Assembly: GCA_937976095.1 (NCBI GenBank)
Contig: CALJSV010000074.1
Coordinates: 1 to 64,000, forward strand
Direction: 5' to 3'
DNA from: an uncultured Clostridia bacterium
GTDB lineage: Bacteria; Bacillota; Clostridia; Lutisporales; Lutisporaceae
DNA length: 64,000 bases
The notes under the pieces are model-generated. The model worked only from the letters and a program-made list of their open reading frames with translations, did not search any database and had not been told where the DNA came from. This document shows, one piece after another, positions 1 to 64,000 of this stretch. Both the position numbers and the translations under genes were made by a program. Position 1 is the first letter of the stretch. Each line of letters starts with the position of its first letter.

Positions 1-581
1 TGAGATCTCAGCGCCATGATTTTATGAATCACCTTCAGGTAGTATACAGCCTTATTGAAATGGATGAGTATAAGGATGCTAAGGACTATATAGAAAAGGT
101 GTTTCAAGACATCCAGAAGGTGAACAGGATTCTTAAGACCAGCAATCCTGCTGTTAATGCACTGCTGCAGGCAAAAATCATAAATGCAGAAAAGCAAGGC
201 GTAGTTGTAAATGTTAGTATAACTACACAGCTTGCAAGTATGATTATCCCTGCCTGGGAGTTCTGTAGAGTCCTGGGGAATCTTATAGATAATGCAATAT
301 TTGAGCTAAACAATGCTACTGATGAAAAACGTTTATGGATAGAGCTCTCAGAGGACTTAAAGGCATATAGATTTAAGGTTGGAAACAATGGGCCGGCTAT
401 ACCCCAGGAAATCAAATGCAAGATCTTCAGCAGTGGATTTACTACAAAGGGCGAAAAAGGTGAAGGTATGGGTCTGGCTATAGTAAAGGAAACCTTAGAA
501 GCATATAAGGGTGATATATCGGTAATTAGCAGCGAGGCTGCTACAGTTTTTGAAGGCTTTTTGCCAAAAGCGACACAATAA
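1..581 (+). CDS. sensor histidine kinase, Spo0B/CitA type, 3' part only
   Basis: The gene is cut by the left edge; the frame is open from base 3. The visible part begins with the phosphoacceptor box RHDFMNHLQ (the H of RHD is the likely phosphorylated residue), which is the form found in Spo0B/CitA/AgrC-like kinases. A GHKL ATPase domain follows, with the N-box NLIDNAIFEL, a G1-like GNNGPAIP and the G2 segment GEGMGLAIVKE. The sensor and membrane part lies outside the window. It would autophosphorylate and pass phosphate to a response regulator. The nearest candidate partner is the LytTR regulator at 2515, three genes downstream on the same strand; kinases of this type often pair with LytTR regulators, but the pairing is inferred. 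Family call is firm; signal and targets are unknown. Confidence 0.85.
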   Translation, partial: RSQRHDFMNHLQVVYSLIEMDEYKDAKDYIEKVFQDIQKVNRILKTSNPAVNALLQAKIINAEKQGVVVNVSITTQLASMIIPAWEFCRVLGNLIDNAIFELNNATDEKRLWIELSEDLKAYRFKVGNNGPAIPQEIKCKIFSSGFTTKGEKGEGMGLAIVKETLEAYKGDISVISSEAATVFEGFLPKATQ

Positions 582-728
582 AATGCATAAAAAATGACAT
601 CTAAAGCAGTGATATGTATATTATAACCCTTTAATATTTTGTTTAACTGAACCAGGTAGTATTATAAAGCTATAGATAACCAAAAAGGTTGTGGATTTTC
701 TGACTTACAGCCCGAAGGAGGTGAGCTT

Positions 729-1247
729 ATGAATATATTGAGCTTAATTAATTATTTTAGTTTCCTTAGTAATCTGAGCTGGATTGCTGCGATTTGTTTT
801 CTTTTAGGCTTCATATTAGTGGTAGTGGAGATGCATTTGCCAGGCTTTGGCTTAGCGGGAGTCGGCGGCGGAGTGCTGCTGTTGCTTGGGATAATATTCA
901 CTGCCAAAAGCTTTATGGAAGCTTTGATTCTAATAATAATAATATTAGCTATACTGACAATGGCGCTGATAATGGTGCTTCAATCAGCTTCTAGAGGAAG
1001 ACTATCCAAGCACTTGATACTGCATGAGTCCCTAAATAAAGAAAATGGTTATATCGGTATGGAGGATCTGGAGTATCTTGTTGGTAAGGAAGGAACTGCC
1101 GTAACGGTTTTAAGACCTGCAGGAACTGCTGATTTTGATGGCGTAAGGCTGGATGTAGTAACTGATGGAGAGTTCCTTGAAAAGGGCGAAGGTGTACAGA
1201 TAGTAATGGTTCAGGGACGACGTATAGTAGTAAAGGCAATTAAGTAA
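729..1247 (+). CDS. NfeD-family membrane protein, short form
   Basis: A 172-residue protein with hydrophobic segments at about 15-35, 40-58 and 62-82, followed by a soluble C-terminal domain (about 115-172) of the NfeD OB-fold type (GKEGTAVTVLRPAGTADFDG, then GEFLEKGEGVQIVMVQG). The ClpP-like protease domain of long NfeD proteins is absent, so this is the short NfeD1b form, as in B. subtilis YqeZ-like pairs. It stands 21 bases upstream of floA with a strong GGAGGTG ribosome site, the usual gene pair. Known NfeD-flotillin pairs work together in membrane microdomain organisation, and the same role is inferred here. Confidence 0.88.
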   Translation: MNILSLINYFSFLSNLSWIAAICFLLGFILVVVEMHLPGFGLAGVGGGVLLLLGIIFTAKSFMEALILIIIILAILTMALIMVLQSASRGRLSKHLILHESLNKENGYIGMEDLEYLVGKEGTAVTVLRPAGTADFDGVRLDVVTDGEFLEKGEGVQIVMVQGRRIVVKAIK

Positions 1248-1268
1248 TATAGCTAAGGGGGATAATAT

Positions 1269-2258
1269 ATGGAAGGTATAGTAACTTTTGTAATTAGTAT
1301 AGGTTTGATTCTTGTAGCTGCAGTTTTGTTTTTTACCTTTGTTCCGGTTGGATTATGGATTTCGGCGTTGGCTGCAGGGGTAAAGATAAGCATTTTTAAT
1401 CTGGTGGGTATGAAGTTAAGAAGAGTAGTTCCCTTTAAAATTGTACTTCCCTTGATAAAGGCTATTAAGGCGGGAATTGGAGTAAATGTAAATCAGCTTG
1501 AAGCACATTATCTGGCTGGCGGCAATGTTGATAGAGTGGTAGATGCGCTTATTGCTGCTCAAAGAGCAGACATGGACTTGATCTTTGAGAGAGCAGCTGC
1601 TATAGACCCTGCAGGTAGAGATGTGCTCGAAGCAGTAAAGATGAGTGTAAATCCTAAGGTGGTTGAAACACCAAATGTATCAGCTGTATCTAAGGATGGA
1701 ATTGAGCTTTTGGTAAAGGCAAGAGTGACTGTAAGAGCAAATCTTGACAGGTTGATAGGTGGAGCGGGAGAAGCAACTATCCTTGCAAGAGTAGGCGAAG
1801 GCATAGTAACAACTGTCGGCAGCTCTGTTTCACATAAGGAAGTGTTGGAGAACCCTGATAGAATATCAAAGGTAGTCCTGAACAAGGGCCTTGACTCTGG
1901 AACAGCCTTTGAAATACTATCAATAGATATAGCAGACGTAGATGTAGGAAGAAATATTGGTGCACAACTGCAGACATTACAGGCGGAGGCAGATAAAAAT
2001 ATTGCTCAGGCAAAGGCTGAAGAGCGCAGAGCTATGGCTGTTGCAAAGGAGCAGGAAATGAGAGCTTCAGTTGTAGAGGCAGAGGCGGAGGTTCCGAGAG
2101 CAATGGCAGCTGCACTTCGTGAAGGAAAGCTTGGAGTCATGGATTACTATGACATGCAAAATGTAATGGCTGACACTAAGATGAGAGACTCAATATCTAA
2201 GGTCGGAGGCAATACAGGCTCAATGGATCAGAGCCATGATAATAAGCCTAACAAATAG
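1269..2258 (+). CDS. floA: flotillin-like protein FloA
   Basis: At 329 residues it has the normal FloA length. The N-terminus carries a hydrophobic hairpin (about 5-45). An SPFH/band-7-like region follows, with the motifs [15 protein letters not shown] and [15 protein letters not shown]. The C-terminal helix is rich in Glu-Ala ([19 protein letters not shown]), typical of the coiled flotillin region. FloA proteins scaffold membrane microdomains in Firmicutes and influence protein secretion, division and signalling. It follows nfeD directly and is followed by a small gene at 2276, so the three are probably co-transcribed. Full length and no odd residues seen. Confidence 0.93.
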
Positions 2259-2275
2259 TATGAAGGGTGATTAAA

Positions 2276-2527
2276 ATGCCTGCTAATAATATGAATAATA
2301 ATGTGCAGAAGAGTGTTTCCAAGAGAGCACAGCTAGAAAAAAATACTATTGTAGCTCCGGTAGGAATAGAAAACATTGAGCATATACCAGAAATGACAGC
2401 ACCTTTAGGAATCTGTAGGATAGGGTTGTTAGGAAAGCTTGACGGTGAGGGCTTAGTAAAGGCTGTAATAATGGCTGAAGTACTGGGAAAGCCGAGGGGT
2501 AAAAGAAGAGGACGGTGGGGAGCTTGA
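2276..2527 (+). CDS. small basic protein of unknown function downstream of floA
   Basis: An 83-residue protein that I do not recognise. ATG at 2276 is preferred over the in-frame GTG at 2267 because GAAGGG (2262-2267) is 8 bases upstream. The N-terminus is Asn-rich and polar. The middle contains APVGIENIEH and TAPLGICRIGLLGKL. The end is strongly basic (KPRGKRRGRWGA). No signal peptide or clear membrane segment is seen. Its last 13 bases overlap the GTG start of the LytTR regulator at 2515, suggesting translational coupling. Position and ribosome site support a real gene; the function is unknown. Confidence 0.6.
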   Translation: MPANNMNNNVQKSVSKRAQLEKNTIVAPVGIENIEHIPEMTAPLGICRIGLLGKLDGEGLVKAVIMAEVLGKPRGKRRGRWGA

Positions 2528-3267
2528 ATCTTAATGTTTTGATAGCAGATGATGATTTTGGAATGAGAATGGTGCTTAGGAAGGCACTTAAAAATATCGA
2601 AGGAGTTGATATACAGGGTGAAGCGGAGAACGGCGAAGCTGTTCTCCAGCTTTATGAGGAGATTGGGGCAGATGTAGTATTCTTAGACGTTGAAATGCCA
2701 GGGCTAACAGGAATAGAGTGTGCCAAAAGGATTATGGACATAAATCCAAGAACCTTTATTATATTTGTTACTGCGCATGAGGAGTATATGCAGGATGCTT
2801 TTGAGCTATATGCCTTTGATTATTTGATAAAGCCATTTAAGCTTGAGAGGATATACCAGACAGTGGAAAGGCTTAAAACCATAGGGGTTCAAAAGGACGA
2901 CCCTGTGATGCATAGAATAATTAAGCATGAAAAAGGTCTAGATAAGCTGTTGATAAAAAATAAGGAAGGCATGAGCTTCGTTGATATGCATGAAATTATG
3001 CTAATTCAAAGAGAAAACAGGAGCACTGTAATTTATACTGCAAATGAGAGCTACACAACATCAGAAGGACTGGGGGACTTGGAAGAGAGACTTAATGCTT
3101 CACAGTTTTTCAGATGCCATAAGTCCTATATAATCAACCTTGCCTATGTGGATAAAATATATCCTTATGGAAGATGGACCTACATCGTGAAGCTAAAAAA
3201 TACAGAGAAGGATGCGCTTATAACACATGATAAGTTTGTTGAGCTAGAGAAAATATTTACTGGTTAA
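2515..3267 (+). CDS. LytTR-family response regulator
   Basis: 250 residues from the GTG at 2515; a TTG at 2524 is an alternative start. Residues 5-120 form a receiver domain with the acidic pair DDD near the N-terminus, the phosphoacceptor D58 in VVFLDVEMPG, the T of VTAHEE, and K in YLIKPF. Residues about 145-245 are a LytTR DNA-binding domain (FFRCHKSYIINLAYV and KIYPYGRWTYIVKL). It would bind DNA when phosphorylated. It may pair with the truncated kinase at the left edge. It ends the operon, with a strong hairpin terminator 28 bases downstream. Confidence 0.92.
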   Translation: MGSLNLNVLIADDDFGMRMVLRKALKNIEGVDIQGEAENGEAVLQLYEEIGADVVFLDVEMPGLTGIECAKRIMDINPRTFIIFVTAHEEYMQDAFELYAFDYLIKPFKLERIYQTVERLKTIGVQKDDPVMHRIIKHEKGLDKLLIKNKEGMSFVDMHEIMLIQRENRSTVIYTANESYTTSEGLGDLEERLNASQFFRCHKSYIINLAYVDKIYPYGRWTYIVKLKNTEKDALITHDKFVELEKIFTG

Positions 3268-3294
3268 AGGGGACTTTTCTGCTTTTTATAAATA

Positions 3295-3354
3295 AAAAGC
3301 CATTATAAATATAGATAGCTTGTTGCTATTAGCTCTATATTTATAATGGCTTTT
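3295..3354 (+). terminator. long hairpin terminator after the LytTR regulator
   Basis: Arms 3295-3320 and 3331-3354 pair almost perfectly (about 21 bp, AAAAGCCATTATAAATATAG against its complement). An A-tract on the left and a T-tract on the right mean it could stop transcription in either direction. It separates the LytTR gene from the MFS gene. Confidence 0.85.
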
Positions 3355-3397
3355 CTGTTATAATTGGAATGTATTTTTTATTTTGGGGGTTAATAAA

Positions 3398-4666
3398 ATG
3401 AATGGGTTAATCAATTTCTTAAATGTAAGGTTTAAGGATTATATTGGTTTGCCACGGTCAATTTATATTCTTTTTATAACAAGAGTAGTAAATGCACTGG
3501 GTAATTTCGTATATCCTTTTCTTACAATGTTTCTAACTCAAAAGCTTGGTTTCAGCGCTACTGAGGCCAGCAACTACTTTACCTACAGCTTTGCCTTTAC
3601 AACAGTTGGCTCTTTGATAGGCGGAAAGCTTGCAGACCACCTTGGCAGAAGAAACCTTATGGTGCTGTTCCAGGGGATGGCAGCAATATGCTTTGGTATG
3701 TGCGCCTTCGTCAGTGAGCCAATATGGATACCAAGACTTCTTATAGTAGCGGGCTTCTTCGGAAGTGCAGCACAGCCTGCAAACTCCGCTATGGTTGCTG
3801 ACCTAACAAACAAGGCTAATAGAAAGTATGCCATGTCATTATTATATCTTGGCATCAATATAGGGTTTACTGTTGGTCCTACTCTTGCAGGGCTGCTTTA
3901 TAACCTCCATACTGAATGGATATTCTTAGGCAATGCTGCAGCCAATATAATTACAGTGCTGCTTTTATATTTCTTCATTAAAGAAACCATTCCTACAGAA
4001 GAAGATATTGAGATAAGTAAGAAGCTTAATGACGATGAGGGTGCAGAGTCGAAATGGCTTTTGGTTGCACTATTGAGAAGACCTGTATTGCTTTTATTTA
4101 TGGTTGCGAGATTTGTGTACTCCTTCGTATATGCATCCATAGGTTTTGCTATTCCTCTTCAAATAAGCAAAGCCTTTGGAACAGAGTTAGGACCTTCATA
4201 CTTTGGTTATGTTATGTCCTTTACAGGCTTTGTGGTAATAGCTTTTACGCTTCCATCCATTAGGCTTACATCGGGCAACAAGCCTGTGGTTAACGCAGCT
4301 CTTGCAGGAGCCTTCTACGCAGTTGGCTTCGGAATGATGGCTTTTGCAAGCGATTTATACTTGTATTTTATAGCTGGCTTCATTTTTACTGTTGGTGAAA
4401 TACTTGATGTAACAAACTCCGGCGTTTATCTGGCGAACCACTCTCCAATTAACCATAGGGCCAGGTTTAATTCAGTTATGCCGCTTTTGATGAGCTTGGG
4501 ACACACCCTTGGAATAGTGGCCTTCGGTAGAATAATTGATGCATATGGACTAAGTACCCTATGGTTTATATGCTTTTCCATGGCGGCTGTCGCAGCAGTA
4601 TATATGCTGTGGTTAAACATCTTTGAAATAAAATATGAAGCAAAAAAAACAGGTATGGCTGCTTAG
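3398..4666 (+). CDS. MFS transporter, drug-exporter-like
   Basis: 422 residues with about 12 predicted membrane helices. The loop between helices 2 and 3 reads GGKLADHLGRRNLMV, the classic MFS motif (G-x-L-a-D-x-x-G-R-R). Another conserved segment is GINIGFTVGPTLAGLL, similar to the motif-C region of exporters. The ATG at 3398 is chosen because GGGGGT lies 8 bases upstream; an upstream TTG at 3383 lacks a ribosome site. The gene stands alone between terminators and converges on the selenoprotein gene; its stop codon lies inside the loop of that gene's terminator. The substrate cannot be told. Confidence 0.87.
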   Translation: MNGLINFLNVRFKDYIGLPRSIYILFITRVVNALGNFVYPFLTMFLTQKLGFSATEASNYFTYSFAFTTVGSLIGGKLADHLGRRNLMVLFQGMAAICFGMCAFVSEPIWIPRLLIVAGFFGSAAQPANSAMVADLTNKANRKYAMSLLYLGINIGFTVGPTLAGLLYNLHTEWIFLGNAAANIITVLLLYFFIKETIPTEEDIEISKKLNDDEGAESKWLLVALLRRPVLLLFMVARFVYSFVYASIGFAIPLQISKAFGTELGPSYFGYVMSFTGFVVIAFTLPSIRLTSGNKPVVNAALAGAFYAVGFGMMAFASDLYLYFIAGFIFTVGEILDVTNSGVYLANHSPINHRARFNSVMPLLMSLGHTLGIVAFGRIIDAYGLSTLWFICFSMAAVAAVYMLWLNIFEIKYEAKKTGMAA

Positions 4667-4676
4667 CCATACCTGT
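4641..4676 (-). terminator. minus-strand terminator of the selenoprotein gene
   Basis: A perfect 12-bp stem (4649-4660 with 4665-4676, ACAGGTATGGCT) with a 4-base loop. Read on the minus strand it is followed by a run of T (the A-tract at 4642-4648). It overlaps the last codons and stop of the MFS gene. On the plus strand it lacks a good T-run. Confidence 0.82.
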
Positions 4677-4680
4677 TCTG

Positions 4681-4962
4681 TTAACATCTAGCTTTTACCC
4701 CATTAGGATATAGTACAAAGCCCTTTCTTAAAAAGCCCTTTTGATAATCGATGTCTATAGAAGTAAGCACACCTGCAAGCTCTTGCTCTATGGCAAACCT
4801 CATGCCGTGCGCCTCTATGAGTATATCAGGAGTATCCGGCCCACCCGGAGCCAGTGAAAATACAGGGCCGGCTCAGCCACCACCATGCACCCTTATCTTA
4901 AAATCACTAATGCCTGTTCTCTCCAGCTCAAGAAGAGCCTGTTCTGAAATATTAATCTTCAT
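4681..4962 (-). CDS. HesB/IscA-like selenoprotein (in-frame TGA read as Sec)
   Basis: A 93-residue A-type (HesB/IscA) domain protein interrupted by one TGA at 4873-4875 (codon 30). Before it the frame reads RVHGGG; after it AGPVFSLAPG, ending in an IDIDYQKGFLRKGFVLYPNG segment typical of the family. The TGA sits exactly where HesB/IscA proteins have their conserved Cys (GGC-SG), so UGA should encode selenocysteine. HesB-like selenoproteins are an established prokaryotic family. Support comes from a GGAGG site 7 bases upstream of ATG 4962, a SECIS-like hairpin directly after the TGA, a TTGCTT-17-TATTAT promoter and a dedicated terminator. A standard gene caller would split or miss it. The likely role is thiol/selenol chemistry related to Fe-S or persulfide handling (inferred). 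The selA/B/C/D genes are not in this window. Confidence 0.88.
4836..4875 (-). promoter_or_regulatory. candidate bacterial SECIS element after the UGA
   Basis: Immediately downstream of the TGA (minus strand) the arm at 4871-4865 (CCGGCCC) pairs with 4842-4836 (GGGCCGG), 7 bp. Inside, CACU/GGUG can form a small upper stem whose loop begins with GG, about 21-22 bases from the UGA. This fits the bacterial SECIS rule of a short hairpin with a G at the loop start, 16-37 bases from the UGA. The fold was read by eye, not computed. Confidence 0.7.
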
Positions 4963-4984
4963 ATAAAAACCTCCATTACACTAC

Positions 4985-4999
4985 TACCCTGTAGGGGTA
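4985..4999. promoter_or_regulatory. CsoR-family-type operator at the selenoprotein promoter
   Basis: TACCC-TGTAG-GGGTA, a 5-5-5 dyad in the context TACCCTGTAGGGGTAT. It matches the pattern of CsoR/CstR operators (TACCC-N5-GGGTA, as at B. subtilis copZA). It lies just downstream of the minus-strand -10 (5012-5007), over the likely transcription start, where a repressor would act. Which CsoR-family member binds (copper or persulfide type) cannot be told. Confidence 0.6.
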
Positions 5000-5006
5000 T
5001 ATATTA

Positions 5007-5035
5007 ATAATACTATATTTACACATTGCAAGCAA
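5007..5035 (-). promoter_or_regulatory. promoter of the HesB-like selenoprotein gene
   Basis: On the minus strand TTGCTT (5035-5030), a 17-base spacer and TATTAT (5012-5007). Its start point would fall in the CsoR-type dyad, about 38 bases upstream of the ATG. Confidence 0.6.
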
Positions 5036-5105
5036 TAAAAGTTAACAGATTAACAAACTGTTTATATGTCAAAAAAACAAAATATATGTCGTTTGTGTCA
5101 AAAAA

Positions 5106-5134
5106 TTGTCGCAATAGTTCGGAAAGTCTATTAT
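5106..5134 (+). promoter_or_regulatory. promoter of the gene at 5201
   Basis: TTGTCG (5106-5111), 17-base spacer, TATTAT (5129-5134), with TATAAT overlapping at 5132-5137. It is placed divergently from the selenoprotein promoter and 67 bases before the ATG. Confidence 0.55.
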
Positions 5135-5200
5135 AATATAGAATAGGTATTGTTTTCCAAGATTTTTGATATCTGAATAATAATGCTTAAGGGTGAAGGT

Positions 5201-6460
5201 ATGATAGAGAGTGTTGTTAGAAACCTAAAAACTAAAGAGATATTAAGCAATAGCGATTTAGCCGAGCTGCGTCAGTATATTAGTGAAAAGTACTCTGATT
5301 ACAGTCAGGAGCAGCATGCAATTGCTCTTGCTAGTGCAATAAAAACAGTTATTGACAACAACCTTGCCCAGTTTAATGAGGGATACAGAAAAACCATTAG
5401 AGAAGCAGTATTAAAAAAGACTACCTATAAAAGTGTTTTTTCTATAGATGCAGAGGAGCTTTTTACTTCCTGCCTTATCTTAAAGAAGGCTGATAATGAA
5501 TTTATTTTTTCTCTTACAAGCTGGTTAAATGATGTGCAGGATATTAAGGTCAGTACATATACGGTAGGTGACTTTATTGAAAAGACAATGTCTTTCAGTG
5601 AGGATATTATACAGTACAATCTTGAAGCAGTGATTTGCAAGATAAACGAAGCAGCAAATGCAATCTTAAATTATGAGGAAAAAACCAGGGGGAAATTCTA
5701 TGCTGCCTATAAGGACAAGATAATAGAAAATGCGCTGAAAATTATGAGAGAGCTTGGAATATACATTAAAGGAGCAATTGAACTACTCGGAGGAGTAAGG
5801 CTAAAAGGTATTAAGCTTAACTCAAGGCTGCTTATTTCGATATCGCTGAGCATTGCCTGCATAGTGTTGTTTTCGTTCTATAGCAGAGGTACAGCTGCAG
5901 CAAGCTCCCAAATGCTTCAGAATGAAGCCGCGTTCAAGGAAATGCTGAGCACAGATTATATGCTTAATCAATATCTTAATAGGGATAGTAATGTTACAGA
6001 ATACTTATATGATATAGAGGAAGAGCTGAATATTGAGTTGCGTTATAAGTCTGTTGATGCAGAACTGCTAAAAGTTTGGCTTGAGGGAAAGGATTCGATT
6101 CTTTCAGAATCGCCGTATTTTGAAGCTATTATAGACACCGCTAAAGAATTCGACATCGATCCGCTATTTATGTTTGCTATTACCGGACAAGAGCAATCCT
6201 TTGTTCCGAGAAGTAATAAATATGCAAAAAAAATTGCAAATAACCCATTTAATGTTTACGGTAGCTGGAGAGATTACAATACCGATATATTTGACTCAGC
6301 CGCAATAGCTGCAAGGACGATTATAAATCTTGGCAAAAAACGCCCTTTTTATAGAGATCCCATTGAATGGATAAACAGAAAATATGCTGAGGATAAAGAA
6401 TGGTGGGTAAAAGTCAGAATTATATTTAATTCACTGCAGAATGCTGCAAGACTAGATTAA
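5201..6460 (+). CDS. single-pass membrane protein with C-terminal lysozyme-like domain
   Basis: 419 residues from ATG 5201 (GGGTG 6 bases upstream; an earlier ATG at 5183 has a poor site). Residues 1-205 are soluble, charged and helix-rich with no recognised domain. A single membrane helix lies at about 210-227. Residues about 300-410 resemble the glucosaminidase/lysozyme-like fold, with a probable catalytic Glu at 331 in AITGQEQSF and a downstream NPFNVYGSWRDY segment like NLFG in N-acetylglucosaminidases. This topology would put the first half in the cytoplasm and the hydrolase-like half outside. The cytoplasmic half is unusual for a cell-wall hydrolase. The gene is monocistronic with its own promoter and terminator. 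The overall role is not known. Confidence 0.7.
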   Translation: MIESVVRNLKTKEILSNSDLAELRQYISEKYSDYSQEQHAIALASAIKTVIDNNLAQFNEGYRKTIREAVLKKTTYKSVFSIDAEELFTSCLILKKADNEFIFSLTSWLNDVQDIKVSTYTVGDFIEKTMSFSEDIIQYNLEAVICKINEAANAILNYEEKTRGKFYAAYKDKIIENALKIMRELGIYIKGAIELLGGVRLKGIKLNSRLLISISLSIACIVLFSFYSRGTAAASSQMLQNEAAFKEMLSTDYMLNQYLNRDSNVTEYLYDIEEELNIELRYKSVDAELLKVWLEGKDSILSESPYFEAIIDTAKEFDIDPLFMFAITGQEQSFVPRSNKYAKKIANNPFNVYGSWRDYNTDIFDSAAIAARTIINLGKKRPFYRDPIEWINRKYAEDKEWWVKVRIIFNSLQNAARLD

Positions 6461-6463
6461 AAG

Positions 6464-6498
6464 TCCATTACTGTAATTTCAGTAAATGGATTTTTTTA
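6464..6498 (+). terminator. terminator after the lysozyme-like gene
   Basis: Stem TCCATTACTG (6464-6473) with CAGTAAATGGA (6480-6490, one bulge) followed by seven T. Confidence 0.8.
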
Positions 6499-6686
6499 TT
6501 ATATGAAAAAATCAACGAATTATGCTAAAATGCTTAAGAAAATGAATAAAATAAAAGGAATTTGTGTTTTTATGTAGAAGTATATAAATTGGTCTGCTGA
6601 TTTATTCTGTGAAAGCTTTACAGCTGGCGGATTTTGACGAACTTTACGACCAGATATGCGAACGAATGCATAGAGGGAGGTATCGC

Positions 6687-7373
6687 ATGATTGAATTAGT
6701 AAAGGTTAATAAAACATTTGATGACGGACATAAGGTTTTAAAAAATATTAATATTTTTATAGATAAGGGTGAATTTGTATTCCTTGTCGGACCAAGCGGT
6801 TCTGGCAAATCAACACTTATCAAGCTGCTTTTAAAGGAAGTAGAACCAACAAACGGCAAAATCGTAATCGACGGTAAAAACACAACAAAGCTTAAGAGAA
6901 ATGATATACCATATCTAAGGAGAAGCATGGGTGTAGTATTTCAGGACTTTAGGCTTTTACAAGATAAAACTGTGTATGAGAATGTCGCTTTTGCAATGGA
7001 AATTGTTGAGGCACAGCCGAGAGACATAAGAAAGCAAGTTCCCATAGCCTTAAGCATGGTGGGGTTGAGCAAAAAATCAAACCTATACCCCAAGCAGCTT
7101 TCAGGAGGAGAGCAACAAAGAGTATCTCTTGCAAGAGCCATGGTAAACGGACCATCAATACTTGTTGCTGATGAGCCAACCGGAAATCTTGATCCTGAGA
7201 TGTCTAGAGATATAGTAAAAATATTATATGAGTTTAACCAAAGAGGGACAACTGTACTTATGGCAACTCATGACAGAGACATAGTAAATGCAATGAAAAA
7301 AAGAGTAATTGCAATTGAAGATGGAGTCATGGTAAGGGATGAGAAAAGAGGTGGTTATTTCGATGAAGCTTAG
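6687..7373 (+). CDS. ftsE: cell-division ABC ATPase FtsE
   Basis: 228 residues, the normal FtsE length. The ATG at 6687 is fixed by GGGAGG 6 bases upstream; the frame stays open further upstream but has no better start. Walker A is GPSGSGKST, the signature is LSGGEQQR, and Walker B runs into ILVADEPTGNLDP, the FtsE form. FtsE with FtsX forms a membrane complex that switches on peptidoglycan hydrolases, in Firmicutes CwlO or PcsB. It overlaps ftsX by 11 bases, and a CwlO/PcsB-like gene follows, which matches that role. Confidence 0.96.
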   Translation: MIELVKVNKTFDDGHKVLKNINIFIDKGEFVFLVGPSGSGKSTLIKLLLKEVEPTNGKIVIDGKNTTKLKRNDIPYLRRSMGVVFQDFRLLQDKTVYENVAFAMEIVEAQPRDIRKQVPIALSMVGLSKKSNLYPKQLSGGEQQRVSLARAMVNGPSILVADEPTGNLDPEMSRDIVKILYEFNQRGTTVLMATHDRDIVNAMKKRVIAIEDGVMVRDEKRGGYFDEA

Positions 7374-8259
7374 GACCACCAAGTACTTCATAAAAGAAGG
7401 AACGAGCAATCTAAGAAGAAACAAAGTAATGAGTGTAGCTTCGATAACCTCAGTTATTGCTGCACTGCTTGTTATAGGGATATTTTTTATAGTCGTTCTT
7501 AATGTCGATTACGCCGCTTCTGCATTGGAATCGCAAGTGGAAATATCAGTTCATCTGGTTAATGGACTAAGTGAAGGCATAATCAATGCTATGAGCGGCG
7601 AGATAGAAGCCATAGAAGGCGTAAAAGAGGTAGTATTTGTATCTAAGGATGTTGCATTGAAGAATATGAAGCAAAAGCTTGGAGATAAGGGGTATCTATT
7701 AGATGGACTTGAATCGGACAACCCATTGCCGGATACCTTTGTTGTTACACTTACAAATCCTCAAAAAGCATCTTCGGTTGCTTTAGCATTAAACTCAATG
7801 TCGAGCATTGAGAAGGTATCCTATGGAAAAGATGAGCTTGAGAAGCTCTTAAAAGCAACTTATGTACTTAGGATGACAAGCTTGCTAATAATTACTATTT
7901 TGCTTTTTATTTCAATCTTTATAATATCCAACACAATAAAGCTTACGGTATTTGCAAGACGCAGAGAGATAGGCATTATGAAGTTTATAGGAGCTACTGA
8001 TTGGTTTGTCCGAGGTCCATTTATTGTTGAGGGGATCCTTCTGGGAGTAACAGGAGCTGTTGTTTCAACAGCACTTCTTGGAGGCGGCTATCTATATACA
8101 GTAAACCTCATACAAAAGCAGATGTTGGGCTTCTTGGCGCTTTCGTTTATGCCCTTTGGAAGTATAATTACCAGTCTGGCATTCCTATTGGTGTTCGTAG
8201 GAATAGTTATAGGTGCCATAGGAAGCCTATTATCAGTTAGAAGATTTATTAAGGTTTAA
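7363..8259 (+). CDS. ftsX: cell-division membrane protein FtsX
   Basis: 298 residues from ATG 7363 (AGAGGTGG about 8 bases upstream, inside the end of ftsE). It has one membrane helix near 20-45, an extracellular domain (about 50-165, with the FtsX pattern VEISVHLVNG and EVVFVSKDVALKNM), and three C-terminal helices with the FtsX-like segment RRREIGIMKFIGATDWFVRGPF. It transmits ATP hydrolysis by FtsE across the membrane to a hydrolase outside. The next gene encodes the expected hydrolase partner. Confidence 0.96.
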   Translation: MKLRTTKYFIKEGTSNLRRNKVMSVASITSVIAALLVIGIFFIVVLNVDYAASALESQVEISVHLVNGLSEGIINAMSGEIEAIEGVKEVVFVSKDVALKNMKQKLGDKGYLLDGLESDNPLPDTFVVTLTNPQKASSVALALNSMSSIEKVSYGKDELEKLLKATYVLRMTSLLIITILLFISIFIISNTIKLTVFARRREIGIMKFIGATDWFVRGPFIVEGILLGVTGAVVSTALLGGGYLYTVNLIQKQMLGFLALSFMPFGSIITSLAFLLVFVGIVIGAIGSLLSVRRFIKV

Positions 8260-8274
8260 AAGGAGGGGTATGTA

Positions 8275-9402
8275 TTGAAACTTAAGAGAGCATTGGCACT
8301 TTTAATAATATTAGGGATATTGCTAAGCATAGTACCATTATATGCCACACCTGACGAAGCAACATTGAAGGCACAGCAAAAGAAGAATCAAACGGCAACA
8401 AAGAAAACTCAAACTGCTCTAGCACAAAAAAATAAGCAGCTAAAACAGGTAAGTAATCAAGTTGAAAAGCTAGATAAGGATTTATATAGCACGGCTATAA
8501 CCATAGAAAGAATTGAAAAGGAGTTAGAAAAGCTCGATGTTAAAGTCTCTGTAACTAAAAGAGAACTTGAAAGAGCCATGGAAAGTGAAAAAGGGCAAAA
8601 GGAATTATTAAAGAAAAGAATAAGAGCTATGTATGAGAATGGCAATGTAGGATACCTTTCGGTAATACTAGATTCAACCAGCTTTTCGGATTTCTTAACA
8701 AGGCTAGATTTTCTTAAAAAAATTATAGATTTTGATGTTAATCTTCTCAATGACATGAATCTATTAACCACAAATATTGAGGAGACTAATGAGCAGCTAA
8801 AAAAGGAACAGAACGAAAAAGAGACACTAAAAAGTGAGCTAGGAGAAAAAAAGCAAAAGCTAGAAGACCTTATGAAGGATAAAAAAAGTGAAATAAGTAA
8901 CCTGACAGATGATATAGAAGAGCTTGAGAAGCAGTATGATCAACATCTGAAAGAGGCAGAAGTAATTGCTAAAAAAATGCTGGAACTCATGAACTCTAAG
9001 AAATATACAGGCGGAACCATGGACTGGCCTGCACCAGATTATTATAAGATAACATCAGAGTATGGTTATAGAACACATCCAATTCTGAAAAAGAAAAAGA
9101 TGCATACAGGAATAGATATATCTGTTCCGACGGGTAAAAATATTGTTGCAGCAAATAGCGGAACAGTTATTTATTCGGATTATTATGGCGGTTATGGTTA
9201 TACAGTAATTATTGACCATGGTGGAAAGATTTCAACCTTATATGCTCACAACTCAAAGCTTCTTGTTAAAGAAGGCGATGAAGTAAAAAAAGGTGATATA
9301 GTCGCTAAATCTGGAAGTACAGGTCTTTCAACGGGACCTCACCTCCACTTTGAGGTTAGAGAAGACGGTCAGCACGTAGATCCAATGAAGTATTATAAGT
9401 AG
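8275..9402 (+). CDS. FtsEX-linked M23 peptidoglycan hydrolase (CwlO/PcsB/EnvC-like)
   Basis: 375 residues from TTG 8275, with AGGAGGGG 6 bases upstream. Residues 1-24 are a signal peptide ending PLYA. Residues about 25-240 form a long coiled coil, rich in Lys and Glu, of the EnvC/PcsB kind. Residues about 265-375 form an M23 (LytM) domain with the zinc-binding motif HTGIDI and the catalytic HLHFEVR. The coiled coil would dock on FtsX outside the membrane and the M23 domain would cut peptide cross-links. The gene is 15 bases after ftsX in the same operon and is followed by a terminator. Confidence 0.92.
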   Translation: MKLKRALALLIILGILLSIVPLYATPDEATLKAQQKKNQTATKKTQTALAQKNKQLKQVSNQVEKLDKDLYSTAITIERIEKELEKLDVKVSVTKRELERAMESEKGQKELLKKRIRAMYENGNVGYLSVILDSTSFSDFLTRLDFLKKIIDFDVNLLNDMNLLTTNIEETNEQLKKEQNEKETLKSELGEKKQKLEDLMKDKKSEISNLTDDIEELEKQYDQHLKEAEVIAKKMLELMNSKKYTGGTMDWPAPDYYKITSEYGYRTHPILKKKKMHTGIDISVPTGKNIVAANSGTVIYSDYYGGYGYTVIIDHGGKISTLYAHNSKLLVKEGDEVKKGDIVAKSGSTGLSTGPHLHFEVREDGQHVDPMKYYK

Positions 9403-9406
9403 TTTG

Positions 9407-9440
9407 ATAGCACCCGGCCTAGGCTGGGTGCTATTTTTAT
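9407..9440 (+). terminator. terminator of the ftsEX-hydrolase operon
   Basis: Stem ATAGCACCCGGCCT (9407-9420) with AGGCTGGGTGCTAT (9421-9434), one G-U pair, followed by T-rich sequence. Confidence 0.85.
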
Positions 9441-9462
9441 AAAAATTTTCTGCAATGAATAA

Positions 9463-9490
9463 TTGACACCAGCTTAGGCAATATTATACA
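9463..9490 (+). promoter_or_regulatory. promoter of the znu operon
   Basis: Consensus -35 TTGACA (9463-9468) and -10 TATACA (9485-9490) with a 16-base spacer; TACAAT at 9487 with 18 is an alternative. Confidence 0.7.
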
Positions 9491-9497
9491 ATATAAA

Positions 9498-9512
9498 TGC
9501 AAATGATTTGCA
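9498..9512. promoter_or_regulatory. Zur/Fur-family operator of znuACB
   Basis: TGCAAAT-G-ATTTGCA, a perfect 7-1-7 inverted repeat, the architecture of Fur, Zur and PerR boxes in Firmicutes. It lies just downstream of the -10, so binding would block transcription. A Fur-family gene ends the same operon, which points to zinc-dependent autoregulation. Confidence 0.82.
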
Positions 9513-9526
9513 AAAAGGAGTGGTTA

Positions 9527-10537
9527 TTGTTGAAAAGAAATATTGCAGTATTATTAGTACTATTGTACATGTTTGCGAGCCTGGCAGGATGTACTTCGAA
9601 GCAGGAAAGTGATGTCAAGGGAGTTAGTGAGGGTATGCCTTCTAAGCAAAAGATATTTACATCTTTTTATCCATTATATTTTGCAGCCAAGGAAATAGCA
9701 GGTGACAAGGCAGAGGTAATTAATCTAACACCTGCTGGAGCGGAACCCCATGATTGGGAACCAACGGCTAGAACGATTATCGAGATGCAAACCGGAGCGA
9801 TGTTTATATATAACGGCTTAGAGATGGAAGGCTGGGCTGAGAAGGTTATAGAAACACTGGATAAAGCTAAGACCAGAATAGTCTGTGCCAGCGATGGGAT
9901 TGAGCTTATAAAGTCGGGAGAGCTTGAGCATGAACATGATGAACATGAACATGATGATGACGAGCATCATGATGAAGATGAGCAAGAGGATGAAGATGAA
10001 CATCATCACGGTGAATTCGACCCTCATATTTGGGTAAGCCCTGTCAGATTTAAGAAGCAGGCTCAAAACATAATGAATGCGTTAGCTGAGCTTGATCCAG
10101 AGAATAAAGAATACTACATAGAAAATTTTATGACTCTTGCTGCAAAGCTTGATAAGCTGGATGCAGATATTAGGAAGGCAGTGAAGGAATTTAAGAGCAA
10201 TATAATAATAACCTCACATGATGCCTTTGGATATTTTGCTTATGATTATGGACTAGAGCAGATAGCTATAAGAGGGGTATCACCTGACGATGAGCCAAGT
10301 CCTGCAAAGATGGCAAAGCTTGTAGATGAATGCAGGGAGCATGGGGTAAAGTTTGTTTTTTTTGAGAAGCTGGTAAACCCTAAGCTTTCGCAGACATTAG
10401 CCAGAGAAATAGGGGGACAGACCCTGGTATTAAATGCAGTTCATGGAGTGGATGAAGAAGAACAAAAACAAGGAAAGGATTACATCAGTGTTATGTATGA
10501 AAACCTTGATAATTTTAAAAAGGCGTTGAAGGATTAA
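9527..10537 (+). CDS. znuA: zinc-binding lipoprotein ZnuA
   Basis: 336 residues from TTG 9527 (AAGGAG 7 bases upstream; a second TTG at 9530 also possible). Signal peptide with lipobox SLAG-C. It belongs to the cluster A-I metal-binding protein family. Metal-ligand positions are seen in AEPHDWEPT, DPHIWVSP and TSHDAFGYFA. The His/Asp/Glu-rich loop (about residues 130-165, EHEHDEHEHDDDEHHDEDEQ) is characteristic of zinc rather than manganese binders. It delivers Zn to the ZnuBC transporter on the outer face of the membrane. It is the first gene of the operon, right behind the Zur box. Confidence 0.94.
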   Translation: MLKRNIAVLLVLLYMFASLAGCTSKQESDVKGVSEGMPSKQKIFTSFYPLYFAAKEIAGDKAEVINLTPAGAEPHDWEPTARTIIEMQTGAMFIYNGLEMEGWAEKVIETLDKAKTRIVCASDGIELIKSGELEHEHDEHEHDDDEHHDEDEQEDEDEHHHGEFDPHIWVSPVRFKKQAQNIMNALAELDPENKEYYIENFMTLAAKLDKLDADIRKAVKEFKSNIIITSHDAFGYFAYDYGLEQIAIRGVSPDDEPSPAKMAKLVDECREHGVKFVFFEKLVNPKLSQTLAREIGGQTLVLNAVHGVDEEEQKQGKDYISVMYENLDNFKKALKD

Positions 10538-11287
10538 ATGAAGGATATAATTTTTAGTGTTAAAGATCTTACATTTTCATATGGAAACAGCTTCATACTC
10601 AATAACATCAGCCTTGATATAAACAGAGGTGACTTTATGGGTATAGTGGGACCAAACGGTTCTGGAAAGAGTACATTTGTAAAGGCATGCTTAGGACTTG
10701 TTAAGCGTCAAAGCGGCACTGTAACAATATTTGGAAAGGATAGCGGCAGGTTCAAGCAATGGGGCCTGCTTGCCTATATACCTCAAAAGGCAACCTCCTT
10801 CAATCAAGGCTTCCCTGCTACTGTAGAGGAGGTTGTAGCTGCTAATCTGTATCAGCATATAGGTCTGGGTAAAAGACTTGGTTCATTGCATAGGGATAAA
10901 GTAGAGGCTGCCCTTGAGATTGTAGGAATGACCGATTATAAAGAGCGGCTTATAGGAAAGCTCTCAGGAGGCCAGCAGCAAAGAGTGTTCATAGCAAAGG
11001 CATTAGTAAGCGAGCCGGAGATAATGTTTATGGATGAGCCTACAGTGGGAATTGATTATAAATCAGAAGAAAGCTTTTATGAACTGATGGAATACCTAAA
11101 CAAAGAGAAAAAGATGACTCTGGTTATGGTAACTCATGATACCGGTGCTATCAGTACAAAGGTGAACAGAATCGCATGCATAACGGACGGTAAGCTGCAT
11201 GTGCATGATGCAGACAGCTGCTGCAGCAACGATATTTGTTTTGATGCATACGGAGACAGCAAAATGAAGCTTGCCCACAAGCATTAG
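10538..11287 (+). CDS. znuC: zinc ABC transporter ATPase ZnuC
   Basis: 249 residues beginning at the base after the znuA stop. Walker A GPNGSGKST, signature LSGGQQQR, Walker B IMFMDEPTVGID and the switch His in MVTHD are all present. The C-terminal tail is rich in His and Cys (HVHDADSCCSNDICFD, then KLAHKH), which may bind metal; similar tails occur in some ZnuC proteins. It powers uptake of zinc delivered by ZnuA through ZnuB. Confidence 0.94.
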   Translation: MKDIIFSVKDLTFSYGNSFILNNISLDINRGDFMGIVGPNGSGKSTFVKACLGLVKRQSGTVTIFGKDSGRFKQWGLLAYIPQKATSFNQGFPATVEEVVAANLYQHIGLGKRLGSLHRDKVEAALEIVGMTDYKERLIGKLSGGQQQRVFIAKALVSEPEIMFMDEPTVGIDYKSEESFYELMEYLNKEKKMTLVMVTHDTGAISTKVNRIACITDGKLHVHDADSCCSNDICFDAYGDSKMKLAHKH

Positions 11288-11328
11288 GTTGCTCTGCCTA
11301 CAAATGACATATGAATTCGGAGGTAATC

Positions 11329-12135
11329 ATGTTAGAAGTTTTAAAATATAGCTTTATGCAGAGGGCATTTGCGGCAGGACTCCTTGTAGCACTAATATGT
11401 CCTTTGATCGGGGTTTTTATAGTCCTTAGAAGAATGTCGATGATAGGTGATACCCTATCACATGCATCTCTTGCGGGCATTGCTGCTGGTATGCTGGGGA
11501 AGTTCTACCCCTTGTGGGGTGCATTAATATTTTCTATAGCTGCAGCAATAGGGATAGAAAAGCTGCGAAAGGATTTTTCGCAGTTTGCAGAGCTTTCAAT
11601 ATCTATAGTACTATCTGCCAGCATAGGTCTTGCAGTTGTGCTGATAAGTCTTGCAAAGTCCTTTAATGCAGACCTAATGGGATATCTTTTTGGAAGTATC
11701 ATTGCAGTTACTGCACAGGATGTTTTAATGATAAGCATTTTAGGTCTTATTATTATCGCTTCTATAACACTACTATATAAGGAATTTTTTTATATTGCCT
11801 TTGACGAAGAAGGTGCTGAGCTTGCTGGGATACCGGTGGCTAAGTTGAATATTTATTTTACTGTGCTTACAGCTATGACAATTGTTGTATCTATGAGAAT
11901 AGTGGGTATACTTATGGTGTCCTCCCTACTTGTGATACCTGTTGCATCAAGCATGCAGATATCAAAAAGCTTCAAAAACACCATAGTTCTTTCAGTGCTG
12001 TTTGCACTATCGTCTGTGTTAATAGGCTTATTCACCTCCTTTTATCTTGACCTTGCACCAGGGGGGACAATAGTACTTGTTTCTGTAGCAATTCTGTTGT
12101 TGGTTATTGCTTATAAAAGGCTTTTTAGAAAATAA
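11329..12135 (+). CDS. znuB: zinc ABC transporter permease ZnuB
   Basis: 268 residues from ATG 11329, with GGAGG 5 bases upstream; an ATG at 11311 is weaker. An all-helical protein with about 8 membrane segments and the ABC-3 family signature region RRMSMIGDTLSHASLAGIA near the N-terminus. It forms the membrane channel with ZnuA and ZnuC. It is followed 16 bases later by the regulator gene. Confidence 0.94.
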   Translation: MLEVLKYSFMQRAFAAGLLVALICPLIGVFIVLRRMSMIGDTLSHASLAGIAAGMLGKFYPLWGALIFSIAAAIGIEKLRKDFSQFAELSISIVLSASIGLAVVLISLAKSFNADLMGYLFGSIIAVTAQDVLMISILGLIIIASITLLYKEFFYIAFDEEGAELAGIPVAKLNIYFTVLTAMTIVVSMRIVGILMVSSLLVIPVASSMQISKSFKNTIVLSVLFALSSVLIGLFTSFYLDLAPGGTIVLVSVAILLLVIAYKRLFRK

Positions 12136-12151
12136 GCGGGGATGTGAAGTA

Positions 12152-12577
12152 ATGAGTTTAGAAAAGATTGAAGTTCTACTAAGAGAAAAGGGATATAAGC
12201 TAACCGAGCAAAGAAGGCTTATTTTAGCTATATTGCAAAGCAACTCTGTGCCTCACACAGCCCAAGAGGTATATGACTTAGTAAAGCTTGCATACAGCAA
12301 TATAAATTTTTCAACTATTTATAGAAACCTTGAACTTATGAGTGAGCTTGGAATTGTTGACAAGATGAATTTGAAAAGCGGTGTAAGTCATTTTGAAATA
12401 AACGACAGGGAAGAGCATCACCACCATGTAATATGCAAAGGCTGCGGAGAGACCAAGGCAATTGATTTTTGTCCATATAAAATGATTAACAATGAAGAGC
12501 TTGATAAGCTGGGCTTTTCAGCTACTGAGCACAAATTTGAGATATATGGGTTTTGTAATAAATGCAATGCCAAGTAA
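12152..12577 (+). CDS. zur: Fur-family zinc-responsive repressor (Zur)
   Basis: 141 residues from ATG 12152. The N-terminal winged helix includes YKLTEQRRLILAIL and the recognition region INFSTIYRNLELM. The C-terminal half has the metal site region HFEINDREEHHHHV and two CxxC pairs (CKGCG and CNKC) that hold structural zinc. It is the last gene of the znu operon and a matching 7-1-7 box lies at the operon promoter, so assignment as Zur rather than Fur or PerR follows from context and is not proved by residues alone. Confidence 0.88.
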   Translation: MSLEKIEVLLREKGYKLTEQRRLILAILQSNSVPHTAQEVYDLVKLAYSNINFSTIYRNLELMSELGIVDKMNLKSGVSHFEINDREEHHHHVICKGCGETKAIDFCPYKMINNEELDKLGFSATEHKFEIYGFCNKCNAK

Positions 12578-12579
12578 TA

Positions 12580-12616
12580 AAGGGGGTGGCCAATAGCTTG
12601 TTATTGGCTGCCCCTT
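12580..12616 (+). terminator. hairpin after zur
   Basis: Inner stem GCCAATA (12589-12595) with TATTGGC (12602-12608) and outer stem AAGGGG with CCCCTT (12611-12616). The T-run is weak, so termination may be partial. Confidence 0.65.
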
Positions 12617-12754
12617 GGCTTTAAAAAAATTCACTGTAATAAAAGTAAATTATGATATTATTTTATATAATGAAGGATATAATGGTAGTATGATATAATA
12701 TTAGGTGCCAATAAATAGCAAATACAAAAATGACATTAAGACATGAGGTGAATT

Positions 12755-13948
12755 ATGGTTAGCAAAAAAACAGCACTTACCTGGGGGTTGGTTTTGGTTA
12801 TAGTAACTTCAATGCTTACCTTTATGCTCGCAAATACTATTTCCTTAACCTTTGGTGATATGAAGCTAATATCTAAGGAACAATATGAGGATATACGAAA
12901 GCTGATGGCTCTGAAAAATGAAATAAATAAGTACTATGTTGATGAAGTTGAGCAGGAAAAGCTTATGGAGGGTGCTTTAAAAGGTATGTTCGAAGCTCTG
13001 GAGGATCCATACTCAATGTATATGGACGAGGATGAGTACAGATCCTTCAATGAAACAACCTCTGGTACATATGGCGGTATTGGAATTATTATTACTAAAA
13101 GTGAAGATGGCTACATAACGGTTGTTGCACCAATAGAGGATACCCCTGGTGAAAGAGTAGGTTTAAAAACTAATGATAAGATAATAAAGGTTGATAACAC
13201 CGATGTGGTAGGCTGGGACACCGATAAGGTGGTTAAGATCATGAAGGGTGAGCCCGGAACTAAGGTAAAGCTTACTGTTATAAGAGAAGCAACAGATGAG
13301 CCTCTTGTTTTTGACATTACCAGAGAGATGATCAATATTAAGTATGTAAAGAGCAAAATGCTTGAAAATAAAATAGGTTATGTTAGGATAAGCATGTTTG
13401 ATGAGGACACGGGGGATGAGTTTAGAAAGGCTCTGGAAGGCTTGAAAAAACAAAGCATGAGAGGTCTTATATTAGATCTTAGACAGAACCCGGGAGGGTA
13501 TGTGCGGGAGTGTCTGAAGGTTGCGGATGAGCTTTTGGATGAGGGTATAGTTTTCTATGCAGAGGATAAGCAGCTGAAGCGTGATACCTTCAAATCAAAG
13601 GCAGGCAAGGTAGAGGTGCCCTTTGTTATACTTGTGGATGAAGGCAGTGCAAGCGCATCTGAGATAGTATCAGGGGCTGTTAAGGATAGAAAAGCAGGTA
13701 TTATAATTGGCACGAAAACCTTCGGTAAGGGCTTAGTACAAAACATTAAAGATCTGCAGGATGGCTCAGGCTATAAGCTCACAGTTCAAAGATACTATAC
13801 ACCTAGCGGTATAAGTATACATAAGGTGGGTGTGGAGCCAAATATAGTGGTTGAGCAGCCAGCGCCTCAAGAGGGGCAACGTGATGAAGAGCAGCAGGAT
13901 GTTCAGCTTGATAGAGCTATGGAAGAGGTCCTAAAACTGGCGAGGTAA
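12755..13948 (+). CDS. C-terminal processing peptidase CtpA/CtpB (S41)
   Basis: 397 residues from ATG 12755 (GAGGTG upstream). An N-terminal membrane anchor lies at about 8-30. A PDZ domain lies around 95-180 (GGIGIIITKSEDGYITVV). The S41 protease domain carries the catalytic Ser region GSASASE and the Lys region TKTFGKG. CtpB-type proteases in spore-formers process signalling proteins such as SpoIVFA outside the membrane; whether this one does so is not shown. In B. subtilis ctpB also lies beside ftsEX and minJ, and the same neighbourhood appears here, interrupted by znu. Confidence 0.92.
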   Translation: MVSKKTALTWGLVLVIVTSMLTFMLANTISLTFGDMKLISKEQYEDIRKLMALKNEINKYYVDEVEQEKLMEGALKGMFEALEDPYSMYMDEDEYRSFNETTSGTYGGIGIIITKSEDGYITVVAPIEDTPGERVGLKTNDKIIKVDNTDVVGWDTDKVVKIMKGEPGTKVKLTVIREATDEPLVFDITREMINIKYVKSKMLENKIGYVRISMFDEDTGDEFRKALEGLKKQSMRGLILDLRQNPGGYVRECLKVADELLDEGIVFYAEDKQLKRDTFKSKAGKVEVPFVILVDEGSASASEIVSGAVKDRKAGIIIGTKTFGKGLVQNIKDLQDGSGYKLTVQRYYTPSGISIHKVGVEPNIVVEQPAPQEGQRDEEQQDVQLDRAMEEVLKLAR

Positions 13949-13960
13949 TTGGAGGATAAT

Positions 13961-15235
13961 ATGCATGACTTACTTAGGATAGCAGGTTTAGTACTTAGGG
14001 AGATAAGCAGTCTAGTTATAAATCAGTTTTTTTGGCTGGTCTTCATACTGCTGGTTTTTATGTACAAGAAAAGCGCAAATGTTGAGAGTGTTATGCTTGG
14101 GAAGAAATTTCCACTTGTAGAAAAAGCATCTCACTCTTTAGTGCTCGGTGTTGTTGGGGGGCTAGTAGGAAGTTTCTTGGTAATAACCTTGGGAATAACC
14201 CTGCAAGACTTTGCAAATACCGACCAGGGCATACTGACCTCCGGGATAATGTATATATGGGTGATTGCAGTTTTGCTGTCTTTGATTAACACAAGGTATC
14301 TCTGCTTTTCCTATGCAGGAGGGATAATAGCACTCTCAAACCTGCTGACAGGCTTTCCCGTAATAAATGTCCCTGGCTTGCTGGCACTTATAGGCGTACT
14401 GCATTTGATTGAGAGTATCCTGATCAGACTGGATGGATATACCTACTCTGTGCCATTGTTTCTGAAAAAAAAGGATGGCTCAATAGTTGGCGGATACATG
14501 ATGAATAAGATGTGGCCAATACCCTTGGTGCTTTTGGCCTTTGGCTTCCTGCTAATACAGGGAGGTAAGGCTATAGGCATCGACAGCATGCCAGGGTGGT
14601 GGCCGATTCTTAATCACAGCTTTACTGCCAATGAGGCTCTAGGGTATATGCCCTTTTTAGTGCCTGTTATACTTGGTTATGGAGATATAGCAATAACGCG
14701 AACCCCCGAGCAAAGATGCAGAGAGTCGGCTGCACGTCTTGCTGTTTACAGCATTATACTTATATTTTTGTCGATAGCAGCTTCAAAGTATCTGATATTT
14801 GCTTTCGCTGCTGCGTTGTTCGCTCCTTTAGCCCATGAAGCAATAATTCTACATGGCAAAAAAGAAGAAGAAACAGGAAGGCCTATCTTTGGACCTGCAG
14901 AAAAGGGTGTGACAATACTATATTCTAAGAAAAATTCTCCATCAGAGGCTATGAAGCTTGAGCCTGGAGATATTATACTCAGTGTAAACAATAAACCTGT
15001 AGAAGATGAAAAGGAGCTTGCAGATTTTCTTGCTGAAAGGCCTACATATGTATGGTTTGAAGTAAAAAAAATAAGTGGAGCTATAAAAACCATGGAGTAC
15101 CAAGACTATGGAAACGGAGTATCAGGCTTGGGGGCTTTAGTAGTGCCGAAGAATGTTTCTGTGTATTTTGAGCTTAATGATTCTGTAAAGCCCTATGAAA
15201 AGCTGATGAGCTACATAAAAAAGATATCCGGATAA
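13961..15235 (+). CDS. multi-pass PDZ protein, MinJ-like
   Basis: 424 residues from ATG 13961, with GGAGG 5 bases upstream; the frame opens at a TTG next to the ctpA stop. About 8 membrane helices fill residues 10-300, followed by a PDZ-like domain near 320-385 (KLEPGDIILSVNNKPV). Size, topology and position after ctp match B. subtilis MinJ (YvjD), which links DivIVA to the Min division-site system. Sequence identity was not measured, so the name is by topology and synteny. The cluster ends with a hairpin. Confidence 0.72.
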   Translation: MHDLLRIAGLVLREISSLVINQFFWLVFILLVFMYKKSANVESVMLGKKFPLVEKASHSLVLGVVGGLVGSFLVITLGITLQDFANTDQGILTSGIMYIWVIAVLLSLINTRYLCFSYAGGIIALSNLLTGFPVINVPGLLALIGVLHLIESILIRLDGYTYSVPLFLKKKDGSIVGGYMMNKMWPIPLVLLAFGFLLIQGGKAIGIDSMPGWWPILNHSFTANEALGYMPFLVPVILGYGDIAITRTPEQRCRESAARLAVYSIILIFLSIAASKYLIFAFAAALFAPLAHEAIILHGKKEEETGRPIFGPAEKGVTILYSKKNSPSEAMKLEPGDIILSVNNKPVEDEKELADFLAERPTYVWFEVKKISGAIKTMEYQDYGNGVSGLGALVVPKNVSVYFELNDSVKPYEKLMSYIKKISG

Positions 15236-15247
15236 TATGTATGTATT

Positions 15248-15297
15248 AACCACCAAGCAGGCAAACATAGTTTGCGTCTAGTGTTTGGTGGTTTTAT
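15248..15297. terminator. hairpin between minJ-like gene and small minus-strand gene
   Basis: AACCACCAA (15248-15256) pairs with TTGGTGGTT (15285-15293) with an inner GCAAAC/GTTTGC stem, then TTTT on the plus strand. It may serve both convergent genes. Confidence 0.7.
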
Positions 15298-15329
15298 CAT
15301 ATGAAATTATAGGTACAGGGTTTTAAATG

Positions 15330-15494
15330 CTATTCATCATGTTTGTTGTTCACTACATGTGCATTAGTATATCGCAGCAGCTCGTTAAAAATGCTTCTGT
15401 TTTTGTCGCTGATTTGCTCGAGGTACTTAAAGGGCTCCATATAGATATCACTTTCATCCTTCTCGAGTCCATTGTTTTTTTCATTAATCTCCAT
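15330..15494 (-). CDS. small acidic protein, 54 residues, unknown
   Basis: On the minus strand, GAGGTG stands 5 bases before ATG 15494. The product is 54 residues, highly charged (MEINEKNNGLEKDESDIY near the start), with no membrane segment or signal peptide and the probable helix YLEQISDKNRSIFNELL. It ends at TAG 15330-15332, next to the hairpin at 15248-15297. A TATAAT-like -10 lies upstream on the minus strand near 15534-15539. I do not recognise the family. A good ribosome site, plausible composition and the otherwise unexplained 430-base gap support a real gene. The overlapping plus-strand frame is a shadow. Confidence 0.55.
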   Translation of the reverse strand: MEINEKNNGLEKDESDIYMEPFKYLEQISDKNRSIFNELLRYTNAHVVNNKHDE

Positions 15495-15683
15495 AAAATC
15501 ACCTCGTGTTTTATTATATTTTTTTGCAGCATAATTATACTAAAGCTGCTTGTGCTTTTTTGCAGGGAATTGTTTATTAGTATTTACAAAAATGCTGTGC
15601 AATATTTATAAATATTCATAATAGCCTGCAACTTGGGGATAAAGTATACTTTAAGTATAAACTAAATGGAAAGAGGGAATTGT

Positions 15684-16796
15684 ATGGCAAATCTATCTTT
15701 AAGAGGAATAAAAAAGATATATCCGGGCAATGTTACAGCTGTTAGAGACTTTAATATGGAAATAGCAGATAAGGAATTCATAGTATTAGTTGGACCTTCC
15801 GGCTGCGGAAAAACTACAACTCTTCGTATGATTGCAGGTCTTGAGGATATTTCTGCCGGAGAGCTTCATATCGGGGATAAGCTGGTAAACGATATGCCAC
15901 CAAAGGATAGAGATATAGCAATGGTTTTCCAAAACTACGCTTTGTATCCTCACATGACTGTATACGAAAACATGGCTTTTGGACTAAAGCTTAAAAAGGT
16001 TCCAAAGACTGAAATAGATGAAAAGGTTAGAAACGCAGCTAAAATACTTGAAATAGAGCATCTTCTCGAGAGAAAGCCAAAAGCGCTTTCCGGCGGACAA
16101 AGACAAAGAGTTGCATTAGGTAGAGCAATAGTAAGAGAGCCAAAGGTATTCCTTATGGATGAACCTTTATCAAATCTTGATGCTAAGCTAAGGGTTCAGA
16201 TGAGAACAGAAATATCAAAGCTGCACCAAAGACTTCAAACTACTTTTGTTTATGTAACACACGATCAAACAGAAGCGATGACAATGGGAACAAGAATTGT
16301 TATAATGAAGGATGGGGACATTCAACAAATTGATACTCCTCAAAACGCTTATGACAATCCTGCCAACTTGTTCGTTGCAGGCTTTATAGGAAGCCCTCAA
16401 ATGAACGTGCTTAAGGGAGTAGTAGTAGAGAATAACGGCAGAGTAGCAGTTAAGGTGGAAGACAACACAATTATCAACCTTACTGCACATATGGAAAAAA
16501 CATTAAAGGAAAATGGCTACATAGGCAAGGACGTATATATTGGAGTAAGACCTGAGCACCTGCAAGAGTCAGAAGTAGAGCCATATGCAAGCGAGTTTTC
16601 AAGCATATCAGGAAATGTTGAGGTTGCAGAGCTTATGGGCTCAGAAACCTACCTATACCTGAAGGTTTGCGGCAAGCAGGTTATAGCTAAGGTTGATTCA
16701 CATACAAAGAAAAGAGCCGGAGATAACGTAGTTCTTCAGTTTAAGTGGGACAGCATTCACTTGTTTGACGGTGAAACAGAAAAGTCTATAGTGTAG
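15684..16796 (+). CDS. multi-sugar ABC transporter ATPase, MsmX/UgpC type
   Basis: 370 residues from ATG 15684 (AAGAGGG 6 bases upstream). Nucleotide-binding domain: Walker [10 protein letters not shown], signature LSGGQRQR, Walker [15 protein letters not shown], switch His in YVTHDQTEA. Residues about 245-370 form the TOBE/MOP-like regulatory domain of the MalK/UgpC/MsmX group. No permease or binding-protein gene adjoins it. Stand-alone ATPases of this type serve several carbohydrate importers in Firmicutes, and that is the likely role. A palindromic AAAGTATACTTT (15641-15652) covers the probable -10. Confidence 0.92.
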
Positions 16797-16822
16797 ATTG
16801 ATTTTCAAAGAAGGGGATACGT

Positions 16823-17827
16823 ATGGCGAATATCGTTACTGCTCTATCCAGACTATCAAAAACAGTTGATAAGAATATTGTGGTTGTAAATAGCCAGAAT
16901 GTCTGTCTATTTCCTGAAGTCCTTCCTGCTTTCATGAGCTTTAAGGCTCTGACTGAAAGCGTGTCAGGAATTTACCAAGGCTACAGAATCAACAAGATTG
17001 ATACGACTAACAGCACCTTTTATGTAGGAATAGAGCACAGCGATAGCGACGACCAAAGGCTGATAGACCTGATAATGTTAAATATATCTGATATACTTGA
17101 CAGGGAGCTCACCAGTGGGGCTTCTCCTGTTGAGTATATCAGAACCATACTTGATAACGCGAGGATACATGGAGTAAACGAGGCTGCGAAGCCAATACTT
17201 TATATTAAGGGCTGGACGGCATTACTTGAAAACAACAGAGAAGAATATGAGAGTAGCGACCTTATAGAGATAATCAACAATACTATTAATGCAGGACTGG
17301 TTTTTGAATACAGGGATAGAATCGTAATAATTGGCAAGGATGAAGACAAAATCTCAGCATGCAAGGCTATAAGAGAGAATATTTTAACAGAGCTTTATAT
17401 AGAATGCTTAATTGCAGTCGGAAGCGATATATCAAATGAGCTAGAGCTGATTGAGCAGTATGACTGCTGTGAAGAAATATTGAACCAGGTAAAAAGGTAT
17501 AGCTTAGGAAGCAAGGTTTTTAACTTTGAGGATGTGTACACATACAGGATAGCTTCAAGTATAGATCCAGTCATAAAAAATGAAATAGTACAGAAGGTAT
17601 TTAAAAACAAGATATCCGAAATGCTTAATGGAGAAATGGAAACTACCATAGATGTCTTCTTCAAAAACAATCTTAATTTGACAGACACAGCAGCCAAGCT
17701 GTACATACACAGGAATACGCTACTTTATAGAATAGATAAGATATATAAGTCCACAGGCTTTGATCTAAGACGTTTCGAGGACAGCTGGCTCTTTAAGCTG
17801 GCATGGATAATCAGCAAAGAAAACTAG
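16823..17827 (+). CDS. PucR/CdaR-like transcription regulator
   Basis: 334 residues, ATG 16823 with GAAGGGG upstream. The C-terminus is the PucR-type helix-turn-helix (NLTDTAAKLYIHRNTLLYRI), which in this family follows a GGDEF-like regulatory region. The N-terminal 230 residues match no domain I can name. It lies 26 bases after the sugar ATPase gene and is probably co-transcribed with it, so it may link sugar availability to expression. Ligand and targets are unknown. Confidence 0.78.
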   Translation: MANIVTALSRLSKTVDKNIVVVNSQNVCLFPEVLPAFMSFKALTESVSGIYQGYRINKIDTTNSTFYVGIEHSDSDDQRLIDLIMLNISDILDRELTSGASPVEYIRTILDNARIHGVNEAAKPILYIKGWTALLENNREEYESSDLIEIINNTINAGLVFEYRDRIVIIGKDEDKISACKAIRENILTELYIECLIAVGSDISNELELIEQYDCCEEILNQVKRYSLGSKVFNFEDVYTYRIASSIDPVIKNEIVQKVFKNKISEMLNGEMETTIDVFFKNNLNLTDTAAKLYIHRNTLLYRIDKIYKSTGFDLRRFEDSWLFKLAWIISKEN

Positions 17828-17870
17828 AGTAAGTGCTCACAAAACAAGGGTACTTACTCTATGTATTTTT
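17826..17870 (+). terminator. terminator after the PucR-like gene
   Basis: AGAGTAAGT (17826-17834, overlapping the stop codon) pairs with ACTTACTCT (17852-17860), followed by a T-rich stretch. Confidence 0.75.
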
Positions 17871-17890
17871 TGTAAATTTTTATATATGGA

Positions 17891-17919
17891 TTGACAGCTA
17901 GATGTATTAATATTACAAT
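17891..17919 (+). promoter_or_regulatory. promoter of uvrB
   Basis: Consensus TTGACA (17891-17896), 17-base spacer, TACAAT (17914-17919). Confidence 0.78.
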
Positions 17920-17927
17920 TAATATTG

Positions 17928-17941
17928 CGAACACATGTTCT
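17928..17941. promoter_or_regulatory. LexA (DinR) SOS operator of uvrB
   Basis: CGAAC-ACAT-GTTCT matches the Firmicutes SOS box CGAACRNRYGTTYC at 13 of 14 positions. It starts 9 bases after the -10, so LexA would block uvrB (and perhaps uvrA) until DNA damage. Confidence 0.85.
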
Positions 17942-18027
17942 AATGTATATATACCACCAAATACTGTATAATACATTATGTAAACAATAAAATTCTTCTA
18001 TATTATATTAAGTAGGAGAGGTTAAAG

Positions 18028-20010
18028 ATGGATATATTTAAGCTAGTTTCAGACTACAAGCCTATGGGAGATCAGCCGCAGGCTATAGAAATACTGACAG
18101 AGGGAGTTAATAAGGGAAGCAAGTATCAGACCCTGCTCGGTGTAACAGGCTCAGGTAAAACCTTTACCATAGCTAATGTTATTGAGAAGGTGCAAAGACC
18201 TACATTAGTGCTTGCCCACAATAAGACATTGGCAGCACAGCTTTGCAGCGAGTTCAAGGAATTCTTTCCTGAAAATGCAGTTGAGTATTTTGTAAGCTAT
18301 TATGATTACTACCAGCCAGAGGCTTATGTAGCTCGTACGGATACCTACATAGAAAAAACTGCTGATATTAACGACGAAATAGATAAGCTCAGACACTCGG
18401 CCACAGCTGCACTTTTTGAAAGAAGAGATGTTATTATAGTAGCCAGCGTGTCCTGCATATACGGCCTTGGTGACCCTGAGGATTATAGAAACCTTGTGTT
18501 GTCTCTTCGTAAGGGAATGATAAAGGATAGAGATGAGGTTCTAAGAAAGCTTGTAGACATACAATACGAAAGAAACGATATTAATTTTGTTAGAGGAACC
18601 TTCAGGGTTAGAGGAGATATAGTAGATATATTTCCGGCAGCCTCTTCAGATAAGGCCATCAGAGTAGAGTTTTTTGGTGATGAAATAGAACGAATACTGG
18701 AGTTTGAGTCGCTTACCGGTAGTATCATCGGCGAGATGAAGCATAGCTATATATATCCTGCTTCTCACTTTGCGACAACCTACGAAAAGCTGCAGGTTGC
18801 AATAGGGAATATTGAAGTAGAGCTGGAGCAAAGGGTTAAGGAGTTTAAGGAGCAGGATAAGCTTCTTGAGGCTCAGAGAATTCAGCAGAGGACAAACTAT
18901 GATATAGAGATGATGAAGGAAGTTGGCTACTGTCCTGGTATTGAAAACTATTCAAGACACATAAGCGGACGACCACCTGGAAGCTCTCCATACACTCTTA
19001 TAGACTTTTTTCCTGATGATTTCCTGCTGGTTATAGATGAATCTCATGTAACTATCCCTCAGGTAAGAGGTATGTATGGAGGTGACAGATCCAGAAAAGA
19101 GTCTCTTGTAGAGTTTGGATTCAGACTTCCATCCGCCTACGACAACAGACCCTTGAATTTCAGTGAGTTTGAAGACAAACTGAACCAAGTAATATATGTT
19201 AGTGCCACTCCATCTCAGTTTGAGCTTCAAAGAAGTTCAGCCGTAGTGGAGCAGGTAATAAGACCTACCGGGCTTATAGATCCTGAGATAGCGATCAAGC
19301 CTGTAAAGGGACAGATAGACCATCTTATCGGAGAAATAAATGAGCGTATTGCTAAGAAGCAAAGGGTTTTAGTTACTACACTTACTAAAAAGATGTCAGA
19401 GGATTTGACCTCCTACATGAAGGAGATAAACATAAAGGTAAGATATCTGCATTCAGATATAGATACCATGGAAAGAATGAAGATAATAAGAGATTTGAGG
19501 CTTGGAGAATTTGATGTGCTAGTAGGCATCAATCTTTTAAGGGAAGGTCTGGATCTGCCTGAGGTATCGCTGGTTGCAATACTGGACGCAGACAAGGAGG
19601 GCTTTTTGCGTTCTGAAACCTCGCTTATTCAGACAATAGGCAGAGCGGCAAGAAATGTAGAGGGCAAGGTAATAATGTACGCTGACAGGATGACTGATTC
19701 TATGAAAAAGGCAATAAACGAGACTAACAGAAGACGCATGAAGCAGGTTCTGTACAATGAAGAAAATAACATTCAGCCGCAGACGATAATAAAGGCTGTC
19801 AGAAATATAATTGAAGCAACTACAGCTGCTGAGGAGTCTGTAAAATACGGAATGCGAAGCAATGTAGACAAGATGAAGAGGGAAGACATTTTAAGAGTGA
19901 TTGCGGCCATGGAGTCAGAAATGAAGGATTGCTCAAAGTCAATGCAATTCGAAAGAGCTGCAGAGCTGAGAGATAAGATTATAGAATTAAAGAATAGGGT
20001 GCTAAGCTAA
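18028..20010 (+). CDS. uvrB: excinuclease ABC subunit B
   Basis: 660 residues, normal for UvrB. Walker A GVTGSGKT near residue 40, the beta-hairpin region [11 protein letters not shown], helicase motifs ([41 protein letters not shown]), and a C-terminal UVR motif ([13 protein letters not shown]) that contacts UvrC. It verifies damage after UvrA and prepares nucleotide-excision repair. It has an SOS-type promoter region. The last codons overlap a 12-bp hairpin. Confidence 0.98.
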
Positions 20011-20027
20011 GCTTTGCTTAGCTTAGC
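20001..20027. repeat. perfect hairpin overlapping the uvrB stop codon
   Basis: GCTAAGCTAAGC (20001-20012), loop TTT, GCTTAGCTTAGC (20016-20027). It has no T-run, so it is not a standard terminator. Confidence 0.75.
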
Positions 20028-20075
20028 TTGAGTCGCTGGTCACTGGGTTGAGAAGGGCCTTGAAGAAGTGTATTA

Positions 20076-20159
20076 GCCTAGTGATCGGAGACTAGAGCCT
20101 AGTGATTAGAGACTAGCCACTAGTGACTAGAGACTAGCGACCAGTGACTAGCATCTATC
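20076..20159. repeat. four tandem 21-bp repeats between uvrB and uvrA
   Basis: Units at 20076-20096, 20097-20117, 20118-20138 and 20139-20159 share the core CTAGTGAYTAGAGACTAG with a few changes. An inverted relative, GTCACTGG (20038-20045), lies upstream and can pair with CCAGTGAC (20141-20148). There is no coding potential. Confidence 0.8.
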
Positions 20160-20194
20160 GTCTAGCGACAAACGAAGTTTTTTTGGAGGTTAAC

Positions 20195-23053
20195 ATGGTA
20201 AGGGATAAAATTATTATTAAGGGTGCCAGAGAGCACAATTTAAAGAACATTGACATAGAAATACCAAGAGATAAATTTATAGTGCTTACAGGCTTGAGTG
20301 GATCAGGGAAATCCTCCTTAGCCTTTGATACTATTTATGCTGAGGGTCAGAGAAGGTACGTGGAGTCCTTGTCTGCCTACGCGAGACAGTTCTTGGGACA
20401 GATGGAGAAGCCGGATGTGGATTATATAGAGGGCTTATCGCCTGCTATTTCCATAGACCAAAAGACTACCAGCAGAAACCCGCGCTCCACAGTTGGAACT
20501 GTAACTGAGATATATGATTATCTCAGGCTTCTTTTTGCCAGGATAGGAACACCTCACTGTCATAACTGCGGCAAAGAGATATCACAGCAAACAATTGACC
20601 AGATGGTGGACTACATTATGAATCTTACTGACGGGACTAAGCTTCAGCTTCTGGCGCCAGTCATTCGAGGCAAGAAGGGAGAGCACCAGAAGGTACTGGA
20701 GGATGTAAAAAAAGGTGGTTATGTAAGGGTCAGGGTTGACGGGGAGATATTAGACATAAATGAAGATATAAAGCTGGAGAAGAATAAAAAGCACACAATT
20801 GAGATTCTGGTAGATAGACTTGTAGTAAAGTCTGGAATTGAGAAGAGACTGGCTGACTCATTGGAGACAGTCATGAAGCTTACTGGCGGAACAGCTCTTA
20901 TAGATATTATAGGCGACCACGAAATGCTTTTCAGTCAGAACTTTGCTTGTACTGACTGCGGAATAAGCATAGAAGACCTTGCTCCCAGAATGTTTTCCTT
21001 TAACAGCCCCTTCGGAAAATGTCCAAAGTGCGATGGCTTGGGAGAGCTAAGGGAGATTGATCCGGAGCTTGTGATACCTGATAAGTCGCTTTCTATCATG
21101 GAGGGCGCAATTGATCCATGGAGAAATCTTGATGAAAATTCCTGGTACTATAATATTTTAGAAGCTGCCGCAAAGCACTATGGCTTCGACTTAAATGTGC
21201 CAGTAGAGCAGCTGGATCAAAGGTATATCGACATTATTTTAAACGGAAATGCCGGAGAAAAAATCAAAGTAAAGTATCAGAGAGAGTACGGAAAGGGCGA
21301 AGTTAATGTAGCTATCGAAGGAGTTATAAATAACCTTGAGAGACGCTATAGAGAGACTAAATCTGATTATATGAGAGCAGAAATAGAAAAGTATATGTCA
21401 GCTATTTCTTGTCCGGAGTGTAAGGGTCAAAGGCTTAAAAGGGAAAGCTTGGCTGTAAAGATAAGTGGACATTCTATTGCTCAGGTTTGTGAAATGTCTA
21501 TATATAAGATAAAGCAGTTTTTTGAGGGTATTCAGCTTACAGAGAAGCAGCAGCTCATATCAAAGCTTGTGCTTAAGGAGATAAACGAAAGACTGGAGTT
21601 TCTTTTAAACGTTGGACTTGAGTATCTTACGCTGTCACGTACTGCAGGTACTCTATCCGGTGGTGAGGCACAGAGAATAAGGCTTGCTACTCAAATAGGC
21701 TCAAGTCTTGTTGGAGTACTGTATATACTTGATGAGCCAAGCATAGGGCTGCATCAAAGGGATAATGACAAGCTTCTAAAAACTCTCAGAAATCTATGCA
21801 ATATAGGAAACACTCTTTTAGTAGTAGAGCATGATGAGGATACAATGTGGGCTGCAGACCACATAATAGATATAGGCCCCGGAGCTGGAATACATGGAGG
21901 CAGAATAGTTGCTGCCGGTACCATAGATGAAATAATGGCTTGTGAAGAGTCGGTTACAGGTCAGTATCTGTGCGGCAGAAAAAAGATACCTGTACCTGCT
22001 GAGAGAAGAAAGCCTAACGGCAAGTGGATTGAAATATTCGGTGCAAGAGAAAACAACTTAAAGAACATAGATGCAAGATTTCCTCTAGGAGTTTTTACCT
22101 GTGTTACCGGAGTATCAGGCTCAGGAAAAAGCTCCTTGATAAATGAGATATTATATAAGTCTTTAGCAAGCAAGCTAAACAGATCCAAGGTCAGACCGGG
22201 TCTGCATGACAAGCTAACAGGCTATGAGCATCTGGATAAGATAATAGATATAGATCAGTCTCCAATAGGGCGCACACCAAGGTCTAATCCTGCTACCTAT
22301 ACAGGCGTATTTGATCTGATAAGAGAAGTATTTACTGCTACCACAGAAGCAAAGATGCGAGGCTACAAAATCGGAAGGTTCAGCTTCAATGTAAAGGGCG
22401 GACGCTGCGAAGCCTGTAAGGGTGATGGCATCATAAAGATAGAGATGCAATTTCTTCCCGATGTATATGTTCCTTGTGAGGTATGCAAAGGGAAGAGGTA
22501 CAATAGGGAAACTCTTGAGGTTAGATATAAAGGCAAGAACATCTCTGAGGTGCTTAACATGACTGTAGAAGATGCCTTGGAGTTCTTCGGTAATATTCCC
22601 AGGATAGAAAGGAAGCTGCAGACCCTTAATGATGTAGGTCTGGGCTATATCAAGCTGGGACAGCCATCTACACAGCTATCTGGCGGAGAAGCTCAAAGAA
22701 TCAAGCTTGCATATGAGCTTTCTAAGAGAAGCACCGGAAAGACACTATATATACTGGATGAGCCTACTACAGGACTTCATATAGCAGACATTGACAGACT
22801 TCTGATCATACTTGACAGACTGGTTGACGCAGGCAACTCTGTACTAGTCATTGAGCATAACCTGGATGTTATAAAAAGGGCAGATCATATCATAGACCTT
22901 GGACCTGAAGGCGGGGACCGTGGCGGCCTAATAATAGCAGAGGGCACACCAGAGCAAATTGTTGCAAACCCAAATTCCTATACCGGACAGTTCCTTAAGA
23001 AGCTGCTTCAGACAAAAGCAGACAGCCATAATGAGGTCGCGATAAGCAAATAG
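20195..23053 (+). CDS. uvrA: excinuclease ABC subunit A
   Basis: 952 residues from ATG 20195 (GGAGGT 4 bases upstream), normal UvrA length. It has two ABC modules: Walker [10 protein letters not shown] near 32 and GVSGSGKSS near 640; signatures [10 protein letters not shown] and [10 protein letters not shown]; and zinc-binding Cys clusters (CHNC...CTDC and CEACKGDG...CEVCKGKR). It finds damage and loads UvrB. It follows uvrB across the repeat-bearing spacer and ends at a strong terminator, so the pair may be one transcript. Confidence 0.98.
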
Positions 23054-23070
23054 CATAGAAGCTATCAACA

Positions 23071-23106
23071 AACAGGGTGCAAATCAGTGCACCCTGTTGC
23101 TTTTCT
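23071..23106 (+). terminator. terminator after uvrA
   Basis: AACAGGGTGCA (23071-23081) pairs with TGCACCCTGTT (23088-23098), then a T-rich run. Confidence 0.88.
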
Positions 23107-23134
23107 TGCACTTTTATAGTCTATATAGTATAAT
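23106..23134 (+). promoter_or_regulatory. promoter of the gntR-type gene
   Basis: TTGCAC (23106-23111), 17-base spacer, TATAAT (23129-23134). A GTGTATACAT palindrome follows at 23138-23147 and could be an operator. Confidence 0.65.
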
Positions 23135-23179
23135 TTGTGTATACATTTTTTAGGATAAAACAGAAATTGAGGGATAGCA

Positions 23180-23893
23180 ATGCTTGATAGAGATAAATAC
23201 ATTCCACTTTATATACAGCTAAAGGAAGAGCTAAAAAACAATATAAAAGAAGGGGTATGGGAGGTAGACACTCAAATACCTACAGAAAAGCTGCTGATGG
23301 AGGAGTATGAGGTAGGTAGAGCAACAGTAAGAGAAGCTCTTTCTATGCTGGTTAATGAGGGATACCTATATAAAAAGCAGGGGATTGGAACCTTTGTGGC
23401 AAGAAAGCTGCCTTCACTTGGCTTTGAGCCCCTTATTAGCTTGACATATTCCCTTAATGTACGCGGAATAAGCTCAAGCAGCACCGTAATGGAGAAAAGC
23501 GAAATTATGCCTGATAAGCATATGCTAGCGAGACTCAAATGGAAGAAGCAAAGAAAGTGTTTGTTTATCAATAGAATAAGATACGCAGAAAATATCCCCA
23601 TAGCCATTGAGCACTCGTATTTTAGCGGTGATTTTGAGCAGTATATAGAGCAGCTGGACATAACAGGTTCCTTCGCTCACATGATTTTAAAGGAGCTTAA
23701 GATTACCATCAACAAGGTTGAGCAGACTATTATTCCGAGAGTACCAGATGCTAGAGAACAGGAGCTTCTTAAAATTGATGAGAATACTACTGTCCTAAAT
23801 TTGGAGAGATGGATATACGGGAATGAAAATGATGAACCAATTTATTATTTGAAGTTTGTTATACCGGAAAATATATACTCAATGAAATATTAA
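23180..23893 (+). CDS. GntR/HutC-family transcription regulator
   Basis: 237 residues. The N-terminal winged helix (IPLYIQLKEELKNNI, then PTEKLLMEEYEVGRATVRE and YLYKKQGIGTFVA) is typical of GntR. Residues about 90-235 form a UTRA ligand-binding domain (NRIRYAENIPIAIEHSYF, TVLNLERWIYG). It stands just upstream of the flavoprotein/kinase operon with its own promoter and terminator, and a dyad operator covers that operon's start, so it probably controls it in response to a pathway metabolite. The ligand is unknown. Confidence 0.9.
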   Translation: MLDRDKYIPLYIQLKEELKNNIKEGVWEVDTQIPTEKLLMEEYEVGRATVREALSMLVNEGYLYKKQGIGTFVARKLPSLGFEPLISLTYSLNVRGISSSSTVMEKSEIMPDKHMLARLKWKKQRKCLFINRIRYAENIPIAIEHSYFSGDFEQYIEQLDITGSFAHMILKELKITINKVEQTIIPRVPDAREQELLKIDENTTVLNLERWIYGNENDEPIYYLKFVIPENIYSMKY

Positions 23894-23916
23894 AGTCCTT
23901 TTTAAGGACTTTTTAT
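23892..23916 (+). terminator. terminator after the GntR gene
   Basis: AAAGTCCTT with AAGGACTTT around a short T-rich loop, followed by TTTATTATTTT. Confidence 0.75.
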
Positions 23917-23944
23917 TATTTTAGAAACTGGTATCTCAGTACTG

Positions 23945-23973
23945 TTGACTAACATATTATAATTATATATAAT
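23945..23973 (+). promoter_or_regulatory. promoter of the flavoprotein/FGGY-kinase operon
   Basis: TTGACT (23945-23950), exactly 17 bases, TATAAT (23968-23973). Confidence 0.78.
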
Positions 23974-23984
23974 AATGTTAGGAT

Positions 23985-24000
23985 GTCCGGATGACCAGAC
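23985..24000. promoter_or_regulatory. candidate GntR operator
   Basis: GTCCGGATGACCAGAC is an imperfect dyad (GTC-GG....CC-GAC) just downstream of the -10 and ahead of the ribosome site of the first operon gene. Confidence 0.55.
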
Positions 24001-24017
24001 GTATGGGGGTGTGATTA

Positions 24018-25757
24018 GTGAGCAAGCTGCTAAAACGAATTGAGAACGAGCTTCAAAAGACTATATCAAAAGCTATAAGCTGCAGTGAATGGAGAAGCTC
24101 CATCGTACTTGAAGGAGAAGTCAACAGCTGGGATGAATTAATGAGCGCAGGTCTTAGGGCTGCAAATAGAGGCTACAAGGGTGTAGTAAATAAAATGACT
24201 GTAAAGGGTCTATTTATACCTGAACCCAAGAATCCGGCTGTAAATGATTATTCACTTGAGCATAAAAAGGTAGATGTATTGATAATTGGCGGAGGTGTGA
24301 TTGGCTGCTCTATAGCAAGAGAGCTTTCCAAGTGGAACATATCTGTGCTTTTGGTAGAAAAGGAAGAAGATCTTGCAATGCACGCCTCTTCCAGAAACGA
24401 TGGAATGGTTCACCCTGGGATAGAGCCTAAACCAGGATCTAAGAAAGCATACTTTAATGTCAAGGGCAATGAGATGTATACAAAAGTAGCGGAGGAGCTT
24501 GACGTACCTTTAAGGCGCAGTGGCTCTGTAGTCATTTATGACAGCTATTGGTTGAAATTTATATATCCCTTCTTTAAGAAAAGAGCTGCCCAAAATGGCA
24601 TAAAGGGCTTAAGACATTTATCTAAGGCAGAGGTGAAGGAGAGAGAGCCATATATAACCGACAGCGTAGCTGGGGGGCTGCTTTTTCCATCAACTGCAGT
24701 ACTGTCACCTTACAGACTAACGATAGCTTACGCCGAGAACGCAATGATAAACGGTGCAGAAATAAGCCTGAACACTATTGTTAAGTCCATGAAGCTTGAT
24801 GGAAACAGAATAATATCTGTTGAAACCAATAAGGGTACTGTTTACCCCAAGGCAGTAATCAACGCTGCGGGAGTATTTACAGATAAAATTGCAGCAATGG
24901 CAAATGACCAGTTTTTTACAATTCACCCTAGAAAGGGTCAGGTTCTGCTGCTGGACAAAAAGAAGGGAAGCATACTTACCTCCGTTATAGGTAAGCCAAG
25001 CTTCGTTAATGTTAAAGGAGTAACAAAAGGTGGGGGCATAGTAAAAACTATAGAGGATAACATTTTGATCGGTCCCGATGCTTATGAACAACCCTATAGA
25101 GAGGACTATACCACCAACCGTGAAAATATAGAAGGACTTATGAAAAAGCACTTTCCTGTTTTGCCGACGTTAACTCCGGCTGATATAATTACTTATTTTG
25201 CCGGTATAAGAGCTTCAACCTTTGAGGAGGACTTTATCATAGAAAGGTCCGAATACGTAAAGAACCTCATACACTCAGCGGGCATACAGTCTCCGGGTCT
25301 GGCATCAGCTCCGGCAATAGCTGAGGAAATAGAAAGACTCACCTGTGAGACCTTGCAGGAGGTTATGGAGGTTAAGCGCAAGGTGAACTGGAACCCTAGA
25401 AGAAAGGGGATACCTGAGCTTCATAGGATGACTGCTGAAGAAAGAAGCAGGTTTATAAAGGAAAGACCTGATTATGGAGTAATAGTTTGCAGATGTGAGG
25501 AGATCAGCAAGGGTGAAATAATCGACGCGATTAACTCACCTATACAATGCAACACTGTAGATGGAATAAAGAGAAGGGTAAGAGCCGGACTAGGTAGATG
25601 CCAAGGAGGTTTTTGTCTGCCTCATGTTGTAAAGCTGATACAAACACAGTCTGGGGGCAGCATTACGGAGGTAACCAAGAAAGGAAATTCCTCTTATATG
25701 CTTACAGGTGAAACCAAAACAGGAAATATAAGCGGGGGGTGTCAGTGTGAAAAGTAG
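24018..25757 (+). CDS. BON-DAO-BFD flavoprotein dehydrogenase, GlpA-like
   Basis: 579 residues from GTG 24018 (GGGGGTG 6 bases upstream). Residues 1-75 look like a BON-type domain (SIVLEGEVNSWDELMSAG). Residues about 85-440 are a DAO-family FAD oxidoreductase with the dinucleotide fold DVLIIGGGVIGCSIARELS. Residues about 490-545 are a BFD-type [2Fe-2S] domain with ligands in VCRCEE and GRCQGGFC. The family includes GlpA-type glycerol-3-phosphate dehydrogenases of anaerobes. It would oxidise a hydroxyl substrate and pass electrons through FAD and Fe-S to the next two gene products. Glycerol 3-phosphate is the usual substrate of relatives, but no glycerol facilitator or standard GlpK lies nearby. 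Confidence 0.85.
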   Translation: MSKLLKRIENELQKTISKAISCSEWRSSIVLEGEVNSWDELMSAGLRAANRGYKGVVNKMTVKGLFIPEPKNPAVNDYSLEHKKVDVLIIGGGVIGCSIARELSKWNISVLLVEKEEDLAMHASSRNDGMVHPGIEPKPGSKKAYFNVKGNEMYTKVAEELDVPLRRSGSVVIYDSYWLKFIYPFFKKRAAQNGIKGLRHLSKAEVKEREPYITDSVAGGLLFPSTAVLSPYRLTIAYAENAMINGAEISLNTIVKSMKLDGNRIISVETNKGTVYPKAVINAAGVFTDKIAAMANDQFFTIHPRKGQVLLLDKKKGSILTSVIGKPSFVNVKGVTKGGGIVKTIEDNILIGPDAYEQPYREDYTTNRENIEGLMKKHFPVLPTLTPADIITYFAGIRASTFEEDFIIERSEYVKNLIHSAGIQSPGLASAPAIAEEIERLTCETLQEVMEVKRKVNWNPRRKGIPELHRMTAEERSRFIKERPDYGVIVCRCEEISKGEIIDAINSPIQCNTVDGIKRRVRAGLGRCQGGFCLPHVVKLIQTQSGGSITEVTKKGNSSYMLTGETKTGNISGGCQCEK

Positions 25758-27018
25758 CAGCACCTATGACGTAATAGTATTGGGGGCAGGTCCTGCAGGC
25801 CTTGCGGCGGGCTATGCCGCTTCCAAGGCTGGCGCTAGCACCTTGATTATAGAAAGAGAAGAGAGGGCCGGGGGTATCCTTAAGCAATGCATACATGATG
25901 GCTTTGGAATTATACGCTTTCAGCAAAAGCTTACCGGGCCTGAATATGCAGAAAGGTATATAAGGCTGGTGGAAGAGCAAGCTGTTACTGTACTTACCTC
26001 AACGTTCGTTATAAAAGTAAATAAAAAAGAGGACGGCTTTGAGCTGCAGCTTGTAAATGAGAAGAGCGGAGTGTTTTCGCTAAAAGCTAAAGCGCTGGTG
26101 CTTGCTAACGGCTGCAGGGAAAGGACCTCTAAGCAGGTGTTTATACACGGCGCCAGACCGGCAGGTGTATACTCTGCGGGTACTGCTCAGTACTTTGTAA
26201 ATATAATGGGCTATCTGCCATGCAAAAGGTGCGTAATACTAGGCAGCGGCGATATAGGTCTTATTATGGCCAGAAGGCTAACCCTAGAAGGGACTGAGGT
26301 AGTAGGCGTATATGAAGCTAAATCAACGCCATCAGGGCTTGCCAGAAATATATCCCAATGTCTGGAGGATTACAACATACCCTTGCATCTATCACATACA
26401 GTAACAAGAATTATTGGCACTGACAGAGTAGAAGCAGTTGAAATATCAAAGGTAGATGAAGCCATGAGGCCAATAGCAGGTACACAGCAGCTGGTGGAGT
26501 GTGATGGCTTGATACTTTCGGTAGGTCTTATTCCGGAAAATGAAATAGCGGAAGACCTTGGCATAAAGCTTGATGCAAGCACGAAAGGACCTTTGGTAGA
26601 CCAGAACTTTATGACTTCAATGGAGGGGGTATTCTCCTGCGGCAATGCACTTCACGTAAATGATCTTGTAGACTATGTGTCGGAAAGTGGTGAGCTTGCC
26701 GGTGAGTTTGCAGCAGCTTATGGAAGAAGGCACAGTGAAAGAAGACTGGTAGACATAGGCTATAGTAATAAGGATTTTCTTTATGTGGTGCCTCAATATA
26801 TAGATGCTGCATCAGACAATAAAAATGTGGTATTATACTTCAGATCGAGGGATGTAAGATATGATGCAAAGGTTGCAATAAAGTGCGGAAACGACAAGCT
26901 CCATGAGAAAAAGCACAGCGTAATGCGTCCACCGGAAATGGAAAAGCTGGAGCTTGATTTAAACAAGCTGGATATTAATGGAGCCAACAAATTAGAAATA
27001 CTGATGCTGGAGGGATAA
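25747..27018 (+). CDS. GlpB-like FAD/NAD-linked oxidoreductase
   Basis: 423 residues from GTG 25747, overlapping the preceding gene by 11 bases. Two Rossmann motifs are visible: VIVLGAGPAGLAAGYAASKA near 8 and VILGSGDIGLIMARRL near 160. The segment AGGILKQCIHDGFG is typical of the subunit paired with BFD-type GlpA proteins in clostridia and Thermotoga. It probably takes electrons from the upstream flavoprotein and passes them to NAD or another carrier. The tight overlap with both neighbours supports one complex. Confidence 0.85.
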   Translation: MKSSSTYDVIVLGAGPAGLAAGYAASKAGASTLIIEREERAGGILKQCIHDGFGIIRFQQKLTGPEYAERYIRLVEEQAVTVLTSTFVIKVNKKEDGFELQLVNEKSGVFSLKAKALVLANGCRERTSKQVFIHGARPAGVYSAGTAQYFVNIMGYLPCKRCVILGSGDIGLIMARRLTLEGTEVVGVYEAKSTPSGLARNISQCLEDYNIPLHLSHTVTRIIGTDRVEAVEISKVDEAMRPIAGTQQLVECDGLILSVGLIPENEIAEDLGIKLDASTKGPLVDQNFMTSMEGVFSCGNALHVNDLVDYVSESGELAGEFAAAYGRRHSERRLVDIGYSNKDFLYVVPQYIDAASDNKNVVLYFRSRDVRYDAKVAIKCGNDKLHEKKHSVMRPPEMEKLELDLNKLDINGANKLEILMLEG

Positions 27019-27020
27019 TT

Positions 27021-27389
27021 ATGAAAACAATGACCTGCATCATATGCCCCAGAGGCTGTAGTCTTACAGTTGAAAAAGAAGGAGCAGAATACAAGGTTAC
27101 AGGGCAAATGTGCAAGCGAGGCAAGGAATTCGCTGTAAATGAGCTGACAAACCCGACCAGATCAGTAACGACAACAGTAAGAACAGTCTTTACAGAGTTT
27201 CCAAGGCTTCCAGTAAAAACTGACGGAGAAGTACCGCTAGGGAAGATCTTTGATGTAATGAAGGAGCTTGACTGCATACTTGTTAAAGATACTGTTAAGT
27301 CGGGTGATGTTATAGTAGAAAATATTTCAAACACAGGCATCAACATAGTAGCGACAATAAGCATGAGTCTTATGATGGGGGTAAGCTAA
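27021..27389 (+). CDS. DUF1667 Cys-motif protein
   Basis: 122 residues, ATG 27021 with GGAGGG upstream. The N-terminus has MTCIICPRGCSL and a further Cys in GQMCKRG, a CxxC...C pattern that could bind a metal or Fe-S cluster. This small family regularly accompanies the two flavoproteins before it, so it is probably a third subunit or electron carrier; its biochemical role is not established. Confidence 0.85.
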   Translation: MKTMTCIICPRGCSLTVEKEGAEYKVTGQMCKRGKEFAVNELTNPTRSVTTTVRTVFTEFPRLPVKTDGEVPLGKIFDVMKELDCILVKDTVKSGDVIVENISNTGINIVATISMSLMMGVS

Positions 27390-27390
27390 T

Positions 27391-28947
27391 ATGAGGGAAG
27401 AGTATGTTTTGACTATTGATTGTGGGACTCAGAGCGTAAGAGCGCTGATCTTTAATAAGCAGGGTACGCTTGTTGTTAAAGAAAAGATTGAGTTTGAGCC
27501 TTATTATTCTCATAATCCTGGCTGGGCGGAGCAGGATCCTGAACTATACTGGGAGAGCGTATGTAAGGCTACCCAAAAGCTAAAAAAGGAAAATCCGGAG
27601 CTATGGGATAGTATTATCGGAGTATCGGCAACTACCCAAAGAGACACCGGTGTCTTTGTAGACAAGGATGGAAATGTACTAAGGCCAGCAATCACTTGGC
27701 TGGATCAGAGAATGGCAAAATGCAGTGAGCCTTTGCCTATACTGGACAACCTTATGTTCTCTACAGTAGGGATGCAAAAAACAATTGACCTGGTAAGAAA
27801 AAAAAGTAAAGCAAACTGGGTTAAGGAAAACCAGCCTGAAATATGGGAAAAAACTCATAAGTATCTACAGGTGTCAGGCTATTTTACATTTAAGCTCACA
27901 GGTAGAATGGCTGACTCAGTAGCTAGCCAGGTAGGACATATTCCATATGATTATAAGAAAAAGAGCTGGCCAAAATCGAATATAAACTACAGATGGAATG
28001 TTTTTGGAATAGACAGAGACAGACTTCCGGAGCTGGTTGAGCCTGGAACAATTGTAGGCAGCATAACTGAAAAGGCAGCTGAGGAAACTGGTATAAAGGC
28101 CGGGACGCCCTTTGTAATATCAGGCTCTGATAAAAGCTGTGAAACGCTAGGCGTCGGATGTCTGGATGAAAGATCAGCAAGCATAAGCTTTGGTACAACT
28201 GCGACAATACAAACCACTACAGATAAATACTATGAGCCTATACAGTTCTTTCCCTCCTATACAGCCGTTGTTCCGGGACGGTATAATCCTGAAATAGAAA
28301 TAAACAGAGGCTACTGGATGATAAGCTGGTTTAAGAAGGAGTTTTCATCAAGGGAAGTGCATGAGGCTAAGGAAAGGAACATTCAGCCTGAGGAGCTATT
28401 AAATGAGCTTCTTGGAAAGATACCTCCGGGATCTCATGGACTTATGCTGCAGCCTTACTGGGGAGCTGCCCATAAGCTTCCAGAAGCCAAGGGAGCCATA
28501 TTGGGCTTTGGTGATGTACATACCAGAGCACATATTTATAGATCAATCATTGAGGGTATCAATTATGCTCTTATAGAGGGAGCAGAGAAAATAGAGAAAA
28601 AATCAAAGAAAAGGCTAGAGAAAATAATGCTCTCAGGTGGAGGTTCACAGAGTGATACCATATGCCAGATCACAGCAGATATGTTCAATAGACCTGTATA
28701 TAAAGGAACTACATATGAAGCCTCAGGCTTGGGTGCCGCGATAAGCTGCATGGTAGGCTTGGGAATATACAAGAGCTATGAAGAGGCTGTTAAGGGCATG
28801 GTGCATTACAGTAAGGAATTCCTGCCAAACAATGCTAATGCAGGTGTATATAGTGAACTATACAACAGGGTTTATACAAAAATATATTCTAAGCTGAGAA
28901 GTCTATATAAAGAAATTCAGGATATAACAAAATATCCTGAGCATTAA
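27391..28947 (+). CDS. FGGY-family carbohydrate kinase, substrate unknown
   Basis: 518 residues, ATG 27391. The N-terminal FGGY domain starts LTIDCGTQSVRALIFN; the substrate-side motif is SATTQRDTGVFVD followed by PAITWLDQRM; the C-terminal domain has the ATP-site segments ISFGTTATIQ and MLSGGGSQSD. These are not the residues of true glycerol kinase. From memory, the pairing of such a kinase with the following AGPS-like oxidase recalls E. coli ygcE and ygcU, which have no proven function. It would phosphorylate a polyol, sugar or hydroxy acid for the flavoproteins, or their product. Confidence 0.85.
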   Translation: MREEYVLTIDCGTQSVRALIFNKQGTLVVKEKIEFEPYYSHNPGWAEQDPELYWESVCKATQKLKKENPELWDSIIGVSATTQRDTGVFVDKDGNVLRPAITWLDQRMAKCSEPLPILDNLMFSTVGMQKTIDLVRKKSKANWVKENQPEIWEKTHKYLQVSGYFTFKLTGRMADSVASQVGHIPYDYKKKSWPKSNINYRWNVFGIDRDRLPELVEPGTIVGSITEKAAEETGIKAGTPFVISGSDKSCETLGVGCLDERSASISFGTTATIQTTTDKYYEPIQFFPSYTAVVPGRYNPEIEINRGYWMISWFKKEFSSREVHEAKERNIQPEELLNELLGKIPPGSHGLMLQPYWGAAHKLPEAKGAILGFGDVHTRAHIYRSIIEGINYALIEGAEKIEKKSKKRLEKIMLSGGGSQSDTICQITADMFNRPVYKGTTYEASGLGAAISCMVGLGIYKSYEEAVKGMVHYSKEFLPNNANAGVYSELYNRVYTKIYSKLRSLYKEIQDITKYPEH

Positions 28948-28961
28948 GAGGGGGAGTAGTA

Positions 28962-30707
28962 ATGTCAAAGAATAAAAGCTACAAGAGAGAGCCGGAACCA
29001 CAATGGTATAGAGAAGTACCTCCAAAGGATTCCTACAGATCAATACTTAAATGGGGAGCTATGGACGAGTTTAAAAACCCCAATGAAAGACTTTATAGAC
29101 TGATGAAGGAAACCTTCAAAATGACAGATGAGGATTTTAAGGTAAAGCAAAAAATGGGGCTTGAAAAAGTAGTTCATAACAAGCCGATAAACCTTACGCC
29201 TCAGCAAATTGAAGTCTTTAAGAAGATAGTAGGCGAAGAAAATATAAAGACAGACGACTATACAAGACTTGCAGTTTCATATGGAAAAACAATGATAGAT
29301 CTTATGAGGCTAAGAAATGGCATAGTTGAAAACATCCCGGACGTAGTACTTTACCCAAGATCTAAAGAGGATATAGAAGCTATTGTGAAATACTGTAACG
29401 AGCAGCATATACCAATCTATATATATGGCGGTGGTTCTTCTGTAACCAGAGGAACAGAGTGTATGAAGGGTGGAGTGTCCCTGGATATGCGCGTTCATAT
29501 GAAGAGAGTTGTAAGCTTCAATGAGACTAACCAGACAATAACAGTAGAAGCAGGTATGTACGGGCCAGAGCTTGAAAAGATACTGAATAACGCTCCTGAA
29601 CTGTTTGGCGCAAAGAGAAGATACACCTGTGGACATTTTCCTCAATCCTTTGAATACTCTGTAGTAGGCGGTTGGGTAGTTACAAGGGGGGCAGGCCAGA
29701 CCTCTACATATTTCGGTAAGATAGAGGACATGGTTATAGGTCAGGAATATGTAACTCCTGTAGGAATAATTAAAACTGCGGATTATCCTGCGCAGGCAAC
29801 TGGTCCCGATACAGATCAGATAATGATAGGAAGCGAAGGAGCATATGGAATACTGACATCCTGCACTCTTAAGATATTCAGATATATGCCTGAAAATCAA
29901 AGACGCTTCAGCTATGTGTTCAAAAACTGGGATGATGCAGTAAATGCATCAAGAGAGATAATGCAGGCACAGTTTGGTTATCCATCAGTGCTAAGAATTT
30001 CTGACCCTGAGGAAACAAGCGTAGCCATGAAGCTCTATGGAGTAGAGGGTACACTTATAGATAATGCCTTGATAATAAGAGGCTACAAGCCAATGGAAAG
30101 ATGCTTGATGCTTGGACATACCGACGGAGAAACAAAGTTTACAAAGGTAGTAAAGAGAAATATCCACAAGGTATGTAAAAAGTACGGTGCAATGTATACT
30201 ACAGGCTTTGTAACAAAGGCATGGGAGCATGGCAGATTCAGAGATCCATATATGAGGGAAGACCTTCAGGACTTTGGTATAATGACAGATACACTGGAAT
30301 GTACAGTATCCTGGGATAATCTTAAGCATGTGCATGAAGGTGTAAGAAAGTACTGCAAGAGCAGGCCGAACACCATATGCATGACTCACATGTCACACCT
30401 TTATCCCCAAGGGACAAATCTATACTTTATATTTATTGCAAAAATTAGTGATGTGAAGGAATATAAGGAGTACCAGTCAGGGATATTAGCAAGCATACAG
30501 AAGTATGGAGCTACAATGAGTCACCATCATGGAATAGGAAAGACCATAGCACCATATCTCGAAGGCCAAATAGGTAAAAACCAACTTGAAATTTTCAGAG
30601 CACTTAAGAGACACTTTGACCCTAATAACATAATGAACCCAGGTGGAACTCTAGCTCTTGATATGCCTGATGAAGCAAGAATTTTTGAAGAGAAAATATT
30701 GAAGTAA
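28962..30707 (+). CDS. FAD-linked oxidase, AGPS/YgcU-like
   Basis: 581 residues. A PCMH-type FAD-binding domain spans about 120-310 with YGGGSSVTRGTECMKGG. The C-terminal domain contains THMSHLYPQGTNLYFIF and the HHHGIGK motif, then HFDPNNIMNPGG. This is the vanillyl-alcohol-oxidase family branch that holds alkyl-dihydroxyacetonephosphate synthase (AGPS) and D-2-hydroxy-acid dehydrogenases. It may oxidise a hydroxy acid or, less likely, make ether lipid precursors. It is the last gene of the GntR-controlled operon and is followed by a strong terminator. Confidence 0.85.
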   Translation: MSKNKSYKREPEPQWYREVPPKDSYRSILKWGAMDEFKNPNERLYRLMKETFKMTDEDFKVKQKMGLEKVVHNKPINLTPQQIEVFKKIVGEENIKTDDYTRLAVSYGKTMIDLMRLRNGIVENIPDVVLYPRSKEDIEAIVKYCNEQHIPIYIYGGGSSVTRGTECMKGGVSLDMRVHMKRVVSFNETNQTITVEAGMYGPELEKILNNAPELFGAKRRYTCGHFPQSFEYSVVGGWVVTRGAGQTSTYFGKIEDMVIGQEYVTPVGIIKTADYPAQATGPDTDQIMIGSEGAYGILTSCTLKIFRYMPENQRRFSYVFKNWDDAVNASREIMQAQFGYPSVLRISDPEETSVAMKLYGVEGTLIDNALIIRGYKPMERCLMLGHTDGETKFTKVVKRNIHKVCKKYGAMYTTGFVTKAWEHGRFRDPYMREDLQDFGIMTDTLECTVSWDNLKHVHEGVRKYCKSRPNTICMTHMSHLYPQGTNLYFIFIAKISDVKEYKEYQSGILASIQKYGATMSHHHGIGKTIAPYLEGQIGKNQLEIFRALKRHFDPNNIMNPGGTLALDMPDEARIFEEKILK

Positions 30708-30718
30708 TGAGTCATGAA

Positions 30719-30758
30719 GGATGTAGTTATGTAAAAGTAACTGCATCCCTTTTTTTTT
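30719..30758 (+). terminator. terminator of the flavoprotein operon
   Basis: GGATGTAGTTA (30719-30729) pairs with TAACTGCATCC (30738-30748, one G-U) and is followed by nine or more T. Confidence 0.9.
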
Positions 30759-30819
30759 AAAAGGATTTATGCTCCTTATATGGTATGTTATAATTGTATC
30801 ATTGAAAGAGGTGTTATAA

Positions 30820-31611
30820 ATGTTTGATATAAAAGAAGCATTGGAAAGAGTTAAACAGTGGGCTGAGGAGGTTGGCAACTACCAGCTTGAAATGCTTGAG
30901 AAGGAGCTGGTATACCATTCTAAGTCTACTGCTACAGATATAGTTACAGAGGTAGATATAGAGTCAGAGAGAATGATTATTGAGAGAATAAAGACCTATT
31001 ATCCGGAGCATTCCATACTATCCGAGGAGGAGGGCTCTATTGATAATGATAGCAGCTTTAAATGGATAATAGATCCTTTGGATGGGACAAATAACTATTT
31101 CCATGGCTATCCTATTTTCTCTGTTTCCATTGCGTTATATAGAGGAGAAGAAGCCTTGGTAGGTGTTGTATATGTTCCGAAGCTTAAGGAGCTTTTCTAT
31201 GCTTCCAAGGGAGAAGGTGCCTTTGTTAATGGAAGAAGGCTTTCTGTTTCCACAAGGAAGGATATGACTTTAGCACTTATGGCCACCGGTTTTCCATATG
31301 ATAAGGCTATAGATAAGGAAAACAATAACCTTACCATACTGAATAGTCTGCTGACTGAAATAATGTGCATAAGAAGAAGCGGAAGTGCTGCCTTTGATTT
31401 GTGTTGTGTAGCGGCAGGCAGGCTCGACGGCTTTTGGGAGCTAAAGCTTAAGCTATGGGATATAGCAGCAGGCAAGCTTCTGATAGAGGAGGCAGGAGGA
31501 AAGCTGATTTCCTTCTACAAAGAAAAGGGCGTAAATGTAATAGCAGGCAATAGTAAGATTGTAGAAAAGCTGTGCAGTAGGATTGATGAGTGCTATCAAT
31601 GCTTTAGGTAG
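30820..31611 (+). CDS. inositol-monophosphatase-family phosphatase
   Basis: 263 residues. The metal-binding signatures of the family are complete: ILSEEEGS, WIIDPLDGTNNYFHG and LWDIAAGKLLIEEAGG. Members hydrolyse inositol monophosphate, fructose 1,6-bisphosphate, PAP or NADP; the residues seen do not separate these. It has its own promoter (TATAAT at 30789-30794, weak -35) and is followed closely by the sensor kinase gene. It does not seem to belong to the upstream operon because of the terminator. Confidence 0.88.
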   Translation: MFDIKEALERVKQWAEEVGNYQLEMLEKELVYHSKSTATDIVTEVDIESERMIIERIKTYYPEHSILSEEEGSIDNDSSFKWIIDPLDGTNNYFHGYPIFSVSIALYRGEEALVGVVYVPKLKELFYASKGEGAFVNGRRLSVSTRKDMTLALMATGFPYDKAIDKENNNLTILNSLLTEIMCIRRSGSAAFDLCCVAAGRLDGFWELKLKLWDIAAGKLLIEEAGGKLISFYKEKGVNVIAGNSKIVEKLCSRIDECYQCFR

Positions 31612-31619
31612 GTGAAAGC

Positions 31620-32753
31620 ATGAAAAGGGATTATATATTTTATACCAGAATCCTGATACTTATTTTTAGTCTTATATCGGTAATAGCAGGGGTTGGCGAA
31701 GGAGAAGTTGCATTGGCACTTGTCCTGCTTATGCTGCTGGCTTCAAATGTTCAGCTTAGAACAATTATCACAAAGGATGCCTTTTATTTACTATCCCTGC
31801 TAGTGGATTTAGGCTTAGTATACCTTATACATGAGAGCTATGGAGGGTTAACCTATATAGCCCTGTATATTACTCTGCTTGACAGTATTGTATATAGCCG
31901 ATCCTACAGGATTGGAGCTGTGTTATTATCCAGCGTCGGATTGCTTTATTTTGCTTCAATGGCTGCTGCTGAGGTGAAGCTGATCCTTGCTTTGGCTTAT
32001 GCGGTAATATTTGCTTATGGCTTAGCTTACAGACACATGAGCAGCAAGCTGCAGGAGATAGAGTATCTTTATGATGATGTCAGAAAATACAGCTATGAGC
32101 TGGAAAATGCAAAAAAGCAGATAGAAGCATTTTCACAGCAGGTGGAAGGACTGACCTTAGTTAAAGAAAGACAAAGGATTTCCGAGGAAATACATGACAC
32201 TATAGGACATAGGCTTACAGCCCTCCTAATGCAGCTTGAGGCAGGAGTGAGGCTTTTGGATGCCGGAAGCTTCGATGGAAGAGAGCTTTTGGGACAGGCC
32301 GTGGAGAACCTTAGAGAAAGTATAGATGTATTGAGGCAAACCGTAAGGAGTATGAAGCCCAGAGAGTATAGAAACCTGATTTATTCTATAGAGGAGCTTT
32401 TAAAAAGATTCAAAAAAGAAACAGGCATAAGCGTAGAACTCTCTGTTACAGGCGCAGCTGTAAGGCTTTTGCCAGGAATAGAGATGGTACTTTATAAAAA
32501 TCTGCAGGAAGCTGTCACTAATTCAGTCCGTCATGGAAAAGCGAAGGCTATAGCAGTTTACCTTATATACGAAGCCAGCGGCGTAAGCCTAGCCATAGAG
32601 GATGATGGAATAGGCTGTATGGAGATCAAAAAGGGAATGGGGATAAGTGCAATGGAGGAAAGACTCAAGTTTGTCGGCGGCAGCCTGAGCATCAGCAGTG
32701 ATAAAGGATTTAGAGTAACCAGTAAAATTCCTGTTAGAGGTGAAGAGCAATGA
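31620..32753 (+). CDS. sensor histidine kinase, LiaS/LnrJ-like
   Basis: 377 residues. Residues 1-140 hold about five membrane helices with almost no extracellular loop, as in intramembrane-sensing kinases. A coiled linker (about 145-180) leads to the HisKA_3 domain with phospho-His 192 in RISEEIHDTIGHRL, then a HATPase domain (LQEAVTNSVRHGKA, IEDDGIGC). It starts 9 bases after the phosphatase gene, and its stop overlaps the ATG of the regulator (ATGA). With the genes to 36345 it forms a system laid out like lnrJKLMN of B. subtilis, which senses and exports membrane-active polyenes. Confidence 0.9.
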   Translation: MKRDYIFYTRILILIFSLISVIAGVGEGEVALALVLLMLLASNVQLRTIITKDAFYLLSLLVDLGLVYLIHESYGGLTYIALYITLLDSIVYSRSYRIGAVLLSSVGLLYFASMAAAEVKLILALAYAVIFAYGLAYRHMSSKLQEIEYLYDDVRKYSYELENAKKQIEAFSQQVEGLTLVKERQRISEEIHDTIGHRLTALLMQLEAGVRLLDAGSFDGRELLGQAVENLRESIDVLRQTVRSMKPREYRNLIYSIEELLKRFKKETGISVELSVTGAAVRLLPGIEMVLYKNLQEAVTNSVRHGKAKAIAVYLIYEASGVSLAIEDDGIGCMEIKKGMGISAMEERLKFVGGSLSISSDKGFRVTSKIPVRGEEQ

Positions 32754-33385
32754 TAGATGTCTTAATAGTTGATGATGATAGAATAGTAAGAGACAGTATG
32801 AAGATAATATTATCCATGGACAAGGACATAAATGTGGTAGGAACCTGCTCCAATGGAGATGAGGCCTATGAGTTTTGCAGACACAATAAAGTAGAGCTTG
32901 TGCTTATGGATATAAGAATGCCAGTATGCGATGGAGTACTGGGAACAAAGAAGATAATGCAGACCTTTGGTAATATAAAGGTCATAATACTAACAACCTT
33001 TGATGATGATCACTATATAGTTGATGCACTTAAAAACGGTGCATCAGGATACCTGTTGAAAAATATATCTCCGGACAGCATTATAGATGCTATAAAGGTG
33101 GTTCATAATGGAAGTATGTTGATACATCCTGACATTGCATCTAAGGTGACGGGACTCCTTACCCAGCAGCAGGAGCTTGATCTGTCTTGCCATAGCATAA
33201 GTGAATCAGAGACTCAGATAATAAAGCTTATTGCTGACGGATATTCAAACAAGGAAATAGCTGAAAAAATGTATCTAAGTGAGGGTACGGTTAAAAACAA
33301 AATATCAGATATACTCGACAAGCTAAACCTTAGAGACAGAACTCAGATTGCAATATATTACCTCAAGGGAGGAAGGATTGAGTAA
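32750..33385 (+). CDS. NarL-family response regulator
   Basis: 211 residues. Receiver domain with the acidic pair DDD, phosphoacceptor D54 in VLMDIRMPV, then TTFDDD and the conserved K in GYLLKN. The C-terminal LuxR-type helix-turn-helix reads LIADGYSNKEIAEKMYLSE then GTVKNKISDI. It overlaps the kinase gene by 4 bases and is its cognate partner. Its likely target is the ABC exporter operon downstream, where inverted repeats lie at 33411-33508. Confidence 0.92.
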   Translation: MIDVLIVDDDRIVRDSMKIILSMDKDINVVGTCSNGDEAYEFCRHNKVELVLMDIRMPVCDGVLGTKKIMQTFGNIKVIILTTFDDDHYIVDALKNGASGYLLKNISPDSIIDAIKVVHNGSMLIHPDIASKVTGLLTQQQELDLSCHSISESETQIIKLIADGYSNKEIAEKMYLSEGTVKNKISDILDKLNLRDRTQIAIYYLKGGRIE

Positions 33386-33408
33386 AGCACCGGAAGGTGC
33401 TTTTTTAT
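33384..33408 (+). terminator. terminator after the response regulator
   Basis: AAAGCACC (33384-33391) and GGTGCTTT (33396-33403) around GGAA, followed by T's. It separates the regulator from the exporter genes. Confidence 0.8.
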
Positions 33409-33410
33409 TA

Positions 33411-33478
33411 CTAACTCAGGCGCAAGTCTCGTACCTGAGTTATACTAGCTCGGGCGCAAGTACCGCGCCTGAGCTAGA
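33411..33478. repeat. tandem pair of 34-bp hairpin units
   Basis: Unit 1 (33411-33444) and unit 2 (33445-33478) are direct repeats, and each is itself a dyad: TAACTCAGG...CCTGAGTTA, and CTAGCTCGGGCGC with GCGCCTGAGCTAG (one G-U). There is no coding potential. They could be operator sites or RNA hairpins. Confidence 0.75.
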
Positions 33479-33488
33479 AAATTACTTT

Positions 33489-33508
33489 AGTCACTTTAAT
33501 TGGTGACT
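33489..33508. promoter_or_regulatory. inverted repeat upstream of the ABC exporter
   Basis: AGTCAC-N8-GTGACT, 71 bases ahead of the ATPase start, is a candidate binding site for the NarL-type regulator. No clear -35/-10 pair is visible nearby. Confidence 0.4.
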
Positions 33509-33578
33509 TATGGTAATGGAATGTAAGCTGTAAAAGAAATAGAATAGTAGCATAGAAGAGAAGCGGGAGGTAGTAGTA

Positions 33579-34511
33579 ATGGCAATAAAGCTCACAAATG
33601 TAGTAAAAAGATATGATACTAAGCTTGCAGTAGATAATATAAGCCTTGATATTGAAGAGGGAGAGATTTTCGGTCTTTTGGGACCAAATGGTGCAGGGAA
33701 AAGCACTACGATAAAAATGATAATGGGCTTGCTTAAGGCAAATAGCGGAGAAATCAAAATAAAAGGCTTGGATGTGAAGGCTGATTCTATAGCTGCAAGA
33801 AGACTGATGGGTCTTGTGCCTCAGGATTTGGCAATATATGAAAATATATCAGCCAGAGAAAATGTGACCTTCTTTGGAAGTCTGTACGGACTTAAGGGAA
33901 GTAATCTCAAAAAGCAGGTTGATGAGGCACTGGAATTTACAGGGCTTATTGATAGACAAAAGGATAAGCCAAAAAAGTACTCAGGAGGAATGAAAAGAAG
34001 ACTAAACATAGCGTGTGCCATAGTGCACAAGCCTGAGATAATAATCATGGATGAGCCTACAGTAGGTATAGATCCTCAATCGAGAAACCATATACTGGAG
34101 TCAGTAAGGGAGCTTAATAGGTGTGGTACAACTGTCATTTATACGTCTCACTATATGGAAGAGGTTGAGGCTATATGCGACCGTGTCGGAATTGTAGATC
34201 ATGGCAAGCTTATTGCTTTAGGCAAAAAAGAAGAGCTTAAGAAGCAGCTTAACAAGGAAGAGAGGCTTGTAATTGAAGCACTTGACATTAGGTATAACAC
34301 TATAGAGCAAATAAAGAAGCTTCAAGGAGTTGCAAATGCTTCAGTAAATGAGAACTCAATAGAAATAATAACTAAGGATGCTCAGCTGATATTGCAGGAT
34401 GTACTCTTTGTACTTTCTAAGGAGAATGCTGTTGTAAGGAGTATATCACTCCAACAGCCGGATCTGGAAAGCGTGTTTTTATCACTGACCGGAAGAAAGC
34501 TAAGGGATTAA
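33579..34511 (+). CDS. ABC exporter ATPase, LnrL-like
   Basis: 310 residues, ATG 33579 with GGGAGG upstream. Walker A GPNGAGKST, signature YSGGMKRRL, Walker B IIIMDEPTVGID and the switch His in YTSHYMEE. The remaining C-terminal 90 residues match the extension of drug-exporter ATPases (CcmA/LnrL group). It energises the two ABC-2 permeases that follow, probably for drug or lipid export. Confidence 0.92.
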   Translation: MAIKLTNVVKRYDTKLAVDNISLDIEEGEIFGLLGPNGAGKSTTIKMIMGLLKANSGEIKIKGLDVKADSIAARRLMGLVPQDLAIYENISARENVTFFGSLYGLKGSNLKKQVDEALEFTGLIDRQKDKPKKYSGGMKRRLNIACAIVHKPEIIIMDEPTVGIDPQSRNHILESVRELNRCGTTVIYTSHYMEEVEAICDRVGIVDHGKLIALGKKEELKKQLNKEERLVIEALDIRYNTIEQIKKLQGVANASVNENSIEIITKDAQLILQDVLFVLSKENAVVRSISLQQPDLESVFLSLTGRKLRD

Positions 34512-34523
34512 GGAGGAGAAATT

Positions 34524-35312
34524 ATGGTATTGATAAGACTTGCAGTAAAAAACGCAAAAGCAATATTAAGCAATTATCTGATAATAGCCTTCATAATCCT
34601 CATGCCTATAATGCAGCTTTATATGATAAAGCTGATAACCGACAATGCGGCGGCCGCAGCAGCAGGCATGGATGCCTATCAAGGCTTTGTGGATATAGTT
34701 CTGACCTCTAAGGTCAATTATGGCAATTTGATGGAGGTTTATTCATCTGGAATACTCGTTCAATTTATTCTGCTTACAGGTATGATAGCCGGATCAATGA
34801 TGATAACTGAAAGAGAGCAAAAAACAATGCTAAGGCTTTGCAGTGTACCGATAAGCAAGCTAAAGCTTCTGTCAGGAATGCTTTTGGGACACTCTGCAGT
34901 ACTGTTTATTATAACCTCGGTAATTATTCTGATTACCAGAGTTGCCTTTGATGTCAGCTGGGGGAGCTCATGGATAAATGTTCTTTTGGTTACGGTATTT
35001 GCAGTATTCAGTGCCGCAGCAATGGCTTTTCTTATCTCTGGGCTTTTCAGGAGCTCAAAGGTAGCTGGTGGTGTAATGTCAATGGTGGTAATAGGAATGA
35101 CCTTTATGAGTGGAGGAATAATTCAGTCAGACAGCTTGGATGTAGTCTCAAACTTTACAATAAACAAGTGGATATCGGAGGCCTATTTAAGCCTGATGCA
35201 GGGAAATGGCTTGGAGTCTATTGCTGTTAATCTGCTGGTACTGGCTGCAATAGGAGGAACAATGATGCTAATCGCCAGTATGATTTACAGGAGGGAAAAT
35301 TTATATGAATAG
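34524..35312 (+). CDS. ABC-2 type permease, LnrM-like
   Basis: 262 residues with about six membrane helices (near 15-35, 70-95, 105-130, 140-165, 170-195, 230-255), the ABC-2 pattern. ATG 34524 follows AGGAGGAG. The segment MITEREQKTMLRLCSVPISK is the family's cytoplasmic coupling region. It overlaps the next permease gene by 8 bases. Confidence 0.88.
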   Translation: MVLIRLAVKNAKAILSNYLIIAFIILMPIMQLYMIKLITDNAAAAAAGMDAYQGFVDIVLTSKVNYGNLMEVYSSGILVQFILLTGMIAGSMMITEREQKTMLRLCSVPISKLKLLSGMLLGHSAVLFIITSVIILITRVAFDVSWGSSWINVLLVTVFAVFSAAAMAFLISGLFRSSKVAGGVMSMVVIGMTFMSGGIIQSDSLDVVSNFTINKWISEAYLSLMQGNGLESIAVNLLVLAAIGGTMMLIASMIYRRENLYE

Positions 35313-36345
35313 TATACTGATTGCATTAAACATAATGAGAAGACTCTTAAGGGAAGTGAGTGCATTTGGATTTATTTTTCTTTTTCCCATATTGGCAGCA
35401 GTGCTTGCAACCTTGATGTTTGGAGGTTCAAGCGTTCCTGTAGTGGCTATTGCGGGTGTTCCTGCCGATGATTATGGCTTAATCAGCTATCTTGAGCTTC
35501 ATAAGGATTATGATATTAGGCTAATGGATGCAAAAGAGCTTGAGGCAGCAATTGAAGACAATAAGGCAGCTATGGGGTTGATACTTCCGGACCAGCTTCA
35601 CGGCAGTGACAGAATAAAGCTGATAAGTGAAAAGGATGGAGAGGCTGTCCACAGGCTTAGAGGGCTGATTGACGGTTATATAGGTGCTGCTGTGGCAAAT
35701 GCACCTCTACCGAAGGCTGAGCAGGCAGAAAAAAGCAATGATGCCGCACAAAAACCTAAGGCAGCAATAGGCATGGTATCAATGTTTATAATAATGTTTA
35801 TAGGTACAGGGCTTCAGCTGCTGCTGGAGGATAAAAGGCAAAAAACCTTTATGAGAAGCCTGTGTGCACCTATGCATGATTTTGAGCTTATGCTGGGGCA
35901 TTTGATAGCAAATTTTATTCTGGGGCTTGTTCAAATATTGATATTCCTTAGTGCAACAGCCTTAGTATTTAAGTTTGACTTTGGCACCTCAATGCTTAAC
36001 GTGTTTGTGCTTCTGGCAGTATTCCTTTTAACTGCAATAGGGCTTGGCTTGGCTGTGGTAAGCTTTGTCAGTGACAGCGGAAGGTTCAATATGATAATGA
36101 CAATAACAGCAGTCAGCATGAGCTTCTTGGGAGGCTGCTTCTTTCCGTTGGAGTATATGAACGACTTTATAAAAAAGCTTGCAAACATTACTCCACAAAA
36201 ATGGCTGATGGATGCCTTCGTAAAGCTCTCAGGAGGGCAGGGAATTGCCAATGCACAGATTGAGCTGCTGATCATACTACTGTTTGGTGTTGTTCTATTC
36301 ACCTTTGGGGCAAAGACTATGAGGCCATCACCGGAAGATCTATAA
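35305..36345 (+). CDS. ABC-2 type permease, LnrN-like
   Basis: 346 residues from ATG 35305 (CAGGAGGG upstream, inside the preceding gene). It has an N-terminal helix at about 17-40, an extracellular domain (about 45-150) and five C-terminal helices with LLLEDKRQKTFMRSLCAPMH as the coupling segment. This topology is common in ABC-2 drug exporters. It completes the kinase-regulator-ATPase-permease-permease set and is followed by a hairpin. Confidence 0.88.
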   Translation: MNSILIALNIMRRLLREVSAFGFIFLFPILAAVLATLMFGGSSVPVVAIAGVPADDYGLISYLELHKDYDIRLMDAKELEAAIEDNKAAMGLILPDQLHGSDRIKLISEKDGEAVHRLRGLIDGYIGAAVANAPLPKAEQAEKSNDAAQKPKAAIGMVSMFIIMFIGTGLQLLLEDKRQKTFMRSLCAPMHDFELMLGHLIANFILGLVQILIFLSATALVFKFDFGTSMLNVFVLLAVFLLTAIGLGLAVVSFVSDSGRFNMIMTITAVSMSFLGGCFFPLEYMNDFIKKLANITPQKWLMDAFVKLSGGQGIANAQIELLIILLFGVVLFTFGAKTMRPSPEDL

Positions 36346-36349
36346 ATAG

Positions 36350-36395
36350 AAGCCCTGAGATAATGCAAGATCATGTGCATTGTTTCAGGGCTTTT
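36350..36395. terminator. bidirectional terminator between convergent genes
   Basis: AAGCCCTGAGATAATGCA pairs with TGCATTGTTTCAGGGCTT with a small mismatch, with T-runs on the plus side. It lies between the exporter and the minus-strand membrane gene. Confidence 0.78.
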
Positions 36396-36413
36396 AGCTG
36401 CATTTTAATTATT

Positions 36414-37085
36414 TTAATATCTCTTTTCGACTACATGCTTTGAAAGCAGAAGTCCCTTAAGCTTTTTAAGCTCATCTCTATCTGCAAATACCTCAATTGC
36501 ACCTGCATCATAGCTTTGGTACATTACGAGTTTGTCATTCATATCTATGAGGCTTTGCAGTCTTTCAAAGGAATAATAGCCTGATGGGTTCTTGTGGTTT
36601 GAAGGAAAAGGAGTATCAAGTCTTAAGTCAATCCCTGTGATAACAAGTCCATTATTTGTTATATATATTTTCATAGTCCGTCTATTTAAATAAAAAAGTA
36701 TTTCAACTATAATAATAAATATAAGTAAGGAAACAAGGGTTGTGATATCGCTTTCTAAGAAGCTTCTGTTTCTTACTATAGGGACTAGAGTTAGAGCAGC
36801 AGGAAAGACATAAATACTAAGCCTTTCTACAAACCTGATTGGCTTCATAGTGAGCTTTGATATTATGTTAAGGTTTTTAAGCTTAGCTCTGGTAAAAAGG
36901 ATTCTAAATACGGCTTGTGAGCAGAGCATTACCAGAAAACCAAGCAGGGTGATGAAATTCATCAAATAGTAGGATAATGTGCTTCCTGTCCCAATGCTTG
37001 CAGTAATTCCTGCTGTCAAGGTGAAGTAAATGAATATTGCAAATACGGAAGCTATGAAATTTAAGGTTTTCATTGAGTTTGACAT
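36414..37085 (-). CDS. membrane protein of unknown function
   Basis: 223 residues on the minus strand with GAGAGGT upstream of the ATG. Four hydrophobic segments lie at about 10-30, 37-60, 90-105 and 115-135. After them comes a soluble region (about 140-223) resembling a PH-like membrane-protein domain: it starts MKIYITNNGLVITGIDLRLD and contains YYSFERLQSLIDMNDKLV. I cannot give a function. It is a single gene, divergent from uvrC. Confidence 0.7.
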   Translation of the reverse strand: MSNSMKTLNFIASVFAIFIYFTLTAGITASIGTGSTLSYYLMNFITLLGFLVMLCSQAVFRILFTRAKLKNLNIISKLTMKPIRFVERLSIYVFPAALTLVPIVRNRSFLESDITTLVSLLIFIIIVEILFYLNRRTMKIYITNNGLVITGIDLRLDTPFPSNHKNPSGYYSFERLQSLIDMNDKLVMYQSYDAGAIEVFADRDELKKLKGLLLSKHVVEKRY

Positions 37086-37208
37086 TTGTTTACCTCTCTT
37101 CTCGTGTTATTGTGTTTTTCAAGCTGTTATATGGATTTAACTTTAACACACTGTTATTATATATAATTGCAGGTCAAAAATCAAATGGTTGGAAGCGTGG
37201 TGGTTTGT

Positions 37209-39068
37209 ATGCTGATTTTGGAGGATAAGCTTAAGAATTTGCCGGAATTGCCCGGTGTCTATATAATGAAGGACGAAAATGATGAAATAATATACGTAGG
37301 TAAGGCTATTAATTTAAAAAACAGAGTAAAGCAATATTTTCACTCCACCATCAAGCACCCCAAGGTAGCCGCTATGGTAGAGCGGATAGTTGATTTGGAG
37401 TATATTATTACTGACTCAGAGCTTGAAGCCCTAATGCTTGAATGTAATTTAATAAAGAAGCATAAGCCAAGGTACAACATATTGATGAAGGATGGGAAGA
37501 CCTACCCCTACATCAAGGTTACACTTAATGAGGATTATCCCAGGGTTATGATGACCAGAGAAGTAAAGAAGGACGGAGCTAAGTATTTCGGGCCTTATAC
37601 AGACGGCTATGCAGTAAACAGGACTCTTGAGCTTATAAAAAGAATGTTTCCTCTTAGAGATTGTAGTAAGAACCTTTCGAAAATAAAGAAAAACGAAAGG
37701 CCGTGTCTGAATTTCCATATCAACAAGTGCATGGCTCCCTGTCAGGGAAATGTTGATAAAAGTACCTACAACGAAGCAGTAAAATCTGTCTGCATGCTTT
37801 TGGAAGGCAAGCAGGATGAGCTGATTGAAAGACTAGAGGATAGTATGAACAAGGCCGCTGAGGAGCTGGACTTTGAAAGGGCTGCAGAGATAAGGGATAA
37901 TATCAATTCCTTAAGAAAAATTAGCGAAAAGCAAAAGGTAATATCATCCTCTTTGGAGGACCAAGACGTTATTGCACTATCAAAGCTGCATGATGATGCG
38001 TGCCTTCAAATTTTCTTTGTTCGCAAGGGAAAGCTGGTGGGACGAGAGCATTTCTTTATCACTGAAACAGCCTATGAAGGTAACGAGGAGATACTCTGCG
38101 GCTTTATTAAGCAGTTTTATGGAGATGACGCATATGTTCCAAAGGAGATAATAATTCAATACCAGCTAAGCGATATGGATATTATTGAGACCTGGCTAAA
38201 AGAGAAAAAAGGGAGCAAGGTCAGACTGACAGTTCCCCAAAAGGGAGAAAAGCTGAAGCTTATAGAAATGGTAGAGAAAAACGCTCAGGATACACTTATG
38301 CTATATATAGAAAAGCTTAAGAATGATGAGGAGAAGACCATGGGAGCCTGTAGAGAGCTGGCAGAACATCTTGGGCTTTCAAAAGCTCCATACAGGATTG
38401 AGGCCTATGATATATCTCATTTGCAGGGAGTGGAAAATGTAGGCTCGATGATTGTTTTTGAAGCCGGTAAGGCAAAAAACAGAGACTATAGGCGTTTCCG
38501 TATAAAATACGTTGAAGGCGCAGATGACTATCAAAGCATGAAGGAAATAGTTATGCGGAGATTTATCCATGGAATAAAAGAAAGAGAACGCTTGGAGGCT
38601 GAAGGAAAGGATTACGAAGCAGGTAAATTTTCAAGCTTTCCGGATTTAATACTTATAGACGGTGGAATAGGTCAGGTTAACGCAGCACAAGCAGTACTTG
38701 ATGAGCTTGACATAAAGCTGCCTATAAGCGGAATGGTGAAGGATGACAGGCATCGCACAAGAGGACTTATTTATGAGAAGTCTGAGAAAGCAATAGCTAT
38801 TAACACAAACGCCTTTCGCTTGATTACCGCTATTCAGGATGAGGCTCATAGATTCGCTATAAACTACCATAGAAGCTTAAGGGCCAAAACTACCGTAAAA
38901 TCAGTTCTTGACGATGTGCCCGGAATTGGAGATACTAGAAGAAGAGCACTTTTAAAGCACTTTGGCAGTCTGAAAAAAATAAAAGAGGCTTCTGTAGAGG
39001 AGCTTAGCTTGGTTGAGGGCATGAACAAAAAAACAGCAGAAATTTTATATAATTTTTTCAGATTATAA
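37209..39068 (+). CDS. uvrC: excinuclease ABC subunit C
   Basis: 619 residues from ATG 37209; the frame is open upstream, but this start gives the normal N-terminus (KLKNLPELPGVYIMKDE). GIY-YIG nuclease domain with IIYVGKAINLKNRVKQYF; UVR motif LDFERAAEIRDNINSL; RNase H-like second nuclease region (AYDISHLQG, ILIDGGIGQVN); C-terminal double helix-hairpin-helix (VPGIGDTRRRALLKHFGS). It makes both incisions after UvrAB. No LexA box is seen upstream, unlike uvrB. Confidence 0.97.
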   Translation: MLILEDKLKNLPELPGVYIMKDENDEIIYVGKAINLKNRVKQYFHSTIKHPKVAAMVERIVDLEYIITDSELEALMLECNLIKKHKPRYNILMKDGKTYPYIKVTLNEDYPRVMMTREVKKDGAKYFGPYTDGYAVNRTLELIKRMFPLRDCSKNLSKIKKNERPCLNFHINKCMAPCQGNVDKSTYNEAVKSVCMLLEGKQDELIERLEDSMNKAAEELDFERAAEIRDNINSLRKISEKQKVISSSLEDQDVIALSKLHDDACLQIFFVRKGKLVGREHFFITETAYEGNEEILCGFIKQFYGDDAYVPKEIIIQYQLSDMDIIETWLKEKKGSKVRLTVPQKGEKLKLIEMVEKNAQDTLMLYIEKLKNDEEKTMGACRELAEHLGLSKAPYRIEAYDISHLQGVENVGSMIVFEAGKAKNRDYRRFRIKYVEGADDYQSMKEIVMRRFIHGIKERERLEAEGKDYEAGKFSSFPDLILIDGGIGQVNAAQAVLDELDIKLPISGMVKDDRHRTRGLIYEKSEKAIAINTNAFRLITAIQDEAHRFAINYHRSLRAKTTVKSVLDDVPGIGDTRRRALLKHFGSLKKIKEASVEELSLVEGMNKKTAEILYNFFRL

Positions 39069-39138
39069 GACATTTTATAAAACACTTCGTATATAGTTAT
39101 GAAAATAAAAAATGAACAATAATTTGGAGGGTATATAT

Positions 39139-39399
39139 ATGAACAAGAAATTATACAGATCAAGATCAAAGAGAACCTTAGCGGGTGTTTGCGGCGGACT
39201 TGAGGATTATTTCAATATTGATGTAACTATTATAAGATTAGTTTGGGTGCTTTTAACTATACCGGGCTTTATATTCGGAATACTGGCATATGTAATAGCT
39301 GCCTTCATAATTCCAGAGGAGCCCATTGAGTTCTATGAAAACAATCATCAGAACGTAGATAACGGCATTAATTCACAAAATCAGAACGAACAAAAATAG
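39139..39399 (+). CDS. PspC-domain membrane protein
   Basis: 86 residues from ATG 39139, with GGAGG upstream. It starts with the PspC signature KKLYRSRSKRTLAGVCGG and continues LEDYFNIDVTIIRLVWVLL, ending in an amphipathic/membrane helix. The C-terminal tail is polar and Asn/Gln-rich. Small PspC proteins are involved in membrane-stress responses; the precise role here is unknown. Confidence 0.88.
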   Translation: MNKKLYRSRSKRTLAGVCGGLEDYFNIDVTIIRLVWVLLTIPGFIFGILAYVIAAFIIPEEPIEFYENNHQNVDNGINSQNQNEQK

Positions 39400-39457
39400 T
39401 GTATAAGACTGCCAAGTCGGAATATACATAGAGTAAAAGCTTATCGGAGGGATGTAA

Positions 39458-40798
39458 ATGATCCTTAAAAGAGCGTTTACTCTTTTTTTGTGCGCAATTA
39501 TGACCATTTTTATATTTATTATGCCAGGCTACCTAAAGAGGAATAAAGTGGATTATAACGAGCATTATAAGGAGCTAGACAAGAGCATAGAGTGGCGTGG
39601 AGTTATAACCATTTGGGATTATCCAAGACTAAACATAAGGACTGGCACTAGATATGGCTGGTTGAGAAGTAAAATTAAGGAGTTTGAAAGAAAAAACCCC
39701 GGTGTGTACATAGACTTTAGAGAGTTGGATTGGAAGAGCGGACCAACCCTTCTTAGAGCAGCTGAAAAGTCAGGAGCCTTACCCGATATTGCACCTATAG
39801 GAAGCGATTTTTATTATATTTCAAGAGGTATACTGGAGGAATTAGACAGCTATATAAGTGAAAGTGACAAAGCGGATTTTTTGGATAAAGCCCTAAAAAC
39901 TACCATGCACAATGGAAGGCAGTACGGAATACCATGGATGATGACGGGTTACACTCTTCTTCTTAATACAGGATTGTTCAACGATAGAGGGGTGCCTATA
40001 CCCTCTGATGGAAATTGGACCTATGATCAGTTCTTAGAGTCTATGAAGCAGCTTACCTTTGACACTAACGGAAAGGGAGGGCCTGATGTATTTGGCTTTA
40101 ACTCTTTTATTGAACCCGGCTACTATAATATTTTTGGAATCATAATGTCAGACGGAGGACAAATAGTAGATGCCGACAGTGGGAAATATACCTTCGACTA
40201 TCCAGAAGCAGTCTCAGGACTTAAAAAGCTTTGGGAGCTTAAAAATTTACATAAGGTTACCCATCCAAGCTTTGGTGAAATGACAGAGAATGAAGCATGG
40301 ACTGCTTTTTTGCAGGGGAAATCAGCTGTCTATACTGCCGGATCTTGGACCATACCATATCTGCGCAGCGTGCAGAGCAATCATGATCTAAGCTTTACTG
40401 TAGCAAACTTTCCATCGGGAAGTGCTGAGATGCCTATTACGGTAAGCTCCCAAACCTGTTCCTATGCAGTTTTCAAGCAGAAGGATGAAGGTAAACGCAA
40501 AGTCTGCGTTGAGTTTATAAAATTCCTGACAGCAGCAGAGAGTCAGGAGCAGCTGGTGGACTTTGGCTTTTTCCCTGCAAGGAAGTCAGGGCAGAACCTA
40601 TACAGGAATGATAAGGAAATGAGTATTGTTCAGGAGAGCCTCGCATTTTCAGAGCCTTTGCCGCGTCTATATAATTGGGATGAAATAGATATTGTAGTAC
40701 AATCTAGAATCAAGTCAGCGGTAAACAATGAAATAACTATTGATCAGGCTATTCAGGAAATGAAATTCCTATCAGAAAGGTATATGAACGACCGGTAG
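39458..40798 (+). CDS. orphan ABC sugar-binding protein, membrane-anchored
   Basis: 446 residues with GGAGGG upstream. The N-terminus has a hydrophobic segment (about 5-25) but no lipobox Cys, so it would be held by an uncleaved anchor or secreted. The rest is a family-1 extracellular sugar-binding fold (KIKEFERKNPGVYIDF, YGIPWMMTGYTLLLNTGLF, AWTAFLQGKSAVYTAGSW). No permease genes adjoin it. It may donate sugar to an unlinked transporter that uses the stand-alone ATPase at 15684, or act as a sensor. Confidence 0.82.
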   Translation: MILKRAFTLFLCAIMTIFIFIMPGYLKRNKVDYNEHYKELDKSIEWRGVITIWDYPRLNIRTGTRYGWLRSKIKEFERKNPGVYIDFRELDWKSGPTLLRAAEKSGALPDIAPIGSDFYYISRGILEELDSYISESDKADFLDKALKTTMHNGRQYGIPWMMTGYTLLLNTGLFNDRGVPIPSDGNWTYDQFLESMKQLTFDTNGKGGPDVFGFNSFIEPGYYNIFGIIMSDGGQIVDADSGKYTFDYPEAVSGLKKLWELKNLHKVTHPSFGEMTENEAWTAFLQGKSAVYTAGSWTIPYLRSVQSNHDLSFTVANFPSGSAEMPITVSSQTCSYAVFKQKDEGKRKVCVEFIKFLTAAESQEQLVDFGFFPARKSGQNLYRNDKEMSIVQESLAFSEPLPRLYNWDEIDIVVQSRIKSAVNNEITIDQAIQEMKFLSERYMNDR

Positions 40799-40871
40799 GG
40801 GGGCCACTTGTGGAGCTATTATGCATTTTTCTATAGCATATTGTCAATAATAAGGTATAATATATATAAGT

Positions 40872-40962
40872 CACGCTAGAGAAATTACGCCATAATGAAG
40901 CGTGCCTTATATTTAAGAGAACACTATAAAGCCAAGGATATAGATACTTTAACGTGTTCTCT
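40872..40962. promoter_or_regulatory. two inverted repeats in the murB leader
   Basis: CACGCT (40872-40877) with AGCGTG (40899-40904), and AGAGAACAC (40916-40924) with GTGTTCTCT (40954-40962). A TATAAT-like element lies upstream at about 40856. No T-run follows. The purpose is not known. Confidence 0.45.
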
Positions 40963-41000
40963 ATAGATTGTACAATAACAGAAATCAGGGGGTAAATTAT

Positions 41001-41912
41001 TTGGCTGGTAAGTTTAATTATTGTGAGTATATAGATTTAGATATTGATAGTGTGAGATATGATGTTCCGATGAAGGAGCATACATCATTTAAGCTGGGGG
41101 GAACAGCAGATATATTTTGTGAACCGCGAAACGTAGAGGAAATAATTGCTACGCTAAAATGTCTGAGAGAGCATAATATTCCTTATTATCTTATAGGAAA
41201 TGGCTCAAATCTGCTGGTTTCGGACAAAGGGATCAGGGGTGCGGTAGTTAAGATTGCAGATAACTTTACAAAGGTTCAGCTAGAAGGCGAGCTTCTGATA
41301 GCAGAGTGTGGCATACTACTTTCTACCATATCAAAGCTGGCTGCAAAAAACACGCTTACAGGACTGGAATTTGCAAGCGGCATACCAGGGACTCTAGGTG
41401 GAGGTATTGCAATGAATGCAGGAGCCTATGGCGGTGAAATGAAGGACATAATTGAGTGGGTTGAGGTTTTGGATGAAGAGCTTAGACCTATTAGACTAAG
41501 CAACGCAGAAATGAACTTTTCATATAGACACAGCATTGTACAGGACAAAGGCTATATAGTAACCAAATGTGCAATGAAGCTCCAATACGGAGAACAGGAC
41601 AAAATTAACGAACAGATGTCCGACCTGACTCAAAAAAGAAAAACAAAGCAGCCGTTGCATCTGCCTAGTGCAGGAAGTACCTTTAAAAGACCTGAGGGAT
41701 ATTTCGCAGGAAAGCTCATCGAAGACTCAGAGCTAAGGGGCTGTAAGCTTGGTGGTGCTCAGGTGTCAGATTTGCACTGCGGCTTTGTTGTAAACAATGG
41801 AGATGCTACTGCTGAGGATGTATATAATCTTATAAGGCATGTTCAAAATACAGTATATGAAAAATTCAATGTAAGGCTTGAAACAGAAGTTAAGCTTCTG
41901 GGGGAGTTTTAG
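41001..41912 (+). CDS. murB: UDP-N-acetylenolpyruvoylglucosamine reductase
   Basis: 303 residues from TTG 41001 (AGGGGGT 7 bases upstream). FAD-binding PCMH motifs YYLIGNGSNLLVSDKG and GLEFASGIPGTLGGGIAMNA; catalytic Ser region AGSTFKRPEGYFAG; conserved Glu near the C-terminus (ETEVKLLGEF). Type IIa/MurB. It makes UDP-MurNAc, the second committed step of peptidoglycan synthesis. A hairpin terminator follows directly. Confidence 0.96.
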   Translation: MAGKFNYCEYIDLDIDSVRYDVPMKEHTSFKLGGTADIFCEPRNVEEIIATLKCLREHNIPYYLIGNGSNLLVSDKGIRGAVVKIADNFTKVQLEGELLIAECGILLSTISKLAAKNTLTGLEFASGIPGTLGGGIAMNAGAYGGEMKDIIEWVEVLDEELRPIRLSNAEMNFSYRHSIVQDKGYIVTKCAMKLQYGEQDKINEQMSDLTQKRKTKQPLHLPSAGSTFKRPEGYFAGKLIEDSELRGCKLGGAQVSDLHCGFVVNNGDATAEDVYNLIRHVQNTVYEKFNVRLETEVKLLGEF

Positions 41913-41919
41913 GCTTTGG

Positions 41920-41962
41920 CAGCATAGAATATTGCAATGGCAAGCTTCTATGCTGTTTTTTA
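41920..41962 (+). terminator. terminator after murB
   Basis: CAGCATAGAA (41920-41929) with TTCTATGCTG (41946-41955), followed by a T-run. Confidence 0.85.
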
Positions 41963-42075
41963 TTTAGTAATGTTCTGCAGACATTGCATGTTTTTGTTAG
42001 CTGAGTTATAATTATACAAGTATATTCGCAAGGGTACTATGTACAGCAAATAAAAGTTGATTTGAGGGATAGGTC

Positions 42076-43092
42076 ATGAAGCTAGAGAAGGATATAAACA
42101 TATATGATGTAGCGAGGCTGGCAGGTGTTTCCATAACTACTGTTTCAAGGGCTATAAATAGGCCAAATATGTTGAAGCCTGATACCCTAGAGAAGGTATA
42201 TGAAGTTATGAAGGAGATAAATTATACTCCTAATGCTCTCGCTCAAGGCTTAGTCTTAAAATCTACTAAAACTATTGGTGTAATAATAGCAAACATAAAT
42301 AATCCTTTTTATGGTGAAATGGTCAAGGCCATTGAAGTAACAGCATCTAAGGAAGGCTACACAATAATTCTGGGGAATACTGACAATGATATAAGCAAGG
42401 AAGAAAAATACATAAACATGTTTCTGAAAAAACAGGTAGACGCTATCATTTTTGCCGGAGGAAGAAGAATCGACGAAAAGAGTAATGACAACATATTTAG
42501 AGCAAGCAGAAGTGTACCTGTGATCCTTGCTAACCATAAGCTGGACGGTGATAATATTTACAGCGTTATAGCTGATGAGGAAGAAGGAACTAAGCTGGCA
42601 GTAAGCTATCTTTTGGAAAGAGGACATAAGAGAATAGCTTATATTAACGGCTATAAGGATTCCTATCCTAGCATTGTAAAAAGAGAGAGCATGATTAGCG
42701 TACTGGATAAAGCAGGGCTTAACTTCTCAGAAGAGCTGGAGATTTCAGCAGAGTCGGACGATGTAAAGGGAGGCTTTGATGCCTGCATGGAACTTTTGGA
42801 GAAGAAGGCTGCTTTCACTGCTGTATTTGCAGCTAATGATTTAATGGCTATTGGTGCTATAAAAGCACTGCAAAAAAAGGGAGTAAGGATACCTGAAGAT
42901 GTAGCTGTGGTGGGCTACGACAATATTTACTTATGCAGCTACGTAACTCCTGAATTAACCAGTGTGACTCAAAATATAAGTGAGCTGGGAATACAGGCTG
43001 TTAATTTTATTATAAAGCATTTTGATAAAAAACCCGTGAAGAACAGGCTGAAATGCCTTAAGCCCAAGCTTGTTGTAAGAAAATCCTGCTAA
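42076..43092 (+). CDS. LacI-family transcription regulator
   Basis: 338 residues. The N-terminal helix-turn-helix and hinge read YDVARLAGVSITTVSRAINR then NYTPNALAQGL. The rest is a periplasmic-binding-protein-like sensor (IANINNPFYGEMVKAIE, FAANDLMAIGAIKAL, VAVVGYDNI). The spread of conserved features is close to CcpA-type LacI proteins, but CcpA identity is not shown. It is monocistronic with its own terminator. Ligand and targets are unknown. Confidence 0.9.
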   Translation: MKLEKDINIYDVARLAGVSITTVSRAINRPNMLKPDTLEKVYEVMKEINYTPNALAQGLVLKSTKTIGVIIANINNPFYGEMVKAIEVTASKEGYTIILGNTDNDISKEEKYINMFLKKQVDAIIFAGGRRIDEKSNDNIFRASRSVPVILANHKLDGDNIYSVIADEEEGTKLAVSYLLERGHKRIAYINGYKDSYPSIVKRESMISVLDKAGLNFSEELEISAESDDVKGGFDACMELLEKKAAFTAVFAANDLMAIGAIKALQKKGVRIPEDVAVVGYDNIYLCSYVTPELTSVTQNISELGIQAVNFIIKHFDKKPVKNRLKCLKPKLVVRKSC

Positions 43093-43109
43093 GAAAGTCG
43101 TTATAGGTT

Positions 43110-43141
43110 AAAGCTGTTTTGCTGCGCAGAACAGCTTTTTT
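43110..43141 (+). terminator. terminator after the LacI gene
   Basis: AAAGCTGTT (43110-43118) with AACAGCTTT (43130-43138), then T's. Confidence 0.85.
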
Positions 43142-43284
43142 ATATACATCAAGAACATAGGCAAGCTGAAATAGTCGAAGCTACTCTACTATTTTATAAT
43201 AACTGCTGTATTTTTAAATAAAAATTACGGGAATATATAAATTATAGTAAAAAAGTTGTAAAATAATTAATAGAGGTGAAATAA

Positions 43285-44016
43285 TTGATAAGGCTATATG
43301 CGGATTACCACACACACACAATATACAGCCATGGCAAAGGAAGCATCATGGATAATGTAATCGCAGCCAGAAAGAAAGGGCTTAAGGAAATTGCCATAAC
43401 TGATCATGGAATCAGACATTTCACATTTGGAGTAGACCCCAAGAAGCTTCCGAAGATAAGGGAAGAGGTTGACAGAATAAACAACAGCTGTGAGGATATA
43501 AAGGTGCTATTGGGAATGGAGTGCAACATAATAAGCACTGATGGAGATATAGATATAAATGACAGCATTATGAAGTACCTTGACATACTTCTCGTAGGCT
43601 ATCACATGATGGTTATGCCAAAAAACCTTAGAGAAGCAGCAAGGATATATGGTAAAAACTACATAGAAAGACTTGTTCCAAACCTTATAAAGGGTGTTAG
43701 AGAAGCAAATACGGAAGCCATGATAAAGGCCATAAGGAAGTATAAAATAGATATAATCACTCATCCGAGTGCAAGGATTAATATAGACACAACTGTGGTT
43801 GCAAAAGAAGCTAAGAAGACCGGTACAGCCTTGGAGATAAATGCGAGAAACAATGAAATGAGTGTAGACTTTGTAAAAGCTGCTGCTACCGAAGGGGTCA
43901 GCTTTGTGATAAATAGCGATGCGCATAAGCCATCGGATGTAGGTAATCTGGATAATGGTATTGCTATAGCTGAAGCCGCGGGCTTAGATAGCAGCCAGAT
44001 CATTAATGCGATATAG
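43285..44016 (+). CDS. PHP-domain phosphoesterase, YcdX-like
   Basis: 243 residues from TTG 43285 with GAGGTGAA upstream. The PHP metal ligands are all visible: [39 protein letters not shown] and NSDAHKP. Such proteins are metal-dependent phosphatases of unclear substrate. It stands in the conserved murB-PHP-rapZ-yvcK-whiA neighbourhood of clostridia, 32 bases ahead of rapZ. Confidence 0.88.
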
Positions 44017-44048
44017 TTTTAAGGAAGGGTTTTAAGGAGGTAATGCAA

Positions 44049-44915
44049 GTGAGATTTCTTATTGTGACAGGTCTTTCAGGGGCTGGGAAAAGTCAGTCGG
44101 TTAAATATCTGGAGGATATAGGCTTCTTTTGTGTTGATAATCTGCCTCCTGCCTTGATTGTGAAATTTGCAGAAATGTGCAGTCAAAGCAAGGGTGTGAA
44201 TGAAAACATTGCAGTTGTAATAGATATTAGAGGAGGAAAGTTTTTTGATCAGCTCCAGTCAAGTCTTGAAGAAATGCTGCAGGCAGGATATGACTATGAG
44301 ATTTTGTTTCTGGAAGCGTCGGACGAAACTCTTATCAAAAGGTATAAAACAAGCAGAAGAAAACATCCCCTGGCGGCTGACGGAAGAATTATAAGGGGAA
44401 TAAAGGCAGAACGCAGGAAGCTTCAAGCACTGAAGGAGAAGGCTGATTATATACTGGATACCACAAATATGAGCGCTTCTGAGCTTAGAGAAGAAATATC
44501 TCATATATTTGTAAAAGGCGGAAAATCTGAGGGTTTAATGATTAATGTACTTTCCTTTGGCTTCAAGTATGGAATACCCCTAGACTCTGACATGGTTTTT
44601 GATGTAAGGTTTTTGCCTAATCCATATTATATAGAAACACTCAAAAAATACAGCGGGAATGATGAGGGCGTAAGAGAATACGTTATGAAGTGGCCTGCTG
44701 CATTAGAATTTATGAAGAAGCTTGTGGATATGGTCGAGTTTCTTATTCCTCACTTTATTAAAGAAGGAAAGACGCAGCTTGTAATAGCGATAGGCTGTAC
44801 AGGAGGCCGTCATAGATCCGTCACCATGGCAAACCTACTGAGTCAAACCTTGAAGAATAATAACCATAGAGTTATTACAGAGCATAGGGATATAGAAGAA
44901 GAAACCTATAGATAG
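44049..44915 (+). CDS. rapZ: RapZ/YvcJ nucleotide-binding protein
   Basis: 288 residues from GTG 44049 (AAGGAGG 8 bases upstream); an ATG at 44043 is too close to the ribosome site. N-terminal Walker [10 protein letters not shown], then [10 protein letters not shown]-terminal conserved [13 protein letters not shown]. RapZ proteins bind nucleotide and, in Gram-negatives, regulate GlmS via an sRNA; in Firmicutes the homologue YvcJ affects phosphate/competence control. The first of the rapZ-yvcK-(lepB)-whiA set. Confidence 0.93.
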
Positions 44916-44999
44916 GTACTTACAGATTGCTAGCCAGGGAGCACTATTGCAATATTTGCTAGCAAATAGATTAGATTATACTTGTTGCGGGGGTGTCAT

Positions 45000-46088
45000 G
45001 TGAAAAAAAAGATGTTAAGAAGCCTCTTGCAGGAAACCCGTATTTTTTCCGGAGGTCCCAAGGTTGTTGCTATTGGGGGAGGAACGGGACTTTCTGTACT
45101 ACTGAGAGGTCTTAAGAAATATACAACAAACATTACTGCCATTGTAACGGTATCGGATGATGGAGGAGGCTCTGGAATGCTCAGAGAGGATATGGGAATG
45201 CTGCCTCCGGGAGATATTCGAAACTGTATTATGTCTCTGGCCAATACTGAACCTATAATGGAAAGTCTTATGCAGTACAGATTCAGAGATGGATCGCTTA
45301 AAGGTCAGAGCTTTGGTAATCTTTTTATTGCTGCCCTTAACGATATATGTGGAAGCTTTGATGAGGCAATAAAGGAGATCAGCAATGTTTTGGCTGTTAC
45401 AGGGAAGGTTCTGCCGGTGACCCTTTCTGATGTTGTACTATATGCAGAGCTAGAGGATGGGACTATCATAAAAGGCGAATCACAAATCCCTATAAGGCAG
45501 AATGACATAAACAAAAGGATAAGGAAGATATTTCTACGTCCTTCAAACTGCAAAGCTTTGCCAGATGCCTTGGCATCCATTTTGGATGCGGATGCAATAA
45601 TCTTGGGGCCTGGCAGTCTTTATACCAGCATAATACCTAACCTGCTGGTAAAGGATGTCGTTAAGGCTGTAAACAAGTCTGAAGCATTAAAGCTGTATGT
45701 AGGAAATATAATGACCCAAAAGGGTGAGACAATAGGTTATACACTCTCAGAGCATTTAAGGGCAATAAATGATCATTCTAACGGTATAGTAGTTGATTAT
45801 GCTATAGCTAACACTGGAGGAGTGGCTGATATTTTTATTGAGAAATATAAGACTGAAAATGCTTCTCCGATTGTTGTAGATTATGATAATATATATAAAA
45901 TAGGAACAAGGGTGCTTGAAGGAGATTTTGTAAGCATTGAGAATGGGTATTTAAGACATAACTATGAAGCCTTGGCTAAATGTATTTTTGAGCTTATAAA
46001 CGAAGAGAAGCTCTCAAAGGACAAAAAGAGGCTATTAGACTACTATTTTGTTAACGGCAAGCTTAAAAAAAGCAGAAAATCTATATAG
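45000..46088 (+). CDS. yvcK: YvcK/GlmR (CofD-like) gluconeogenesis and cell-wall factor
   Basis: 362 residues from GTG 45000 (GGGGGTG upstream). Conserved motifs: VVAIGGGTGLSVLLRGLKKY, VTVSDDGGGSGMLRED, LPPGDIRNC, and ILGPGSLYTSIIPNLL. This is the CofD/YvcK family; YvcK binds UDP-GlcNAc and directs carbon into peptidoglycan synthesis in B. subtilis. It lies 84 bases after rapZ and is followed by lepB. Confidence 0.94.
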   Translation: MKKKMLRSLLQETRIFSGGPKVVAIGGGTGLSVLLRGLKKYTTNITAIVTVSDDGGGSGMLREDMGMLPPGDIRNCIMSLANTEPIMESLMQYRFRDGSLKGQSFGNLFIAALNDICGSFDEAIKEISNVLAVTGKVLPVTLSDVVLYAELEDGTIIKGESQIPIRQNDINKRIRKIFLRPSNCKALPDALASILDADAIILGPGSLYTSIIPNLLVKDVVKAVNKSEALKLYVGNIMTQKGETIGYTLSEHLRAINDHSNGIVVDYAIANTGGVADIFIEKYKTENASPIVVDYDNIYKIGTRVLEGDFVSIENGYLRHNYEALAKCIFELINEEKLSKDKKRLLDYYFVNGKLKKSRKSI

Positions 46089-46109
46089 ATAGCAAAAGGG
46101 GAGAGAGCT

Positions 46110-46688
46110 TTGGAAGACATAAACAACAACTTAGAAAATAATGAACAGGAAAATCAGGATAAAAGCAAGAATGCTGCAAGAGAAGAAATCATTTCTTGGG
46201 TTAAGTGGATTTTATCAGCTTTTATAATAACCTTTATACTAAGAACCTTTGTATTTCAAATGGCTATTGTAAATCAAATATCAATGCAGCCTACACTAAT
46301 TGAAGGTCAAATGCTGGTTATTTCAAAGATTAATTACATAGTAGGAAGTCCGGATAGGGGAGATATAATTGTTTTCAAGGATGAAAGTCAAAACAAGCTG
46401 TTGATAAAAAGGATTATCGGTCTGCCGGGAGAGGAGCTGGAAATCAGCAATGGCAGAGTGATTATAGACAATCAAGCGCTTGAACCTGACTATACGGCTG
46501 TTGAAACAGGAAGCTATGGGCAAAATAAATGGATGGTTCCTCCGGGAAGCTATTTTGTAATGGGAGATAATAGACCACATAGCAGAGACAGTCGCGCAGA
46601 CACTGTTGGCTTTGTTGAGAAGAAGAGCGTAGTAGGAAGGGCCGTGTTTAGAATCTGGCCATTGAAGCTGTTTGGAACCATAAAGTAA
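46110..46688 (+). CDS. lepB: signal peptidase I
   Basis: 192 residues from TTG 46110 (GGGGAGAG upstream). One N-terminal membrane helix (about 25-48). Catalytic Ser58 lies in NQISMQPTL and the general base Lys100 in LLIKRIIGLPG; the third box reads YFVMGDNRPHSRDSR. It cleaves signal peptides of exported proteins. It is unusual to find it between yvcK and whiA; it may be co-transcribed with them. Confidence 0.95.
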   Translation: MEDINNNLENNEQENQDKSKNAAREEIISWVKWILSAFIITFILRTFVFQMAIVNQISMQPTLIEGQMLVISKINYIVGSPDRGDIIVFKDESQNKLLIKRIIGLPGEELEISNGRVIIDNQALEPDYTAVETGSYGQNKWMVPPGSYFVMGDNRPHSRDSRADTVGFVEKKSVVGRAVFRIWPLKLFGTIK

Positions 46689-46708
46689 CAGCAGAATGGA
46701 GGTATTAT

Positions 46709-47671
46709 ATGACATTTTCCTCAGTTGCAAAAAACGAAATATCAAAAATACAGATTGACAACAAATGCTGTCAGCTAGCCGAGCTTTCGGCTTTGATAAA
46801 AATGACAGGTACTATACAAATACAAGGCTCAAAAAATATAGGTATTAGGCTGTCTACAGAAAATGCATCTATTGCAAGGAGACTCTTTTCGCTGCTTAAA
46901 ACCAACTTTGATATAAATACAAGGGTAATAGTAAAAAGAAACAAGCAACTGAAAAAGAACAACAGCTACACCCTGCAAATAGACTATAACATGGGTTCTG
47001 AGGATATACTTAAAACAGCAGGTATCCTGGTAGAAAGTCCCCAAGGCATAAGAATGAATTATAAGCTGCCTACTCAGCGTGTAAAAAGGAGCTGCTGCAA
47101 GAAGGCATACCTAAGAGGGGCCTTTCTGGGTGGAGGTTCTGTCAGTGATCCTGAGAAGGCTTATCACCTAGAGATAGTGACAACTAGTGATGTATTTTCA
47201 GAGGATTTAAAAAAGCTGATAAACAGCTATGGCTTAAACGCTAAGGTGGTTGATCGGAAGGGAAACTATGTTGTATATATTAAAGAAGGCGAACAAATCG
47301 TCGATTTTCTAAATATTATAGGTGCTCACATTGCGCTGATGAGCTTTGAGAACACTAGAATATACAAGGAAATGCGAAATAATGTAAACAGGATTGTAAA
47401 CTGTGAGACGGCTAACCTTAATAAGACGGTTAATGCAGCCATGAGGCAAATAGATAATATAAAGTACATTATCCAAAAAATCGGTTTAAAAAAAATGCCT
47501 TCGGGGCTATCTGAAGTAGCTGAGTTAAGACTTAAATACCCTGATGTCAGCTTAAAGGAGCTTGGAGAGCTGATGAACCCGCCAATAGGAAAGTCTGGAG
47601 TCAATCATAGACTTAGAAAGCTGGATGAATTGGCCACTAACTTAAAGACTAAGTATTTTGATCCTGAGTAA
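46709..47671 (+). CDS. whiA: WhiA-type DNA-binding protein
   Basis: 320 residues with GGAGGT upstream. N-terminal and middle LAGLIDADG-like domains (AELSALIKMTGTIQIQG, then AYLRGAFLGGGSVSD) and a C-terminal helix-turn-helix (LRLKYPDVSLKELGELM, then GVNHRLRKL). WhiA controls division and sporulation genes in actinobacteria and influences chromosome and division control in Firmicutes. Last gene of the rapZ-yvcK-lepB-whiA set; the HPr-like crh gene found after whiA in B. subtilis is absent. Confidence 0.95.
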   Translation: MTFSSVAKNEISKIQIDNKCCQLAELSALIKMTGTIQIQGSKNIGIRLSTENASIARRLFSLLKTNFDINTRVIVKRNKQLKKNNSYTLQIDYNMGSEDILKTAGILVESPQGIRMNYKLPTQRVKRSCCKKAYLRGAFLGGGSVSDPEKAYHLEIVTTSDVFSEDLKKLINSYGLNAKVVDRKGNYVVYIKEGEQIVDFLNIIGAHIALMSFENTRIYKEMRNNVNRIVNCETANLNKTVNAAMRQIDNIKYIIQKIGLKKMPSGLSEVAELRLKYPDVSLKELGELMNPPIGKSGVNHRLRKLDELATNLKTKYFDPE

Positions 47672-47741
47672 TAAATATCATTTACCGGCACTGTAATTAT
47701 ATGTTAATATATTAAAATGGAATAAAATTCGACATAATTAT

Positions 47742-47790
47742 GCCCATGCTCAGCAATTTGCACAAAGCATTATGTTAGAAATGCATGGGC
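47742..47790. repeat. long-loop inverted repeat downstream of whiA
   Basis: GCCCATGC (47742-47749) and GCATGGGC (47783-47790) with a 33-base loop. A GGAGGT on the minus strand (47795-47800) lies next to it, but only a three-codon frame follows. Little else is seen in the gap 47672-47888. Confidence 0.45.
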
Positions 47791-47888
47791 TCGGTACCTC
47801 CTTATTAATTATTATAATTTCTTCCAACCTTCTCGCTTGATATAACAGATTTGTTTTTTTCATAGAAAGTGTTTTTTGGAGGGGTCTT

Positions 47889-48956
47889 ATGCGTAGAATA
47901 AGTGTAGACAAGCTTAGCAGTGGGATGGTATTGGCCAGAACCATATATAGTTCTGACGGGAATATTTTGCTTAATGCAGGAATAAAGCTTAAGGAATCTT
48001 ATATTTCAAAGTTCAGCGAGCTTGGCATTACAGAATTATATATAGAAGATTACATAAGCCAGGATATAGTCATAAATGATGTTATTTCTGATGAAACCAG
48101 ATTTGAGGCAAGAGTAGCCATAAAAAATGCTATGGACAGCCTGAAGATGGGAAATCAGCTGGACGTGAGGCTTGTAAGAAATGTTGTTGGTAAAATTGTT
48201 GATGAATTGATGAATGTAAAGGATGCAATGGTTAACCTACAGGATTTAAAAACAACTGATAACTATACCTTCAGTCACAGTGCAAACGTTTGCGTACTAT
48301 CTGTGATAACAGGAATTTCCTTAGGCTATGATAAGGAAAGGCTTAAACAGCTTGCTCTTGGAGCAATCCTGCATGATATAGGGAAGGTTAAGATACCACT
48401 TGAGATATTAAATAAGCCTTCAAGTTTGACGCCTGATGAGTATGACGCTATAAAAAAGCATAGCAACTACGGCTACGAAATCTTAAAAAGAAGCGTTGAA
48501 TTGAGCACTTATGCCAGCTACATAGCTTTAACTCACCATGAAAGACACAATGGAAGCGGCTATCCTATGGGACTTAAGAGTGATGAAATACATGAGTTTT
48601 CCAGGATTGTTGCAATTGCTGATGTTTATGATGCCATGACATCTGATAGAGTATACCGAAAGAGAGCTAATATAAATGATACAGTTGAGTATCTGATAGG
48701 GATGGGGCATCACCAATTTGACTATAGTATAGTAAGAACCTTCGTCGAGCATATTGCGATATATCCTTCTGGAATTTGCGTGAAGCTGAATACGGGAGAA
48801 ACTGCGATAGTAGTGGATGTCAATAAAAGGTATCCGAACAGACCAATAATAAGAATATTTAAGGACAAGGATGGAAATGAGGTTAAGGAAATGCAAGAGC
48901 TTGACCTTACAAAGCATAATACTATAATAATCGAGGAAATAGTAGAAGATATTTAA
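47889..48956 (+). CDS. HD-GYP domain phosphodiesterase-like protein
   Basis: 355 residues, GGAGGGG upstream. An N-terminal region of about 120 residues starts RRISVDKLSSGMVLARTI. The HD-GYP domain has HSANVCVLS, LHDIGKVKIP and HHERHNGSGYP with the GYP-type motif intact. Such domains hydrolyse cyclic di-GMP in many bacteria. No GGDEF partner lies in this window. Its promoter region shows no c-di-GMP riboswitch that I can see. Confidence 0.88.
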   Translation: MRRISVDKLSSGMVLARTIYSSDGNILLNAGIKLKESYISKFSELGITELYIEDYISQDIVINDVISDETRFEARVAIKNAMDSLKMGNQLDVRLVRNVVGKIVDELMNVKDAMVNLQDLKTTDNYTFSHSANVCVLSVITGISLGYDKERLKQLALGAILHDIGKVKIPLEILNKPSSLTPDEYDAIKKHSNYGYEILKRSVELSTYASYIALTHHERHNGSGYPMGLKSDEIHEFSRIVAIADVYDAMTSDRVYRKRANINDTVEYLIGMGHHQFDYSIVRTFVEHIAIYPSGICVKLNTGETAIVVDVNKRYPNRPIIRIFKDKDGNEVKEMQELDLTKHNTIIIEEIVEDI

Positions 48957-48985
48957 AACAGAATAAGAGGAAAAAGAGGTTTTTT

Positions 48986-49924
48986 ATGCGTATAGGGATA
49001 GATTTAGGCGGAACGACAATTAAGGCAGGCATTGTTGACAGTTCAGGCGGCATACTGCAGCAATCCTTTACATCAACCAGAGTAGCTGATGGCTTTGAAG
49101 CAATAGTTGATGATATAGTGATGCTTGTAAAAGAAATCTTAGATAAAGCAGCACTTAGCATAAGCGATATTGAGTCAATAGGTATAGGAATACCGGGTAT
49201 TACAGACTATAGTACAGGCAAGGTTATATACTGTACAAATCTTGCTTGGGAGAATGTGCCGCTTGCTGATAGGCTAAAAGAAAGGCTGGGAGTAAGTGTA
49301 AGCATTGAAAACGATGCAACAGTTGCAGCCCTAGCTGAAAGCTTGTTTGGATCAACAAAGGGAGTACAAAACTCTGTGTTTTTAACCCTAGGCACAGGTA
49401 TTGGCGGCGGTATAATCATCAATGGCAGGATATTCAGCGGAAGCCATGGGGCTGGTGCTGAAATAGGACATATGATAGTTGGTGAAAACTTCTATAATTG
49501 CAACTGTGGCAAGAATGGATGTCTGGAAACCTTTGCTTCAGCAACAGCTATTAAAAGGTATGCAGCTCACCTGGTCTCAGGAACAAAGGAAGCAACTATG
49601 CTACTGGAGCTTTGTGAAAATGATACAGATAAGCTTGAGGCAAAGCATGTCTTCAATGCTGCAAAGGCTGGAGATAAATTAGCTATGGAGATTGTAGACA
49701 GAATGGTTAAGTATCTGTCTATCGGCATAGTAAATATATATAATCTACTGGATCCAGATATGATAGCAATTGGAGGAGGAGTATCCAAGGCAGGCGACTT
49801 CCTGCTGGAGAAAATAAAGAACAAGGTTAAGGAATTGGTATTCAATTGCAATATTACATATGGAGACATAGTAATAGCACAGCTTGAAAACGAGGCCGGC
49901 ATAGTTGGAGCAGCGTTTTTATAA
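48986..49924 (+). CDS. glcK: ROK-family glucokinase
   Basis: 312 residues. N-terminal phosphate-binding motif IGIDLGGTTIKAGIVD; ROK catalytic region IENDATVAALAES; zinc site GHMIVGENFYNCNCGKNGC (His plus CxCGxxGC). Followed by pgi, which makes glucose 6-phosphate as the likely product. ROK kinases also include N-acetylmannosamine and other hexose kinases, but the zinc motif and the neighbouring pgi favour glucokinase. Confidence 0.86.
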   Translation: MRIGIDLGGTTIKAGIVDSSGGILQQSFTSTRVADGFEAIVDDIVMLVKEILDKAALSISDIESIGIGIPGITDYSTGKVIYCTNLAWENVPLADRLKERLGVSVSIENDATVAALAESLFGSTKGVQNSVFLTLGTGIGGGIIINGRIFSGSHGAGAEIGHMIVGENFYNCNCGKNGCLETFASATAIKRYAAHLVSGTKEATMLLELCENDTDKLEAKHVFNAAKAGDKLAMEIVDRMVKYLSIGIVNIYNLLDPDMIAIGGGVSKAGDFLLEKIKNKVKELVFNCNITYGDIVIAQLENEAGIVGAAFL

Positions 49925-49963
49925 ATAACGAGCAATAATGCTACGAGTATCAAAAGGAGGATA

Positions 49964-51316
49964 ATGATGAGCAGATTAACATTAGATTATTCAAAGACCT
50001 TTATAAAGGAGCATGAAATAGAGAATCTGAGAGAAGCAATAAAGCTTTCTCACAAAATGCTTCATGAGAAGACTGGAGCAGGAAGTGATTTTTTGGGTTG
50101 GGTAGAGCTTCCAAGGAATTATGATAAGGATGAATTTGAGAGGGTAATAGCTGCTGCTGAAAGGATAAAAAGCAGTTCGGAAGTACTCTTGGTAATAGGA
50201 ATAGGCGGGTCATATCTGGGAACCAGATCAGCTATTGAATTTTTGGGGCATAGCTTCCACAATATGCTGACAAAGGAAGAAAGAAAGGCACCTGCTGTAT
50301 ATTACCTGGGTAATAATATCAGTGGTGTTTATTATAAGCAGCTTATGGAAGTAATAGAAGGCAAGGAAGTCAGCGTTTGCGTTGTCTCAAAGTCAGGAAC
50401 AACTACTGAGCCAGCAATAGCCTTCAGACTTATTAAGTCATTTATGGAGAAAAAGTACGGAAAGGCAGAGGCAGCTAAAAGAACATACGCTATAACTGAT
50501 GCTGCTAGGGGAGCGCTTAAGAAGCTGGCAGATAGCGAGGGCTATGAGACCTTTGTTATACCTGATGATATAGGTGGCAGATACTCAGTGCTTACTCCTG
50601 TGGGACTACTGCCAATTGCAGCAGCAGGAATGGACATTAGGAAGATAATGCAGGGGGCTGCGGATGCCTATGAAGAGTATAAGGATGATAGCCTTGAAAA
50701 CAATATGTGCTATCAGTATGCGGCAGTAAGAAATGCCTTGTACCGTAAGGGCAAGCAAATAGAGGTTATGATAGGCTATGAGCCGTCGGTTCACTTTTTT
50801 GCTGAATGGTGGAAGCAGCTTTATGGTGAAAGTGAAGGCAAGGATGGAAAGGGTATATTCCCTGCTTCTATGGAGTTTTCTACTGATTTGCATTCACTGG
50901 GTCAATTCCTTCAGGATGGAACAAGAAACCTGTTTGAGACAGTGTTGAATATAGAAGCACCTGCTCTGGAGGTGGAGATTCTAAATGATGAAGATAACCT
51001 TGACGGATTGAACTTTATTAGTGGTAAGACAATGGATTTTGTAAACAAAAACGCTTATAAGGGAACTATGCTTGCCCATCAGGACGGCGGGGTTCCAATT
51101 ATGGTGCTGAATATTCCGGAGGCAAGTGAATACATTTATGGAAAGCTGGTATACTTCTTTGAAAAGGCATGCGGCATAAGCGGCTACATGCTTGGAGTAA
51201 ATCCCTTTGATCAGCCAGGAGTTGAAGAGTATAAGAAATACATGTTTGCTCTGCTTGGCAAGCCAGGCTATGAAGAGCTGAGAGAAGTATTGCAGAAGAG
51301 ATTGGATAACAAATAA
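49964..51316 (+). CDS. pgi: glucose-6-phosphate isomerase
   Basis: 450 residues with AAAGGAGG upstream (ATG at 49964 or 49967). Conserved motifs: [48 protein letters not shown], and [18 protein letters not shown]. Typical short bacterial PGI. It interconverts glucose 6-phosphate and fructose 6-phosphate and links the glucokinase upstream to the phosphofructokinases downstream. A hairpin terminator follows. Confidence 0.96.
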
Positions 51317-51321
51317 CAGGT

Positions 51322-51352
51322 AAGGCACAGTTGCACAAACTGTGCCTTTGTT
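51322..51352 (+). terminator. terminator after pgi
   Basis: AAGGCACAGTT (51322-51332) and AACTGTGCCTT (51338-51348), then TGTT. Confidence 0.8.
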
Positions 51353-51443
51353 ATAGCTAAAAATGGCGGATAGGCTGCTATTATGGTATAATAATATAAA
51401 AACTTTTGCAGTAAAGCTTATAGCTGAGAAGGAGGTACTTACT

Positions 51444-54400
51444 GTGGTACCTTATAAGAATGACAAGTTTTCTCTTGGTAATGCTGATGGATTGATAAAG
51501 CTGCTATCGAAGCTTAGTGTTTATGCTTTAAATAATGACGATAGCTTTTTAAGCGAGCTCTTAAACCTTGCAATGGAGTATGTTCCTGAGGCCGACTATG
51601 GCAGCGTATCTGTAGTAGAGCATGGACTATGGCGCTTTGTAGATGCCAAGGGGCATAATGGTGATATGCTAAAGAAGCTTTCTTTAAAAGCCGATTATAA
51701 GACTATAAGCTCCTCTGATGACAAGCTGAGCAATATGGATTATAGCATAACGTTAGTTGACAATATTGTTGAGAAATCAAAGGAGCATATGCCTGATGAT
51801 GTCTATGATCAGATGAGCTTGGCCAGTGCTCCTATAAAGCAGTCTTTACTTATTGACCTTAACTCTAAAGGAGAATCGCTGGTTCGAATCGCTCTTGACA
51901 TTGATAAAGACAGCAGCAAAGCCTTTACAGCAGAAGCAAAAAAGACTCTTGGAGTCTTTGGAAGCATTTTGTCTATTTATATGGCGATAAAGCAGTCGAA
52001 TCCTTTGGTTAATAAGCTTGAGGGATTGGTTAAGCTTTCGGGGAAGATGAGCTCCTATGCAATGGAGGGCAGTGATGGCTTTCTGGTTGAACTGCTTGAT
52101 ATGGCTATAAGACTCATACCTGAAGCTGATTATGGGAGTATATCTATTATAGAGGAAGACAATTGGAACTTTGTAGTTGCAGTAGGTCATGATATAGATA
52201 AGCTTAAGTATATACCCTTTAAAAAGGACTATTTCTATGATTTCAACAATGATGATATAAAGCCTTTCGTTTTATATAAAGAGGATAATGTAGTATTAAC
52301 TGATTATATAGTTGATAATGTTCAGCCCAAAATGCCTGAGGAAATACACCGCGTGTTTGCCCAAGCTTCAAAGCCCATAAGGCAGTCGTTAATCGTACAA
52401 TTAAATATTAACAACGAGTGGTTAGGGCATCTTGGTTTGGATATTGATATAAACAGTCAGAAAAAGTTTTCCGTTCAATCTGTTAAGGTTCTGAATGCTT
52501 TTGGAAGCCTTGCATCTGCGTTTATGGCTTTTCAGAGGTTATCAGCGCTGCAGAAGCTTCATCAGCAGGAAATGAATCTTAAGCTTCAAAAAAGTCAAGA
52601 GTGGACGAAGGTTCTTGAGGAGACTATAACAGACAGAACCTTTGCTGTGAGAAACCTTCTGGATAATACAGGTCAAGGCTTGTTGACCTTTGGAGAGAAT
52701 CTTACTATAGATGATGAGCATAGCTCGCAATGCAGCATAATTTTTGGACAATCAATAAAGGGGAAGCGTTTATCTGAGCTAATACACCCATGTGATGCGG
52801 AGCAGCAGCTGTTTTTCGATGGTGTTTTCAAGGAGATTTTCTCCATCACTAATAAATGGTCTGAGACTATATTTTTATCTCTGCTTCCAGAGGAAGTCAA
52901 AATAAACAGCAGAGATATAAAACTCGAGTACAAGCTTATAAATGATACAAGAATAAGGTTGTCGAAGCTTTTAATGGTAATACTCACTGATGTAACAGAA
53001 AAACGTCTTTTGGAGGATCAGGTTGAGCAGGAGAGAAGACGTTTGAAAATGGTTGTAAAGATAGTAGCTAACTATGGAAGCTTTATGGAATGTATAAGGG
53101 ACTACAGAAGGTTTTGTGAGAAGGAGCTTGATAAGATACTAGAAAGCGAGCTTCCAATAAGGAGTCTTATATTTGAAATATTTCGCAGTATACACAATTT
53201 CAAGGGCACATTAAGCCTTTTTGATATGATATATGTTGTCAGCAAGCTACACGAGCTGGAAAGCAAGCTGGTTGATATTATGAAGCAGCCGGAAGTTATA
53301 AACTATAATGAATTTAAGTCTTTTATAAAAGCAAATCATCTGATAGAATGGTTAAAGGAAGATTTGGATATTATTGGTGGTATGCTTGGTGACAGCTTCT
53401 TAAATAATGATAATATAATGATTATAGATAAGACGTGCTTCAAGGCTGTAGAGAAGAAGATAATAAATGAGCTGCCTGCCGCTGATTGCAGACAGATATT
53501 GCCTGACTTGAGAAGACTTAGCTTCAGACCATTTAGGGAGCTACTTAGGACTTACCCGGAGTATGTTCAGAAGCTATCGGACAAGTTTGGAAAGCTTCTT
53601 GGCAGATTTGATATTGATGGCGGGGATATGCTGGTAGATATGGAAAAATACCATGTTTTTGCAAGAGCACTTGTGCACATTTTCAGAAACGCGATAGATC
53701 ATGGAATAGAAGGTATTGAAGAAAGATGTAAAGCCGGCAAACTCGAGTATGGAAGTATAAAGTGCAGCATTGAAAGCTTTAAGAATGAAATAGAGATAAT
53801 AATTTCTGATGATGGACGTGGCATTGATCCTAAGCTTGTTGCACAAAGGGCCATTGAGGGTGGCGTGTGCAGCAAGGAGGAGTTGGCTGGTTTATCAAAA
53901 GGTGAGATACTAAACCTGGTATTTGTTGAGGGGTTTTCTACTAGAACAGATGTAACAGAGCTATCAGGAAGGGGTGTAGGCTTGGCGGCTGTAAAAAATG
54001 AGGTAGATAAGCTGGGCGGTACTATAAATATACATACGACGAAGGGAATGGGAACTACATTTTGCATAAGGCTGCCTTTGGATGACGCAAAGGGGGTTTC
54101 CGCAATAGCTGTATCTGATGTTATGAACCCAATAATAGAAACGACAAAACAGTTTATTAACGGTGAAATGGGCTTGGTTGAATGTGATTTTGGCAATATT
54201 TATATTGAGCAGGTTAGGACTCTGCCATTAAAGCGTGTGGCAGCCTTTATAAATGTTAAAGGTATACTAAGCGGTAAGTTCATAATGAGTATGGATGAGG
54301 GTCTAATAAGATGTATTATACGTAGATTTGTGCTTGAGGAGCTTACACCTGAGGACGAGGCTGTTTATATGGAGGATACCCTTGCCGAATGCGCCAATAT

Positions 54401-54587
54401 CATACTCGGAAACTCTATTAAGCTTTTTCCGAATATTGAAGAATATGTGACTATGGAGTCTCCTGTTACAATGCTGTGCGATAAAGCTTCAATCAAATAC
54501 GCGGAAAGCGGCATTTGGACCAGCAACGTTGAATGTGAATTGGGAAGCCTCAGCATAAGCTTTGTATCTGATGAATTTGTATCATAA
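51444..54587 (+). CDS. CheA-like hybrid kinase with two N-terminal sensor domains and a CheX-like phosphatase domain
   Basis: 1047 residues from GTG 51444 (AAGGAGG 8 bases upstream). Order: two tandem GAF-like domains related to each other (about 1-180 and 190-375, both with PEADYGS motifs), a coiled/PAS-like linker (about 390-520), an HPt domain with phospho-His 584 in SIHNFKGTLS, a CheA ATPase (HIFRNAIDHG from 745, SDDGRGID near 790, GRGVGLAAV near 841), then a CheC/CheX-like domain (about 890-1047). This last part carries the phosphatase residues D978, E982 and N985 and a Pro 22 residues later, as in the D/S-x3-E-x2-N-x22-P motif. The CheW-binding P5 domain is missing, so receptor coupling is unlikely. 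No CheY or CheW gene is near. I do not know an established protein with this order. Confidence 0.78.
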   Translation: MVPYKNDKFSLGNADGLIKLLSKLSVYALNNDDSFLSELLNLAMEYVPEADYGSVSVVEHGLWRFVDAKGHNGDMLKKLSLKADYKTISSSDDKLSNMDYSITLVDNIVEKSKEHMPDDVYDQMSLASAPIKQSLLIDLNSKGESLVRIALDIDKDSSKAFTAEAKKTLGVFGSILSIYMAIKQSNPLVNKLEGLVKLSGKMSSYAMEGSDGFLVELLDMAIRLIPEADYGSISIIEEDNWNFVVAVGHDIDKLKYIPFKKDYFYDFNNDDIKPFVLYKEDNVVLTDYIVDNVQPKMPEEIHRVFAQASKPIRQSLIVQLNINNEWLGHLGLDIDINSQKKFSVQSVKVLNAFGSLASAFMAFQRLSALQKLHQQEMNLKLQKSQEWTKVLEETITDRTFAVRNLLDNTGQGLLTFGENLTIDDEHSSQCSIIFGQSIKGKRLSELIHPCDAEQQLFFDGVFKEIFSITNKWSETIFLSLLPEEVKINSRDIKLEYKLINDTRIRLSKLLMVILTDVTEKRLLEDQVEQERRRLKMVVKIVANYGSFMECIRDYRRFCEKELDKILESELPIRSLIFEIFRSIHNFKGTLSLFDMIYVVSKLHELESKLVDIMKQPEVINYNEFKSFIKANHLIEWLKEDLDIIGGMLGDSFLNNDNIMIIDKTCFKAVEKKIINELPAADCRQILPDLRRLSFRPFRELLRTYPEYVQKLSDKFGKLLGRFDIDGGDMLVDMEKYHVFARALVHIFRNAIDHGIEGIEERCKAGKLEYGSIKCSIESFKNEIEIIISDDGRGIDPKLVAQRAIEGGVCSKEELAGLSKGEILNLVFVEGFSTRTDVTELSGRGVGLAAVKNEVDKLGGTINIHTTKGMGTTFCIRLPLDDAKGVSAIAVSDVMNPIIETTKQFINGEMGLVECDFGNIYIEQVRTLPLKRVAAFINVKGILSGKFIMSMDEGLIRCIIRRFVLEELTPEDEAVYMEDTLAECANIILGNSIKLFPNIEEYVTMESPVTMLCDKASIKYAESGIWTSNVECELGSLSISFVSDEFVS

Positions 54588-54683
54588 AGTGATAGATAAA
54601 AATTGGATAGTAAGAATATTTACATCAATGGCATCTAAAGGGTAATATCCCAGGGTTAACGTAAAATAATCATGTTTAAAGCT

Positions 54684-54713
54684 TTGGACTTGAAGTAAAA
54701 GGACATTTATAAT
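54684..54713 (+). promoter_or_regulatory. candidate promoter of dnaE
   Basis: TTGGAC (54684-54689), 18-base spacer, TATAAT (54708-54713). Confidence 0.5.
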
Positions 54714-54735
54714 ATCATATTAGTATAGGGATAAA

Positions 54736-54760
54736 GGCACATATGATTATCGTATGTGCC
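54736..54760 (+). promoter_or_regulatory. hairpin in the dnaE leader
   Basis: GGCACATA (54736-54743) and TATGTGCC (54753-54760) around a 9-base loop, shortly before the ribosome site at 54773. It is followed by a weak ATTTGTAT run; it could be an attenuator or the end of an upstream transcript. Confidence 0.5.
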
Positions 54761-54786
54761 ATTTGTATATTTGAAGGGTGAAGCAT

Positions 54787-57700
54787 ATGAGGAATTTTGT
54801 TCACTTACACGTGCATACAGAGTATAGTCTTCTGGATGGGGCAGCCAGAGTCGAGCGACTTGTCAAAAGAGCCAGCGAGCTTGGAATGACTTCCTTGGCT
54901 ATTACTGATCATGGTGTCATGTACGGAGTTGTGGATTTTTATAAGAAGGCTAAGAAATACAATGTAAAACCGCTTATAGGCTGTGAGGTATACGTTGCTG
55001 CCAGAACCATGAAGGATAGGGATCCTAAGCTTGACTCCAACCAATATCATCTTGTGCTGCTTGTTAAGGATGAAGAGGGCTACAATAACCTTATAAAGCT
55101 GGTTTCCTCAGCCTTTACAGAGGGCTTTTACTATAAGCCAAGAGTTGATATAGATCTTCTTCAAAGGCACTCAAGCGGTCTGATTGCATTAAGCGCATGT
55201 TTGGCAGGTGAGATCCCCAACATGCTGATGAATGGCAATTATGATGCAGCTAAGGAGGCAGCACTCAAATATAGGGAAATATTTGGAGAAGGAAATTTCT
55301 ATCTGGAAATACAGGATCATGGAATAAGGGAGCAAACCATGATAAATCCTGATTTGGTAAGGCTATCAAAGGAGACGGGAATACCGCTTATAGCGACCAA
55401 TGACGTTCACTATGTAAATAGAGAGGACAGCAGGGCGCAGGATATACTGCTGTGCATTCAGACAGGAAAAAATGTAGAAGAAGAGGCACGCATGAAGTTT
55501 CAGGGGGATGAGTTTTACCTTAAGTCCCCAGAGGAAATGTACGAGCTTTTTAAATATGTACCTGAGGCAGTTGAAAACAGCAACAAGGTGGCAGAGCTTT
55601 GCAATATGGACTTTGTTTTCGGACAGGTTCATCTGCCTGCCTTTGATGTTCCGGAAGGATATAACTCTGATACCTATATCAAGCATCTATGCTATGAGGG
55701 CTTAAGAGATATATACGGGGAAATAACCGAGGAGCTTATAGAGAGAGCGGAGTATGAGCTGGCGGTAATTACCCGCATGGGCTATGCTGATTATTTCTTG
55801 ATAGTGTGGGACTATGTTAAATTTGCCAAGGATAACGGCATAATGGTAGGGCCGGGCAGAGGATCAGGTGCAGGCAGTCTTGTTGCCTATGCCTTAGGAA
55901 TTACCAATATAGACCCTATTAAGTACAATCTTATTTTTGAAAGGTTTTTAAACCCTGAGAGAATAAGCATGCCTGATTTTGACGTGGATTTTTGCTATGA
56001 AAGACGACAAGAGGTTATAGACTATGTAGTGAGAAAGTATGGCAAGGATCGTGTAGCTCAGATAATTACCTTTGGTACGATGGCTGCAAGGGCGGCAATA
56101 AGGGATGTAGGAAGAGCACTGAACATTCCTTATGCTGATGTTGATATGATAGCCAAGAAAATACCCTTTGAGCTTGGAATGACAATAGAAAGAGCTCTGG
56201 AGGTAAGTGGTGAGCTTAGAAAGCTTTATGATGAAAATGAGGATGTCAGATATCTTATAGATATGTCCAAGGCAGTAGAGGGCATGCCAAGGCACGCTTC
56301 AACCCATGCTGCAGGAGTGGTTATCTCAAAAAAGGCAGTTACAGAGTATGTGCCGCTGCAGATGAATGAGGATGTAATAACTACACAGTTTACTATGGGC
56401 ACCCTTGAGGAGCTTGGTCTTCTTAAGATGGATTTTCTTGGACTTAGAACTCTTACCGTTATAAGAAATACACTGGAGCTTCTAAAGTATAGGGGAGAAG
56501 CTGTTCCAGATATTGATAGACTTGACTATAATGATGCCAATGTATATAGAATGATTTCCGAGGGTGAGACCTATGGGGTTTTTCAGCTGGAAAGTGCAGG
56601 TATGACTCAGTTCATGAAGGAGCTGAAGCCAAGCAGTCTTGAGGATATTATTGCCGGAATATCACTTTATAGGCCGGGACCAATGGAGCAGATTCCGAGA
56701 TATATACAGAATAAGAATAACCCGGAAAAGGTAAAATATCTTCATCCTATGCTGGAGGATATACTTCATGTAACCTATGGCTGTGTAATATATCAGGAGC
56801 AGGTTATGCAGGTTTTTAGAGATCTTGGAGGCTATTCTCTTGGAAGGTCCGATCTTGTTAGAAGGGCTATGTCAAAGAAAAAGGCTGATGTAATGGCAAA
56901 GGAGCGGAAAAACTTTATAAACGGCATTGTAGACGAAAAGGGTAGTATTATTGTCCCTGGCTGTGTAAGCAAGGGTATACCTGCAGATATCGCCAGCAAG
57001 ATTTTTGATGAGCTTGCTGAATTTGCGAAGTATGGCTTTAATAAGTCTCATGCCGCTGCATATGCTATAGTGGCATATCAGACCGCCTGGCTGAAGTATT
57101 ATTTCCCTGTAGAGTTTACGGCAGCTCTAATAAGTAGCATCATGGGCAGCAGTAAAAAGGTTGCAGAGTATATCCAAAACAGCAAAAGTCTTGGTATTGA
57201 AGTGCTTCCGCCAAGCATCAATGAGAGCCATATCAGCTTTACGGTAAAGGATAAGAAGGTTAGATTTGGACTTGCAGCCGTAAAAAATGTTGGCATCAAT
57301 GCAATTGCTGCTATTATAAAGGGTAGAAATGATAAGGGCAGGTTTGATGGCCTATATGATTTTCTTCAAAAGATTGATTTAGGGTTAGTCAACAAGCGAA
57401 CAGTAGAAAGCCTTATTAAGTGCGGCGCATTTGATAGCTTTGGAGTTGCAAGAAGCAAAATGATTGCTGTATTTGAAAAGCTTATGGATAGTGTTCAGGA
57501 TCAGAAAAAAATCAACATTGAGGGACAGCTGAGCTTTTTTGATTCTATGGCTGAGGATACCGTAAGTGAGGATATTTATCCCGAAATAGAAGAGTATCCG
57601 CAAAATGTATTGCTTACCATGGAAAAGGAAATGCTAGGCGTATATATAAGCGGGCATCCGCTGCAGGCATACGAGGACATACTAAAAGACAGGGTATCTG

Positions 57701-58269
57701 CAACCACGGCTGATCTTATCAAAGATAAAAATGAAGCAGAAGAGTTCATGGAAATTGATGCCGATATGGATGGCAAAAAAGTTATCATGGGCGGAATAAT
57801 TGTATCAGTTAAACAAAAAAGCACCAAGAGCAATAAGATGATGGCTTTTGTAGAGCTTGAGGATATATATGGCTCAATTGAAGTTATAGTGTTTCCAAAG
57901 ATTTTTGATGCTTGCTCTCAGCTGCTTAAAGCTGACAGCATCGTACTTGTAGAGGGTAGAGTGAGTCAACGAGAGGATGAGCTGGCTAAAGTCATTTGCG
58001 AGAAGCTGACACCTCTTACAAAAAGACAAGCAGAAAAGCTATATGTGAAGGTTGATACGGAAAAGCAGCCTGACATACTGGAGCAGGTAAAAAAGCTTCT
58101 GCTTGAGTATAAAGGAAACCAGCCGGTATATGTAGTTGATGAGGCTGCAAGCAAGGGCGGAAAGCCTAGTGTTATGGTAGCAGACAAAGGCTGCTGGGTA
58201 AATATAGAGGAAAAACTCATAGATGAGCTGAAAAAGCTGCTTGGAGCTACTTGTGTAGCCATAAAATGA
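54787..58269 (+). CDS. dnaE: DNA polymerase III alpha subunit DnaE
   Basis: 1160 residues from ATG 54787 (GAAGGGTG upstream). PHP domain at the N-terminus (FVHLHVHTEYSLLDG, AITDHGVMYGV). Polymerase motifs GPGRGSGAGSLVAYALGI and MPDFDVDFCYERRQEVIDY; later conserved FGFNKSHA-like segment FNKSHAAAYAIVAYQ; C-terminal OB-fold region (VIMGGIIVSVKQKSTKSN). It is the error-prone or main replicative polymerase of the DnaE type; the PolC form is not in this window. The gene is full length. Confidence 0.97.
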   Translation: MRNFVHLHVHTEYSLLDGAARVERLVKRASELGMTSLAITDHGVMYGVVDFYKKAKKYNVKPLIGCEVYVAARTMKDRDPKLDSNQYHLVLLVKDEEGYNNLIKLVSSAFTEGFYYKPRVDIDLLQRHSSGLIALSACLAGEIPNMLMNGNYDAAKEAALKYREIFGEGNFYLEIQDHGIREQTMINPDLVRLSKETGIPLIATNDVHYVNREDSRAQDILLCIQTGKNVEEEARMKFQGDEFYLKSPEEMYELFKYVPEAVENSNKVAELCNMDFVFGQVHLPAFDVPEGYNSDTYIKHLCYEGLRDIYGEITEELIERAEYELAVITRMGYADYFLIVWDYVKFAKDNGIMVGPGRGSGAGSLVAYALGITNIDPIKYNLIFERFLNPERISMPDFDVDFCYERRQEVIDYVVRKYGKDRVAQIITFGTMAARAAIRDVGRALNIPYADVDMIAKKIPFELGMTIERALEVSGELRKLYDENEDVRYLIDMSKAVEGMPRHASTHAAGVVISKKAVTEYVPLQMNEDVITTQFTMGTLEELGLLKMDFLGLRTLTVIRNTLELLKYRGEAVPDIDRLDYNDANVYRMISEGETYGVFQLESAGMTQFMKELKPSSLEDIIAGISLYRPGPMEQIPRYIQNKNNPEKVKYLHPMLEDILHVTYGCVIYQEQVMQVFRDLGGYSLGRSDLVRRAMSKKKADVMAKERKNFINGIVDEKGSIIVPGCVSKGIPADIASKIFDELAEFAKYGFNKSHAAAYAIVAYQTAWLKYYFPVEFTAALISSIMGSSKKVAEYIQNSKSLGIEVLPPSINESHISFTVKDKKVRFGLAAVKNVGINAIAAIIKGRNDKGRFDGLYDFLQKIDLGLVNKRTVESLIKCGAFDSFGVARSKMIAVFEKLMDSVQDQKKINIEGQLSFFDSMAEDTVSEDIYPEIEEYPQNVLLTMEKEMLGVYISGHPLQAYEDILKDRVSATTADLIKDKNEAEEFMEIDADMDGKKVIMGGIIVSVKQKSTKSNKMMAFVELEDIYGSIEVIVFPKIFDACSQLLKADSIVLVEGRVSQREDELAKVICEKLTPLTKRQAEKLYVKVDTEKQPDILEQVKKLLLEYKGNQPVYVVDEAASKGGKPSVMVADKGCWVNIEEKLIDELKKLLGATCVAIK

Positions 58270-58394
58270 TATTAAAAGCAAAAATATAACATAAATATCC
58301 TTGAAAATCTAACGCATTTCTATTAAAATGTTTGATATACAAGTAGGATATTTCTTAAATAATATACGGAAGGCCAGTCAAAGGAGGCACAACA

Positions 58395-58592
58395 ATGTGG
58401 ACAGTAGTATATCTGGCTAAAGGTAAAAAGCTTGCTGATAAGGTAAGTGGCTTGATTTCTGAGGAAGGAGTACTGGTTAAGGTACAGCCGGTCAACAGAA
58501 ATGCCGATGAGGAGGAAAGCTACTTCGAGGTCTTAGTACCGGAATCAGAGGTTGAGGAAGCTCATAATATACTATATGAGTTAGGGTATTAA
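58395..58592 (+). CDS. small conserved protein between dnaE and pfkA
   Basis: 65 residues with AAAGGAGG upstream. The product (MWTVVYLAKGKKLADKV..., ending EEAHNILYELGY) resembles the DUF2007-type or 'glutamate decarboxylase'-labelled small proteins regularly found here in clostridia; the label has no enzymatic basis at this size. It is compact alpha/beta with no cysteines. Function unknown. Confidence 0.75.
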   Translation: MWTVVYLAKGKKLADKVSGLISEEGVLVKVQPVNRNADEEESYFEVLVPESEVEEAHNILYELGY

Positions 58593-58595
58593 CAG

Positions 58596-58632
58596 CACTG
58601 GCTTGAGTGTGTGCAAGCAGCGCAAGCCAGTG
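58596..58632 (+). terminator. hairpin after the 65-residue gene
   Basis: CACTGGCTTG (58596-58605) and CAAGCCAGTG (58623-58632), with a weak T-rich end (ACTTTATT). The rest of the gap to 58790 shows no recognisable element. Confidence 0.6.
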
Positions 58633-58804
58633 ACTTTATTCTGAACTAGCCTGAGTTTGATTTGGCAAATATTTTCTAGTAAGACAAGCTTAATACGGTG
58701 TCTGTATGCTCATAAAGATACTCCGGCATACAAATGCTTTATTAAGTAATTTATTGACTTTATGGGACTAAAACGATCCATGCGGGACAGGTAAGGAGGA
58801 GGAA

Positions 58805-59776
58805 ATGAAAAACATAGCCGTGCTTACAAGCGGGGGGGATGCCCCAGGTATGAATGCTGCGATAAGAGCAGTTGTTAGAACATCCATAAACAAGGGCTTA
58901 AATGTGTATGGCATACAAAAAGGCTATAATGGACTTATCAGAGGGGATATGATTGAGATGGATATGTCTTCCGTAGCCGATATAATTCAAAGAGGCGGCA
59001 CCATACTAAGAACTGCCAGAAGCGAAGAATTCAAGACTGAAGAAGGAAGACAAAAGGCCTATAATATGGCAAAGATCTTTAATATTGACGGTATCGTAGT
59101 CATCGGAGGGGACGGCTCCTTTATGGGAGCTAAGAAGCTTACTGAGCTTGGAATCGCCTGTGTGGGAGTACCTGGAACGATTGACAACGACCTCGCCTAT
59201 ACAGACTATACCATAGGCTTTGATACAGCCGTGAACAATGTACTGGACGCAATAAATAAAATAAGAGATACCAGCACATCACATGAAAGAGTCAGCATTA
59301 TTGAGGTTATGGGTAGAAATTCTGGAGATATAGCTCTATATACAGGCTTAGCCGGAGGGGCAGAGTGTATAATTGTACCTGAGGTTAAATATTGCCTTGA
59401 AGACATATGCAAGAAGCTTATCATGGGCAGAAACTCAGGCAAGCTGCACAGCATTATAATTCTTGCAGAAGGAGCTGGTGACGCAAAGGAGCTGGAGGAA
59501 CAAATTAGGGCAAAGGTAGATATGGATGTAAGAGCTTCTATACTGGGATATATCCAAAGAGGTGGAAATACCTCAGCCTTTGACAGAGTTCTGGCCAGCA
59601 GGCTGGGAGCAAAAGCGGTAGAGCTGCTTGTTGAAGGAAAAGGCGGAAGAGTAGTAGGAATGCGTGACAACAAGATAGTAGACATGGATATTCATGAAGC
59701 ACTTTCCATGGAAAAGAAATTTGATTATGAGCTTTATGAGCTTGCCAATATTTTATCAAATAGAGATAGAATCTAG
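58805..59776 (+). CDS. pfkA: ATP-dependent 6-phosphofructokinase
   Basis: 323 residues with TAAGGAGGAGG upstream. ATP-type active-site residues are clear at positions matching the E. coli enzyme: D103-G104 in GGDGSFMGA and G124 in [17 protein letters not shown]. Other motifs: [16 protein letters not shown]-like start and [14 protein letters not shown]. It commits fructose 6-phosphate to glycolysis. The PPi-type homologue lies 160 bases downstream. Confidence 0.95.
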
Positions 59777-59935
59777 AGAATGCAAGCAATAAGGCGGTCA
59801 GAATAACAAAGAGTTTTTTGGAAAGCATAAGTATGTTATAGTCATATTTTGGTGAAAATGCTATAATAAATAATTAATATAAAGTCCAGTGAAACAGAAA
59901 TTAAATTTATATATAATATTAAAAGGAGAGATACA

Positions 59936-61207
59936 ATGACATCTTTAAAAGGAAATTGTTTAGTAGCACAATCAGGAGGGCCAACTTCAGTTATAAATGC
60001 CAGCGCATGTGGAGTCATACAGGAAGCCTTCAGAACCGGAGAGATCAATGAAGTATATGCAGGCTTAAATGGTATAGCAGGCATACTTAATGAAGAGATA
60101 TTCTCATTAAACGAAGAGCATCCTGAGGAAATAGAGCTTCTTAAGGTTACTCCGGCATCAGCTCTTGGCTCCTGCAGATATAAGCTTAAGTCAATAGAAG
60201 AAGGAGAAAAGGACTACAGAAGAATAATTGACATATTTGAAGCTCATAATATCAGATATTTCTTTTATATCGGCGGAAATGACTCAATGGACACAGCTCA
60301 CAAGGTAAGCCTTTATGCACAAAAGGTTGGATATGAGCTAAGGTCAATCGGAGTTCCAAAGACAATAGATAATGACCTTCCAATAATCGATCATACACCA
60401 GGCTTTGGAAGTGCAGCGAAGTTTATTGCTACTTCTATGAAGGAAATTGGTCTGGATGCACGTGTATATGATTATCCGACAGTAACTATATGCGAGATAA
60501 TGGGAAGAAACGCAGGCTGGCTGACAGCATCTTCCGCACTTGCAAAGGAATTTGAAGATCAAGCCCCACATTACATATATCTGCCTGAGATGCCTTTCTC
60601 CTTTGAGAAGTTTGATAAGGATGTAAGATCAGCAATAGAAAAGTACAATCACTGTGTAGTTGCATTCTCAGAGGGTATAAAGACTGAAGACGGAAAGTAT
60701 GTATCAGAAATAGGCTCTGAAAACAAGGCAGTAGACGCTTTTGGTCACGTACAGCTTGGCGGAGCATGTGAAGTGCTTGAGTCATATGTAGTGAGAAACA
60801 TATGCAAGAAGGTTAGAACAGTAAACTTTAGTACAATTCAAAGAAGTGCAGCTCACTGGGCTTCCCTTACTGACAACGAGGAAGCATATATGTGCGGACA
60901 AATGGCTGTTAGATATGGAGTAGAAGGCCACACCGGCAAGATGGTAGGAATGATCAGAGAGAAGTCTAAGGATTACCACTGCAATACACAGCTAATAGAC
61001 CTAGAAGACGTAGCAAACAGAGAAAAGAAGATACCAAGAGAATGGATAAATGAAGAAGGTAACTTCGTAACTACAGAAGCAGTAGATTATATCAAGCCTC
61101 TAATAATGGGAGAAGTAAAGCTTCGTATGGAAAACGGAGTTCCAAGATATGCGAGACTAAGCAAAAAGCTTATTGCTAAGAAGCTTGATGTTTGGAAGGT
61201 AAAGTAA
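59936..61207 (+). CDS. pfp: pyrophosphate-dependent-type phosphofructokinase
   Basis: 423 residues, AAAGGAGAG upstream. It has the PPi-type active site in place of the ATP type: GGNDSMDT with D116 (where ATP enzymes have Gly104) and VPKTIDNDL with K142 (where ATP enzymes have Gly124). The start LKGNCLVAQSGGPTSVINAS is typical of the longer PPi-PFK group. It can run reversibly with PPi and would save ATP in fermentation. Assignment to PPi is from these two residues and is not biochemically shown. Confidence 0.88.
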   Translation: MTSLKGNCLVAQSGGPTSVINASACGVIQEAFRTGEINEVYAGLNGIAGILNEEIFSLNEEHPEEIELLKVTPASALGSCRYKLKSIEEGEKDYRRIIDIFEAHNIRYFFYIGGNDSMDTAHKVSLYAQKVGYELRSIGVPKTIDNDLPIIDHTPGFGSAAKFIATSMKEIGLDARVYDYPTVTICEIMGRNAGWLTASSALAKEFEDQAPHYIYLPEMPFSFEKFDKDVRSAIEKYNHCVVAFSEGIKTEDGKYVSEIGSENKAVDAFGHVQLGGACEVLESYVVRNICKKVRTVNFSTIQRSAAHWASLTDNEEAYMCGQMAVRYGVEGHTGKMVGMIREKSKDYHCNTQLIDLEDVANREKKIPREWINEEGNFVTTEAVDYIKPLIMGEVKLRMENGVPRYARLSKKLIAKKLDVWKVK

Positions 61208-61241
61208 GTTAACAACAAATAAATTAGGGAATAATTAGGTT

Positions 61242-61279
61242 GAACACATTTATCGGCTAAATAGCTGAAAAATGTGTTC
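61242..61279. promoter_or_regulatory. inverted repeat between pfp and pyk
   Basis: GAACACATTT (61242-61251) and AAATGTGTTC (61270-61279), 18-base loop. No long T-run, so its role (weak terminator or leader structure) is unclear. Confidence 0.5.
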
Positions 61280-61362
61280 GATTTATAATGTTAGGATATT
61301 GTATACAAAAACCAAAAGAAGGATATCTAGCAAAAACACTAATGTTAGATTGGAGGAGTCGT

Positions 61363-63117
61363 ATGAGAAAAACCAAAATTATTTGTACCATCGGACCTGT
61401 AAGTGAAAGCGAGGAAATGATAACAAAGCTAGTCGAAGCAGGAATGAATGTAGCCAGACTTAACTTTTCACACGGAGATTTTGAGGAGCATGGAAACAGA
61501 ATAAAAGCCATCAAAAAGGTTAGAGAGAAGCTCAATAAGCCAGTTGCAATAATGCTAGACACCAAGGGGCCGGAAGTGAGATTAGGCCGCTTTGAAGGTG
61601 GAAGGACTGAGATATGCAACGGCCAAAAATTCACACTGACCACATGTGAGGTGGTAGGGAATAGTGAAATTTGTACAATTACCTACAAGGAGCTGCCAAA
61701 GGAGATTAGTATAGGCAGCAAGATTATGATTGCAGATGGACTGCTAGAGCTCAAAGCCATAGAGAAAAATGATACAGAAGTTATTTGTGAAGTAATAAAC
61801 GGAGGTCCTCTAAGCGATAAAAAGAATGTTAATATACCAGGGGCCACCTCAAAGCTTCCTGCATTGACAGAAAAAGACATCAATGACTTAATATTTGGAA
61901 TTCAAAATGAAGTTGATTTTATAGCAGCATCCTTTATAAGAAAAGCATCTGATGTATTGGAAATAAGAAAGGTGCTTGAGGAAAACAATGGAGACTTTAT
62001 ACAAATCATTGCTAAAATAGAGAATCAAGAAGGAGTAGACAACATAGAAGAAATTCTTAAGGTTGCTGATGGCTTAATGGTAGCAAGGGGAGATCTGGGA
62101 GTTGAGCTGCCTGCAGAGGAAATGCCTCTTACCCAGAAAATGCTCATAAAGATGGCTAACGAAATGGGCAAGCCTGTTATTACTGCTACTCAAATGCTTG
62201 ATTCAATGATAAGAAATCCAAGACCTACAAGAGCAGAGGTAACTGATATTGCTAACTCCATACTGGACGGCACAGATGCAATAATGCTTTCAGGTGAAAC
62301 AGCAGCGGGGAAATACCCAATAGAAGCTGTTAATATGATGGCTACAATAGCTGAGAGGACAGAAAAGTCTCTGACCTATAACTATGCTAATACCAGGCTG
62401 TCTGAACTAAGTGAGGTTACTGTAGCCAATGCTATAAGTCATGCCTCCTGTACTTCGTCTATGGATCTTGGTGCGGCAGCGATAATAACGCCTACGCAAT
62501 CAGGCTCAACACCAAGGATGATATCAAAGTTTAGACCTAAGACACCAATAATCGCGGCAACCTTCAGTGAACAGGTAAGGAGAAGGCTGTGTCTGAGCTT
62601 TGGAATATATACAGTAAGAATTCCAGAGAGTGATAATACAGATGAGCTAATAGATCTTTCGGTAAATGAAGCGGTATCACAGGGCTACATAAAGAGTGGC
62701 GACCTGGTAGTGATAACTGCAGGAGTACCAGCTGGAGTACCAGGAAATACAAACCTTCTGAAGGTTCATATAGTAGGAAAGGTTATAGCAAGAGGTATTG
62801 GTGTTGGAAGCCAGTCGGTTACTGGTAAGGTTTGCAGGATCGAAGATGCAATAAAAGATGCAGAGAAGCTTCAGCCTGACGATATTCTTGTAATTGAAAG
62901 CACTGATAAGGATACAGTGCCTCTAATGGAAAAGGCAGCAGGGTTTATAGTGGAAGAGGGCGGAATAACCTCACATGCCGCAATTGTTGCATTAGTACTT
63001 GGCAAGCCTGTTATAGTTGGAGTAAGGTATGCCATGGATACACTTAAGGACGGACAGACAATTACTATGGATACAACAAGAGGCTTAATTTACAGCGGCG
63101 TTGCGAGAGTACTGTAA
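61363..63117 (+). CDS. pyk: pyruvate kinase with C-terminal PEP-utilizer domain
   Basis: 584 residues from ATG 61363 (GGAGGA upstream). Core motifs KIICTIGPVSES, ARLNFSHGDFEEHG, LDTKGPEVRLGRFEGG, and catalytic region VARGDLGVELPAEEMPLTQK, then MLDSMIRNPRPTRAEVTD. An extra C-terminal domain (about 480-584) has the PEP-utilizer motif GGITSHAAIVALVLGKPVIV, as in Bacillus and Clostridium enzymes. It makes pyruvate and ATP at the end of glycolysis. Confidence 0.97.
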   Translation: MRKTKIICTIGPVSESEEMITKLVEAGMNVARLNFSHGDFEEHGNRIKAIKKVREKLNKPVAIMLDTKGPEVRLGRFEGGRTEICNGQKFTLTTCEVVGNSEICTITYKELPKEISIGSKIMIADGLLELKAIEKNDTEVICEVINGGPLSDKKNVNIPGATSKLPALTEKDINDLIFGIQNEVDFIAASFIRKASDVLEIRKVLEENNGDFIQIIAKIENQEGVDNIEEILKVADGLMVARGDLGVELPAEEMPLTQKMLIKMANEMGKPVITATQMLDSMIRNPRPTRAEVTDIANSILDGTDAIMLSGETAAGKYPIEAVNMMATIAERTEKSLTYNYANTRLSELSEVTVANAISHASCTSSMDLGAAAIITPTQSGSTPRMISKFRPKTPIIAATFSEQVRRRLCLSFGIYTVRIPESDNTDELIDLSVNEAVSQGYIKSGDLVVITAGVPAGVPGNTNLLKVHIVGKVIARGIGVGSQSVTGKVCRIEDAIKDAEKLQPDDILVIESTDKDTVPLMEKAAGFIVEEGGITSHAAIVALVLGKPVIVGVRYAMDTLKDGQTITMDTTRGLIYSGVARVL

Positions 63118-63140
63118 TATCCAGATTGGAGGTAGCCTAT

Positions 63141-63563
63141 ATGAAATTTAGTGAAAGCAGACTGCGAGTAAGATATGCTGAAACAGACCAAATGGGGATT
63201 GTATATCATGCAAACTACTATGTTTGGTTTGAGGTTGCGAGAGCTGACCTGCTTAGGTCATTAGGTATGACCTACAAGGATATGGAGCAGCAGGGTATTA
63301 TAATGCCGGTTATTGAAACTCGCTGCAGATATAAGCTGCCTGCCATGTATGACGATGCTCTGACTATAAGAGCAGCTGTAAAGGAGCTTAGCTATGCCAA
63401 AATGGCTTTTAGCTATACTGTTGTAAGAGATACTGATGGAAGCGTACTGGCAGAAGGGGAAACCTACCATGCCTTTACTAACAATAATAAAAAGCCATTA
63501 AGCCTAAAAAAGGCAATGCCTTCGCTATATGAGCTTTTTCAAGGCTGCATTATGGAGGCTTGA
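63141..63563 (+). CDS. acyl-CoA thioesterase, YbgC/4HBT family
   Basis: 140 residues from ATG 63141 (GGAGGT upstream). Hotdog-fold thioesterase motif RVRYAETDQMGIVYHANYYVWFE with the catalytic Asp of the 4HBT family. Substrates of relatives are short- to medium-chain acyl-CoAs. It follows pyk by 23 bases and is probably co-transcribed, but the metabolic link is unclear. Confidence 0.9.
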   Translation: MKFSESRLRVRYAETDQMGIVYHANYYVWFEVARADLLRSLGMTYKDMEQQGIIMPVIETRCRYKLPAMYDDALTIRAAVKELSYAKMAFSYTVVRDTDGSVLAEGETYHAFTNNNKKPLSLKKAMPSLYELFQGCIMEA

Positions 63564-63673
63564 ATATAATAGGAACAAAATGGCAACAATTAAATTATAT
63601 AAAACTCAAGCATATGACGCCAAAGTATGCTTGTAAATCAAGTCTAACTTGAAAAAAAGGTAACTGATCATTT

Positions 63674-63698
63674 GCACCCTTATGGGTGCGCTTTTTTT
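63674..63698 (+). terminator. terminator after the thioesterase gene
   Basis: GCACCC-TTAT-GGGTGC (63674-63689) followed by eight T. Confidence 0.9.
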
Positions 63699-63711
63699 TG
63701 TTTTGATTAGA

Positions 63712-63740
63712 TTGATATTTTTTTGTAATAAAGCTATAAT
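63712..63740 (+). promoter_or_regulatory. promoter of the aminopeptidase gene
   Basis: TTGATA (63712-63717), 17-base spacer, TATAAT (63735-63740). Confidence 0.7.
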
Positions 63741-63809
63741 TTATATAGTATGTTTAGGTGACAGTGAAATTTCATAGTCATAAAATATTCAGAAGGGACG
63801 GATGATATT

Positions 63810-64000
63810 TTGAAGGATTTAAGAATTGAAAAGCTGGCGGAGGTACTGCTAGGACACTCACTGAAGATTAAAGAGGGGGATAACCTGATAATAAGAGCAA
63901 CGCACAACAGCAAGCCGCTTATTGATGCTGTATACAGAAAGGCTATACTTCTTGGTGCCAATGCTTTTGTTCATATGTTGTATGCAGACCACAGCAAGTT
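63810..64000 (+). CDS. M29-family aminopeptidase, 5' part only
   Basis: Cut by the right edge after 63 codons. TTG 63810 is the only usable start; AAGGGA lies somewhat far upstream (about 12 bases). The visible part, LRIEKLAEVLLGHSLKIKEG, LIIRATHNSKPLIDAV and KAILLGANAFVHMLY, matches the N-terminal domain of thermophilic-type M29 metallo-aminopeptidases (AmpS/PepS group). Metal ligands lie in the missing part. Confidence 0.8.
   Translation, partial: MKDLRIEKLAEVLLGHSLKIKEGDNLIIRATHNSKPLIDAVYRKAILLGANAFVHMLYADHSK

Follow-up and report, generated by a model that had tools for sequence, protein, structure and literature searches.

A predicted HesB-like selenoprotein gene in an uncultured clostridial bacterium, with a conserved bacterial SECIS hairpin and a CsoR/CstR-type operator

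Introduction

HesB-like selenoproteins are a known family (PMC1794560, PMC1242214, PMC1914089), as the original prediction for the locus treated here also held, with members in Desulfovibrio, Geobacter and Alkaliphilus. The family carries the motif UxGP and is represented by the model TIGR01911, and the rules for the bacterial SECIS element have been published as well (PMC13188914). In Methanococcus maripaludis, mutagenesis and 75Se labelling revealed a HesB member, whose function is described as "not clear" (PMC11097638). CstR-type members of the CsoR family of regulators sense reactive sulfur species (PMC10318464). No description of a CsoR-type operator before HesB-like selenoprotein genes was found in the literature, and a search for a published link between CsoR and selenoproteins gave nothing relevant.

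The gene described here, termed hesB, comes from an uncultured Clostridia bacterium (Lutisporaceae). The whole stretch of DNA analysed, 64,000 nucleotides in length, is referred to as the window. With high confidence, the gene is predicted to encode a HesB-like selenoprotein in which TGA is read as Sec30, and sequence comparison shows the protein to be a new, divergent member of the family already known.

Results

The reading frame and its signals

The features of the locus are collected in Table 1. The minus-strand frame consists of ATG and 28 codons, TGA as codon 30, and then 63 codons followed by TAA. The single TGA and the coordinates are those originally predicted, and the predicted ribosome binding site and terminator are found as well. 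For the terminator hairpin 3′ of hesB, the expectation over all such sites in the region is 0.3. A promoter belonging to the gene itself, which had also been proposed, is plausible, with a candidate recognised by eye, but the promoter scan of the region gave no sigma-70-like consensus match on the minus strand.

Table 1. Features of the hesB locus, in window positions
Feature	Position	Strand	Details
HesB-like selenoprotein CDS (predicted)	4681..4962	(-)	93 aa + TAA; TGA read as Sec30; GGUAGP = UxGP motif; AlphaFold2 model similar to IscA
In-frame TGA (Sec30)	4873..4875	(-)	aligned with first conserved Cys of E. coli IscA; TGA in 19/19 homologues
Bacterial SECIS hairpin CUGGCUC-CGGGU-GGGCCGG	4836..4854	(-)	7 pairs, −8.9 kcal/mol, UGA to loop 25 nt
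Ribosome binding site GGAGG	4970..4974	(-)	read from sequence
Intrinsic terminator	4646..4679	(-)	15-pair stem + T run
Possible promoter TTGCTT-N17-TATTAT (weak)	5007..5035	(-)	by eye; absent from consensus scan output
CsoR/CstR-type operator ATACCCCTACAGGGTA	4985..5000	(-)	predicted; conserved in 17/20 loci; genome has one other perfect copy

On its own strand hesB contains no called frame of at least 60 aa, and its family model scores lie below the curated cut-offs (see below). For these reasons the gene would be missed by standard annotation, as had been anticipated.

Read-through frames were accepted with at least 20 codons before the TGA and at least 45 after it, and without overlap with a large open reading frame. 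Only hesB passes this filter in the 64-kb window. This bears on a change of the genetic code, whereby TGA would be read as Trp or another ordinary residue. A frame that stays open when TGA is taken as a sense codon does not on its own identify the amino acid, but the single read-through frame, the presence of selA, selB, selD and tRNA-Sec in the genome, and the alignment of the TGA with Cys, which also occupies this position in paralogous Cys forms, all argue against a code change. This explanation was considered and rejected, with a probability close to nil.

Conservation of the TGA codon

A search of 60 related genomes, several of them incomplete, gave 19 homologues; each contains a single TGA, and its codon position is the same in all. 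The relatives include Lutispora saccharofermentans, Lutispora sp. and Clostridia MAGs; L. saccharofermentans (G021, L119), which is in culture, carries this gene too. Identities to the window protein are 29–45%, and the divergences are therefore old. The dN/dS ratio after the TGA is 0.09–0.27 between close pairs, a sign of purifying selection, and thus the region following the stop is translated and selected. The original prediction had named loss of the TGA-equivalent codon or of the downstream frame in close homologues as evidence against it; both are kept in all homologues found.

The TGA could also have arisen in an ordinary HesB gene of the Cys type, by nonsense mutation or through a sequencing error, the locus then being a pseudogene or an artefact, and the genome is indeed a fragmented draft (272 contigs, 80% complete). 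However, 19 independent genomes share the TGA at this codon, the sequence after it is under purifying selection, the SECIS hairpin is conserved and covarying, and the genome carries the full Sec machinery. The explanation is refuted by conservation and was rejected as extremely improbable. The same evidence upholds the original reading of TGA as Sec.

Two other arrangements were seen. L018 and L019, from two genomes with identical protein sequence, display CGULS in place of UxGP and are without the C-terminal Cys and the operator. In G203:C1 a Sec-type and a Cys-type HesB gene are adjacent, at positions 511149–511448 and 511850–512146.

The SECIS hairpin and the selenocysteine machinery

The window hairpin satisfies all four rules for bacterial SECIS elements of PMC13188914, with CGGGU as the loop. 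The alignment comprises 31 sequences: the first search supplied 19, counting the window, and another 12 are Sec-type genes from the class. All 31 can form a common hairpin with a 5 nt loop and GG at loop positions 2–3, which begins 21 nt downstream of the first TGA base. Pairing cells make up 88.5% in this alignment versus 26–48% in slid controls. Double-change cells number 19 versus 4.4 expected, a count reached in none of 500 shuffles, and the covariation score is 0.333 versus 0.177. Several of the covarying changes are non-synonymous, e.g. GTT/GCT (Val/Ala) paired with GAA/GAG, and therefore protein constraint alone is insufficient to explain the covariation. Rfam gave no SECIS match above the gathering score. 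The unconstrained minimum-free-energy fold of the window's 61 nt prefers another structure, with a stability not greater than that of shuffles; thus the case for the SECIS rests on its conservation.

The genes selD, selA and selB and a tRNA-Sec gene (anticodon TCA) are present on one contig of the window's genome (G000:C126), with SelD, SelA and SelB all above trusted cut-offs. The occurrence of selA, selB, selC and selD in the genome, on which the original prediction depends, is thereby confirmed. selB is above cut-off in 23/23 genomes checked.

The selD gene (L027, about 940–2001, G000:C126) itself contains an in-frame TGA, and SelD of this genome is likely a selenoprotein as well. Several tRNA genes that are weak matches to the tRNA-Sec model are found approximately 0.1–1.7 kb from hesB in G018:C265, G003:C34 and G005:C7.

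Protein family and predicted fold

The read-through protein shows matches to NF038090 (E-value = 2.5e-9, 37.4 bits versus a curated cut-off of 85), TIGR01911 (E-value = 2.6e-6, 28.0 bits versus 66.35) and TIGR00049 (E-value = 9.4e-8, below the curated cut-off). These are matches to HesB/IscA models, with scores that fall short of the TIGR01911 and NF038090 cut-offs. The NF038090 cut-off is passed by no genome in the class sample. A PF01521 search at E ≤ 0.001 misses hesB in its own genome, which is due to divergence and the stop and not to absence of the gene. The protein displays GGUAGP, with Sec (UGA) at the conserved Cys of the UxGP motif by which the family is defined in the literature.

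An AlphaFold2 model, with Cys in place of Sec, has a pLDDT of 89.4 and matches 1x0g, IscA with a [2Fe-2S] cluster (E-value = 4e-7). Profile models and predicted structure thus both show the HesB/IscA domain and fold. The TGA falls at the cluster-binding Cys of HesB/IscA proteins, as had been proposed, and Cys93 corresponds in the alignment to the first of the C-terminal Cys residues in E. coli IscA. The C-terminus, originally described as normal for the family, is normal for the selenoprotein clade with its one terminal Cys, but the CGC motif of IscA is absent. Where IscA/SufA carriers of the A-type have three Cys ligands, the window protein has only Sec30 and a single Cys at the C-terminus. 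Most Sec forms of the class likewise end in one Cys, while Cys forms carry CG(S/G)xC-type tails; L135 is a Sec form with a CGSC tail. In the tree the Cys rows group together, with weak deep support.

The IscA fold, together with the lack of any other PF01521 match in the genome at E ≤ 0.001, would agree with a conventional A-type Fe-S carrier that functions like IscA/SufA and has Sec among its three ligands. The missing C-terminal CGC pair, of which a single Cys is left, speaks against this, and such a function appears unlikely. With only Sec30 and Cys93 present, a redox-active or two-ligand relative of the A-type carriers would therefore be more likely than a standard carrier. A redox role as such may be put forward, but is doubtful.

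The upstream operator

The palindrome ATACCCCTACAGGGTA is situated between the promoter region and the ribosome binding site of hesB, and hesB thus has the conserved C/G-tract palindrome near the promoter that is characteristic of CsoR/CstR regulons. In 17 of the 20 loci, all in the family of the window gene, TACCC-N5-GGGTA with up to two mismatches lies 36–44 nt ahead of the start; in control segments of the same loci it is rare or absent. The loci without it are L018, L019 and L020, the last with a similar repeat of different spacing. Outside this family, Sec-type genes (L129, L131–L134) have the operator as well, and none was found before Cys-type HesB genes. About 4 changes of the operator are needed on the tree.

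The perfect 16-mer ATACCC-N5-GGGTA has two copies in the window's genome, one before hesB and one before a CstR-like gene (C24), and this pair of sites supports a link between the two genes. The genomes of relatives contain 0–8 exact 15-mers each, and for many of them the reversed control gives a similar number; the motif count alone is therefore not evidence, and it is the place and the conservation of the motif that count.

The second copy precedes the gene of a PF02583 regulator (G000:C24, 89.8 bits), at a distance of 13 nt from its TTG start. In the CsoR alignment its metal-site positions hold Cys, Tyr, Cys, versus Cys, His, Cys in copper CsoR. The regulator gene is the first of an operon (L082, 155–1262) that continues with RseC-like (PF04246) and thioredoxin genes, and this gene order is kept in most relatives. 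A TACC-N7-GGTA-type site is present before orthologues of the CstR-like gene, and in several relatives the centre of the hesB operator is unlike that of the operator before the CstR-like gene. A same-genus genome (G001) is without hesB and without the CstR-like orthologue, and G012 and G015 have the CstR-like gene and no hesB match. In relatives the operon is often followed by glyA.

Alternatively, the hesB operator could be bound by a copper-sensing CsoR and not by the CstR-like protein, hesB then being a copper-stress gene. The genome does contain copA-copZ-csoR clusters with copper CsoR regulators, and a related palindrome, TACCTAACTAGGGTA, precedes copA on C107 and is probably used by a copper CsoR. 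But in this genome the hesB site agrees with the CstR-like site in 14/15 bases and with the copA site in about 10/15, and the copA operators in genus g7 show the opposite arrangement (TAGGGTAGGGG..TATCC). Regulation by a copper CsoR is on this comparison improbable, though it carries some weight. The best candidate for the regulator acting at the hesB palindrome is the CstR-like protein of G000:C24, an assignment that from the sites and gene contexts appears quite possible while falling short of probable. Because a copper CsoR probably uses the related copA site, and because the centres of the hesB and CstR-like sites are not alike in other genomes, the assignment of the regulator is an inference.

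Discussion

In the proposed mechanism, the hairpin located 25 nt after the UGA would guide SelB, so that selenocysteine is inserted at residue 30. Sec30 would be positioned in the pocket that accommodates the first cluster-binding Cys in IscA, and the product is predicted to keep the IscA fold with only Sec30 and one conserved C-terminal Cys, Cys93. Transcription would probably be repressed by a CsoR-family regulator through the palindrome, with thiol, persulfide or metal stress as the presumed inducing signal.

A tentative suggestion is that the clostridial Sec-type HesB shares with thioredoxin a CstR-like regulon, which probably responds to persulfides or thiols, and that HesB has a role in reactive-sulfur, selenium or thiol homeostasis and not in routine Fe-S assembly. 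The function of HesB-like selenoproteins has been stated to be unclear (PMC11097638), and the question becomes testable through the conserved operator, which ties the Sec form to a redox operon of a CsoR-family gene.

The window protein shares with the HesB-like selenoproteins (TIGR01911/NF038090), e.g. MMJJ_08070 of Methanococcus maripaludis, the IscA/HesB fold, Sec at the first conserved Cys, the UxGP motif, a bacterial SECIS and a Sec-decoding genome. It differs from them by its divergence (best score 37 bits versus 85), its single C-terminal Cys and the CsoR-type operator before its gene, for which no earlier description was found. With the carriers IscA, SufA and ErpA it has in common the fold (1x0g, 2d2a) and the first-Cys position, occupied here by Sec, but unlike these it is without the C-terminal CGC and keeps one terminal Cys. 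Compared with CstR/CsoR regulators (DUF156, PF02583), the G000:C24 candidate has Tyr in place of the copper-site His, and its operon contains RseC-like and thioredoxin genes, with rhodanese and sulfite exporter genes not seen there. It is nevertheless a PF02583 protein, and the palindromic C/G-tract operator near the promoter is present here as in the CstR/CsoR family (PMC10318464).
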